64,000 nucleotides of DNA, from the NCBI GenBank assembly GCA_020055645.1, contig CM034546.1, positions 14,074,001 through 14,138,000 on the forward strand, written 5' to 3'. Positions 1 to 64,000 of the stretch are shown piece by piece. The notes under the pieces are model-generated. The model saw only the letters and a program-made list of their open reading frames with translations, searched no databases and had not been told where the DNA came from. The position numbers and the translations under genes were made by a program. This DNA comes from Tomocerus qinae. Lineage: Eukaryota; Arthropoda; Collembola; Entomobryomorpha; Tomoceridae. Numbering within the stretch: the first letter of the stretch is position 1; every line of letters begins with the position of its first letter.

Positions 1-297
1 TTATGATAAATTACTGCTGTTGGGTAAATACACTCTTTGAAAGTTTTGCAAATTTACTAAATCATTATATTCATGTACAGATGTAATTGACGAAGTTTTA
101 AAGGTAAATTGCTAATAGGCAAGTTTGGTTTTGAATACAAAGTATGTAGTTTTCCAAAAAATTTTCATGTAATACAGACTATTTCATAAAAATTAGAATT
201 GGTAACTTAAAAACTTTTGTAAATATTGTTCTATAAAGTACAAGTGGTAGTGGTAGTAGAGTAGAAACTAGAAAAAAGTTAAATATTTTATATAGAT
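1..297. other. AT-rich non-coding flank
   Basis: No gene, RNA or repeat is recognised here. The frame of the integrase that follows is closed by a TAA at 280-282, so the retroelement similarity begins only around 298-301. This stretch is therefore host sequence, or unrecognisable element sequence, upstream of the truncation point. Confidence 0.5.
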
Positions 298-1443
298 AAT
301 TATACTCTCCAGTCTGATGTCCTTCGTCAACTTCATGAAACTCATCCTGGTATAGTTCGTATGAAGTCCATTGCCCGTCAATATGTGTGGTGGCCGGGTA
401 TAGACAATGACATTGACAATTTGGTGAAAAGTTGTGTTTCTTGTGCGGAGCATAGAGCCAATCCTCGTGTTGCTCCTCTCCATCCCTGGTCGTATCCAGA
501 GAGGGCTTGGCAGCGTCTGCACATAGACCTCGCTGGTCCTTTTTGCAACAATATGTGGTTAATTGTTGTTGATGCTTTCTCCAAATGGCCCGAAGTGTAT
601 AACATTGGTCATGACTCTACGTCGGGGAAAGTCATTAGTTGTGTTCGCGAAACTTTCTCTCGTTTTGGCATTCCTGAAACCATTGTCTCTGATAATGGCC
701 ACCAGTTTGTGTCAAAGGAATTCAGCGAATTTTGTGTGCGGAATGGAGTCAGTCACACTACCAGCAGTGCTTACCATCCTCGTAGTAATGGGGAAGCCGA
801 GCGTTTTGTACAGTCGTTTAAAAACGCATTAAAACGGGGTGACAAGTCCAATGTTAATTAGTCGCTGTGCAATTTCTTGTTGAATTATCGCACAACTCCC
901 CATAGTACTACTGACGTGTCACCGTCAGAGTTGTTGTTCAAGTTTCGGCCTAAGACTCTTATGGATCTTATTTGTCCGGATGTCCATACTCGGGTTCGTG
1001 TGAAGCAGGAGCTGCAACAGGAATCTTTCCAGGGAAAGTCTTCCCCTCGTGATTTCCAAGTCGGTCAATCAGTGTGGGTCCAAACTTTCTCTGCAAACTC
1101 CCAGAAGTGGTCTAAGGGTACCATAGTTCGTTGTGTGGGTCCTGTTTCCTATCATGTAGATGTCGCGGGTCGTGTCATGAAACGTCATGTGGATCATATT
1201 TTATCAGGGGAAGTGGCGGAATTTATTCCCACCCAGATAAATGTTCAGCCAGGGCCGTCTCCCCGACCATCTGCCCCCTCCACACCAGTGAAGGTGGAAA
1301 GCGGTAGTGCACCTCCGTCTCCGTCTGTTAACGAGGCCACTACACCCCCTCCTCCACCAACCACTCCACCAGTGTCTCCGTCGGGAGCAGCACATCGTCC
1401 GCAGCGTAAACGTATTCCCATTGATCGTTTACAGTATACCTAG
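298..1443 (+). pseudogene. Gypsy integrase fragment with in-frame stop
   Basis: This is the integrase part of a Gypsy pol polyprotein, the enzyme that joins element DNA to the host genome. The frame is open from about 283, so the ATG at 361 is internal. An HHCC zinc finger comes first (His residues in LHETHPG before 361, then CVSC near 433-444). The catalytic triad follows: Asp at 526-528 (HIDLAGPF), Asp at 691-693 (SDNGHQF) and Glu at 799-801 (NGEAERF). The last two are 35 residues apart, which is the D,D(35)E pattern. A TAG at 859-861 breaks the frame. The same frame continues with LNYRTTPHSTT and a GPY/F-like module at about 1105-1164 (KGTIVRCVGPVSYHVDV), then a Pro/Ser/Thr-rich tail. Loss of the upstream pol domains plus the stop make it a dead copy. 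Confidence 0.9.
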
Positions 1444-1467
1444 TGTTTTTAATAAGTGTGGAGGAAA

Positions 1468-1724
1468 TGTCCATATAAATATATGTAGTGTACAGTAGTG
1501 CAGTGTGAAGTAATTACTGCAAGCTCAGATCTGCACGTACGCTGATCTGATCTTAACCTTGGTGACTTAGGGGCGTTTTCAGTGCATTCGTCTCTTCTCA
1601 TCTTATGTATGTAATATGTATGTATGTATCTTTTTGTCTGTACTTTGTTTCTGAATGTCTCTTAATAAAGTCGTAGTTTATTATCGCAGCAATTTGTGTC
1701 ATAATTGCTCATCATAATACAACA
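1468..1724 (+). repeat. Probable 3' LTR of the Gypsy fragment
   Basis: This follows the integrase stop and a purine tract. It starts TGTCC and ends near AACA, and contains an ATGT microsatellite at about 1606-1630 and an AATAAA signal near 1662. Without the 5' LTR the exact ends cannot be fixed. Confidence 0.45.
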
Positions 1725-3300
1725 GCCTTCATAACTACCCCAGATCTTATTTAAAAGTTTGTAATGCCGCCAGCCGGGTGGCATCCAGTGAATCAATTTG
1801 TAGAGGCCTGAAAAACTACCATACGATTACCTTGCATTAACCACTCCGGAATTCGTTGAACAGATTGAAAAAACCGACTTTGAGACTGTAAAGTCCAACC
1901 GTGAGGTTAAACTTGACAACTCGTTTTGAGTATCACGGACAGCTGTGGATAAGCAAATCCGTGAAAGTCAGTCTTCTCCCCACTCCTAGAACCTTCATAT
2001 ATTGTCATAACCTATATTATATACTATATTTGCTATACTAGCCTATTTACATATATTATTAATTAATGCTAATTGTTTGGAGCTTATTGATTTCCAGTAG
2101 CTGTAGATTTACCTAACTAATGCTTATCTCTAGTATGTAAACTAAATTAGTTCTAACCAGTATGATCTGTCGTAAGACTAATGTATAAGAGTTTTTTGTT
2201 ATCCGTAGATAAAAATTAAATATCAATTAGCTGTTAGCATAAGTTAGATTTTGTGAAAGACAAAGGAAATCGCTCGGGTATAAATACCACCTGATTTCCT
2301 TGGTCTTGGATCAGTTGCTCCTTGTTCATGCTCGGACACTGTTCTCCACTGTGCAGTTGCTTCTGTCAACTTGTGTGGTTCCTCTGGACTTTCATCTGTT
2401 GCTCTGTCAACTAGTCTTGTCCCTTCAGTTGCTCTGTCAACTAGACTCTTATTACGTGTGCGGTTGCTATTGTCAGTCAGTCGTAATACCCTCTTAGTAA
2501 TTAAGTTAGTAATTTGGAGTTAAGTTAATTGTAGATAGCAATTGTAGTTAAGTTAGTTAAGTGCAGTTAAGAATTAGGAACATGTTATGTAGTGCTATTT
2601 TCCTATATAATAAATCCTACATAGCCTCACCTGTATATCTCGCGTGTAATAGTACCTTGCTTTTTTCGATACGTTGCATTACTGTTAGTCTTTAGTGTTT
2701 AGTTCCATAACGCCACCTAGGTACCGAAGTATCCGACCATCCTTAACACCACGTACTTACTTAAAACCACCATAACACCACCGTCCTATTTCCTGCATCC
2801 TACCTATAGCACACTATTCATGCAACCTCACATCTCATTCAGTTATCCTATTTATCTATATCAGCTTACCTTATAAGACTTTATGACTCAGCGAGGCTTG
2901 AAAAAAGTGCGAAGTCGTGGAGTAGGACTATCCGTGTATTAATTTAATTTAGTACTTTTTCCAAAAGTAGTTAATGAGCCACAGTGGATTTACCTCCCAT
3001 AGAAACGTTAAGTAAACTTTCATGATGTTTGGTACAATAAATGAAATCAGAAGAAAATCGTATTATAAACATTGGGTCAAAATTATAACTTGTATCGACT
3101 TTTGATTATTGAAGCTTAAGCCATTGGTCATTCGAATTAGAATTGCCTAATATTTAACATTGAGGAAATCAGTTAGTAAAATAAAGAAACAAGCGCTGAC
3201 TCGGTATCAATAATAAAATATTTACGTTCTTCAAACATTGACTATTGAAACATGATTATTTGCAATCCAAAGTAGAATGTTCCAAATATATTCCCTCACC
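1725..3300. other. Non-coding stretch with an LTR-like block
   Basis: No convincing coding sequence is seen. The part from about 2000 to 2690 has LTR-like elements in the right order: a TATA box (GGGTATAAATACC, 2277-2289), an initiator-like TCAGTT about 28 bases later, and AATAAA near 2610. It also has a short internal direct repeat (GTTGCTCTGTCAACTAG, about 2398 and 2430). No clear TG...CA ends or target-site duplication could be defined, so a solo LTR is only a possibility. The rest is unassigned. Confidence 0.3.
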
Positions 3301-3305
3301 TGGTC

Positions 3306-3345
3306 ACTATATAAAATGGGAGCACACTTTTTATATCATTCATAA
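3306..3345 (+). promoter_or_regulatory. Candidate core promoter of the CARD/VLIG-like gene
   Basis: A TATA box (CTATATAAAATGGG, about 3307-3320) lies about 30 bases upstream of an initiator-like TCATTC near 3339. The first supported ATG is at 3570, which leaves a 5' UTR of about 230 bases. The site rests on motif and spacing alone. Confidence 0.4.
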
Positions 3346-3569
3346 TCAATTGGACACTTTAATCCTGTCAAAGCATTGAATATCACTATTGTGTGTTCAA
3401 CGCTTACACTAGTAATAACACGCTTAGCCTCAGTTTTACTTAATCAACTACTACGAGCACCTAATACATCATTCAAATACTTTACTATTTTGTGGAAGGA
3501 CTAGATCGGTTGTAGTGCCATATAATAATGTAGTGATTTACTTAAGTTCGAAATTGTGCTACAGCTAAA

Positions 3570-3704
3570 ATGAATATTAATGAGGAAATAGAATTGCTAA
3601 CATCACATATGGTTTACATTTGCCAAAATCTCAGCAATATTAATCTGTTTTTAATTTACCTTGAACAAAATAAAATCTTTTCTCGTGACGAAAGCGAAGA
3701 AGTG
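3570..3704 (+). CDS. First coding exon: N-terminal half of a CARD-like domain
   Basis: An ATG in good context (AAAATGA) opens 45 codons that run in frame into a consensus 5' splice site, GTAAGT, at 3705-3710; the exon ends in phase 0. The peptide begins MNINEEIELLTSHM and ends LEQNKIFSRDESEEV. The spacing of hydrophobic residues, and the ending of the third helix (I-F-S-x-D-E-x-E-E-V), follow helices 1 to 3 of caspase recruitment domains such as that of APAF1, which mediate homotypic contacts in death and immune signalling complexes. The exon carrying helices 4 to 6 was not found with confidence. The next plausible coding sequence on this strand is the VLIG-like gene, so this is most simply its first exon, but the joining is inferred. 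It could instead belong to a separate small CARD gene. Confidence 0.5.
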
Positions 3705-5063
3705 GTAAGTTTTTAATTCTAAACTCTATACCTTATTTTTGTACATTGCATATAAGTAAACTCATTATTTGCCTTCCAAATTCTTCTACTAAACCCTCGT
3801 TAAACTCGTTAAATTCGCAAAATCAACCAACCCAAAAAGTGTCTAGTGTTTTACTCTTTCGTTGTTAATATATGCCTAAGGATTCATCTCTAATTTATAT
3901 TATTATAAATATTTTATTCTGGTAACGACGAAATATCTGTTTGGTTGGTGATGTGTAAGATGTTTTGGACCTAAATAAACCCCAAATATTACGTAACCTT
4001 CATTTCGCCTAATGTCATTTATTCATGTAGTTTTATAAATCTTTTTAATTTCGTAGTTTTATTTAGAAAATCAACGAGAAGTTTTAATATTATCAACTAA
4101 ATATAATGCATTGAATTAAAATAAATTTCCAACGCACAACCATAATTATACGTCAACTTCCGTTCTGGACGTTTTAACCTCGCAAGCGGCTGTGTGTGGA
4201 AAAGGCTAGTAACTATACTACACGTACACGGTATAAATCGCAAGACCATGATGCGTTCGCCGAATGTTGTAATGATAAATTGTATAAAAATATTTAAATT
4301 TTACTCTCAGCAGGTCATGAAATATGAATAGTGTGAATGAAAGCAAAAGCCCATAACGCCGAATTTTTCAAGTTATAGGGATTAAAAATGTGACATGTTA
4401 CAAACAACCTAATACCAAATAATATTATTGCTGTTTTTAGTGAAATCAATTAAAAATCATTTTACGTTTTAAAACTATAATAATATACCCAAATTGTAGT
4501 GGATAGGACATTTTTAATATATTTAATACATTTACATGTACTCCCTATGAATGTAGGCAGTTCATATACAGAATATATATCCTCCCTTAAGGAACCAAAT
4601 AGCCTATCTCCACTTTTCGTTTTGTGTACGAAATAGCTTAAATCCATTTTTCGTTTTGTGGACGAAATAGACTAAATCCATTTTTCGTTCTGTGGACGAA
4701 ATAGACTAAATCCATTTTTCGTTTTGTGGACGAAATAGCCTAAATCCATTTTTCGTTTTGTGGACGAAATAACCCATCTCCATAGGCTAGACACTCTCTA
4801 CATACATGGCTATGGTGTTTAGGCTATTTCGTCCACAAAACGAAAAACAGATTTAGGCTATTTCGTACACAAAACGAAAAGTGGAGATAGGCTATGTTCC
4901 TTAAAGGACGATATATATGTAGTGCAGTCGTCGTAAAATAAAACGAAATTTGGAGAGGGAATTAAAGGCTGGATAGATGGAAGGCATTCTTCCCATCAAC
5001 CAAATTATTAAGTAAAGTGTCAAAAAAATTGTGTATTGAAGAAACCAAGAAATTGGCTGGAAA
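3705..5063 (+). other. Putative first intron of the CARD/VLIG-like gene
   Basis: This begins with the GTAAGT donor and holds a large foldback element at 4573-4918. Short open stretches between 4920 and 5080 (for example the frame through 4966-5083, with KKLCIEETKKLAGKW) may include the missing CARD exon, but no good acceptor with a pyrimidine tract was seen. The remainder is AT-rich with no recognised feature. Confidence 0.35.
4573..4918. mobile_element. Foldback MITE with internal 34-bp tandem repeats
   Basis: The left arm (from ATATATATCCTCC at 4573) and the right arm (ending GGACGATATATAT at 4918) are near-perfect inverted copies over about 75-100 bases. Both include CTATCTCCACTTTTCGTTTTG or its complement. 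Inside the left half, a 34-bp unit repeats about five times (unit starts at 4644, 4678, 4712 and 4746, with a partial copy before). Each unit contains its own small palindrome, TTTCGT...ACGAAA. There is no coding capacity, so it is non-autonomous. No target-site duplication could be assigned. Confidence 0.75.
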
Positions 5064-5250
5064 ATGGCAGAAATGTCGTTAGGGCAAATCTATGATAAAG
5101 TCATTAAAGACCCGGATTTGGAAATAGTTTTTCGAGATCCTCCCATTGTGTCAGATATGAATTTATCCAACCTCGAAATTTTACGAAGGGACCCATTTCT
5201 TTTGCATGTCAGTGGCTCCAATAATGACATGATAATGTTTACGACAACAA
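5064..5250 (+). CDS. Possible exon of the VLIG-like gene
   Basis: The frame is open from 5040 to 5279. It contains an ATG at 5064 in strong context (GAAAATGG), encoding MAEMSLGQIYDKVIKDPDLE and about 50 more residues. I recognise no domain. A possible donor (ACAACAA/GTAATC) at 5251 ends the exon in phase 1, which agrees with an acceptor at 5925-5926 that would open the long exon in the required phase. A second donor candidate (AATAAG/GTTATC) lies near 5266. The exon may be internal, or it may carry an alternative translation start for the GTPase without the CARD. No clear acceptor precedes it. Confidence 0.4.
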
Positions 5251-5926
5251 GTAATCTGAATAAGGTTATCTGTCTGTGACAAATGGTGTATTTAATAAAC
5301 TGAACACAAAATAAGCAAATAATTAACTTGGCAGCCCTATCGTTAGTGTATGCGATTTTACCCAATAAAGTGCAAGGAATTTATTTTGAATTCCTTAAAA
5401 TACTTTTAGATAATTAGCCTGAGATAAGTCTACATATTATATTATACACTTCTATACTTAAACATTTACATACATTATTTTAAATTCTCATTGTTGTATT
5501 TATCCCGCTGGGCAAGCAGCGCTTCGCTCAGCCGTCCAGGTAACCGAATATTTTCTTTGCCTGTCCGGTAACTAGGTTACCGTAAAATTACATTGTCTGT
5601 ATGCCTGACCTACTCTTGTATTAGTTATTACTATCTTGTTAATGTATAACTACCTTGCATATCCTATTTAAACTTATCTATATTAATGTAAACATCTGCT
5701 TTACAACGTTGTGATTGACAGGTCAGTTATCGATATTGGTTGGTAAAAGTAGGTGAGCTAACAAATCTGACCTGTCAATGTTTGATAACAACATTAGCAA
5801 TTTGAAGTTATACCATAGTAGCATTTACCCAGCTTTCAAAGCACACATGCACTATAAGCTACCCAAGCCAAGTACGTCATCATGTATTATTATTATACAG
5901 TATTATTAATTTATAGGCAAATGAAG
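5251..5926 (+). other. Putative second intron of the VLIG-like gene
   Basis: This is AT-rich. It contains a 13-bp perfect inverted repeat (ATTGACAGGTCAG at 5714-5726 and its complement at 5767-5779) around a 40-base loop. Two acceptor candidates precede the long exon: TTATAG at 5911-5916, which would read into a stop at 5922-5924 in the needed frame, and GCAAATGAAG at 5917-5926, which fits the phase but has a poor pyrimidine tract. Confidence 0.35.
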
Positions 5927-8900
5927 GGTTTTGGTACCTGGTTATGATGGTGTGGGAAAAAGTGGTTTCATGAAGGGCAAAACTAGTTTTGTTCTGGAAG
6001 AAAGTCTGAGAAATTTATTAACAGGCGACGATGATAACAATAATGAGAATGATGAAGAGCACCAAAAATTAAACAAATTGGACATTTTTGCTTCATTTGT
6101 TGCCTCTGCTGATGTTACTGTACTGGCAGATATATTTCGAATACTAGCTATGTTTCCAATAGCACTGCCACTCATATTGCCTGATATCAAAAATCAGTCA
6201 AAAAAAAACAACGCCACATATAATGGTGCTTTCAGCACTTCAGAAATGTCTTATTAGATGGGAAAACAACGAAAATGAGATCGGAGAAAATTTATTGTTT
6301 GAAAGTCCATTCAAACTAATAACTGCATTACGTATTGGCAAGAGTGATAAAGGAAAAAGTCAATTTCTAAATCGCATTTTTAAGCATGACTATGTATTCC
6401 AATGCAAATGGCAACCAGGAGGAGATAGTGGCCCCGCTAACTGCCATCATGGTAGTGTTGAGTTCATTTGGCTCGCCAAAGATACGTGCAACCAAACCAT
6501 TTGGAAAGCAATTGAGCCTGAAATGAAGAAGAACGAACTGGTTTTGTTAGCAAACTTGCATGGAGACGCAACAAAGTATCATGACATACTGAAAGCATTA
6601 GCACCAGTTACGTCAACTTTCATTGCATTTGTAATGCCGAAAACAAACAGGGAAAGTAAACATGATATTGACAAAATATGCAAAAATGTCTTGCATTTTT
6701 ATGTCGATGAAAGTCAAAAGGATGCCAATATTCCAGTACTCTATACAGAACGCATTAATAATGCAGACGAAACATCAAAAAAGCTAAAAAAGCAGATTTC
6801 ATTAGCGATAAAAAACGGCAAGCTATTGGAAAAGGCCACCACTTCAGGAACAAAAACCATTAGTTGCATTAACAAATTAGTAACCAAAGAATCGGACACA
6901 TTTTTAAGCCAATTAGGAATATTACAGATTACCGATAAAAAACAACAGCGGCATACTGAGATTGCAAAAGATTTCTAAACAGGAAAGCAAATCAAATAGC
7001 AAATGGCAAGTATGGGAAAGAAACTACGCGCTACAACAATTGATGATGAAATTTATTGACGTAATTCATTTTTCAGTAGACAAGCGGATAATTGCTGTAT
7101 CACACATTGAAACTCAACTTCGCATTATGGCATATGACGAGAATTTTGAAAACTCCAGTTTGCTAAGCAAACTGGAGAAGAAGTACGACCTACTCCGTAC
7201 TGCAGATGACTCGCATCCTAAGTTTCTTTATCTTGATATACAAATGAAGCGTTTAAGGGAAAATTCAGGCAAAAGTTTGACTGTTGAAGATTTTTTTCGT
7301 GAGCTTGCTTTGCTTTTTGAAATAGTAAAAGGTCATCAAGTACCAGAAAAATTGATGTCTTACGATCAATGGCCAAATATGTATGCTGAATTGGTACTCA
7401 GCGGCCAGCCTCTTGAAATATTGGATGGAGACATGTGCTCAATACCCAATGTGTGGATAGAAGCAGTCTGCCATTCCATTTGTATTAAACAACCAGGTCT
7501 AAGGGTTTTTGTGGTCAGTATACTTGGATTACAATCTTCGGGGAAATCGACTCTGTTAAACGCTTTATTTGGTTGCAAATTTGCATCAAGCATTGGCAGA
7601 TGCACAAGACGTTTATACATGAGGTATATACCCCTAGATAAAGAATTTCGTAAGAAATTAAGCATTGATGCCCTGCTGGTAATAGATACTGAAGGTTTAT
7701 TCTCCCCAGAAACAATGAAAGATCCTGATTTGTTAGCAAAAGACGAATCTATTTCCGCTTTTGCTATGGCGATTAGTGACTTTACTCTATTAAACGTGTT
7801 TGGTGAAAGTTATCTAGGGATTGTTGGCATTTTGCAGATTGTCATGTTTATCATGGCTAAAATGGACGAGTGTGATATTTCTCCAGATATTTTACTTGTC
7901 CAAATAGTCGCTGAAGGTGAACAGAAAAATAAACTAGCTGAGGGTGTGGCTATTTTCTGCAATGCTCTGGATTCTGCAATCGAATTTATACAAACTAAAG
8001 AAGTTGTATTGGATGTAACTACAGCTTCTTTATTTAATCTTAAGGACAGAATAAGAAATAATTTATTACTTTGTCAAGTCAGGCCATTCAAAGAGGGATC
8101 CTCATTGCAATCACCACCTTCAGAAAACTATCACAAAGACATAGTTTCGTTACGTTCCAGAATATTTACAGAAGTTTTGAAAAGAAACAGAGGAATATAT
8201 TTTTGCTCTTGGCATAGGCCTTTGAAGCGGTATTGGAAAACAGTTGAAAATGACGAATTTGCCCAATTTAAAAGCATTAGACAAATTCAAGATTTCATTG
8301 AACGGTCTACACAAATAGGTTCTGTAAAGGCGGAATTAAATGCGGCAATGCAGAACCATGAAATAATTTGTAAGCAACATATCGTTAATTGGATTTATTC
8401 GGAAAACAAGTATGAATTGAAGAAAGTGAAGCATGAAATTAGGGCACATCTTTCACTTTTACCGAAAGAGTGTGGCAGTTGTAGCTCAAATGCCATAAAA
8501 CATTATGCGTGTAAGCATTGCAAACAAGCATCAAGAATATCCAATTTGCTTAGCTCTGCAGGGGGAGCCCTAACAAATGAAAATGTTGATAATCTTGAAG
8601 AATTTCCTTACACAGATGGGCGGTTACAAATGACTGCAGAGGAATGCAAAGATAAAAACAATTTGGAAAACTATTTCGAGTCTTTAAAAGACAATCTTTT
8701 CGATAAATTGATTGAGTTCTATCGATCAACAAAAACAAAATATGAAAGTCCAAACGAAATCGACCTGGTTATAAGAGACTCAATTAAAATGCGAATCCAA
8801 AATACTTCCTTTCCAACTGATACTTTAATTTGGCAAGACCTTCTGGCAGAATTTCAAAGAAAATACCCAATGACATAACTGTGTCTGAAAAATACGCATT

Positions 8901-9350
8901 CACCGCAATTAAAAACGCTTTCAAAGACGACCAGTATTTTAAAACAGCTCTGACCCCTGAGCGCTTAAAAAGATCTCCTTATCTTTCAAATGAAATGGCG
9001 ATACAAGAATGGTACGGGTTTAGAACTAATTTAAGCCTTTAGAAAAAGATCAAAAAGAGTCGTTATTGGACGAATTAAATAACTATGTTAGAGGGGTAAG
9101 ACCTCCAATTGGGGACAAACGAGAGCCCAACTTTCAAATACTGGCGCAAGAATTTAAAGACCAGCTTCAGAACATTACAAAAATTTGGCAAAAAAGTCAA
9201 AATGTGAAATTTACTACAGCTTTTTCAAAAGACGTTACGTTAGCTGGTCTTCAACTATTATACAAGCACTTGCTGTCACTGAAAGAGGACTGGAATAGCA
9301 AACACCATCAACAGTACATTTTACGGTACCGAGAACATGAGATAAAGCAG
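5927..9350 (+). CDS. VLIG/URGCP-type giant GTPase, long exon (frame broken four times)
   Basis: This encodes the body of a very-large-inducible-GTPase-like protein, a family of cytosolic GTPases related to GBP/dynamin-type G proteins. The order of conserved segments matches human URGCP/VLIG1: FPIALPLILPD at about 6150-6185; ITALRIGKSDKGKSQFLN near 6325-6370; a GSVEFIWL segment near 6450; PLEILDGDMCSIPNVW near 7410-7455; the P-loop GLQSSGKST at 7526-7552; RCTRR near 7600; and DTEG at 7685-7696. No NKxD motif is seen. A CxxC...CxxC pair lies at 8471-8521. Coding similarity moves between frames near 6200-6208 (an A9 run), 6965, 8850-8875 and 9030, while each segment stays open (one for over 600 codons). 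The exon ends at AAGCAG/GTAGGT. Either consensus indels or recent decay would explain the breaks. Family assignment is strong; functionality is unknown. Confidence 0.85.
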
Positions 9351-9924
9351 GTAGGTCATATGTATATTGAGAAATACATCACAAATATTATAAAAATTTA
9401 ATATTGAATAATCCCTTAAGATTTTTGTAGTTACAAATACCTTTGATGTTACAGTATATTTTTGCATATATTATAGCAATACAAAATCCAGGTGCCATAT
9501 TGAGTTTTGTTATATGACATTTTAGACCTTACCATTTGATTCGATTTTTCTTATTTTTATGGCAAAAGTGGTTAAAGTAAAAGAGTGATTGTATATTTGT
9601 AAAATCCTCCCTGGAAACATCCAGGGCGTACCAGGTCCCAATTTTAAAAGATTTATGTGGCCTTACCTAATTAAAACAATAACATTGATTGGTAATGGTA
9701 CAACCACTGCCTTACTTTAACCGAGGAAATAAAGAGTGTGTAGGCTTCCATTTCTGTTGACAAAACTAGGACCAAAAAATTTAAACATTATTATTTGTTT
9801 ATTTAAAAGGCATTACCTTGCCTACTTTCATTTTCATTTGGTGGCATTTGGTATTCTTGAACATTAAAATTAATACGAAGTGCAATACTTTTTATACATT
9901 AAAGTTTTAGAATTTTGGGCTAAA

Positions 9925-10322
9925 TCCAGTTATATTAGCGCACTTTAGAATGGACCGATATATAGCTCATTCTTAAGATCTCATCGAGTACGTAACGAAT
10001 ATAGTGTTTATTTTGGGGGCAACCCGCCAAATAAGAAAGTTATGATTATGATCGATCAAAATTGAAGATCAAAGATGACAGTCGTTACAAGTTTAATTCA
10101 ACATGAAAAACAAAACAACGATGGTTTAAAGAACTTTGTAACTCGCCTTTTTCTGAAAATATGGGTTTGGAAATAGACATAATTTCAACTTTGATCGACC
10201 AAAACTTTCTTATTTGGGGGGTTGCATACAAAATAAATACCATATTCGTTACGCACTTAATGAGATCTTTCGAATGAGCTATACATTGTTGTATTTTCTA
10301 GTGCGCCATTATACTAAGAATG
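9925..10322. mobile_element. MITE with long terminal inverted repeats
   Basis: About 140 bases at each end are imperfect inverted copies. The left arm reads AGTTATATTAGCGCAC... and the right arm ends ...GTGCGCCATTATACTAA. The internal matches include ATAGCTCATTC, AGATCTCAT, CGTAACGAATAT and CCAAATAAGAAAGTT. There is no ORF. The element lies wholly inside an intron. A TTTTAGAATTTTG sequence is found on both sides (9905 and 10342), reflecting insertion into or next to the short tandem repeat there. Confidence 0.7.
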
Positions 10323-10331
10323 TTCCGAAGT

Positions 10332-10419
10332 TAGACATTTAGTTTTAGAATTTTGACATTTAGTTATAGAATTTTGACATTTACTTTTAGAATTTAGACA
10401 TTTATTTTTAAATTTTTAG
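10332..10419 (+). repeat. 21-bp tandem repeat carrying candidate 3' splice sites
   Basis: About four degenerate copies of GACATTTAGTTTTAGAATTTT run up to the acceptor. Each copy contains one or two TTTAG strings. The last one (10415-10419) is the acceptor that keeps the reading frame open. Confidence 0.6.
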
Positions 10420-11449
10420 AAAATAAGTCATCTGTTGCAACCCGAAATTTCTATCAATGTAAAGATTCAGGCCGAATCAATTAGCAAGAAAATCATGAAT
10501 GCTTTAACAAATATGAGCATTGAATCCACTCAAATGGAAATGTGTGAACAAATAAACGATACGGAAGTATGTCAAGAAAAAATGAGACTCTATTTCCTAA
10601 TGGAATTGGCAGAACAAATTTTCAACGACGATTATAAAAACGCTATTAAATATTTTGCATCGCCATCAGAGCATGTAATCTCTTGGTACCAAAACTGGCT
10701 CAAACATCATATGAAAGAAAGCCTAAAAATAGAAGAGCATTTAAAAATTGCCTTTGAAAAGGAATTTAAGGAATTACTTAAGGATATTGAAATATCCAGT
10801 GACTATGACGACCTATTAAAATCACTCAATAGGTATCTAAATCAAAACGATGATTTTGTGTGTGATTTATCAATTGATGCAATAAATGATACAACACTCC
10901 ATGAATTAAAACAGCATTTGATGTCAATGTTAAAAAAGAGTCAGACAAGTCACATTGTCAAAATGGAAGCACACCATTACAAACAGATATATGATAAAGG
11001 CATGGAAAATTTAGGCTGTACTAAAACATGTCCAGATTGTGGAGCTATTTGTTTTGGATCTAAAGATCACGAAAAACTTGAAAAAGAGTACAGGCATCAT
11101 TTTGGTGTCCATCAACCGATGGGCCTGATTGGAAAATTGGATAAAGATAAACAATTTGACGCTACCATTTGTAAAACTGTAGGCAAAAGCAACATGAAAA
11201 AAATGTTGAAAAAAATCAACGTCTTTCAATCAGAAAAATGGATTAACATTGATCATTTGGTAGAAGAATATCGTACCCTGGCTAAATGGTTTTTCTATAG
11301 ATTGAATAAAGACCTATCCAAATTTTACGATGCTAAAGAAACTTCACCACAAAAAATGAAAACAATGGGTTTGATAGATTTGGAAGAAGAATTACCAACA
11401 GTACTGACCACCATGGTATCCAGCATGGAAACATTAGACTTTTCTGGAG
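10420..11449 (+). CDS. VLIG-like GTPase, C-terminal exon
   Basis: An exon of 343 codons that is fully open and in phase with the preceding exon across the 9351-10419 intron. It is largely helical and Lys/Glu-rich. At about 11017-11115 it carries the VLIG C-terminal Cys/His motif: CTKTCPDCGAIC, then conserved His residues in YRHHFGVHQPMG. This corresponds in position and pattern to the CPFCxxxC...H...H...P segment near the end of vertebrate VLIG1, probably a zinc site. The region after the motif is shorter than in vertebrate VLIG. The exon ends at TCTGGAG/GTGAGT in phase 1. If the donor is not used, translation stops at 11473-11475, followed by AATAAA at 11506-11511, so an alternative short C terminus is possible. 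Confidence 0.8.
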
Positions 11450-11505
11450 GTGAGTTTAAATCTTTTAAATTTTAATATATTTTTGGTAATTTAAAGTAAC
11501 TAACA

Positions 11506-11511
11506 AATAAA
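11506..11511 (+). terminator. Polyadenylation signal AATAAA inside the last intron
   Basis: AATAAA lies 31 bases after the stop used if the 11450 donor is skipped. It would allow a transcript ending within the last intron. Motif evidence only. Confidence 0.35.
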
Positions 11512-11528
11512 GTTTCATAATTTTACAG

Positions 11529-11590
11529 TTTTAACAAAAATACTGAAATTTAAAGAAGATGATTTTCCTTTTACAAAGATTCTTATGTAG
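11529..11590 (+). CDS. Short terminal exon of the VLIG-like gene
   Basis: The acceptor TTTTACAG ends at 11528, after a 79-base intron. Joined in phase 1, the exon reads VLTKILKFKEDDFPFTKILM and then TAG at 11588-11590. The small intron with GTGAGT and TTTTACAG ends and the correct phase support it. There is no recognisable domain. Confidence 0.5.
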
Positions 11591-11911
11591 TAATTATTAT
11601 TTTATTATTATTGAGTTTAGCACTACTTTACTTTTGTCACATTCATGCTTTTTTTGATTTAAGTGAATATCATACGTTTTATTATTTTAAGTAAAATAAT
11701 CATCTGGTCACAAAATAACATTTTAAATATAAATGACAAACAAAAATTTGAAGTTGAAAATAAAATGAAAATGACTCACCTGACGGTCAGATGTTTATTT
11801 TGCACAATATATGGATAACTAGGAATACAATTTTTTTTAGTTTTATGTATATTAGCTCAATACGTAATTAACTTTTCATAATTTTGTAATGATATAGGTT
11901 TTTAATAACAG

Positions 11912-12059
11912 CATGACCATGATGACAAAATGGGCATTAACCTTCAAAAGGAGAAATTTCGGGAACTTATGAATGACGCGACCATAAAATTACTTAAGCT
12001 GGATTTCAAAATTCGTTACTTGATGAAGATAACTCTGGAGCTATTTCGGTTTATGTAAC
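11912..12059 (+). CDS. Orphan exon-like segment
   Basis: Directly after an acceptor-like TTTTTAATAACAG (to 11911), the phase-0 frame reads HDHDDKMGINLQKEKFRELM and then 28 further residues rich in Leu, Lys and Phe, ending KITLELFRFM before TAA at 12057-12059. The composition looks like a real helical protein end, unlike its AT-rich surroundings. Its phase does not fit the exon ending at 11449, so it is either an alternative terminal exon reached by another donor or the relic of a neighbouring paralogue. No family was recognised. Confidence 0.3.
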
Positions 12060-12519
12060 AAAGGCCATTTAGAAATACTAATTAAAAGAATAATTTAAGG
12101 GTAACATTTTGTAATATGTATAGCAATACCATTTAATTACTTTTTTGAAACTTTTCATTTATCACTGACTATATGGCAAGCTGTACTTTATTTATAATTA
12201 TAAATGTTCCTATTAGCTGATAAATCTAAATGTAATGTCTTAACGGGTTAAGTATTCCTAGTATTGCAGAGGTTCAATCTTACATTTTATAAATTTGGGT
12301 TTTCCAGGGTATCTGGTGAGGATTACATTACAGATTAGTTAACACAATTTCCTAAGATATTTACCTAGTACATAAATGGGTTTAGAATTGAGACCATGGG
12401 GTCAGACAGGACAGGTTAGTACGTATTACGTATTGAGTAGAACGATCAAAATCCTTATTTAATTTAAAGTGTACTTAAGGAAATTACATTTTCTCAAGTG
12501 GCTTAATAAATTCTAATCT

Positions 12520-12840
12520 TTTACGGGTTACATGAGATTTTTCCGCACAAGAAATCTTATTTTTCAAAGGTTATATCTCATTTTTAACGGGTTGAATTGC
12601 AATGGCGGGTGAAATATAACTTGCCATTATGTTGTGGGTTATATATTGTCATCTTTTAACTGGTAATACTTGATTGCAACGGGTTATATTTTATTTCTCA
12701 TGAATTTAAATGTATTTCTTAAGCGGTTAACAATTATTTTTAAGGAAAAATCTTATTTCTAAGCCGGGAAATGTTATTTATAAGCTGGGAAATGTTATTA
12801 AATGCTGGGGAATGTTATTTAAGAGGTGAAAAATATTGCT
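12520..12840. repeat. Degenerate short motif cluster
   Basis: ACGGGTTA-like motifs recur at about 12243, 12523, 12587, 12637, 12679 and 12721. They pass into a clearer 20-21-bp tandem repeat, AAGCYGGGAAATGTTATTTA, of about four copies from 12757 to 12835. This is probably a decayed minisatellite. Confidence 0.5.
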
Positions 12841-15499
12841 TTTAATACATACTGATGTGTATTAGTTCTGTTATTATTTTATCTAAAACATTATATAAAT
12901 TTTAATTTTACTTTCTGTATTTCCATAATGGTATAAATGGTATTGTAGTTTAAATGGCAACATTTTAATCACTAATTTTAATCTAAAAAATTGGCTAAAT
13001 GGAATATGGCAACATTCTCCTAACAACTATTAGAAATAAAAGAGCCGCGTAATCGTGTAAACAATCCAATTTGAATTCATATTTCTAAATTCGTTATTAT
13101 TTGAGCATTTGAGCATAAATGTTAATGTTTAATTCCACAATAAGGTAAAACACTATATTATACATGAACTTATAAAAATAATTGCTCTATAATTAACTCA
13201 AGTCAGTAGACCATAATGATGACCCTAGTTAGCTACCAAGTAATAGTAATGGGGGCACCGTTGTCACCAAAGGTAAAACAATATAAATTTAACCAGATAC
13301 TTTCTGACATTCACATTCAGGAGATTGCTTAGATTGGTATTTCAGGTCAACTTAAATTTGAAACCATATGATTTTTAAAATAAAGCCTCTTATTGATGTG
13401 ATGTGCTATACTTTTATTACGTCTTGGCTGCTCCCTAAGCAGTGTGACTGTTTAGGTTTACAGCGAAGCCCCTGAGCCCAATAATTAGGAGTTGACTGTT
13501 CAGCAACATACGAATACTGGTATGATCTACTGGGAGTCATATTGTTTTTTAATTCCAAGATCTTTTTGTATTGAACTGACTATTTACACATTAATTCTCT
13601 GATTGATTGAATGCAGTGCTCTCCTCAGATAATTCCTACGCAATAAAAAGTGGATGGAAAGAAAAGGTGCCTGCGCTTGTCGTAAAACTTTTAGTAAATT
13701 CCGATTTATAATAAGAAAAATATTATAACAGGAGTATGAAATAACGTACAAATATAACAAAAGTACCAATAAGAAGCCAATACCGTAGAAAACGAAAACA
13801 AGATATTTGAAAAATATCAATTTCAAATTTTAGTTCACCTGACGAAGAAGCGAGCTAACCACTAATCACACTATGTAAATATTATTAAAGTTTATTAAAA
13901 AAACTTACGTTTGTAGATTTTGGCATAATACGGAATACTAATTAGCAAAGAGTTTTCGTAGGAATTATAATTCTCTTTTTGCTGTCATAGTTAAAAAATA
14001 CCACATTTAAAAAATTTACTTTTACTAAAATAATTTATGAATCCTTCGTTCATTTCTGTTGTAATCATTTTAAATTTATTAAAAATCAAACTTTAAATGT
14101 AATACTAAAAATTGTAACCCTGCCCACTATCAGTTTGGGTATATATGGTGATTCATTAGGACTGATTCCTTCAAATTGAAAACCGGCAACTTTATAGTAT
14201 AACTGCCCCTTATGCAAATTAGTAAATATATCTTCTCCCTCATTCAGTTTATTTTAAAGTACAAGTGTGAACCCAGGCAGGCTTCAACACGGGTTAACCC
14301 GAATTAACCCAAAGTCCAGGTTTAGAAATATGGACCAAGTTCCTATGCCCTGAATTCTATTGAAACTAACTTATTATGCAATTGCATATACCATTGATTG
14401 ATATTCATCAAATAGGCTTTAACAGAAGATTGTAATTACTTAATACTCTTCGTTCATTTACATTAACTGTTTTCATATTTACAGCCATTATCTTAGAATA
14501 TAATCAAACCCAAAGACGAAAATTGCGGAAGACAAAGATTCAAGGCATTCTATGGCTATAAATCAATGTCACACAATACTGGGGGTCTAGCACGCAAAAT
14601 GTTGAGCATATATATTTAGGAAATGTTGTTCCTAAAAGTCAGATAGAATTTTGTTTATGAGCTATTCATACGCTGATTTACTCAAATGGGGCTGACATTC
14701 GGCACATATCTGGCAAATGATTGTAAATAAATGATTTTATCTGTTACATCAGATTGAAGTTTTATGCTAGTAAACCAACATCTCTCTGACCACTAGTGAA
14801 TAAATAGTCGATAAAAACCTGGCTATTTCAGTTTCAGTTTGCATGAAATTTTAAAAATGTTTAATGTAGCAATAAAAACCTCTACTCTACTGTTACTTCG
14901 TAGCGAATTTATTCAAATTCTAATTACCTAAATCAATTAAGATTAAGATATGGGATACAATCAAACAGAAATCAATTTTGTCTTTTTAAAATCATCCAAT
15001 CAATCAATTAATTAGTTCTGTGTTGAATATCAGCATTTCCATGGATACTTTTCAATTGTGACCATGATTGCTAAATTTAGTGTTTGATTTATAAGTAAAA
15101 GAAACCTCTGTCTTAATTGGAAGTAGGTTTATCCGATTCAGCAATATAGCGTAATACATACTGTAATTGCATTATGGGTGTAATAATATAAACTTTAAGA
15201 TTACTAAATAAATGTTCTTCGAATAGACTGTAAGGTGAATGTAAGCTCCTGCTGCAATTTGCGCGGGTTATCGGCCTCATTCCTTACTTAAAGGTCTTTC
15301 CCTGTTTGTTCTTCAATTCGATATCTATTACTGTTTCAACTATGCATAAAATTATACAATATACCAGTGAATATTATTAAATATTAATTAAGTATCTTTC
15401 AATCTATCCTGTCATTATTGTACTTAGGTGGTAATTTCGGTTGAGTGTTATAATATATACTTGTATGTATGATAATGTAAAGCTGCTTACTACTGTTCT

Positions 15500-15540
15500 G
15501 AAAATAAAACCAATACCAATACCAATACCAATATAATTCA
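15500..15540 (+). repeat. AATAAA followed by CCAATA microsatellite
   Basis: Four copies of CCAATA follow AAAATAAAA. This layout is common at the 3' ends of non-LTR retrotransposons, so the preceding few hundred bases may be a 3' UTR remnant. No reverse transcriptase is visible upstream. Confidence 0.4.
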
Positions 15541-16048
15541 AAACAAAAATTTGAACAACAAGGTCAGCCATCCAGTATTTCTAATTACTGTCGTATTGAT
15601 AGAAAAATTTTGCCTTGGGCAGAGATAAGAAAATATGCGGAATATTTTTTTTCATTTCGCAATTATTATCCGAATTCCCTTGTGAGGAGGTAAATAATTC
15701 CATTAAATATTACCGCTTTGAGGAATGATATCGTCTCTGTTGTGTATCTCTATTCAAATTATCTTAGCAAACTGCCATTTAACTACTATCAGTACTTTCA
15801 GTACTATCAATGTTACAACATTTATTATTTCCTGCAACCAAATCTGCTTCATATACTTAACTCCTTCTTAATATATGAAGCAATCGTTCAGGGGATTAGA
15901 ATAGGAATTATTAAGTTGAATTTAGTTCTAGTTTGAAAATATTCTGTCATTTTTTAAACTTACAGTATAGCAAAAAACTAGATACAAATTATTTATAATA
16001 TTTCATATTTTGTGTTTAATAAGTTTCTTTACATGAACAGGCAGGCTT

Positions 16049-16070
16049 TATAAATATTTAGATATATATA
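16049..16070 (+). promoter_or_regulatory. Candidate TATA region of the receptor gene
   Basis: TATAAAT at 16049-16055, followed by a second TATATATA, lies about 100 bases before the receptor ATG at 16152. Motif and position only. Confidence 0.35.
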
Positions 16071-16151
16071 GGAATAACATCAGAATCAAAAGTTAAACCG
16101 AAATTTCGATCCATTTCATTCGAACCACATAAGAATATAAAATTTTCAAAA

Positions 16152-17491
16152 ATGATTGCTTTTATAATAGAAAAGAAGAAGAAATTGTTGAACATCTTTG
16201 CTGAAAGTAGCTCATTTTTACAAAGTTTTGGCTTTTATGTGTCTTTTTTTCATACTTGTAGTATTCTTCCGTTTTCATGGGATAAATTAAACCAAACATT
16301 ACACATTTCTAAATCATCAAATAGAAAATACCCGCTTAAACTATGCATTTACTTTACCCTCATTTGTTTCATCTTTCATCTTTCATTTCTAGTCAAGGAT
16401 ATCGCAACGGCTCAAAAAAATGTTTATGAGAAAATGTGGTTCTTATTTTGGACTTTATTTTATTTGCAAATACATATAGTCTGCCGGAGTTTGTCCAACC
16501 GAAAGTACGAAATCGTGTACGTCATCAACCAAATATCAAAATTGAATCAACGTTCAACAAGTATGAAAATATTTCAAACATTATAGTAAAATATATAAAC
16601 TTATTATCATAATTGTAGTATTCGTTTATACCTTTTAACAAATTTTTAATATATGTAACATCAAAATTTTAGGTTTTTCTAGCATTCAAGAAAAACTGGT
16701 ATCCAAATTGGAAAAGATAATATCCTACGGGTTTTTGGCATTTTTTCCATACATGCCTTGCATAGTGGCATTGTTGTGTATAGTCAGTAAAAATCAAATG
16801 CTACCAAATTACTTCTACAAAACGTTTGAAATTCATTTCGTACATTACGCCATTCTTTCCATTCTGGATTTCGTCTTCAAAGTAGTTGCAAGCTGGGTAT
16901 TTTTCCTCACTATGTTTTACAATATCATCTACGTTCTTTATTGTCAAAAATGGTCGGAACAACTAAGGTGAGATCAATTAATTTGTAAATAAATTTATAT
17001 TAATACAATAGATATATAATTTTATTTTAATATTTATTAGAGACTTGTCCCTAAAACAAAAAATAAAGGGATACAAAAAACTGCAAGTTCTCAACACTGT
17101 ATACAATTCTAGTTGTGAGAATATGTACCTGCCAATCTTTGTATTCAACTTGGTATCTGTAATCTCAATATATAGCTTTCTAGTGTTACGGTTTCATAAA
17201 ATTTTGACAACTTTAGAAATATGCCTTTTGGTTTTGTCGAATATCACTGTAGTAATTATTCTCACGGTTTTGATTCTTGGGGCTGGAAAATTGCACGCAG
17301 TCAGCACAAAAATCAAAATCGAATTACGATCAAACGTGAATAAAAGGATGACACGCAAAATTGTTTTTGCTGTGCTTCCTTTCGGAGTTCGATATGGAAC
17401 TCTCAAAAACGTAAAATACAAACATCTCACAGACTGTTATGAAGCCACGACAAGCTGCTTAGTTACGTTGTTGATATTTGCGTCACGATAG
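16152..17491 (+). CDS. Gustatory-type seven-transmembrane chemoreceptor (three exons)
   Basis: The exons are 16152-16560, 16673-16967 and 17041-17491. The introns are GTATGA...TTTTAG (phase 1) and GTGAGA...TTATTAG (phase 2); both keep the frame exactly. The protein is about 385 residues, a normal length for arthropod gustatory receptors, ligand-gated channels of sensory neurons. Hydrophobic spans fit seven helices: around FYVSFFHTCSILPF, YFTLICFIFHLSFLV, WFLFWTLFYLQIHIVC, FLAFFPYMPCIVALLCIV, VVASWVFFLTMFYNIIYVL, IFVFNLVSVISIYSFLVL and ICLLVLSNITVVIILTVLI. The PFSWD segment after helix 1 and the C terminus FGVRYGTLKNVKYKHL...TTSCLVTLLIF resemble divergent arthropod Gr-family ends, but the canonical TYhhhhhQF motif is degenerate. 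The ATG context (AAAATGA) is good. There are no stops or shifts, so it looks functional. Ligand unknown. Confidence 0.75.
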
Positions 17492-20407
17492 TTTAATAAT
17501 TATTCAACTCGCATTTATCGCACTTTGTGTAGCCAAAGCCATATTATGCAATTACATTTCAGCATATGCAATTGTCATGTAATTGCACAGAGAGTGCGAA
17601 GACAGGAACAAAGGATGGAATCTAGGCCCGACTGTGGCCAAACCAAGTGCGAATAGCTCTGCAAATTTGCTAACCAAAAAGTTATGTATACTGTTGAACC
17701 GCAGAATTGCAAAAGTAAAAATATCCGAAAATGCGACGAGATTGAGTCGGAATAGGAAAACTCAGTCTACTCGAAGATTGGCAGATTTGCGTATTCGCAG
17801 AGTTTGGACAGCACACGAATTCACATTCATCCGTCCCAGCATCCCATGTGTTTTAGCTTTCATAAGGGCGTATGTTTCCCTGTCTTGGATGTATAGTAAC
17901 ATCTTTTGTCATTGTACGCGAGACATATTATGATCGAAGTGTGATAGCTACAGATCACTTAATTTTGTTACAAATGAGCGTGGTAAGTTTGTCATATTCA
18001 AAAAATATCCTCACTTAATGAGTAGTCTACCAAAAAAGCAAAACCATGTACAGAGAACATACAGTTAGTGATTATATTTTGAAGTGAATTATTAATTAAT
18101 TAATAAAAAAGAAATTCAAAATAATTTGATCCATTTTAAACCAATCATTAAGGCTTGATTCTATTACAAGAATATTATTATTGCACGATATCTAACACTA
18201 AACTTGGTAATGTTGATAATAATATGGTATTATCACATGGAAAAATAGATCTATGTTTATATTAACTCAAAACTATATATATGTGGTTTTATGTTTTATA
18301 CGGCATTTACAAAATGTTGTAGGCTATTAAATTCTATTTGCCTAAACAAATTTAATTAACGATTTTTATGCAACCCAATAATCAAAATCTAAATTAAATC
18401 AACCTCTATGCTGGTCTCGGCAGTTACTTAATATATATAGTACTATCAATTGGCAAAGCTGATATAGATTTCTCTGAAACTCCATTTTCTATTAATTATG
18501 GTTGTAGATTTAAATCTAAATTGAGTCTAAAATCCGGTTTACTGCAATAGAGTTTAGACAATAGAACCAGATATTATTTTATTTGAAAATTTCACATACG
18601 TTGATCGACGCATATGATAATGAAATTCTGTAAATATCGGGAAAATGACTGTGAGGAAAATATATTTAATAATGCAAGTTTTCATTAGTATGGTAATTGT
18701 TAATTATTGCTTCATTTCGTATGCATTAGATCAGTTGATAATAAATGGAAATCCTTCTCTACCGCACAAAGTTTATCAGTGTCTCTCTGGTCGTCAGCAA
18801 AGTAGATATAATTTGATAATTAATACTTATAGGGATAAAACTAGGTGGTTATAATGCCCATAAAATCAGTTATTTACACCAATACCTATAATATATGTGA
18901 GCTACGCATAAAGCATTCGGGACCATGATGTAATGAAAATCATGAAATGTATATGCATGCTTATAGATGTTTGTGTGTATGTCATTTAACCGAACATCAA
19001 CATTAAATCAATATTACATAAGTATAATAATATATTAACATAAAAAATCATATTTAACTTTGGTTGCCAATTAATACATCTAAACTCAAATTTTATAAAT
19101 CTCTGAGAAAAAGAGGATTTTTGACAAAAATAGGAAAATCACCCCGAAAATCAAAAGATAAATAAAAGCTAACCAAGTCTTTTGGGCGCGTCTAGGTAAA
19201 TGGAATGAAATGCTATTAAGCCGTATTCTACACTAAATTTCAACTTTAAATAATAAATTAACAAAGTTTTCGCAGATTTTCCATAATGTAGGTCTAACAA
19301 ATTATTAATTAGTGATTATGTACATTGCAGACGTAGATATCGCGTATTATTTATTAATATAAAATTATGGTCAGAAAAAGTTACAGAAAAATAAGAAAAA
19401 GGAAATGGGTCCTCAGTTACCACCATATTTTAAATTTCCTTACCATTAAATATTTCCATTGATATTTTTAATCTTTTTGCAATTTTGTAGTAGAGCTGCT
19501 AGCTGGAGCAATATTTTATTTTTCGCTGGAGTATTTCGCATTGCTTAACTCGCACCGATAGGAGGCATAGATGACAACGAATAATTAATAGCATTAATAC
19601 TTCTTAAGTTAATTATTTATGACATGGCAGGTTTTTCCTTTTCCTAACCTATACGTTTCCAGAAGGACCACATTTCCAGGGAATAATTTTATAATGGCTG
19701 ATGGACATGTTTTTGCACGATGTATTTGCATATTTTATTTATACGTTTTGATCACCTTATAAGCGGAGTTTACATTGAAATATCACTCCATAATTCATAA
19801 CTTTATGGTATGCTAAACATTCTATGAGTCATAGTTAACTACGAAGTCTTTATATTTATTTATTTATTTATATTTTCACTTCCTTTTAAGCCAGTAGACA
19901 AGACATTTATAATGAGCCTTAGTTTGCATGGCAAGAGGAATTGAAGCATGTGAGCTTACTAAATAATATTGACTATATGGCCTTGTCATTGTCACTAAGG
20001 TTGGGAATGTTAAAGTACATGTACAAATGTACAAACTTTTGTGAACTCCCTAAACATGTACATTTCAAAAATAGGAAAATAGGAACTAGAATAATTTCGC
20101 AATGCAGTAGTAATTTGCAAGAAATGCATTCTATTTCATTAGATATTTAAACTAGAGAAATAGCTTAAATGTTAGTGAAAAATAGTCTATATTGCCTAAT
20201 GTAATGTCTATATTTGTCTATATGGAAATTTGCATGCTTGTATAGCAGAAACTGGCGTTGCAATGCCTTACAAATAGCATTAAACATTTTAAACATTTAG
20301 TCTATAATGTAATGTCTATATTACAATGTATGGAAATCATTGATTTGATAATAATACAATAACATTTATTATTCTTAACGGCAATATAATACAATTTATT
20401 ATCATAT
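17492..20407. other. Non-coding AT-rich region up to the gap
   Basis: No firm gene is seen apart from the small ORF at 18645. A TATT microsatellite lies near 19853-19875. The open frame at 17583-17933 starts with TTG and has no protein-like features. A local direct repeat with TAATGTCTATATT occurs near 20200 and 20308. Confidence 0.45.
18645..18854 (+). CDS. Small secreted-looking ORF, 69 residues, hypothetical
   Basis: The ATG in good context (AAAATGACT) starts MTVRKIYLIMQVFISMVIVN, continuing YCFISYALDQ. This is a charged N terminus, a hydrophobic core and a plausible signal-peptidase site after SYA. The mature part is about 40 residues with one Cys and a basic end (YRDKTRWL), and the frame closes at 18852-18854. 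ACTAG/GTGGTT near 18845 could be a donor, in which case this is a first exon. I recognise no family, and AT-rich DNA can produce such hydrophobic frames by chance. Confidence 0.25.
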   Translation: MTVRKIYLIMQVFISMVIVNYCFISYALDQLIINGNPSLPHKVYQCLSGRQQSRYNLIINTYRDKTRWL

Positions 20408-20507
20408 NNNNNNNNNNNNNNNNNNNNNNNNNNNNNNNNNNNNNNNNNNNNNNNNNNNNNNNNNNNNNNNNNNNNNNNNNNNNNNNNNNNNNNNNNNNNN
20501 NNNNNNN
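20408..20507. other. Assembly gap (100 Ns)
   Basis: Exactly 100 N characters, a conventional placeholder for a gap of unknown size. It sits where unique sequence meets the satellite, so the left edge and true length of the array are unknown. Confidence 0.95.
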
Positions 20508-21800
20508 CATGAAAATTTACTTTTCAATCTTGGATTCAAAAAATTGAAAATTCTAGAGCTTTGAAGGAGCCCTTAATTTAAGTCACCCAAATTTTAAATT
20601 TCCCAACTTACACTACCTTTTTTGTGTCCCCTTAATGCATTACTTCTAGTTTTATGTGTTTCTGCATATAAATTTTGATAATTTAACCTTATCCAATACT
20701 CGTATTCGTAGATAGATACTCAATATGAAAATTCGCTTTTCAATCTTGAATTTCAATATTTGAAAATTCTGGAGCTTGAGGCCAAGACCCTTTTAAGTCC
20801 CTCTAATTTTGAATGACCCCACTAATAACCATATTTTCATGTCATCAAACTGAATTTCGTCGTAGTTCTATGTATGCTTGCTATATTTTTTGATGATTTA
20901 ACCCTACCATATAGTTGTATTCGTAGAATGATACTCAACATGAAAATTTACTTTTCAATCTTGGATTCAAAAAATTTAAAATTCTAGAGCTTTGAAGGAG
21001 CCCTTAATTTAAGTCACCCAAATTTTAAATGTCCCAACTTATACTACCTTTTTTGTGTCCCTCTAATGCATTACTTCTAGTTTTATGTGTTTCTGCATAT
21101 AAATATTGATAATTTAACCTTATCCAATACTCGTATTCGTAGATAGATACTCAATATGAAAATTCGCTTTTCAATCTTGAATTTGAATAATTGAAAATTC
21201 TAGAGCTTGACGCCAAGACCATTTTAAGTCCCTCTAATTTTGAATGACCCCACTAATAACCATATTTTAATGTCATCAAACTGAATTTCGTCGTAGTTCT
21301 ATGTATGCTTGCTATATTTTTTGATGATTTAACCCTACCATATAGTTGTATTCGTAGAATGATACTCAACATGAAAATTTACCTAACAATCTTGGATTTA
21401 AAAAATTGAAAATTCTAGAGCTTTGAAGGAGCCCTTAATTTAAGTCACCCAAATTTTAAATGTCCCAACTTACACTACCTTTTTTGTGTCCCCTTAATGC
21501 ATTACTTCTAGTTTTATGTGTTTCTGCATATAAATTTTGATAATTTAACCTTATCCAATACTCGTATTCGTAGATAGATACTCAATATGAAAATTCGCTT
21601 TTCAATCTTGAATTTGATTAATTGAAAATTCTGGAGCTTGAGGCCAAGACCCTTTTAAGTCCCTCTAATTTTGAATGACCCCACCAATAACCATATTTTC
21701 ATGTCATCAAACTGAATTTCGTCGTAGTTCTATGTATGCTTGCTATATTTTTTGATGATTTAACCCTACCATATAGTTGTATTCGTAGAATGATACTCAA

Positions 21801-24800
21801 CATGAAAATTTACGTTTCAATCTTGGATTCAAAAAATTGAAAATTCTAGAGCTTTGAAGGAGCCCTTAATTTAAGTCGCCCAAATTTTAAATGTCCCAAC
21901 TTACACTACCTTTTTTGCGTCCCCTTAATTCGGTACCTTTAGCTTTATGTGTTCCTGCATATAAATATTGATAATTTAACCTTATCACATACTTGTATTC
22001 GTAGATTGATACACAATATGAAAATTCGCTTTTCAATCTTGAAATTGAATAATTGAAAACTTTGGAGCTTGAGGCCAAGACCCTTTTAAGTCACTCAAAT
22101 TTTGAATGACCCCACTAATAACCATATTTTTATGTCATCAAACTGAATTTCGTCGTAGTTCTATGTATGCTTGCTATATTTTTTGATGATTTAACCCTAC
22201 CATATAGTTGTATTCGTAAAATGATACTCAACATGAAAATTTACCTAACAATCTTGGATTCAAAAAATTGAAAATTCTAGAGCTTCGTAGGAGCCCTTAA
22301 TTTAAGTCACCCAAATTTTAAATGTCCCAACTTACACTACCTTTTTTGTGTCCCCTTAATTCAATATTTCTAGTTTTATTTGTTTCTGCATACAAATATT
22401 GATAATTTAACCTTATCACATACTTGTATTCGTAGATTGATACTCAATATGAAAATTTACTTTGCAATATTGAATTTGAATGATTGAAAACTCTGGAGCT
22501 TGAGGCCAAGACCCTTTTAAGTCACTCAAATTTTGAATGACCCCACTAATAACCATATTTTCATGTCATCAAACTGAATTTCGTCGTAGTTCTATGTATG
22601 CTTGCTATATTTTTTGATGATTTAACCCTACCATATAGTTGTATTCGTAGAATGATACTCAACATGAAAATTTACCTTTCAATCTTGGATTCAAGAAATT
22701 GAAAATACTAGAGCTTTGAAGGAGCCCTTAATTTAAGTCACCCAAATTTTAAATTTCCCAACTTACACTACCTTTTTTGTGTCCCCTTAATGCATTACTT
22801 CTAGTTTTATGTGTTTCTGCATATAAATATTGATAATTTAACCTTATCCAATGCTCGTATTCGTAGATAGATACTCAATATGAAAATTCGCTTTTCAATC
22901 TTGAATTTGAATAATTGAAAATTCTGGAGCTTGAGGCCAAGACCCTTTTAAGTCCCTCTAATTTTGAATGACCCCACTAATAACCATATTTTCATGTCAT
23001 CAAACTGAATTTCGTCGTAGTTCTATGTATGCTTGCTATATTTTTTGATGATTTAACCCTACCATATAGTTGTATTCGTAGAATGATACTCAACATGAAA
23101 ATTTACGTTTCAATCTTGGATTCAAAAAATTGGAAATTCTAGAGCTTTGAAGGAGCTCTTAATTTAAGTCACCCAAATTTTAAATGTCCCAACTTACACT
23201 ACCTTTTTTGCGTCCCCTTAATTCGGTACCTTTAGCTTTATGTGTTCCTGCATATAAATATTGATAATTTAACCTTATCACATACTTGTATTCGTAGATT
23301 GATACACAATATGAAAATTCGCTTTTCAATCTAAAAATTGAATAATTGAAAACTTTGGAGCTTGAGGCCAAGACCCTTTTAAGTCACTCAAATTTTGAAT
23401 AACCCCACTAATAACTATATTTTTATGTCATCAAACTGAATTTCGTCGTAGTTCTATGTATGCTTGCTATATTTTTTGATGATTTAACCCTACCATATAG
23501 TTGTATTTGTAGAATGATACTCAACATGAAAATTTACCTAACAATCTTGGATTCAAAAAATTGAAAATTCTAGAGCTTTGAAGGAGCCCTTAATTTAAGT
23601 CACCCAAATTTTAAATGTCCCAACTTACACTACGTTCTTTGTGTCCCCTTAATTCAATATTTCTATTTTTTTTTGTTTCTGCATACAAATATTGATAATT
23701 TAACCTTATCACATACTTGTATTCGTAGATTGATACTCAATATGAAAATTTACTTTTCAATTTTGAATTTGAATGATTGAAAACTCAGGAGCTTGAGGCC
23801 AAGACCCTTTTAAGTCACTCAAATTTTGAATGACCCCACTAATAACCATATTTTCATGTCATCAAACTGAATTTCGTCGTAGTTCTATGTATACTTGCTA
23901 TATTTTTTGATGATTTAACCCTACCATTTAGTTGTATTCGTAGAATGATACTCAACATGAAAATTTACTTTTCAATCTTGGATTCAAAAAATTGCAAATT
24001 CTAGCGCTTTGAAGGAGCCCATAATTTAAGTCACACAAATTCCGAATGTTCTAACCAATACTCCCATCTCTTTGTTCCCTTAATTCATTTCTTCGTAGTT
24101 TTAGGTATTCCCGCATATAAATATTGATAATTTATTCTCATTATATAGTTGTATTCGTTGAAAGATACTCAATATGAAAATTCGCTTTTCAATCTTGACT
24201 TTGAATAACTGAATATTCTGGAGCTTGAGGCCAAGACCCTTTTAAGTCCCTCTAATTTTGAATGACCCCACTAATAACCATATTTTCATGTCATCAAACT
24301 GAATTTCGTCGTAGTTCTATGTATGCTTGCTATATTTTTTGATGATTTAACCCTACCATATAGTTGTATTCGTACAATGATACTCAACATGAAAATTTAC
24401 CTTTCAATCTTGGATTCAAGAAATTGAAAATACTAGAGCTTTGAAGGAGCCCTTAATTTAAGTCACCCAAATTTTAAATTTCCCAACTTACACTACCTTT
24501 TTTGTGTCCCCTTAATGCATTACTTCTAGTTTTATGTGTTTCTGCATATAAATATTGATAATTTAACCTTATCCAATGCTCGTATTCGTAGATAGATACT
24601 CAATATGAAAATTCGCTTTTCAATCTTGAATTTGAATAATTGAAAATTCTGGAGCTTGAGGCCAAGACCCTTTTAAGTCCCTCTAATTTTGAATGACCCC
24701 ACTAATAACCATAATTTCATGTCATCAAACTGAATTTCGTCGTAGTTCTATGTATGCTTGCTATATTTTTTGATGATTTAACCCTACCATATAGTTGTAT

Positions 24801-26543
24801 TCGTAGAATGATACTCAACATGAAAATTTACGTTTCAATCTTGGATTCAAAAAATTGAAAATTCTAGAGCTTTGAAGGAGCCCTTAATTTAAGTCACCCA
24901 AATTTTAAATGTCCCAACTTACACTACCTTTTTTGCGTCCCCTTAATTCGGTACCTTTAGCTTTATGTGTTCCTGCATATAAATATTGATAATTTAACCT
25001 TATCACATACTTGTATTCGTAGATTGATACTCAATATGAAAATTTACTTTTCAATATTGAATTTGAATGATTGAAAACTCTGGAGCTTGACGCCAAGACC
25101 CTTTTAAGTCACTCAACATTTGAATGACCCCACTAATAACCATATTTTCATGTCATCAAACTGAATTTCGTCGTAGTTCTATGTATGCTTGCTATATTTT
25201 TTGATGATTTAACCCTACCATATAGTTATATTCGTAGAATGATACTCAACATGAAAATTTACTATTCAATCTTGGATTCAAAAAATTGAAAATTCTAGCG
25301 CTTTGAAGGAGCCCATAATTTAAGTCACACAAATTTCGAATGTCCTAACCAATACTCCCATCTCTTTGTTCCCTTAATTCATTTCTTCGTAGTTTTAGGT
25401 ATTCCCGCATATAAATATTGACAATTTATTCTCATTATATAGTTGTATTCGTTGAAAGATATTCAATATGAAAATTCGCTTTTCAATCTTGAATTTGAAT
25501 AACTGAATATTCTGGAGCTTGAGGCAAAGACCCTTTTAAGTCCCTCTAATTTTAAATGACCCCACTAATAACCATATTTTCATATCATCAAACTGAATTT
25601 AGTCGTAGTTCTATGTATGCTTACTATATTTTTTGATGATTTAACCCTACCATATAGTTGTATTCGTAGAATGATACTCAACATGAAAATTTACTTTTCA
25701 ATCTTGGATTCAAAAAATTGAAAATTCTAGAGCTTTGAAGGAGCCCTTAATTTAAGTCACCCAAATTTTAAATTTCCCAACTTACACTACCTTTTTTGTG
25801 TCCCCTTAATGCATTACTTCTAGTTTTATGTGTTTCTGCATATAAATTTTGATAATTTAACCTTATCCAATACTCGTATTCGTAGACAGATACTCAATAT
25901 GAAAATTCGCTTTTCAATCTTGAATTTGAATAATTGAAAATTCTGGAGCTTGAGGCCAAGACCCTTTTAAGTCTCTCTAATTTTGAATGACCCCACTAAT
26001 AACCATATTTTCATGTCATCAAACTGAATTTCGTCGTAGTTCTATGTATGCTTGCTATATTTTTTGATGAATTAACCCTACCATATAGTTGTTTTCGTAG
26101 AATGATACTCAACATGAAAATTTACCTTTCAATCTTGGATTCAAAAAATTGAAAATTCTAGAGCTTTGAAGGAGCCCTTAATTTAAGTCACCCAAATTTT
26201 AAATGTCCCAACTTACACTACCTTTTTTGTGTCCCCTTAATTCAATATTTCTAGTTTTATGTGTTTCTGCATATAAATATTGATAATTTAACCTTATCAC
26301 ATACTTGTATTCGTAGATTGATACTCAATATGAAAATTTACTTTGCAATATTGAATTTGAATGATTGAAAACTCTGGAGCTTGAGGCCAAGACCCTTTTA
26401 AGTCACTCAAACTTTGAATGACCCCACTAATAACCATATTTTCATGTCATCAAACTGAATTTCGTCGTAGTTCTATGTATGCTTGCTATATTTTTTGATG
26501 ATTTAACCCTACCATATAGTTGTATTCGTAGAATGATACTCAA
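21801..26543. repeat. Higher-order repeat, 11 dimers, copy 1 (4743 bp)
   Basis: This segment matches the following one at an offset of 4743 bases with only scattered substitutions. Diagnostic variants line up: GGTACC-type A monomers at about 21930 and 23225, and divergent A' monomers near 24040 and 25330. Confidence 0.9.
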
Positions 26544-29500
26544 CATGAAAATTTACGTTTCAATCTTGGATTCAAAAAATTGAAAATTCTAGAGCTTTGA
26601 AGGAGCCCTTAATTTAAGTCACCCAAATTTTAAATGTCCCAACTTACACTACCTTTTTTGTGTCCCCTTAATTCGGTACCTTTAGCTTTATGTGTTCCTG
26701 CATATAAATATTGATAATTTAACCTTATCACATACTTGTATTCGTAGATTGATACACAATATGAAAATTCGCTTTTCAATCTTGAAATTGAATAATTGAA
26801 AACTTTGGAGCTTGAGGCCAAGACCCTTTTAAGTCACTCAAATTTTGAATGACCCCACTAATAACCATATTTTTATGTCATCAAACTGAATTTCGTCGTA
26901 GTTCTATGTATGCTTGCTATATTTTTTGATGATTTAACCCTACCATATAGTTGTATTCGTAAAATGATACTCAACATGAAAATTTACCTAACAATCTTGG
27001 ATTCAAAAAATTGAAAATTCTAGAGCTTCGAAGGAGCCCTTAATTTAAGTCACCCAAATTTTAAATGTCCCAACTTACACTACCTTTTTTGTGTCCCCTT
27101 AATTCAATATTTCTAGTTTTATTTGTTTCTGCATACAAATATTGATAATTTAACCTTATCACATACTTGTATTCGTAGATTGATACTCAATATGAAAATT
27201 TACTTTGCAATATTGAATTTGAATGATTGAAAACTCTGGAGCTTGAGGCCAAGACCCTTTTAAGTCACTCAAATTTTGAATGACCCCACTAATAACCATA
27301 TTTTCATGTCATCAAACTGAATTTCGTCGTAGTTCTATGTATGCTTGCTATATTTTTTGATGATTTAACCCTACCATATAGTTGTATTCGTAGAATGATA
27401 CTCAACATGAAAATTTACCTTTCAATCTTGGATTCAAGAAATTGAAAATACTAGAGCTTTGAAGGAGCCCTTAATTTAAGTCACCCAAATTTTAAATTTC
27501 CCAACTTACACTACCTTTTTTGTGTCCCCTTAATGCATTACTTCTAGTTTTATGTGTTTCTGCATATAAATATTGATAATTTAACCTTATCCAATGCTCG
27601 TATTCGTAGATAGATACTCAATATGAAAATTCGCTTTTCAATCTTGAATTTGAATAATTGAAAATTCTGGAGCTTGAGGCCAAGACCCTTTTAAGTCCCT
27701 CTAATTTTGAATGACCCCACTAATAACCATATTTTCATGTCATCAAACTGAATTTCGTCGTAGTTCTATGTATGCTTGCTATATTTTTTGATGATTTAAC
27801 CCTACCATATAGTTGTATTCGTAGAATGATACTCAACATGAAAATTTACGTTTCAATCTTGGATTCAAAAAATTGGAAATTCTAGAGCTTTGAAGGAGCT
27901 CTTAATTTAAGTCACCCAAATTTTAAATGTCCCAACTTACACTACCTTTTTTGCGTCCCCTTAATTCGGTACCTTTAGCTTTATGTGTTCCTGCATATAA
28001 ATATTGATAATTTAACCTTATCACATACTTGTATTCGTAGATTGATACACAATATGAAAATTCGCTTTTCAATCTAAAAATTGAATAATTGAAAACTTTG
28101 GAGCTTGAGGCCAAGACCCTTTTAAGTCACTCAAATTTTGAATAACCCCACTAATAACCATATTTTTATGTCATCAAACTGAATTTCGTCGTAGTTCTAT
28201 GTATGCTTGCTATATTTTTTGATGATTTAACCCTACCATATAGTTGTATTTGTAGAATGATACTCAACATGAAAATTTACCTAACAATCTTGGATTCAAA
28301 AAATTGAAAATTCTAGAGCTTTGAAGGAGCCCTTAATTTAAGTCACCCAAATTTTAAATGTCCCAACTTACACTACGTTCTTTGTGTCCCCTTAATTCAA
28401 TATTTCTATTTTTTTTTGTTTCTGCATACAAATATTGATAATTTAACCTTATCACATACTTGTATTCGTAGATTGATACTCAATATGAAAATTTACTTTT
28501 CAATTTTGAATTTGAATGATTGAAAACTCAGGAGCTTGAGGCCAAGACCCTTTTAAGTCACTCAAATTTTGAATGACCCCACTAATAACCATATTTTCAT
28601 GTCATCAAACTGAATTTCGTCGTAGTTCTATGTATACTTGCTATATTTTTTGATGATTTAACCCTACCATTTAGTTGTATTCGTAGAATGATACTCAACA
28701 TGAAAATTTACTTTTCAATCTTGGATTCAAAAAATTGCAAATTCTAGCGCTTTGAAGGAGCCCATAATTTAAGTCACACAAATTTCGAATGTTCTAACCA
28801 ATACTCCCATCTCTTTGTTCCCTTAATTCATTTCTTCGTAGTTTTAGGTATTCCCGCATATAAATATTGATAATTTATTCTCATTATATAGTTGTATTCG
28901 TTGAAAGATACTCAATATGAAAATTCGCTTTTCAATCTTGACTTTGAATAACTGAATATTCTGGAGCTTGAGGCCAAGACCCTTTTAAGTCCCTCTAATT
29001 TTGAATGACCCCACTAATAACCATATTTTCATGTCATCAAACTGAATTTCGTCGTAGTTCTATGTATGCTTGCTATATTTTTTGATGATTTAACCCTACC
29101 ATATAGTTGTATTCGTACAATGATACTCAACATGAAAATTTACCTTTCAATCTTGGATTCAAGAAATTGAAAATACTAGAGCTTTGAAGGAGCCCTTAAT
29201 TTAAGTCACCCAAATTTTAAATTTCCCAACTTACACTACCTTTTTTGTGTCCCCTTAATGCATTACTTCTAGTTTTATGTGTTTCTGCATATAAATATTG
29301 ATAATTTAACCTTATCCAATGCTCGTATTCGTAGATAGATACTCAATATGAAAATTCGCTTTTCAATCTTGAATTTGAATAATTGAAAATTCTGGAGCTT
29401 GAGGCCAAGACCCTTTTAAGTCCCTCTAATTTTGAATGACCCCACTAATAACCATAATTTCATGTCATCAAACTGAATTTCGTCGTAGTTCTATGTATGC

Positions 29501-31285
29501 TTGCTATATTTTTTGATGATTTAACCCTACCATATAGTTGTATTCGTAGAATGATACTCAACATGAAAATTTACGTTTCAATCTTGGATTCAAAAAATTG
29601 AAAATTCTAGAGCTTTGAAGGAGCCCTTAATTTAAGTCACCCAAATTTTAAATGTCCCAACTTACACTACCTTTTTTGCGTCCCCTTAATTCGGTACCTT
29701 TAGCTTTATGTGTTCCTGCATATAAATATTGATAATTTAACCTTATCACATACTTGTATTCGTAGATTGATACTCAATATGAAAATTTACTTTTCAATAT
29801 TGAATTTGAATAATTGAAAATTCTGGAGCTTGACGCCAAGACCCTTTTAAGTCACTCAACATTTGAATGACCCCACTAATAACCATATTTTCATGTCATC
29901 AAACTGAATTTCGTCGTAGTTCTATGTATGCTTGCTATATTTTTTGATGATTTAACCCTACCATATAGTTATATTCGTAGAATGATACTCAACATGAAAA
30001 TTTACTATTCAATCTTGGATTCAAAAAATTGAAAATTCTAGCGCTTTGAAGGAGCCCATAATTTAAGTCACACAAATTTCGAATGTCCTAACCAATACTC
30101 CCATCTCTTTGTTCCCTTAATTCATTTCTTCGTAGTTTTAGGTATTCCCGCATATAAATATTGACAATTTATTCTCATTATATAGTTGTATTCGTTGAAA
30201 GATATTCAATATGAAAATTCGCTTTTCAATCTTGAATTTGAATAACTGAATATTCTGGAGCTTGAGGCAAAGACCCTTTTAAGTCCCTCTAATTTTAAAT
30301 GACCCCACTAATAACCATATTTTCATATCATCAAACTGAATTTAGTCGTAGTTCTATGTATGCTTACTATATTTTTTGATGATTTAACCTTACCATATAG
30401 TTGTATTCGTAGAATGATACTCAACATGAAAATTTACTTTTCAATCTTGGATTCAAAAAATTGAAAATTCTAGAGCTTTGAAGGAGCCCTTAATTTAAGT
30501 CACCCAAATTTTAAATTTCCCAACTTACACTACCTTTTTTGTGTCCCCTTAATGCATTACTTCTAGTTTTATGTGTTTCTGCATATAAATTTTGATAATT
30601 TAACCTTATCCAATACTCGTATTCGTAGACAGATACTCAATATGAAAATTCGCTTTTCAATCTTGAATTTGAATAATTGAAAATTCTGGAGCTTGAGGCC
30701 AAGACCCTTTTAAGTCTCTCTAATTTTGAATGACCCCACTAATAACCATATTTTCATGTCATCAAACTGAATTTCGTCGTAGTTCTATGTATGCTTGCTA
30801 TATTTTTTGATGAATTAACCCTACCATATAGTTGTTTTCGTAGAATGATACTCAACATGAAAATTTACCTTTCAATCTTGGATTCAAAAATTGAAAATTC
30901 TAGAGCTTTGAAGGAGCCCTTAATTTAAGTCACCCAAATTTTAAATGTCCCAACTTACACTACCTTTTTTGTGTCCCCTTAATTCAATATTTCTAGTTTT
31001 ATGTGTTTCTGCATATAAATATTGATAATTTAACCTTATCACATACTTGTATTCGTAGATTGATACTCAATATGAAAATTTACTTTGCAATATTGAATTT
31101 GAATGATTGAAAACTCTGGAGCTTGAGGCCAAGACCCTTTTAAGTCACTCAAACTTTGAATGACCCCACTAATAACCATATTTTCATGTCATCAAACTGA
31201 ATTTCGTCGTAGTTCTATGTATGCTTGCTATATTTTTTGATGATTTAACCCTACCATATAGTTGTATTCGTAGAATGATACTCAA
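26544..31285. repeat. Higher-order repeat, 11 dimers, copy 2 (4742 bp)
   Basis: Adjacent to copy 1 and nearly identical to it, including the marker changes AATCTAAAAATTG (28070) and TTTGTAGAATGAT (28250). One base shorter because of a single-A loss near 30888. Confidence 0.9.
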
Positions 31286-32014
31286 CATGAAAATTTACGT
31301 TTCAATCTTGGATTCAAAAAATTGAAAATTCTAGAGCTTTGAAGGAGCCCTTAATTTAAGTCACCCAAATTTTAAATGTCCCAACTTACACTACCTTTTT
31401 TGTGTCCCCTTAATTCATTTCTTCTAGTTTTATGTGTTTCTGCATATAAATATTGATAATTTAACCTTATCATATATTTGTATTCGTAGATTGATACTCA
31501 ATATGAAAATTCGCTTTTCAATCTTGAATTTGAATAATTGAAAACTCTGGAGCTTGAGGCCAAGACCCTTTTAAGTCACTCAAATTTTGAATGACCCCAC
31601 TAATAACCTTATTTTTATGTCATCAAACTGAATTTCGTCGTAGTTCTATGTATGCTTGCTATATTTTTTGATGATTTAACCCTACCATATAGTTGTATTC
31701 GTACAATGATACTCAACATGAAAATTTACCTTTCAATCTTGGATTTAAAAAATTGAAAATTCTAGAGCTTTGAAGGAGCCCTTAATTTAAGTCACCCAAA
31801 TTTTAAATGTCCCAACTTACACTACCTTTTTTGTGTCCCCTTAATTCAATATTTCTAGTTTTATGTGTTTCTGCATATAAATATTGATAATTTAACCTTA
31901 TCACATACTTGTATTCGTAGATTGATACTCTATATGAAAATTTACTTTTCAATATTGAATTTGAATGATTGAAAACTCTGGAACTTGAGGCCAAGACCCT
32001 TTTAAGTCACTCAA

Positions 32015-32040
32015 ATTTTGAATGACCCAACTTACACTAC
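32015..32040. repeat. B/A hybrid monomer junction (one of six)
   Basis: TTTTGAATGACC (B) passes directly into CAACTTACACTACC (A) at the homologous point of the two monomers, so the array runs A, B/A, B and shifts register by half a dimer. The same junction occurs near 47471, 49411, 50920, 54151 and 56952. Confidence 0.85.
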
Positions 32041-33699
32041 CTTTTTTGCGTCCCCTTAATTTGGTACCTTTAGCTTTATGTGTTCCATAATATAAATATT
32101 GATAATTTAACCTTATCACATACTTGTATTCGTAGATTGATACACAATATGAAAATTCGCTTTTCAATTTTGAGTTTGAATAATTGAAAACTTTGGAGCT
32201 TGAGGCCAAGACCCTTTTAAGTCAATCAAATTTTGAATGACCCCACTAATAACCATATTTTTATGTCATCAAACTGAATTTCGTCGTAGTTCTATGTATG
32301 CTTGCTATATTTTTTGATGATTTAACCCTACCATATAGTTGTATTCGTAGAATGATACTCAACATGAAAATTTACCTAACAATCTTGGATTCAAAAAATT
32401 GAAAATTCTAGAGCTTTGAAGGAGCCCTTAATTTAAGTCACCCAAATTTTAAATGTCCCAACTTACACTACCTTTTTTGTGTCCCCTTAATTCATTTCTT
32501 CTAGTTTTATGTGTTTCTGCATATAAATATTGATAATTTAACCTTATCATATACTTGTATTCGTAGATTGATACTCAATATGAAAATTCGCTTTTCAATC
32601 TTGAATTTGAATAATTGAAAACTCTGGAGCTTGAGGCCAAGACCCTTTTAAGTCACTCAAATTTTGAATGACCCCACTAATAACCTTATTTTTATGTCAT
32701 CAAACTGAATTTCGTCGTAGTTCTATGTATGCTTGCTATATTTTTTGATGATTTAACCCTACCATATAGTTGTATTTGTAGAATGATACTCAACATGAAA
32801 ATTTACCTAACAATCTTGGATTCAAAAAATTGAAAATTCTAGAGCTTTGAAGGAGCCCTTAATTTAAGTCACCCAAATTTTAAATGTCCCAACTTACACT
32901 ACCTTTTTTGTGTCCCCTTAATTCATTTCTTCTAGTTTTATGTGTTTCTGCATATAAATATTGATAATTTAACCTTATCATATACTTGTATTCGTAGATT
33001 GATACTCAATATGAAAATTCGCTTTTCAATCTTGAATTTGAATAATTGAAAACTTTGGAGCTTGAGACCAAGACCCTTTTAAGTCACTCAAATTTTGAAT
33101 GACCCCACTAATAACCATATTTTAATGTCATCAAACTGAATTTCGTCGTAGTTCTATGTATGCTTGCTATATTTTTTGATGATTTAACCCTACCATATAG
33201 TTGTATTCGTAGAATGATACTCAACATGAAAATTTACCTAACAATCTTGGATTCAAAAAATTGAAAATTCTAGAGCTTTGAAGGAGCCCTTAATTTAAGT
33301 CACCCAAATTTTAAATGTCCCAACTTACACTACCTTTTTTGTGTCCCCTTAATGCATTACTTCTAGTTTTATGTGTTTCTGCATATAAATTTTGATAATT
33401 TAACCTTATCCAATACTCGTATTCGTAGATAGATACTCAATATGAAAATTCGCTTTTCAATCTTGAATTTGAATAATTTAAAATTCTGGAGCTTGAGGCC
33501 AAGACCCTTTTAAGTCCCTCTAATTTTGAATGACCCCACTAATAACCATATTTTCATGTCATCAAACTGAATTTCGTCGTAGTTCTATGTATGCTTGCTA
33601 TATTTTTTGATGATTTAACCCTACCATATAGTTGTATTCGTAGAATGATACTCAACATGAAAATTTACTTTTCAATCTTGGATTCAAAAAATTGAAAAT

Positions 33700-33875
33700 T
33701 CTAGCGCTTTGAAGGAGCCCATAATTTAAGTCACACAAATTTCGAATGTCCTAACCAATACTCCCATCTCTTTGTTCCCTTAATTCATTTCTTCGTAGTT
33801 TTAGGCATTCCCGCATATAAATATTGATAATTTATTCTCATTATATTGTTGTATTCGTTGAAAGATACTCAATAT
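33700..33875. repeat. Divergent A' monomer (one of eight)
   Basis: A third monomer type occupies the A slot. It has CACACAAATTTCGAATGTCC, CCAATACTCCCATCTC and TTATTCTCATTATA instead of the usual A sequence. Parts of it (CTTCGTAGTTTTAG, TATAGTTGTATTCG) are closer to monomer B. Other copies lie near 24000, 25290, 28745, 30040, 38580, 43755 and 45050. Confidence 0.85.
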
Positions 33876-35801
33876 GAAAATTCGCTTTTCAATCTTGACT
33901 TTAAATAACTGAATATTCTGGAGCTTGAGGCCAAGACCCTTTTAAGTCACTCAAATTTTGAATGACCCCACTAATAACCATATTTTAATGTCATCAAACT
34001 GAATTTCGTCGTAGTTCTATGTATGCCTGCTATATTTTTTGATGATTTAACCCTACCATATAGTTGTATTCGTAGAATGATACTCAACATGAAAATTTAC
34101 CTAACAATCTTGGATTCAAAAAATTGAAAATTCTAGAGCTTTGAAGGAGCCCTTAATTTAAGTCACCCAAATTTTAAATGTCCCAACTTACACTACCTTC
34201 TTTGTGTCCCCTTAATTCGGTACCTTTAGTTTTATGAGTTTCTGCATACAAATATTGATAATTTAACCTTATCACATACTTGTATTCGTAGACAGATACT
34301 CAATATGAAAATTCGCTTTTCAATCTTGAATTTGAATAATTGAAAATTCTGGAGCTTGAGGCCAAGACCCTTTTAAGTCCCTCTAATTTTGAATGACCCC
34401 ACTAATAACCATATTTTCATGTCATCAAACTGAATTTCGTCGTAGTTCTATTGTATGCTTGCTATATTTTTTGATGATTTAACCCTACCATATAGTTGTA
34501 TTCGTAGAATGATACTCAACATGAAAATTTACGTTTCAATCTTGGATTCAAAAAATTGAAAATTCTAGAGCTTTGAAGGAGCCCTTAATTTAAGTCACCC
34601 AAATTTTAAATGTCCCAACTTACACTACCTTTTTTGCGTCCCCTTAATTCGGTACCTTTAGCTTTATGTGTTCCTGCATATAAATATTGATAATTTAACC
34701 TTATCACATACTTGTATTCGTAGATTGATACACAATATGAAAATTCGCTTTTCAATCTTGAATTTGAATAATTGAAAACTTTGGAGCTTGAGGCCAAGAC
34801 CCTTTTAAGTCACTCAAATTTTGAATGACCCCACTAATAACCATATTTTAATGTCATCAAACTGAATTTCGTCGTAGTTCTATGTATGCTTGCTATATTT
34901 TTTGATGATTTAACCCTACCATATAGTTGTATTCGTAGAATGATACTCAACATGAAAATTTACCTAACAATCTTGGATTCAAAAAATTGAAAATTCTAGA
35001 GCTTTGAAGGAGCCCTTAATTTAAGTCACCCAAAGCACAATATCCGGTTTGGCTGGACTTTCCGGCCCGATAGACCATTGTTTATATTTAAAACGCATTG
35101 TCGGGTTCGGGCCCATGGAAATGTTAAGTGACGTCATATAGTAAAAAAAGTATTTCACCTATGGTGACCACTTTTTGATGATAAACAGAAGTATTGTATT
35201 CTGAAGCAAGCACAGGGCTGTATACTACCCATCCTCGCCCTGTTAAGGGGCTGTTCCTGAATTAATTCGAAAGTTTGAAATATTTCGAAATTCAAACAAA
35301 AATATGCATTTAATGTTAGCCGAAACCCATAGCCCTACCAACCGACAACCTAACTGTATACGGAGATATGCAAAATGCAAACACTCGACAGTAGTGCAAT
35401 ACTCAAAATAACAAATATTTACACCCAAGTTCTTAATTTTGAATGGGATTTGTAGCTGTTTAACAATGGGAGCCAATACCAACAGCCATCTGCAGAATGT
35501 TCATGAATGTAGGCTCCTACCACTTTTGGTGATGCCAACAGGATGAGTTTTGTTTTGCTCTCCTTCTGCAGCTTCTCCCAGCTAAAAGTTAAAAGGTTGA
35601 GATAAGTTGGAGGCTAATACATTGAAATGCCTGTACAAAAATCTCGAGTACGGTTGAATGGTAGTAAAAAGTGTTAATGGAAATTTGAAGTACGGATCTA
35701 GACCTCGAACCCAAGGCTCTTTGTTAATTTTCAAAATGTGGCTTTGTGACCGAGAAATCGGCACCGACATTTTCGCGCCATTAAAAAAACCCGCGCGAAA
35801 A

Positions 35802-35882
35802 TCGGTTTTCGGGTCTGCGGTATTCGGTTTTGGGTCTACGGTATTCGGTTTTCGTGTCTACGGCTTTCGGGTCTCCGGTAGG
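35802..35882. repeat. Short 21-bp tandem repeat in the transposon
   Basis: About 3.5 copies of a TCGGTTTTCGGGTCTACGGTAT-like unit. It is much more GC-rich than the surroundings. Confidence 0.7.
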
Positions 35883-36277
35883 TCCCTTCAATTTGTCGGA
35901 TATTCATAGCCTTAACATGCGGTCAAGTATAAGGCAGTTTACATTTTAAACTTTTTCATGAAACCTTCTTGACATTTGCTTCAAAATTAGCAAAAGTCCT
36001 GGCCCGATTTTCTAGTGTAGTACATGGTCGGAATGGCAAACGGATTGGCTAGGCTGCATCCGAAAAAATTATCGATATTCCTCCCATATTTTAAACTGTT
36101 GAAATCTTGACAAAATTTGGACAAATGTTCAATCATTGCTGAAGCCAAATCATTTAAGAAAATCGATGTAAACCAAATGTAAACATTTCGTTATTTTGAG
36201 TATTGCACTACTGTCGAGTGTTTGCATATATCCGTATACAGGTAGCTTGTCGGTTGGTAGGGCTATGGGTTTCAGCT

Positions 36278-36676
36278 ATGTATGTATGTTATATGGGGTA
36301 CACAGTGATAGTACTGGGCGCAGACCTCATTACGGGCCTATTGCCAACTCCCTCAACACTGGTATTGTTTGTTAATTAATACCCGAGAAGCCAAAGGCTG
36401 TTATTTACGAGTCACTGTTGTAGGACTGTTATCGGAAGTCTACTAGCCCAACAAAGACAGGTTATCCAAGCTACTCTCGTAGTCGAGACGAGGTATCCAT
36501 GTGATGGCCCTTGTATCTGCGGGCTCGTACTTGTCCTAATTCCATAATAACAACTCAAACACTCGCCTTTAAACAGCAGTCGGCCATTTCGCCCAGCAAA
36601 AGAATCGAACTGATAATTAAAGCACGCATTGATTAGTCAGACCACTGAGTACTCTACCAAACCAACGTGGCTGGGC
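36278..36676 (-). mobile_element. tRNA-derived SINE nested in the transposon
   Basis: About 400 bases interrupt the right arm of the inner palindrome. They are flanked by an 11-bp target-site duplication, GGGTTTCAGCT (36267-36277) and GGGTTTCGGCT (36677-36687). Read on the minus strand, the element starts near 36676 and has an A-box-like TGGTAGAGTACTCAGTGG and a B-box-like AGTTCGATTC about 40 bases later, the internal pol III promoter of a tRNA head. It ends in a short ATAC/ATGT repeat tail at 36278-36290. The intact left arm of the palindrome gives the empty site. This is a textbook nested insertion. Confidence 0.8.
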
Positions 36677-39600
36677 GGGTTTCGGCTAACATTAAAAGCA
36701 TATTTTGTTTGAATTCGAAATATTTCAAGCTTTTGAATTAATTCAGGAACAGCCCCCTTAATATGGAGAGAACTTGTCGTATACAGCCCCTGTACGTTCA
36801 CCTTTTGTTGCTGTGAGTCAAGAGATTAGAATTGTTACATTGTACTAGATTGGTAGATGACTATGGTAACTGAAAATCAGAAGGACGATTTATGACGTCA
36901 TTATCAAATTAGCACATTCAATTCGCCTTTGTGCCTGTATGTGCATATAAAATGTATAAAAGCTTAACTAAAAATTTGTTTCGACTGCAATATTTCCGAA
37001 ACTAGAGATAGGAACCTCGTAAAACTTACGCATGTCCTTCATCAGTGTGCAATCTCTGACTGATCCAAATTTCATGAGATTCGGAGCTTGCAGTATATGT
37101 TTTTTTTAATTAATTGTTTCAGAATTTTTATTTTCCTATCTTAATACACAGTAAAGTTGTCTTCTTAAAAAATTAATTACTCAAGTTTCAGAGATAGGAA
37201 CTCGCTGATTTCTACATATATGAGGCTTAAATATGTAAGCATCAAGCACAAAAAATTTCAGCCCTATATTCGTTTGCAGTCACAATTTTTTAAAGGGCCG
37301 AACATAGCCCGTAATTCCGGATATATTGCTTTTAAATGTCCCAACTTACACTACCTTTTTTGTGTCCCCTTAATGCATTACTTCTAGTTTTATGTGTTTC
37401 TGCATATAAATTTTGATAATTTAACCTTATCACATACTTGTATTCGTAGATTGATACACAATATGAAAATTCGCTTTTCAATCTTGAATTTGAATAATTG
37501 AAAACTTTGGAGCTTGAGGCCAAGACCCTTTTAAGTCACTCAAATTTTGAATGACCCCACTAATAACCATATTTTAATGTCATCAAACTGAATTTCGTCG
37601 TAGTTCTATGTATGCCTGCTATATTTTTTGATGATTTAACCCTACCATATAGTTGTATTCGTAGAATGATACTCAACATGAAAATTTACCTAACAATCTT
37701 GGATTCAAAAAATTGAAAATTCTAGAGCTTTGAAGGAGCCCTTAATTTAAGTCACCCAAATTTTAAATGTCCCAACTTACACTACCTTTTTTGTGTCCCC
37801 TTAATTCAATATTTCTAGTTTTATGTGTTTCTGCATATAAATATTGATAATTTAACCTTATCACATACTTGTATTCGTATATTGATACTCAATATGAAAA
37901 TTTACTTTGCAATATTGAATTTGAATAATTGAAAATTCTAGGGCTTGAGGCCAAGACCCTTTTAAGTCCCTCTAATTTTGAATGACCCCAACAATAACCA
38001 TATTTTCATGTCATCAAACTGAATTTCGTCGTAGTTCTATGTATGCTTCCTATATTTTTTGATGATTTAACCCTACCATATAGTTGTATTCGTAGAATGA
38101 TACTCAACATGAAAATTTACCTAACAATCTTGGATTTAAAAAATTGAAAATTCTAGAGCTTTGAAGGAGCCCTTAATTTAAGTCACCCAAATTTTAAATG
38201 TCCCAACTTACACTACCTTTTTTGTGTCCCCTTAATGCATTACTTCTAGTTTTATGTGTTTCTGCATATAAATTTTGATAATTTAACCTTATCCAATACT
38301 CGTATTCGTAGATAGATACTCAATATGAAAATTCGTTTTCAATCTTGAATTTGAATAATTTAAAATTCTGGAGCTTGAGGCCAAGACCCTTTTAAGTCCC
38401 TCTAATTTTGAATGACCCCACTAATAACCATATTTTCATGTCATCAAACTGAATTTCGTCGTAGTTCTATGTATGCTTGCTATATTTTTTGATGATTTAA
38501 CCCTACCATATAGTTGTATTCGTAGAATGATACTCAACATGAAAATTTACTTTTCAATCTTGGATTCAAAAAATTGAAAATTCTAGCGCTTTGAAGGAGC
38601 CCATAATTTAAGTCACACAAATTTCGAATGTCCTAACCAATACTCCCATCTCTTTGTTCCCTTAATTCATTTCTTCGTAGTTTTAGGCATTCCCGCATAT
38701 AAATATTGATAATTTATTCTCATTATATAGTTGTATTCGTTGAAAGATACTCAATATGAAAATTCGCTTTTCAATCTTGACTTTAAATAACTGAATATTC
38801 TGGAGCTTGAGGCCAAGACCCTTTTAAGTCACTCAAATTTTGAATGACCCCACTAATAACCATATTTTAATGTCATCAAACTGAATTTCGTCGTAGTTCT
38901 ATGTATGCTTGCTATATTTTTTGATGATTTAACCCTACCATATAGTTGTATTCGTAGAATGATACTCAACATGAAAATTTACCTAACAATCTTGGATTCA
39001 AAAAATTGAAAATTCTAGAGCTTTGAAGGAGCCCTTAATTTAAGTCACCCAAATTTTAAATGTCCCAACTTACACTACCTTTTTTGTGTCCCCTTAATTC
39101 AATATTTCTAGTTTTATGTGTTTCTGCATATAAATATTGATAATTTAACCTTATCCAATACTCGTATTCGTAGATAGATACTCAATATGAAAATTCGCTT
39201 TTCAATCTTGAATTTGAATAATTAAAAATTCTGGAGCTTGAGGCCAAGACCCTTTTAAGTCCCTCTAATTTTGAATGACCCCACTAATAACCATATTTTC
39301 ATGTCATCAAACTGAATTTCGTCGTAGTTCTATGTATGCTTGCTATATTTTTTGATGATTTAACCCTACCATATGGTTGTATTCGTAGAATGATACTCAA
39401 CATGAAAATTTACCTAACAATCTTGGATTTAAAAAATTGAAAATTCTAGAGCTTTGAAGGAGCCCTTAATTTAAGTCACCCAAATTTTAAATGTCCCAAC
39501 TTACACTACCTTTTTTGTGTCCCCTTAATGCATTACTTCTAGTTTTATGTGTTTCTGCATATAAATTTTGATAATTTAACCTTATCCAATACTCGTATTC

Positions 39601-41555
39601 GTAGATAGATACTCAATATGAAAATTCGCTTTTCAATCTTGAATTTGAATAACTGAATATTCTGGAGCTTGAGGCCAAGACCCTTTTAAGTCCCTCTAAT
39701 TTTGAATGACCCCACTAATAACCATATTTTCATGTCATCAAACTGAATTTCGTCGTAGTTCTATGTATGCTTACTATATTTTTTGATGATTTAACCCTAC
39801 CATATAGTTGTATTCGTAGAATAATACTCAACATGAAAATTTACTTTTCAATCTTGGATTCAAAAAATTGAAAATTCTAGAGCTTTGAAGGAGCCCTTAA
39901 TTTAAGTCACCCAAATTTTAAATTTCCCAACTTACACTACCTTTTTTGTGTCCCCTTAATGCATTACTTCTAGTTTTATGTGTTTCTGCATATAAATTTT
40001 GATAATTTAACCTTATCCAATACTCGTATTCGTAGATAGATACTCAATATGAAAATTCGCTTTTCAATCTTGAATTTCAATATTTGAAAATTCTGGAGCT
40101 TGAGGCCAAGACCCTTTTAAGTCCCTCTAATTTTGAATGACCCCACTAATAACCATATTTTCATGTCATCAAACTGAATTTCGTCGTAGTTCTATGTATG
40201 CTTGCTATATTTTTTGATGATTTAACCCTACCATATAGTTGTATTCGTAGAATGATACTCAACATGAAAATTTACTTTTCAATCTTGGATTCAAAAAATT
40301 TAAAATTCTAGAGCTTTGAAGGAGCCCTTAATTTAAGTCACCCAAATTTTAAATGTCCCAACTTATACTACCTTTTTTGTGTCCCTCTAATGCATTACTT
40401 CTAGTTTTATGTGTTTCTGCATATAAATTTTGATAATTTAACCTTATCCAATACTCGTATTCGTAGATAGATACTCAATATGAAAATTCGCTTTTCAATC
40501 TTGAATTTGAATAATTGAAAATTCTAGAGCTTGACGCCAAGACCATTTTAAGTCCCTCTAATTTTGAATGACCCCACTAATAACCATATTTTAATGTCAT
40601 CAAACTGAATTTCGTCGTAGTTCTATGTATGCTTGCTATATTTTTTGATGATTTAACCCTACCATATAGTTGTATTCGTAGAATGATACTCAACATGAAA
40701 ATTTACCTAACAATCTTGGATTTAAAAAATTGAAAATTCTAGAGCTTTGAAGGAGCCCTTAATTTAAGTCACCCAAATTTTAAATGTCCCAACTTACACT
40801 ACCTTTTTTGTGTCCCCTTAATGCATTACTTCTAGTTTTATGTGTTTCTGCATATAAATTTTGATAATTTAACCTTATCCAATACTCGTATTCGTAGATA
40901 GATACTCAATATGAAAATTCGCTTTTCAATCTTGAATTTGAATAATTGAAAATTCTAGAGCTTGACGCCAAGACCATTTTAAGTCCCTCTAATTTTGAAT
41001 GACCCCACTAATAACCATATTTTAATGTCATCAAACTGAATTTCGTCGTAGTTCTATGTATGCTTGCTATATTTTTTGATGATTTAACCCTACCATATAG
41101 TTGTATTCGTAGAATGATACTCAACATGAAAATTTACCTAACAATCTTGGATTTAAAAAATTGAAAATTCTAGAGCTTTGAAGGAGCCCTTAATTTAAGT
41201 CACCCAAATTTTAAATGTCCCAACTTACACTACCTTTTTTGTGTCCCCTTAATGCATTACTTCTAGTTTTATGTGTTTCTGCATATAAATTTTGATAATT
41301 TAACCTTATCCAATACTCGTATTCGTAGATAGATACTCAATATGAAAATTCGCTTTTCAATCTTGAATTTGATTAATTGAAAATTCTGGAGCTTGAGGCC
41401 AAGACCCTTTTAAGTCCCTCTAATTTTGAATGACCCCACCAATAACCATATTTTCATGTCATCAAACTGAATTTCGTCGTAGTTCTATGTATGCTTGCTA
41501 TATTTTTTGATGATTTAACCCTACCATATAGTTGTATTCGTAGAATGATACTCAA

Positions 41556-44500
41556 CATGAAAATTTACGTTTCAATCTTGGATTCAAAAAATTGAAAATT
41601 CTAGAGCTTTGAAGGAGCCCTTAATTTAAGTCGCCCAAATTTTAAATGTCCCAACTTACACTACCTTTTTTGCGTCCCCTTAATTCGGTACCTTTAGCTT
41701 TATGTGTTCCTGCATATAAATATTGATAATTTAACCTTATCACATACTTGTATTCGTAGATTGATACACAATATGAAAATTCGCTTTTCAATCTTGAAAT
41801 TGAATAATTGAAAACTTTGGAGCTTGAGGCCAAGACCCTTTTAAGTCACTCAAATTTTGAATGACCCCACTAATAACCATATTTTTATGTCATCAAACTG
41901 AATTTCGTCGTAGTTCTATGTATGCTTGCTATATTTTTTGATGATTTAACCCTACCATATAGTTGTATTCGTAAAATGATACTCAACATGAAAATTTACC
42001 TAACAATCTTGGATTCAAAAAATTGAAAATTCTAGAGCTTCGAAGGAGCCCTTAATTTAAGTCACCCAAATTTTAAATGTCCCAACTTACACTACCTTTT
42101 TTGTGTCCCCTTAATTCAATATTTCTAGTTTTATTTGTTTCTGCATACAAATATTGATAATTTAACCTTATCACATACTTGTATTCGTAGATTGATACTC
42201 AATATGAAAATTTACTTTGCAATATTGAATTTGAATGATTGAAAACTCTGGAGCTTGAGGCCAAGACCCTTTTAAGTCACTCAAATTTTGAATGACCCCA
42301 CTAATAACCATATTTTCATGTCATCAAACTGAATTTCGTCGTAGTTCTATGTATGCTTGCTATATTTTTTGATGATTTAACCCTACCATATAGTTGTATT
42401 CGTAGAATGATACTCAACATGAAAATTTACCTTTCAATCTTGGATTCAAAAAATTTAAAATTCTAGAGCTTTGAAGGAGCCCTTAATTTAAGTCACCCAA
42501 ATTTTAAATGTCCCAACTTATACTACCTTTTTTGTGTCCCTCTAATGCATTACTTCTAGTTTTATGTGTTTCTGCATATAAATTTTGATAATTTAACCTT
42601 ATCCAATACTCGTATTCGTAGATAGATACTCAATATGAAAATTCGCTTTTCAATCTTGAATTTCAATATTTGAAAATTCTGGAGCTTGAGGCCAAGACCC
42701 TTTTAAGTCCCTCTAATTTTGAATGACCCCACTAATAACCATATTTTCATGTCATCAAACTGAATTTCGTCGTAGTTCTATGTATGCTTGCTATATTTTT
42801 TGATGATTTAACCCTACCATATAGTTGTATTCGTAGAATGATACTCAACATGAAAATTTACGTTTCAATCTTGGATTCAAAAAATTGGAAATTCTAGAGC
42901 TTTGAAGGAGCTCTTAATTTAAGTCACCCAAATTTTAAATGTCCCAACTTACACTACCTTTTTTGCGTCCCCTTAATTCGGTACCTTTAGCTTTATGTGT
43001 TCCTGCATATAAATATTGATAATTTAACCTTATCACATACTTGTATTCGTAGATTGATACACAATATGAAAATTCGCTTTTCAATCTAAAAATTGAATAA
43101 TTGAAAACTTTGGAGCTTGAGGCCAAGACCCTTTTAAGTCACTCAAATTTTGAATAACCCCACTAATAACTATATTTTTATGTCATCAAACTGAATTTCG
43201 TCGTAGTTCTATGTATGCTTGCTATATTTTTTGATGATTTAACCCTACCATATAGTTGTATTTGTAGAATGATACTCAACATCAAAATTTACCTAACAAT
43301 CTTGGATTCAAAAAATTGAAAATTCTAGAGCTTTGAAGGAGCCCTTAATTTAAGTCACCCAAATTTTAAATGTCCCAACTTACACTACGTTCTTTGTGTC
43401 CCCTTAATTCAATATTTCTATTTTTTTTTGTTTCTGCATACAAATATTGATAATTTAACCTTATCACATACTTGTATTCGTAGATTGATACTCAATATGA
43501 AAATTTACTTTTCAATTTTGAATTTGAATGATTGAAAACTCAGGAGCTTGAGGCCAAGACCCTTTTAAGTCACTCAAATTTTGAATGACCCCACTAATAA
43601 CCATATTTTCATGTCATCAAACTGAATTTCGTCGTAGTTCTATGTATACTTGCTATATTTTTTGATGATTTAACCCTACCATTTAGTTGTATTCGTAGAA
43701 TGATACTCAACATGAAAATTTACTTTTCAATCTTGGATTCAAAAAATTGCAAATTCTAGCGCTTTGAAGGAGCCCATAATTTAAGTCACACAAATTTCGA
43801 ATGTTCTAACCAATACTCCCATCTCTTTGTTCCCTTAATTCATTTCTTCGTAGTTTTAGGTATTCCCGCATATAAATATTGATAATTTATTCTCATTATA
43901 TAGTTGTATTCGTTGAAAGATACTCAATATGAAAATTCGCTTTTCAATCTTGACTTTGAATAACTGAATATTCTGGAGCTTGAGGCCAAGACCCTTTTAA
44001 GTCCCTCTAATTTTGAATGACCCCACTAATAACCATATTTTCATGTCATCAAACTGAATTTCGTCGTAGTTCTATGTATGCTTGCTATATTTTTTGATGA
44101 TTTAACCCTACCATATAGTTGTATTCGTACAATGATACTCAACATGAAAATTTACCTTTCAATCTTGGATTCAAGAAATTGAAAATACTAGAGCTTTGAA
44201 GGAGCCCTTAATTTAAGTCACCCAAATTTTAAATTTCCCAACTTACACTACCTTTTTTGTGTCCCCTTAATGCATTACTTCTAGTTTTATGTGTTTCTGC
44301 ATATAAATATTGATAATTTAACCTTATCCAATGCTCGTATTCGTAGATAGATACTCAATATGAAAATTCGCTTTTCAATCTTGAATTTGAATAATTGAAA
44401 ATTCTGGAGCTTGAGGCCAAGACCCTTTTAAGTCCCTCTAATTTTGAATGACCCCACTAATAACCATAATTTCATGTCATCAAACTGAATTTCGTCGTAG

Positions 44501-46298
44501 TTCTATGTATGCTTGCTATATTTTTTGATGATTTAACCCTACCATATAGTTGTATTCGTAGAATGATACTCAACATGAAAATTTACGTTTCAATCTTGGA
44601 TTCAAAAAATTGAAAATTCTAGAGCTTTGAAGGAGCCCTTAATTTAAGTCACCCAAATTTTAAATGTCCCAACTTACACTACCTTTTTTGCGTCCCCTTA
44701 ATTCGGTACCTTTAGCTTTATGTGTTCCTGCATATAAATATTGATAATTTAACCTTATCACATACTTGTATTCGTAGATTGATACTCAATATGAAAATTT
44801 ACTTTTCAATATTGAATTTGAATGATTGAAAACTCTGGAGCTTGACGCCAAGACCCTTTTAAGTCACTCAACATTTGAATGACCCCACTAATAACCATAT
44901 TTTCATGTCATCAAACTGAATTTCGTCGTAGTTCTATGTATGCTTGCTATATTTTTTGATGATTTAACCCTACCATATAGTTATATTCGTAGAATGATAC
45001 TCAACATGAAAATTTACTATTCAATCTTGGATTCAAAAAATTGAAAATTCTAGCGCTTTGAAGGAGCCCATAATTTAAGTCACACAAATTTCGAATGTCC
45101 TAACCAATACTCCCATCTCTTTGTTCCCTTAATTCATTTCTTCGTAGTTTTAGGTATTCCCGCATATAAATATTGACAATTTATTCTCATTATACAGTTG
45201 TATTCGTTGAAAGATATTCAATATGAAAATTCGCTTTTCAATCTTGAATTTGAATAACTGAATATTCTGGAGCTTGAGGCAAAGACCCTTTTAAGTCCCT
45301 CTAATTTTAAATGACCCCACTAATAACCATATTTTCATATCATCAAACTGAATTTAGTCGTAGTTCTATGTATGCTTACTATATTTTTTGATGATTTAAC
45401 CCTACCATATAGTTGTATTCGTAGAATGATACTCAACATGAAAATTTACTTTTCAATCTTGGATTCAAAAAATTGAAAATTCTAGAGCTTTGAAGGAGCC
45501 CTTAATTTAAGTCACCCAAATTTTAAATTTCCCAACTTACACTACCTTTTTTGTGTCCCCTTAATGCATTACTTCTAGTTTTATGTGTTTCTGCATATAA
45601 ATTTTGATAATTTAACCTTATCCAATACTCGTATTCGTAGACAGATACTCAATATGAAAATTCGCTTTTCAATCTTGAATTTGAATAATTGAAAATTCTG
45701 GAGCTTGAGGCCAAGACCCTTTTAAGTCTCTCTAATTTTGAATGACCCCACTAATAACCATATTTTCATGTCATCAAACTGAATTTCGTCGTAGTTCTAT
45801 GTATGCTTGCTATATTTTTTGATGAATTAACCCTACCATATAGTTGTTTTCGTAGAATGATACTCAACATGAAAATTTACCTTTCAATCTTGGATTCAAA
45901 AAATTGAAAATTCTAGAGCTTTGAAGGAGCCCTTAATTTAAGTCACCCAAATTTTAAATGTCCCAACTTACACTACCTTTTTTGTGTCCCCTTAATTCAA
46001 TATTTGTAGTTTTATGTGTTTCTGCATATAAATATTGATAATTTAACCTTATCACATACTTGTATTCGTAGATTGATACTCAATATGAAAATTTACTTTG
46101 CAATATTGAATTTGAATGATTGAAAACTCTGGAGCTTGAGGCCAAGACCCTTTTAAGTCACTCAAACTTTGAATGACCCCACTAATAACCATATTTTCAT
46201 GTCATCAAACTGAATTTCGTCGTAGTTCTATGTATGCTTGCTATATTTTTTGATGATTTAACCCTACCATATAGTTGTATTCGTAGAATGATACTCAA
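41556..46298. repeat. Higher-order repeat, 11 dimers, copy 3 (4743 bp), displaced
   Basis: The same 11-dimer unit as at 21801 and 26544, but separated from them by about 10 kb of other satellite and a transposon. The sequence before it (about 40264-41555) also repeats 20939-21800 with one extra dimer. An internal patch at about 42430-42680 differs from copies 1 and 2. Confidence 0.9.
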
Positions 46299-49200
46299 CA
46301 TGAAAATTTACGTTTCAATCTTGGATTCAAAAAATTGAAAATTCTAGAGCTTTGAAGGAGCCCTTAATTTAAGTCACCCAAATTTTAAATGTCCCAACTT
46401 ACACTACCTTTTTTGTGTCCCCTTAATTCATTTCTTCTAGTTTTATGTGTTTCTGCATATAAATATTGATAATTTAACCTTATCATATATTTGTATTCGT
46501 AGATTGATACTCAATATGAAAATTCGCTTTTCAATCTTGAATTTGAATAATTGAAAACTCTGGAGCTTGAGGCCAAGACCCTTTTAAGTCACTCAAATTT
46601 TGAATGACCCCACTAATAACCTTATTTTTATGTCATCAAACTGAATTTCGTCGTAGTTCTATGTATGCTTGCTATATTTTTTGATGATTTAACCCTACCA
46701 TATAGTTGTATTTGTAGAATGATACTCAACATGAAAATTTACCTATCAATCTTGGATTCAAAAGATTGAAAATTCTAGAGGTTTGAAGGAGCCCTTAATT
46801 TAAGTCACCCAAATTTTAAATGTCCCAACTTACACTACCTTTTTTGTGTCCCCTTAATTCATTTCTTCTAGTTTTATGTGTTTCTGCATATAAATATTGA
46901 TAATTTAACCTTATCACATACTTGTATTCGTAGATTGATACTCAATATGAAAATTTACTTTGCAATATTGAATTTGAATGATTGAAAACTCTGGAGCTTG
47001 AGGCCAAGACCCTTGTAAGTCACTCAAATTTTGAATGACCCCACTAATAACCATATTTTCATATCATCAAACTGAATTTCGTCGTAGTTCTATGTATGCT
47101 TGCTATATTTTTTGATGATTTAACCCTACCATATAGTTGTATTCGTAGAATGATACTCAACATGAAAATTTACTTTTCAATCTTGGATTCAAAAAATTGA
47201 AAATTCTAGCGCTTTGAAGGAGCCCTTAATTTAAGTCACCCAAATTTTAAATGTCCCAACTTACACTACCTTTTTTGTGTCCCCTTAATTCAATATTTCT
47301 AGTTTTATGTGTTTCTGCATATAAATATTGATAATTTAACCTTATCACATACTTGTATTCGTAGATTGATACTCTATATGAAAATTTACTTTTTAATATT
47401 GAATTTGAATGATTGAAAACTCTGGAACTTGAGGCCAAGACCCTTTTAAGTCACTCAAATTTTGAATGACCCAACTTACACTACCTTTTTTGCGTCCCCT
47501 TAATTTGGTACCTTTAGCTTTATGTGTTCCATAATATAAATATTGATAATTTAACCTTATCACATACTTGTATTCGTAGATTGATACACAATATGAAAAT
47601 TCACTTTTCAATTTTGAGTTTGAATAATTGAAAACTTTGGAGCTTGAGGCCAAGACCCTTTTAAGTCAATCAAATTTTGAATGACCCCACTAATAACCAT
47701 ATTTTTATGTCATCAAACTGAATTTCGTCGTAGTTCTATGTATGCTTGCTATATTTTTTGATGATTTAACCCTACCATATAGTTGTATTCGTAGAATGAT
47801 ACTCAACATGAAAATTTACCTAACAATCTTGGATTCAAAAAATTGAAAATTCTAGAGCTTTGAAGGAGCCCTTAATTTAAGTCACCCAAATTTTAAATGT
47901 CCCAACTTACACTACCTTTTTTGTGTCCCCTTAATTCATTTCTTCTAGTTTTATGTGTTTCTGCATATAAATATTGATAATTTAACCTTATCATATACTT
48001 GTATTCGTAGATTGATACTCAATATGAAAATTCGCTTTTCAATCTTGAATTTGAATAATTGAAAACTCTGGAGCTTGAGGCCAAGACCCTTTTAAGTCAC
48101 TCAAATTTTGAATGACCCCACTAATAACCTTATTTTTATGTCATCAAACTGAATTTCGTCGTAGTTCTATGTATGCTTGCTATATTTTTTGATGATTTAA
48201 CCCTACCATATAGTTGTATTTGTAGAATGATACTCAACATGAAAATTTACCTATCAATCTTGGATTCAAAAGATTGAAAATTCTAGAGGTTTGAAGGAGC
48301 CCTTAATTTAAGTCACCCAAATTTTAAATGTCCCAACTTACACTACCTTTTTTGTGTCCCCTTAATTCATTTCTTCTAGTTTTATGTGTTTCTGCATATA
48401 AATATTGATAATTTAACCTTATCACATACTTGTATTCGTAGATTGATACTCAATATGAAAATTTACTTTGCAATATTGAATTTGAATGATTGAAAACTCT
48501 GGAGCTTGAGGCCAAGACCCTTTTAAGTCACTCAAATTTTGAATGACCCCACTAATAACCATATTTTCATATCATCAAACTGAATTTCGTCGTAGTTCTA
48601 TGTATGCTTGCTATATTTTTTGATGATTTAACCCTACCATATAGTTGTATTCGTAGAATGATACTCAACATGAAAATTTACCTATCAATCTTGGATTCAA
48701 AAGATTGAAAATTCTAGAGGTTTGAAGGAGCCCTTAATTTAAGTCACCCAAATTTTAAATGTCCCAACTTACACTACCTTTTTTGTGTCCCCTTAATTCA
48801 TTTCTTCTAGTTTTATGTGTTTCTGCATATAAATATTGATAATTTAACCTTATCACATACTTGTATTCGTAGATTGATACTCAATATGAAAATTTACTTT
48901 GCAATATTGAATTTGAATGATTGAAAACTCTGGAGCTTGAGGCCAAGACCCTTTTAAGTCACTCAAATTTTGAATGACCCCACTAATAACCATATTTTCA
49001 TATCATCAAACTGAATTTCGTCGTAGTTCTATGTATGCTTGCTATATTTTTTGATGATTTAACCCTACCATATAGTTGTATTCGTAGAATGATACTCAAC
49101 ATGAAAATTTACTTTTCAATCTTGGATTCAAAAAATTGAAAATTCTAGCGCTTTGAAGGAGCCCTTAATTTAAGTCACCCAAATTTTAAATGTCCCAACT

Positions 49201-49884
49201 TACACTACCTTTTTTGTGTCCCCTTAATTCAATATTTCTAGTTTTATGTGTTTCTGCATATAAATATTGATAATTTAACCTTATCACATACTTGTATTCG
49301 TAGATTGATACTCTATATGAAAATTTACTTTTCAATATTGAATTTGAATGATTGAAAACTCTGGAACTTGAGGCCAAGACCCTTTTAAGTCACTCAAATT
49401 TTGAATGACCCAACTTACACTACCTTTTTTGCGTCCCCTTAATTTGGTACTTTTAGCTTTATGTGTTCCATAATATAAATATTGATAATTTAACCTTATC
49501 ACATACTTGTATTCGTAGATTGATACACAATATGAAAATTCGCTTTTCAATTTTGAGTTTGAATAATTGAAAACTTTGGAGCTTGAGGCCAAGACCCTTT
49601 TAAGTCAATCAAATTTTGAATGACCCCACTAATAACCATATTTTTATGTCATCAAACTGAATTTCGTCGTAGTTCTATGTATGCTTGCTATATTTTTTGA
49701 TGATTTAACCCTACCATATAGTTGTATTCGTAGAATGATACTCAACATGAAAATTTACCTAACAATCTTGGATTCAAAAATTGAAAATTCTAGAGCTTTG
49801 AAGGAGCCCTTAATTTAAGTCACCCAAATTTTAAATGTCCCAACTTACACTACCTTTTTTGTGTCCCCTTAATTCATTTCTTCT

Positions 49885-52800
49885 AGTTTTATGTGTTTCT
49901 GCATATAAATATTGATAATTTAACCTTATCATATACTTGTATTCGTAGATTGATACTCAATATGAAAATTCGCTTTTCAATCTTGAATTTGAATAATTGA
50001 AAACTCTGGAGCTTGAGGCCAAGACCCTTTTAAGTCACTCAAATTTTGAATGACCCCACTAATAACCTTATTTTTATGTCATCAAACTGAATTTCGTCGT
50101 AGTTCTATGTATGCTTGCTATATTTTTTGATGATTTAACCCTACCATATAGTTGTATTTGTAGAATGATACTCAACATGAAAATTTACCTATCAATCTTG
50201 GATTCAAAAGATTGAAAATTCTAGAGGTTTGAAGGAGCCCTTAATTTAAGTCACCCAAATTTTAAATGTCCCAACTTACACTACCTTTTTTGTGTCCCCT
50301 TAATTCATTTCTTCTAGTTTTATGTGTTTCTGCATATAAATATTGATAATTTAACCTTATCACATACTTGTATTCGTAGATTGATACTCAATATGAAAAT
50401 TTACTTTGCAATATTGAATTTGAATGATTGAAAACTCTGGAGCTTGAGGCCAAGACCCTTTTAAGTCACTCAAATTTTGAATGACCCCACTAATAACCAT
50501 ATTTTCATATCATCAAACTGAATTTCGTCGTAGTTCTATGTATGCTTGCTATATTTTTTGATGATTTAACCCTACCATATAGTTGTATTCGTAGAATGAT
50601 ACTCAACATGAAAATTTACTTTTCAATCTTGGATTCAAAAAATTGAAAATTCTAGCGCTTTGAAGGAGCCCTTAATTTAAGTCACCCAAATTTTAAATGT
50701 CCCAACTTACACTACCTTTTTTGTGTCCCCTTAATTCAATATTTCTAGTTTTATGTGTTTCTGCATATAAATATTGATAATTTAACCTTATCACATACTT
50801 GTATTCGTAGATTGATACTCTATATGAAAATTTACTTTTCAATATTGAATTTGAATGATTGAAAACTCTGGAACTTGAGGCCAAGACCCTTTTAAGTCAC
50901 TCAAATTTTGAATGACCCAACTTACACTACCTTTTTTGCGTCCCCTTAATTTGGTACCTTAAGCTTTATGTGTTCCTGCATATAAATATTGATAATTTAA
51001 CCTTATCACTTACATGTATTCGTAGATTGATACTCAATATGAAAATTCGCTTTTCAATCTTGAATTTGAACAATTGAAAACTCTGGAGCTTGAGGCCAAG
51101 ACCCTTTTAAGTCACTCAAATTTTGAATGACCCCACTAATAACCTTATTTTCATGTCATCAAACTGAATTTCGTCGTAGTTCTATGTATGCTTGCTATAT
51201 TTTTTGATGATTTAACCCTACCATATAGTTGTATTCGTAGAATGATACTCAACATGAAAATTTACGTTTCAATCTTGGATTCAAAAGATTGAAAATTCTA
51301 GAGGTTTGAAGGAGCCCTTAATTTAAGTCACCCAAATTTTAAATGTCCCAACTTACACTACCTTTATTGTGTCCCCTTAATTCATTTCTTCTAGTTTTAT
51401 GTGTTTCTGCATATAAATATTGATAATTTAACCTTATCACTTACATGTATTCGTAGATTGATACTCAATATGAAAATTCGCTTTTCAATCTTGAATTTGA
51501 ATAATTGAAAACTTTGGAGCTTGAGACCAAGACCCTTTTAAGTCACTCAAATTTTGAATGACCCCACTAATAACCATATTTTCATGTCATCAAACTGAAT
51601 TTCGTCGTAGTTCTATGTATGCTTGCTATATTTTTTGATGATTTAACCCTACCATATAGTTGTATTGGTAGAATGATACTCAACATGAAAATTTACCTAA
51701 CAATCTTGGATTCAAAAAATTGAAAATTCTAGAGCTTTGAAGGAGCCCTTAATTTAAGTCACCCAAATTTTAAATGTCCCAACTTACACTACCTTTTTTG
51801 TGTCCCCTTAATTCATTTCTTCTGGTTTTATGTGTTTCTGCATATAAATATTGATAATTTAACCTTATCATATACTTGTATTCGTAGATTGATACTCAAT
51901 ATGAAAATTCGCTTTTCTATCTTGAATTTGAATAATTGAAAACTCTGGAGCTTGAGGCCAAGACCCTTTTAAGTCACTCAAATTTTGAATGACCCCACTA
52001 ATAACCTTATTTTCATGTCATCAAACTGAATTTCGTCGTAGTTCTATGTATGCTTGCTATATTTTTTGATGATTTAACCCTACCATATAGTTGTATTGGT
52101 AGAATGATACTCAACATGAAAATTTACCTAACAATCTTGGATTCAAAAAATTGAAAATTCTAGAGCTTTGAAGGAGCCCTTAATTTAAGTCACCCAAATT
52201 TTAAATGTCCCAACTTACACTACCTTTTTTGTGTCCCCTTAATTCATTTCTTCTGGTTTTATGTGTTTCTGCATATAAATATTGATAATTTAACCTTATC
52301 ATATACTTGTATTCGTAGATTGATACTCAATATGAAAATTCGCTTTTCAATCTTGAATTTGAATAATTGAAAACTCTGGAGCTTGAGGCCAAGACCCTTT
52401 TAAGTCACTCAAATTTTGAATGACCCCACTAATAACCTTATTTTCATGTCATCTAACTGAATTTCGTCGTAGTTCTATGTATGCTTGCTATATTTTTTGA
52501 TGATTTAACCCTACCATATAGTTGTATTCGTAGAATGATACTCAACATGAAAATTTACCTATCACTCTTGGATTCAAAAGATTGAAAATTCTAGAGGTTT
52601 GAAGGAGCCCTTAATTTAAGTCACCCAAATTTTAAATGTCCCAACTTACACTACCGTTTTTGTGTCCCCTTAATTCATTTCTTCTAGTTTTATGTGTTTC
52701 TGCATATAAATATTGATAATTTAACGTTATCATATATTTGTATTCGTAGATTGATACTCAATATGAAAATTCGCTTTTCAATCTTGAATTTGAATAATTG

Positions 52801-55800
52801 AAACTCTGGAGCTTGAGGCCAAGATCCTTTTAAGTCACTCAAATTTTAAATGACCCCACTAATAACCATATTTTCATGTCATCAAACTGAATTTCGTCCT
52901 AGTTCTATGTATGCTTGCTATATTTTTTGATGATTTAACCCTACCATATAGTTGTATTCGTAGAATGATACTCAACATGAAAATTTACCTAACAATCTTG
53001 GATTCAAAAAATTGAAAATTCTAGAGCTTTGAAGGAGCCCTTAATTTAAGTCACCCAAATTTTAAATGTCCCAACTTACACTACCCTTTTTTGTGTCCCC
53101 TTATTGCATTACTTCTAGTTTTATGTGTTTCTGCATATAAATATTGATAATTTAACCTTATCATATACTTGTATTCGTAGATTGATACTCAATATGAAAA
53201 TTCGCTTTTCAATCTTGAATTTGAATAATTGAAAACTCTGGAGCTTGAGGCCAAGACCCTTTTAAGTCACTCAAATTTTGAATGACCCCACTAATAACCT
53301 TATTTTTATGTCATCAAACTGAATTTCGTCGTAGTTCTATGTATGCTTGCTATATTTTTTGATGATTTAACCCTACCATATAGTTGTATTTGTAGAATGA
53401 TACTCAACATGAAAATTTACCTATCAATCTTGGATTCAAAAGATTGAAAATTCTAGAGGTTTGAAGGAGCCCTTAATTTAAGTCACCCAAATTTTAAATG
53501 TCCCAACTTACACTACCTTTTTTGTGTCCCCTTAATTCATTTCTTCTAGTTTTATGTGTTTCTGCATATAAATATTGATAATTTAACCTTATCACATACT
53601 TGTATTCGTAGATTGATACTCAATATGAAAATTTACTTTGCAATATTGAATTTGAATGATTGAAAACTCTGGAGCTTGAGGCCAAGACCCTTTTAAGTCA
53701 CTCAAATTTTGAATGACCCCACTAATAACCATATTTTCATATCATCAAACTGAATTTCGTCGTAGTTCTATGTATGCTTGCTATATTTTTTGATGATTTA
53801 ACCCTACCATATAGTTGTATTCGTAGAATGATACTCAACATGAAAATTTACTTTTCAATCTTGGATTCAAAAATTGAAAATTCTAGCGCTTTGAAGGAGC
53901 CCTTAATTTAAGTCACCCAAATTTTAAATGTCCCAACTTACACTACCTTTTTTGTGTCCCCTTAATTCAATATTTCTAGTTTTATGTGTTTCTGCATATA
54001 AATATTGATAATTTAACCTTATCACATACTTGTATTCGTAGATTGATACTCTATATGAAAATTTACTTTTCAATATTGAATTTGAATGATTGAAAACTCT
54101 GGAACTTGAGGCCAAGACCCTTTTAAGTCACTCAAATTTTGAATGACCCAACTTACACTACCTTTTTTGCGTCCCCTTAATTTGGTACCTTAAGCTTTTA
54201 TGTGTTCCTGCATATAAATATTGATAATTTAACCTTATCACTTACATGTATTCGTAGATTGATACTCAATATGAAAATTCGCTTTTCAATCTTGAATTTG
54301 AACAATTGAAAACTCTGGAGCTTGAGGCCAAGACCCTTTTAAGTCACTCAAATTTTGAATGACCCCACTAATAACCTTATTTTCATGTCATCAAACTGAA
54401 TTTCGTCGTAGTTCTATGTATGCTTGCTATATTTTTTGATGATTTAACCCTACCATATAGTTGTATTCGTAGAATGATACTCAACATGAAAATTTACGTT
54501 TCAATCTTGGATTCAAAAGATTGAAAATTCTAGAGGTTTGAAGGAGCCCTTAATTTAAGTCACCCAAATTTTAAATGTCCCAACTTACACTACCTTTATT
54601 GTGTCCCCTTAATTCATTTCTTCTAGTTTTATGTGTTTCTGCATATAAATATTGATAATTTAACCTTATCACTTACATGTATTCGTAGATTGATACTCAA
54701 TATGAAAATTCGCTTTTCAATCTTGAATTTGAATAATTGAAAACTTTGGAGCTTGAGACCAAGACCCTTTTAAGTCACTCAAATTTTGAATGACCCCACT
54801 AATAACCATATTTTCATGTCATCAAACTGAATTTCGTCGTAGTTCTATGTATGCTTGCTATATTTTTTGATGATTTAACCCTACCATATAGTTGTATTGG
54901 TAGAATGATACTCAACATGAAAATTTACCTAACAATCTTGGATTCAAAAAATTGAAAATTCTAGAGCTTTGAAGGAGCCCTTAATTTAAGTCACCCAAAT
55001 TTTAAATGTCCCAACTTACACTACCTTTTTTGTGTCCCCTTAATTCATTTCTTCTGGTTTTATGTGTTTCTGCATATAAATATTGATAATTTAACCTTAT
55101 CATATACTTGTATTCGTAGATTGATACTCAATATGAAAATTCGCTTTTCTATCTTGAATTTGAATAATTGAAAACTCTGGAGCTTGAGGCCAAGACCCTT
55201 TTAAGTCACTCAAATTTTGAATGACCCCACTAATAACCTTATTTTCATGTCATCAAACTGAATTTCGTCGTAGTTCTATGTATGCTTGCTATATTTTTTG
55301 ATGATTTAACCCTACCATATAGTTGTATTGGTAGAATGATACTCAACATGAAAATTTACCTAACAATCTTGGATTCAAAAAATTGAAAATTCTAGAGCTT
55401 TGAAGGAGCCCTTAATTTAAGTCACCCAAATTTTAAATGTCCCAACTTACACTACCTTTTTTGTGTCCCCTTAATTCATTTCTTCTGGTTTTATGTGTTT
55501 CTGCATATAAATATTGATAATTTAACCTTATCATATACTTGTATTCGTAGATTGATACTCAATATGAAAATTCGCTTTTCAATCTTGAATTTGAATAATT
55601 GAAAACTCTGGAGCTTGAGGCCAAGACCCTTTTAAGTCACTCAAATTTTGAATGACCCCACTAATAACCTTATTTTCATGTCATCTAACTGAATTTCGTC
55701 GTAGTTCTATGTATGCTTGCTATATTTTTTGATGATTTAACCCTACCATATAGTTGTATTCGTAGAATGATACTCAACATGAAAATTTACCTATCACTCT

Positions 55801-56346
55801 TGGATTCAAAAGATTGAAAATTCTAGAGGTTTGAAGGAGCCCTTAATTTAAGTCACCCAAATTTTAAATGTCCCAACTTACACTACCGTTTTTGTGTCCC
55901 CTTAATTCATTTCTTCTAGTTTTATGTGTTTCTGCATATAAATATTGATAATTTAACGTTATCATATATTTGTATTCGTAGATTGATACTCAATATGAAA
56001 ATTCGCTTTTCAATCTTGAATTTGAATAATTGAAACTCTGGAGCTTGAGGCCAAGATCCTTTTAAGTCACTCAAATTTTAAATGACCCCACTAATAACCA
56101 TATTTTCATGTCATCAAACTGAATTTCGTCCTAGTTCTATGTATGCTTGCTATATTTTTTGATGATTTAACCCTACCATATAGTTGTATTCGTAGAATGA
56201 TACTCAACATGAAAATTTACCTAACAATCTTGGATTCAAAAAATTGAAAATTCTAGAGCTTTGAAGGAGCCCTTAATTTAAGTCACCCAAATTTTAAATG
56301 TCCCAACTTACACTACCCTTTTTTGTGTCCCCTTATTGCATTACTT
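49885..56346. repeat. 3231-bp (7.5-dimer) tandem duplication
   Basis: Two copies meet near 53115. Marker changes repeat at an offset of about 3231: CACTTACATG (51006/54239), TTGTATTGGTAG (51662/54893), TATCACTCTTGG (52560/55791), TTAACGTTATC (52722/55953) and CTACCCTTTTTTG (53082/56315). The half-dimer length arises because each copy contains one hybrid monomer. Confidence 0.85.
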
Positions 56347-59300
56347 CTAGTTTTATGTGTTTCTGCATATAAATTTTGATAATTTAACCTTATCCAATAC
56401 TCGTATTCGTAGATAGATACTCAATATGAAAATTCGCTTTTCAATCTTGAATTTGAATAATTGAAAATTCTGGAGCTTGAGGCCAAGACCCTTTTAAGTC
56501 CCTCTAATTTTGAATGACCCCACTAATAACCATATTTTCATGTCATCAAACTGAATTTCGTCGTAGTTCTATGTATGCTTGCTATATTTATTGATGAATT
56601 AACCCTACCATATAGTTGTTTTCGTAGAATGATACTCAACATGAAAATTTACCTTTCAATCTTGGATTCAAAAAATTGAAAATTCTAGCACTTTGAAGGA
56701 GCCCTTAATTTAAGTCACCCAAATTTTAAATGTCCCAACTTACACTACCTTTTTTGTGTCCCCTTAATTTAATATTTCTAATTTTATGTGTTTCTGCATA
56801 TAAATATTGATAATTTAACCTTATCACATACTTGTATTCGTAGATTGATACTCAATATGAAAATTTACTTTTCAATATTGAATTTGAATGATTAAAAACT
56901 CTGGAGCTTGAGGCCAAGACCCTTTTAAGTCACTCAAATTTTGAATGACCCAACTTACACTACCTTTTTTGCGTCCCCTTAATTCGGTACCTTTAGCTTT
57001 ATGTGTTCCTGCATATAAATATTGATAATTTAACCTTATCACATACTTGTATTCGTAGATTGATTCACAATATGAAAATTCGCTTTTCAATCTTGAGTTT
57101 GAATAATTGAAAACTTTGGAGCTTGAGGCCAAGACCCTTTTAAGTCACTCAAATTTTGAATCACCCCACTAATAACCATATTTTTATGTCATCAAACTGA
57201 ATTTCGTCGTAGTTCTATGTATGCTTGCTATATTTTTTGATGATTCAACCCTACCATATAGTTGTATTCGTAGAATGATACTCAACATGAAAATTTAAAT
57301 AACAATCTTGGATTCAAAAAATTGAAAATTCTAGAGCTTTGAAGGAGCTCTTAATTTAAGTCACCCAAATTTTATATGTCCCTACTTACACTACCTTTTT
57401 TGTGTCCCCTTAATTCATTTCTTCTAGTTTTATGTGTTTCTGCATATAAATATTGATAATTTAACCTTATCATATACTTGTATTCGTAGATTGATACTCA
57501 ATATGAAAATTCGCTTTTCAATCTTGAATTTGAATAATTGAAAACTCTGGAGCTTGAGGCCAAGACCCTTTTAAGTCACTCAAATTTTGAATGACCCCAC
57601 TAATAACCATATTTTTATGTCATCAAACTGAATTTCGTCGTAGTTCTATGTATGCTTGCTATATTTTTTGATGATTTAACCCTACCATATAGTTGTATTC
57701 GTAGAATGATACTCAACATGAAAATTTACCTATCACTCTTGGATTCAAAAGATTGAAAATTCTAGAGGTTTGAAGGAGCCCTTAATTTAAGTCACCCAAA
57801 TTTTAAATGTCCCAACTTACACTACCGTTTTTGTGTCCCCTTAATTCATTTCTTCTAGTTTTATGTGTTTCTGCATATAAATATTGATAATTTAACCTTA
57901 TCATATATTTGTATTCGTAGATTGATACTCAATATGAAAATTCGCTTTTCAATCTTGAATTTGAATAATTGAAACTCTGGAGCTTGAGGCCAAGACCCTT
58001 TTAAGTCACTCAAATTTTAAATGACCCCACTAATAACCATATTTTCATGTCATCAAACTGAATTTCGTCGTAGTTCTATGTATGCTTGCTATATTTTTTG
58101 ATGATTTAACCCTACCATATAGTTGTATTCGTAGAATGATACTCAACATGAAAATTTACCTAACAATCTTGGATTCAAAAAATTGAAAATTCTAGAGCTT
58201 TGAAGGAGCCCTTAATTTAAGTCACCCAAATTTTAAATGTCCCAACTTACACTACCCTTTTTTGTGTCCCCTTATTGCATTACTTCTAGTTTTATGTGTT
58301 TCTGCATATAAATATTGATAATTTACCCTTATCATATACTCGTATTCGTGGATTGATACACAATATGAAAATTCGCTTTTCAATCTTGAATTTGAATAAT
58401 TGAAAACTTTGGAGCTTGAGACCAAGACCCTTTTAAGTCACTCAAATTTTGAATGACCCCACTAATAACCATATTTTCATGTCATCAAACTGAATTTCGT
58501 CGTAGTTCTATGTATGCTTGCTATATTTTTTGATGATTTAACCCTACCATATAGTTGTATTGGTAGAATGATACTCAACATGTAAATTTACCTAACAATC
58601 TTGGATTCAAAAAATTGAAAATTCTAGAGCTTTGAAGGAGCCCTTAATTTAAGTCACCCAAATTTTAAATGTCCCAACTTACACTACCTTTTTTGCGTCC
58701 CCTTAATTTGGTACCTTAAGCTTTATGTGTTCCTGCATATAAATATTGATAATTTAACCTTATCACTTACATGTATTCGTAGATTGATACTCAATATGAA
58801 AATTCGCTTTTCAATCTTGAATTTGAATAATTGAAACTCTGGAGCTTGAGGCCAAGACCCTTTTAAGTCACTCAAATTTTAAATGACTCCACTAATAACC
58901 ATATTTTCATGTCATCAAACTGAATTTCGTCGTAGTTCTATGTATGCTTGCTATATTTTTTGATGATTTAACCCTACCATATAGTTGTATTCGTAGAATG
59001 ATACTCAACATGAAAATTTACCTAACAATCTTGGATTCAAAAAATTGAAAATTCTAGAGCTTTGAAGGAGCCCTTAATTTAAGTCACCCAAATTTTAAAT
59101 GTCCCAACTTACACTACCTTTTTTGTGTCCCCTTAATTCATTACTTCTAGTTTTATGTGTTTCTGCATATAAATTTTGATAAATTAACTTTATCTAATAC
59201 TCGTATTCGTAGATTGATACTCAATATGAAAATTCGCTTTTCAATCTTGAATTTGAATAATTGAAACTCTGGAGCTTGAGGCCAAGACCCTTTTAAGTCA

Positions 59301-62108
59301 CTCAAATTTTAAATGACCCCACTAATAACCATATTTTTATGTCATCAAACTGAATTTCGTCGTAGTTCTATGTATGCTTGCTATATTTTTTGATGATTTA
59401 ACCCTACCATATAGTTGTATTCGTAGAATGATACTCAACATGAAAATTTACCTAACAATCTTGGATTCAAAAAATTGAAAATTCTAGAGCTTTGAAGGAG
59501 CCCTTAATTTAAGTCACCCAAATTTTAAATGTCCCAACTTACACTACCCTTTTTTGTGTCCCCTTATTGCATTACTTCTAGTTTTATGTGTTTCTGCATA
59601 TAAATATTGATAATTTACCCTTATCATATACTCGTATTCGTGGATTGATACACAATATGAAAATTCGCTTTTCAATCTTGAATTTGAATAATTGAAAACT
59701 TTGGAGCTTGAGACCAAGACCCTTTTAAGTCACTCAAATTTTGAATGACCCCACTAATAACCATATTTTCATGTCATCAAACTGAATTTCGTCGTAGTTC
59801 TATGTATGCTTGCTATATTTTTTGATGATTTAACCCTACCATATAGTTGTATTGGTAGAATGATACTCAACATGTAAATTTACCTAACAATCTTGGATTC
59901 AAAAAATTGAAAATTCTAGAGCTTTGAAGGAGCCCTTAATTTAAGTCACCCAAATTTTAAATGTCCCAACTTACACTACCTTTTTTGCGTCCCCTTAATT
60001 TGGTACCTTAAGCTTTATGTGTTCCTGCATATAAATATTGATAATTTAACCTTATCACTTACATGTATTCGTAGATTGATACTCAATATGAAAATTCGCT
60101 TTTCAATCTTGAATTTGAATAATTGAAACTCTGGAGCTTGAGGCCAAGACCCTTGTAAGTCACTCAAATTTTAAATGACCCCACTAATAACCATATTTTC
60201 ATGTCATCAAACTGAATTTCGTCGTAGTTCTATGTATGCTTGCTATATTTTTTGATGATTTAACCCTACCATATAGTTGTATTCGTAGAATGATACTCAA
60301 CATGAAAATTTACCTAACAATCTTGGATTCAAAAAATTGAAAATTCTAGAGCTTTGAAGGAGCCCTTAATTTAAGTCACCCAAATTTTAAATGTCCCAAC
60401 TTACACTACCTTTTTTGTGTCCCCTTAATTCATTACTTCTAGTTTTATGTGTTTCTGCATATAAATATTGATAATTTACCCTTATCATATACTCGTATTC
60501 GTGGATTGATACACAATATGAAAATTCGCTTTTCAATCTTGAATTTGAATAATTGAAAACTTTGGAGCTTGAGACCAAGACCCTTTTAAGTCACTCAAAT
60601 TTTGAATGACCCCACTAATAACCATATTTTCATGTCATCAAACTGAATTTCGTCGTAGTTCTATGTATGCTTGCTATATTTTTTGATGATTTAACCCTAC
60701 CATATAGTTGTATTGGTAGAATGATACTCAACATGTAAATTTACCTAACAATCTTGGATTCAAAAAATTGAAAATTCTAGAGCTTTGAAGGAGCCCTTAA
60801 TTTAAGTCACCCAAATTTTAAATGTCCCAACTTACACTACCTTTTTTGCGTCCCCTTAATTTGGTACCTTAAGCTTTATGTGTTCCTGCATATAAATATT
60901 GATAATTTAACCTTATCACTTACATGTATTCGTAGATTGATACTCAATATGAAAATTCGCTTTTCAATCTTGAATTTGAATCATTGAAACTCTGGAGCTT
61001 GAGGCCAAGACCCTTTTAAGTCACTCAAATTTTAAATGACCCCACTAATAACCATATTTTCATGTCATCAAACTGAATTTCGTCGTAGTTCTATGTATGC
61101 TTGCTATATTTTTTGATGATTTAACCCTACCATATAGTTGTATTCGTAGAATGATACTCAACATGAAAATTTACCTAACAATCTTGGATTCAAAAAATTG
61201 AAAATTCTAGAGCTTTGAAGGAGCCCTTAATTTAAGTCACCCAAATTTTAAATGTCCCAACTTACACTACCTTTTTTGCGTCCCCTTAATTTGGTACCTT
61301 AAGCTTTATGTGTTCCTGCATATAAATATTGATAATTTAACCTTATCACTTACATGTATTCGTAGATTGATACTCAATATGAAAATTCGCTTTTCAATCT
61401 TGAATTTGAATAATTGAAAACTCTGGAGCTTGAGGCCAAGACCCTTTTAAGTCACTCAAATTTTGAATGACCCCACTAATAACCATATTTTCATGTCATC
61501 AAACTAAATTTCGTCGTAGTTCTATGTATGCTTGCTATATTTTTTGATGATTTAACCCTACCATATAGTTGTATTCGTAGAATGATACTCAACATGAAAA
61601 TTTACCTAACAATCTTGGATTCAAAAAATTGAAAATTCTAGAGCTTTGAAGGAGCCCTTAATTTAAGTCACCCAAATTTTAAATGTCCCAACTTACACTA
61701 CCTTTTTTGTGTCCCCTTAATTCATTACTTCTAGTTTTATGTGTTTCTGCATATAAATTTTGATAAATTAACTTTATCTAATACTCGTATTCGTAGATTG
61801 ATACTCAATATGAAAATTCGCTTTTCAATCTTGAATTTGAATAATTGAAAACTCTGGAGCTTAAAGCCAAGACCCGTTTAAGTTCCTCTAATTTTGAATG
61901 ACCCCACTAATAACCATATTTTCATGTCATCAAACTGAATTTCGTCGTAGTTCTATGTATGCTTGCTATATTTTTCGATGATTTAACCCTACCATATATT
62001 TGTCTTCGTAGAATAATACTAAACATGAAAATTTACCTTTCAATTTTGGATTCAAAAAATTGAAAATTCTAGAGCTTTGAAGGAGCTCTTAATTTAAGTC
62101 ACCCAAAT

Positions 62109-63321
62109 ATGTGAATCTCAAAAGAAGAGATGAAGCAAGACACTAACTCCCAGTTTATTTAATTTTGAAAGTTTAATTTTATTTTCTTTCTTTAGCCAAC
62201 CGGTTTTGAATTCTTCTTCAGGGCTATAACAATTAGTCAGAAATAATGAATACATTAAATTGAATTTTACAGTACGAAATGAACAAAGTCAAAACAATAA
62301 TATATTTGTAAATAATATAATTTTATATTATGCCATTGGGGATTACCTTAAAACTGAATTATTATTAAATGTAACTTATGGCCTAATTAATAATATAATT
62401 AAAGTCAAATTATTAATATTTTTACATATTAAGTTATATTCGTGGTCCAATCAGTCAGTTTAAATTTAACCACTAAGTTAACATGTCACATTGCATTTCT
62501 CACGAAACCTTCAAATATTACATATAAAAGTTATTAGTACTAAATGAGACTGAGACAATGAAATCTTCATATATAAATTAATTACCAGAAACTAACTCTG
62601 CAATATTTTTAGTTCGAGTATATGAGGTTATCATTACCGTTTCTGAAATGGCCTTACTACATTTAATGTTTTTACATTTATCAAGCTCAGTGTAAATCAT
62701 TTCCCTAATATTTCTGAAATCTTGAATTGACCTGTAAAAAGGAACTATACAGTAAGTTTTAGATAAAATATTGGTGTGTTCTTCATTAACCTTGTTAACG
62801 ATATTGTATTTAGACATAATTTCGGGGTTATTTATTCTAAAGTAAGTTAAATGTAATTCACTTTTAGGTATTAACAATGTAGTTCTGTCAATATCTTTTA
62901 ACTTATTAAATGTATTAACTAGTACATCTTTAGGATAACATCTAGTTTCTAAATTATACAGCATTTCACCTAATTCTATTTGCCTATTATTTAAATCCGA
63001 TTCAATTCTATTCACTCTTAATCCTTGTGAGTATGGTAGTGAATTTTTTAAATGACAAGGATGATTAGAATAGTAATGCAAGTATTTTTGTCTTGACATA
63101 GGTTTTTTATACAAAGAGGTACTTATACTATTATCTTGATTGAGTTGAATATTAACATCAAGGAAATTGATTTTCGCATCAATGAAAGAATAGGTGAAAT
63201 CTAAGAAAGAGTGAACAAATTTTGCTTTTAGCCAACTATCAATATATTGAATTTCTAAAGAGTTAACAATCATAAAGATATCATCTAGAAACCGTTTATT
63301 AAATACTATTTCTTTTATATT
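62109..63321 (-). mobile_element. 5'-truncated Penelope-like retroelement
   Basis: This interrupts an A monomer: the satellite stops at CACCCAAAT and resumes at TGTCCC, with about six bases of the target missing. On the minus strand it carries the last third of a Penelope-type reverse transcriptase and then about 465 bases of non-coding 3' sequence ending next to 62109. The coding part is cut at its 5' end just upstream of the catalytic motif, as expected for incomplete target-primed reverse transcription. The 3' sequence has CCTGAAGAAGAATTC near 62210-62225, a string similar to ones seen in some Penelope/DIRS 3' regions (recollection, not checked). Confidence 0.8.
62578..63318 (-). pseudogene. 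Penelope-like reverse transcriptase, C-terminal fragment
   Basis: Reading from 63318 down, the frame is open through the catalytic motif (KRFLDDIFMIVNS, the YxDD equivalent, about 63271-63309). It then gives INFLDVNI, TSLYKKPMSRQKYLHYYSNH, LPYSQGLRVNRI and finally YTRTKNIAELVSGN before TAA at 62580-62578. These are the palm end and thumb of Penelope-type reverse transcriptases, in order. The ATG at 63273 is internal, since the frame continues upstream to the insertion edge. No GIY-YIG endonuclease follows in any frame before the 3' sequence. The reading frame has no stops or shifts, so the insertion is fairly young, but the copy cannot be active. Confidence 0.85.
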
Positions 63322-63807
63322 TGTCCCAAATTACACTACCTTTTTTGTGTCCCCTTAATTCATTACTTCTAGTTTTATGTGTTTCTGCATATAAATATTG
63401 ATAATTTAACCTTATCATATACTTGTATTCGTAGATTGATACTCAATATGAAAATTCGCTTTTCAATCTTGAATTTGAATAATTGAAAACTCTGGAGCTT
63501 GAGGCCTAGACCCTTTTAAGTCACTCAAATTTTGAATGACCCCACTAATAACCATATTTTCTTGTCATCAAACTGAATTTCGTCGTAGTTCTATGTATGC
63601 TTGCTATATTTTTTGATGATTTAACCCTACCATATAGTTGTATTCGTAGAATGATACTCAACATGAAAATTTACTTTTCAATCTTGGATTCAAAAAATTG
63701 AAAATTCTAGAGCTTTGAAGGAGCCTCTAATTCAAGTCACCCAAATTTTGAATGACCCAACTAATACTCCCTTCTTTGTGTCCCTCTAATTCAATTCTTT
63801 GATGTTT
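63322..63807. repeat. Satellite right edge, last dimers
   Basis: About 1.1 dimers follow the retroelement. The last monomer (from about 63665) drifts: CCTCTAATTCAAGTC, CAACTAATACTCCC and CTTTGATGTTTTAC replace the usual A sequence. Similarity ends near 63807, where unique AT-rich DNA begins. Divergent terminal monomers are typical of tandem-array edges. Confidence 0.85.
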
Positions 63808-64000
63808 TACAATTAAAAAAATAATGTTTAAAAAATATAATATTTTAAACTAATGTTTAGCTAGATACTGGCTGGTATTGTGTACTAGGAAAGTACAAAA
63901 TAACATTTTTACGGATTGGCCAATCGACGCTGCTAATTGAAATTGCTATGGTAAACATGAGATGAGATATATTTCTAAAGTATCATCAAGGTAATAATAA
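63808..64000. other. Unique flank after the satellite
   Basis: Non-repetitive AT-rich sequence with no feature recognised. It marks the right boundary of the array. Confidence 0.6.

What the first reader, a model, noticed from the sequence alone, without database searches (positions are those of the whole stretch)
3570..11590. CARD-like exon upstream of a VLIG/URGCP-type giant GTPase in an apparent arthropod
The VLIG signature is clear in the sequence (FPIALPLILPD, PLEILDGDMCSIPNVW, GLQSSGKST, DTEG, C-terminal CPDC...H...H). VLIG/URGCP proteins are known best from vertebrates, where VLIG is interferon-inducible. Here a separate exon 1.5 kb upstream, on the same strand and with its own TATA box and consensus donor, encodes what looks like CARD helices 1-3. 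A CARD-VLIG fusion would couple a giant GTPase to death-fold signalling, a plausible invertebrate immune sensor or effector. The joining of the two parts is inference.
Basis: partly seen in the sequence, partly recalled or inferred. Interest (0 to 1): 0.75.

Follow-up and report, generated by a model that had tools for sequence, protein, structure and literature searches.

The report
Broken CARD and giant GTPase pair
In an unnamed animal genome, the first half of a death-signalling (CARD) domain sits just upstream of a broken copy of a giant immune-type GTPase, and an unbroken sister copy elsewhere has the same layout, which hints at a new CARD-GTPase gene and revealed a very large family of CARD receptor-like genes.

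Summary
Both parts are real. The 45-residue exon (3570-3704) is CARD helices 1-3 and is one of 133 matching exons in the window's own genome; 88 of the 133 have an NB-ARC exon within 10 kb downstream on the same strand, that is, CARD-NB-ARC (Apaf-1/NLR-like) genes. The downstream gene is VLIG/URGCP, one of about 20 copies. But this copy is no intact CARD-VLIG gene: no second CARD exon was found, the VLIG N-terminus is missing, and the VLIG reading changes frame four times, whereas 9 of 10 fetched paralogs keep one frame through the GTPase region. The joining was tested indirectly. Of 20 VLIG loci two have a same-strand CARD exon within 15 kb upstream: the window and C1:67.33 Mb (V67). Among the copies sampled these two are sisters (100/99). 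V67 has a complete two-exon CARD 10.7 kb upstream of an intact VLIG frame. So a CARD-VLIG lineage is plausible (about 0.5), the window being its decayed member. Co-inherited neighbours or chance remain live; no transcript was available. The larger surprise is the CARD-NB-ARC expansion in an apparent arthropod.

The parts
3310..3316 (+). TATAAAA, possible TATA box 260 bp before the ATG
   Evidence: sequence; such motifs are common in this AT-rich DNA (13 of 19 kin loci have a TATAWA within 400 bp, at varying distances)
3570..3704 (+). CARD exon 1 (helices 1-3), first coding exon, ends at a phase-0 donor
   Evidence: Pfam CARD 16.4 bits; 38.6 bits to a profile of 19 other copies; 133 matches in own genome counting itself, most ending at query residue 43-45
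3705..3710 (+). splice donor GTAAGT, same aligned place as in kin loci
4594..4895 (+). 34-bp repeats forming inverted arms (transposon-like) inside the gap between CARD exon and VLIG
5040..5276 (+). 79-codon open frame of unknown origin between the two parts
   Evidence: no Pfam match; genome searches for it did not complete
5925..6203 (+). VLIG piece 1 (frame 3 of the window), includes FPIALPLILPD; N-terminal region of paralogs missing before it
6208..6951 (+). VLIG piece 2 (frame 1), URGCP domain PF25496
   Evidence: E 1.4e-13; profile positions 1097-1342
6950..8857 (+). VLIG piece 3 (frame 2), GTPase domain with GLQSSGKST and DTEG
   Evidence: PF25683 192.7 bits, E 1.1e-56; profile 1345-1872
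8863..9030 (+). VLIG piece 4 (frame 1), placed by continuity only
   Evidence: no profile match
9033..9354 (+). VLIG piece 5 (frame 3), ends at donor CAG|GTAGGT
   Evidence: weak profile match 2061-2128; E 1e-5 to V67
9355..10419 (+). intron (donor GTAGGT, acceptor TTTTTAG)
   Evidence: sequence
10420..11475 (+). VLIG C-terminal exon with CPDC...H...H, ends FKF-stop
11506..11511 (+). AATAAA, possible polyadenylation signal
   Evidence: sequence

Best explanation
The window holds the remains of a CARD-VLIG gene: a CARD first exon, borrowed from a very large CARD-NB-ARC gene family of the same genome, placed in front of a VLIG/URGCP GTPase. The arrangement arose before the duplication that gave the window copy and its sister V67. 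V67 keeps both parts (CARD exons 1 and 2, then an intact VLIG frame); the window copy has lost CARD exon 2 and the VLIG N-terminus and has four frame changes, so it no longer encodes the whole protein. Shown: homology of both parts, decay of the window copy, sister relation among the sampled copies, CARD upstream in both sisters and at none of the other 18 VLIG loci within 20 kb. Inferred: that one transcript joins them, and that the intact form works by the GTPase assembling on a target or under GTP control, so that its CARDs cluster and recruit CARD partners such as caspases or adaptors.
For: CARD; V67 exons 1+2 joined pass Pfam's cut-off, 29.7 vs 23.9 bits. VLIG. Of 20 VLIG loci two have a same-strand CARD exon within 15 kb upstream, and neither has an NB-ARC exon near (next in my list at 386 and 74 kb). 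The two are sisters: 92/94 on the GTPase region, 100/99 on full length, with two alternatives rejected at p-AU 0.008 and 0.0275 (the groups were named after seeing the first tree). By shifted placement a VLIG locus has such a CARD at a rate of about 0.015 (0.295 per 20 loci). The neighbouring 5-member clade instead starts with another domain and has no CARD upstream. In V67 the VLIG frame opens right at an acceptor-like TTTTAG|ATG, and exon 2 has a possible phase-0 donor.
Against: No transcript. In V67 10.7 kb separate the parts, the VLIG frame could start at its own ATG, and CARD exon 2 meets a stop four codons after the supposed donor; one kin (L016) has an exon 2 that reads straight into a stop, so CARD-only genes probably exist. 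38 of 133 CARD exons have no NB-ARC within 20 kb, so orphans are not rare. The CARD exons of the window and V67 do not group (44 columns, unresolved), and by pairwise score the window exon is nearer to NB-ARC-linked L010/L011 (101) than to V67 (77). The window row has a long branch, and nine VLIG copies, all less like the window's GTPase than V67, were not in the trees. Apart from the CARD exon nothing convincing is shared between the two upstream regions. The window was chosen because it has a CARD, so only V67 counts as a test.
Confidence: 0.5

Rival explanations
1. Two separate genes inherited as neighbours: a small CARD-only gene and a VLIG gene lay side by side and were copied together; the window holds remains of both. 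They never make one protein.
For: CARD exon 2 of L016 reads into a stop codon, V67's into a stop four codons after a possible donor; the V67 VLIG frame has an ATG at its very start; sister relation and shared order fit equally.
Against: The gap differs widely (2.2 and 10.7 kb); in the fetched V67 region no other open frame of 200 aa lies between on that strand; donor and acceptor phases in V67 are compatible with one gene.
Confidence: 0.28
2. Chance: the window CARD exon is a stray first exon of a CARD-NB-ARC gene, like other orphans in this genome, and lies upstream of an unrelated VLIG pseudogene by accident.
For: 133 CARD exon-1 matches, 88 with NB-ARC within 10 kb, 38 without any within 20 kb; best pairwise CARD kin are NB-ARC-linked L010/L011; no exon 2 found here; transposon-like repeats in the gap.
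Against: Needs a second accident at exactly the sister VLIG locus (rate about 0.015 per locus; 9 of 200 shifted placements give two or more CARDs with VLIG within 15 kb).
Confidence: 0.2
3. The frame changes are assembly errors and the window gene is intact.
For: The first change lies at a run of nine A; no stop codon interrupts the long pieces; one fetched paralog (V61) also shows several frames and V23 one change near its end.
Against: 9 of 10 fetched paralogs keep one open frame through the URGCP-GTPase region and 8 of 10 up to the intron, with similar homopolymer runs, up to 10; the N-terminus is also missing and no CARD exon 2 was found; the branch is the longest of the genome's copies in the trees, though V69's is nearly as long (1.52 and 1.46).
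Confidence: 0.1

Closest known systems
VLIG/GVIN and URGCP giant GTPases (PF25683, PF25496)
   Same: URGCP and GTPase domains, G1 motif, C-terminal cysteine/histidine motif, collinear with a profile of three fungal and one lamprey member
   Different: Broken reading frame; N-terminus missing; none of the 138 proteins listed carries a CARD in its precomputed Pfam list
Apaf-1 / CED-4 / Dark (CARD-NB-ARC)
   Same: The CARD exon family mostly sits before an NB-ARC exon; the model of one such protein (L049) matches Apaf-1 best in the PDB (E 4e-10, though TM-score only 0.28 of the query)
   Different: One NB-ARC protein is recorded for fly and worm (PMC2246300, Table 1), here 126 and 157 matches in two searches; the window exon has no NB-ARC behind it
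Metazoan NLRs and plant NLRs
   Same: Adaptor domain plus STAND NTPase, large clustered family; plant NRC2 among the best structural matches
   Different: NB-ARC rather than NACHT (NACHT was not searched); C-terminal repeats not identified by Pfam nor resolved in the model
VLIG1 and VLIG2 of the prawn Macrobrachium rosenbergii
   Same: VLIG reported under that name in an arthropod (one table passage of PMC6805343)
   Different: No domain make-up in the passage seen; no CARD mentioned there

Membership tests
CARD (PF00619) | Sequence match over Pfam's gathering score | tested here: not met
   Window exon alone 16.4 bits vs 23.9; joined exon 1+2 of three kin loci 33.6, 32.1, 28.5 and of V67 29.7, all four tested over it
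CARD (PF00619) | Helices 4-6 encoded | tested here: not met
   No exon-2 match at E 1 in window 1-20500; none reported in 3705-5925 with the enlarged profile
CARD exon-1 family of this genome | Match to the family profile and same splice donor | tested here: met
   38.6 bits, window left out of the profile; donor at the same aligned residue
CARD-NB-ARC (Apaf-1-like) gene | NB-ARC exon downstream | tested here: not met
   Nearest NB-ARC match in my merged list 386 kb away
VLIG/URGCP GTPase | URGCP and URGCP_GTPase domains over cut-off | tested here: met
   PF25496 51.3 (cut-off 27), PF25683 192.7 (cut-off 55)
VLIG/URGCP GTPase | One open coding frame through the URGCP and GTPase region, as in 9 of 10 fetched paralogs | tested here: not met
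   Four frame changes in all, two of them within or between these domains
CARD-VLIG fusion | One transcript or protein with both domains | not testable with these tools
   No RNA data; layout in sister locus only
CARD-VLIG fusion | Known proteins with both domains | tested here: inconclusive
   0 of 138 proteins listed show PF00619; candidates chosen by shared words and length, and one search listed 120 of 198

The most novel reading that the evidence does not exclude
The V67 locus is a working CARD-VLIG gene, the intact sister of the window copy: a giant interferon-type GTPase wired by exon shuffling into death-fold signalling, in an invertebrate that has also expanded CARD-NB-ARC genes to around a hundred or more, many clustered at 28-38 Mb of one chromosome-size contig.
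Probability: 0.42. Interest if true: 0.8.

Novelty: new variant of a known kind. Interest (0 to 1): 0.6.

Why it matters
VLIG proteins are large and little understood. A CARD on one would give a concrete output (recruitment of CARD partners such as caspases) and a way to test what the GTPase does. The exon also led to a CARD-NB-ARC family far beyond the single NB-ARC protein recorded for fly and worm (PMC2246300), which, if the host is an arthropod, bears on whether arthropods have NLR-like receptor arsenals.

Tried and rejected
CARD second half in the window: all three plus frames of 3705-5925 with X at stops gave no Pfam hit, and seven trial joins of the exon to downstream pieces scored 15.6-18.7 bits against 16.4 for the exon alone; profile searches found nothing. 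The 18.7-bit join, to the VLIG piece, was set aside because that stretch lies where kin have part of their VLIG N-terminus. PDB sequence search with the exon gave no CARD. The N-terminal domain of the other five-member VLIG clade (WSTVPEAL...) was tested as a possible death fold: AlphaFold2 pLDDT 87, but no PDB match below E 3 and no significant Pfam family. LRR in the CARD-NB-ARC proteins: seen by eye only; Pfam has FNIP at E 0.41, the model is poor there. A shuffle set for the CARD hit was written but not run; the 109-ORF control was used instead. Literature: in ten searches (two returned nothing) I saw, in titles and starts of abstracts, no paper on a CARD-VLIG protein or on a CARD-NB-ARC expansion in arthropods. 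Folsomia genome paper PMC5490193: a term search of the main text found no NACHT, NB-ARC, caspase or CARD. Never answered: a species test with cuticle family PF00379, a genome search for the 5040 ORF and one with CARD family PF00619.

Full report
What is there. The exon 3570-3704 starts with ATG, reads 45 codons and stops at GTAAGT. VLIG follows on the same strand from 5925 to the stop at 11475. The VLIG reading passes through five successive pieces in changing frames, 5925-6203, 6208-6951, 6950-8857, 8863-9030 and 9033-9354, then an intron and a C-terminal exon 10420-11475. A profile of one lamprey and three fungal VLIGs matches these pieces in order (positions 1035-1092, 1097-1342, 1345-1872, 2061-2128, 2145-2460); piece 4 is placed by continuity alone.

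Is the CARD real? Alone it scores 16.4 bits to PF00619, E 0.0092, covering profile positions 2-39 of 85. Among 109 window ORFs used as a control it gave the best of six weak hits and the only death-fold one. The stronger test came from the window's own genome (334 Mb, 115 contigs; the window is C1:14,074,001-14,138,000). Searched with the 45 residues, it returned 133 places at E up to 10, itself included, most ending at query residue 43-45. The 20 loci cut out all have an in-frame ATG, and 19 of 20 a GTAAG or GTGAG donor at the same aligned point; L013 reads GTGGTT. A profile from 19 of them, without the window, scores the window exon 38.6 bits. In 8 of the 20 loci, which carry 1.5 kb of flank, a second conserved exon follows; exon 1 joined to exon 2 passes Pfam's CARD cut-off in the three loci tested (33.6, 32.1, 28.5 bits). 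So the window exon is a genuine first half of a CARD.

What these CARDs normally belong to. In L011 plus L049 (C1:126.096-126.105 Mb) exon 2 runs on as one frame of 903 codons, cut by the end of the fetched stretch, with the second CARD half and an NB-ARC domain (37.7 bits). Its AlphaFold2 model (mean pLDDT 55; blocks of 60-92, mostly above 75, through the NB-ARC part) matches Apaf-1, NRC2, a STAND protein and CED-4 among the best, at low TM-scores. PF00931 gave 126 matches in the genome (253 candidates, 126 scored; its control also rang over the cut-off in 3 of 14 known prokaryote genomes); a query of second CARD half plus NB-ARC gave 157 (309 candidates, 150 scored, not all listed). I merged 181 places by hand from these lists (149, leaving out a second piece of one gene, and 32 further ones). 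88 of 133 CARD exons have one of them within 10 kb downstream on the same strand, 4 of 133 upstream; on C1 84 of 125 against a mean of 2.8 and a maximum of 10 in 200 random shifts. 125 of 133 CARD and 170 of 181 NB-ARC places lie on C1, 60 and 65 of them at 28-38 Mb. The database search with the L049 protein found 22 distant proteins (24-32% identity), most with NB-ARC, DUF7779 or TPR in their Pfam lists, the two with an organism name from Streptomyces and Streptacidiphilus. PMC2246300 (passages, and Results part 1 of 2) counts one NB-ARC protein in fly, worm and human and 16 in amphioxus.

The VLIG family. The GTPase query found 20 places: the window, 18 with open frames of 904-2366 codons and no stop, and one small broken one. 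Ten paralog regions of 20 kb were fetched. In 9 of 10 the URGCP-GTPase region is one open frame, in 8 of 10 up to the intron; V23 changes frame near the end and V61 shows three frames. Similar homopolymer runs occur in them. I therefore read the window's four frame changes as decay rather than assembly error, though the first sits at nine A. The closest paralogs have about 160 to 550 residues before the point where the window starts to match; none of that is found upstream of 6063 in the window. In the public database the nearest proteins with names are from fungi that I know, by recall, as arbuscular mycorrhizal (29-35% identity, up to about 41% over part of the GTPase query) and a lamprey. 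In the trees V18, V14b and V69 and V61 (only) side with these, away from the window's clade; the root is a midpoint.

Are the two parts one gene? Among 133 CARD exons two have a VLIG GTPase match within 15 kb downstream on the same strand: the window's (3.7 kb to the GTPase match) and C1:67347445 (12.8 kb); 9 of 200 shifted placements reach two, and the window was picked for having one, so this alone is weak. But the VLIG at the second place, V67, is the window's sister among the 11 copies sampled: 92/94 on the GTPase region, 100/99 on full length with 10 copies; placing the window or V67 with the other five instead is rejected at p-AU 0.008 and 0.0275, with the caution that the groups were named after seeing the first tree and that the window row is long. 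The nine copies not sampled match the window's GTPase less well than V67 does. A fusion lineage predicts a CARD at that very locus; chance gives it at a rate near 0.015. V67 has exon 1, and exon 2 with a TTTTCAG acceptor; joined they score 29.7 bits. VLIG opens 10.7 kb downstream directly after TTTTAG with ATG. Against this: a stop lies four codons behind V67's supposed exon-2 donor, L016 shows an exon 2 that reads into a stop, 38 of 133 CARD exons lack NB-ARC within 20 kb, the two CARD exons do not group in a 44-column tree, and apart from the CARD nothing convincing upstream is shared.

Mechanism. If V67 is one gene, the likely working is that of other CARD-bearing assemblies: the GTPase oligomerises, CARDs are brought together, CARD partners are recruited. 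This step is inference from the families. The window copy cannot encode the whole protein as it stands and is best read as a relic.

Limits. Counts in the genome come from six-frame matches, not gene models, and are lower bounds. Of three papers I saw parts only: PMC2246300, PMC6805343 (one passage) and PMC5490193 (passages).

Noticed in passing
G000:C1, dense at 28-38 Mb; e.g. L011 with L049 (C1:126095600-126105378): Very large CARD-NB-ARC (Apaf-1/NLR-like) family: 133 CARD first-exon matches, 126 and 157 NB-ARC matches in two searches, 125 of 133 and 170 of 181 on one contig, many with open frames around 1000 codons.
   Followed up: partly
L031, L033, L035, L037, L039: Five VLIG paralogs begin with an unassigned domain of about 85 residues (WSTVPEALISFKDLL...LLNWD...PPWTQ.TI), partly repeated in V136; model pLDDT 87, no PDB match below E 3 and no significant Pfam match.
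   Followed up: partly
L041-L046 (V18, V14b, V69) and proteins P0001-P0004: VLIG of fungi (Rhizophagus, Gigaspora) and lamprey group with some VLIG copies of this genome, away from the window's clade; ancient spread or gene transfer.
   Followed up: no
window 20508-62108: 41-kb satellite array, unit about 431 bp made of two related halves of 215, with a GC-richer stretch at about 35000-37000.
   Followed up: no
window 283-1443: Retrotransposon integrase (PF00665, PF17921) with an in-frame stop at 859-861.
   Followed up: no
window 16062-17491: Open frames that look by eye like a chemoreceptor (hydrophobic stretches); no Pfam match.
   Followed up: no
window 62578-63330, minus: Open frame resembling a Penelope-type reverse transcriptase by eye; only Pfam hit is Cap15 at E 0.25.
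   Followed up: no
window 9931-10044 and 10200-10313: 114-nt inverted repeat inside the VLIG intron, transposon-like.
   Followed up: no
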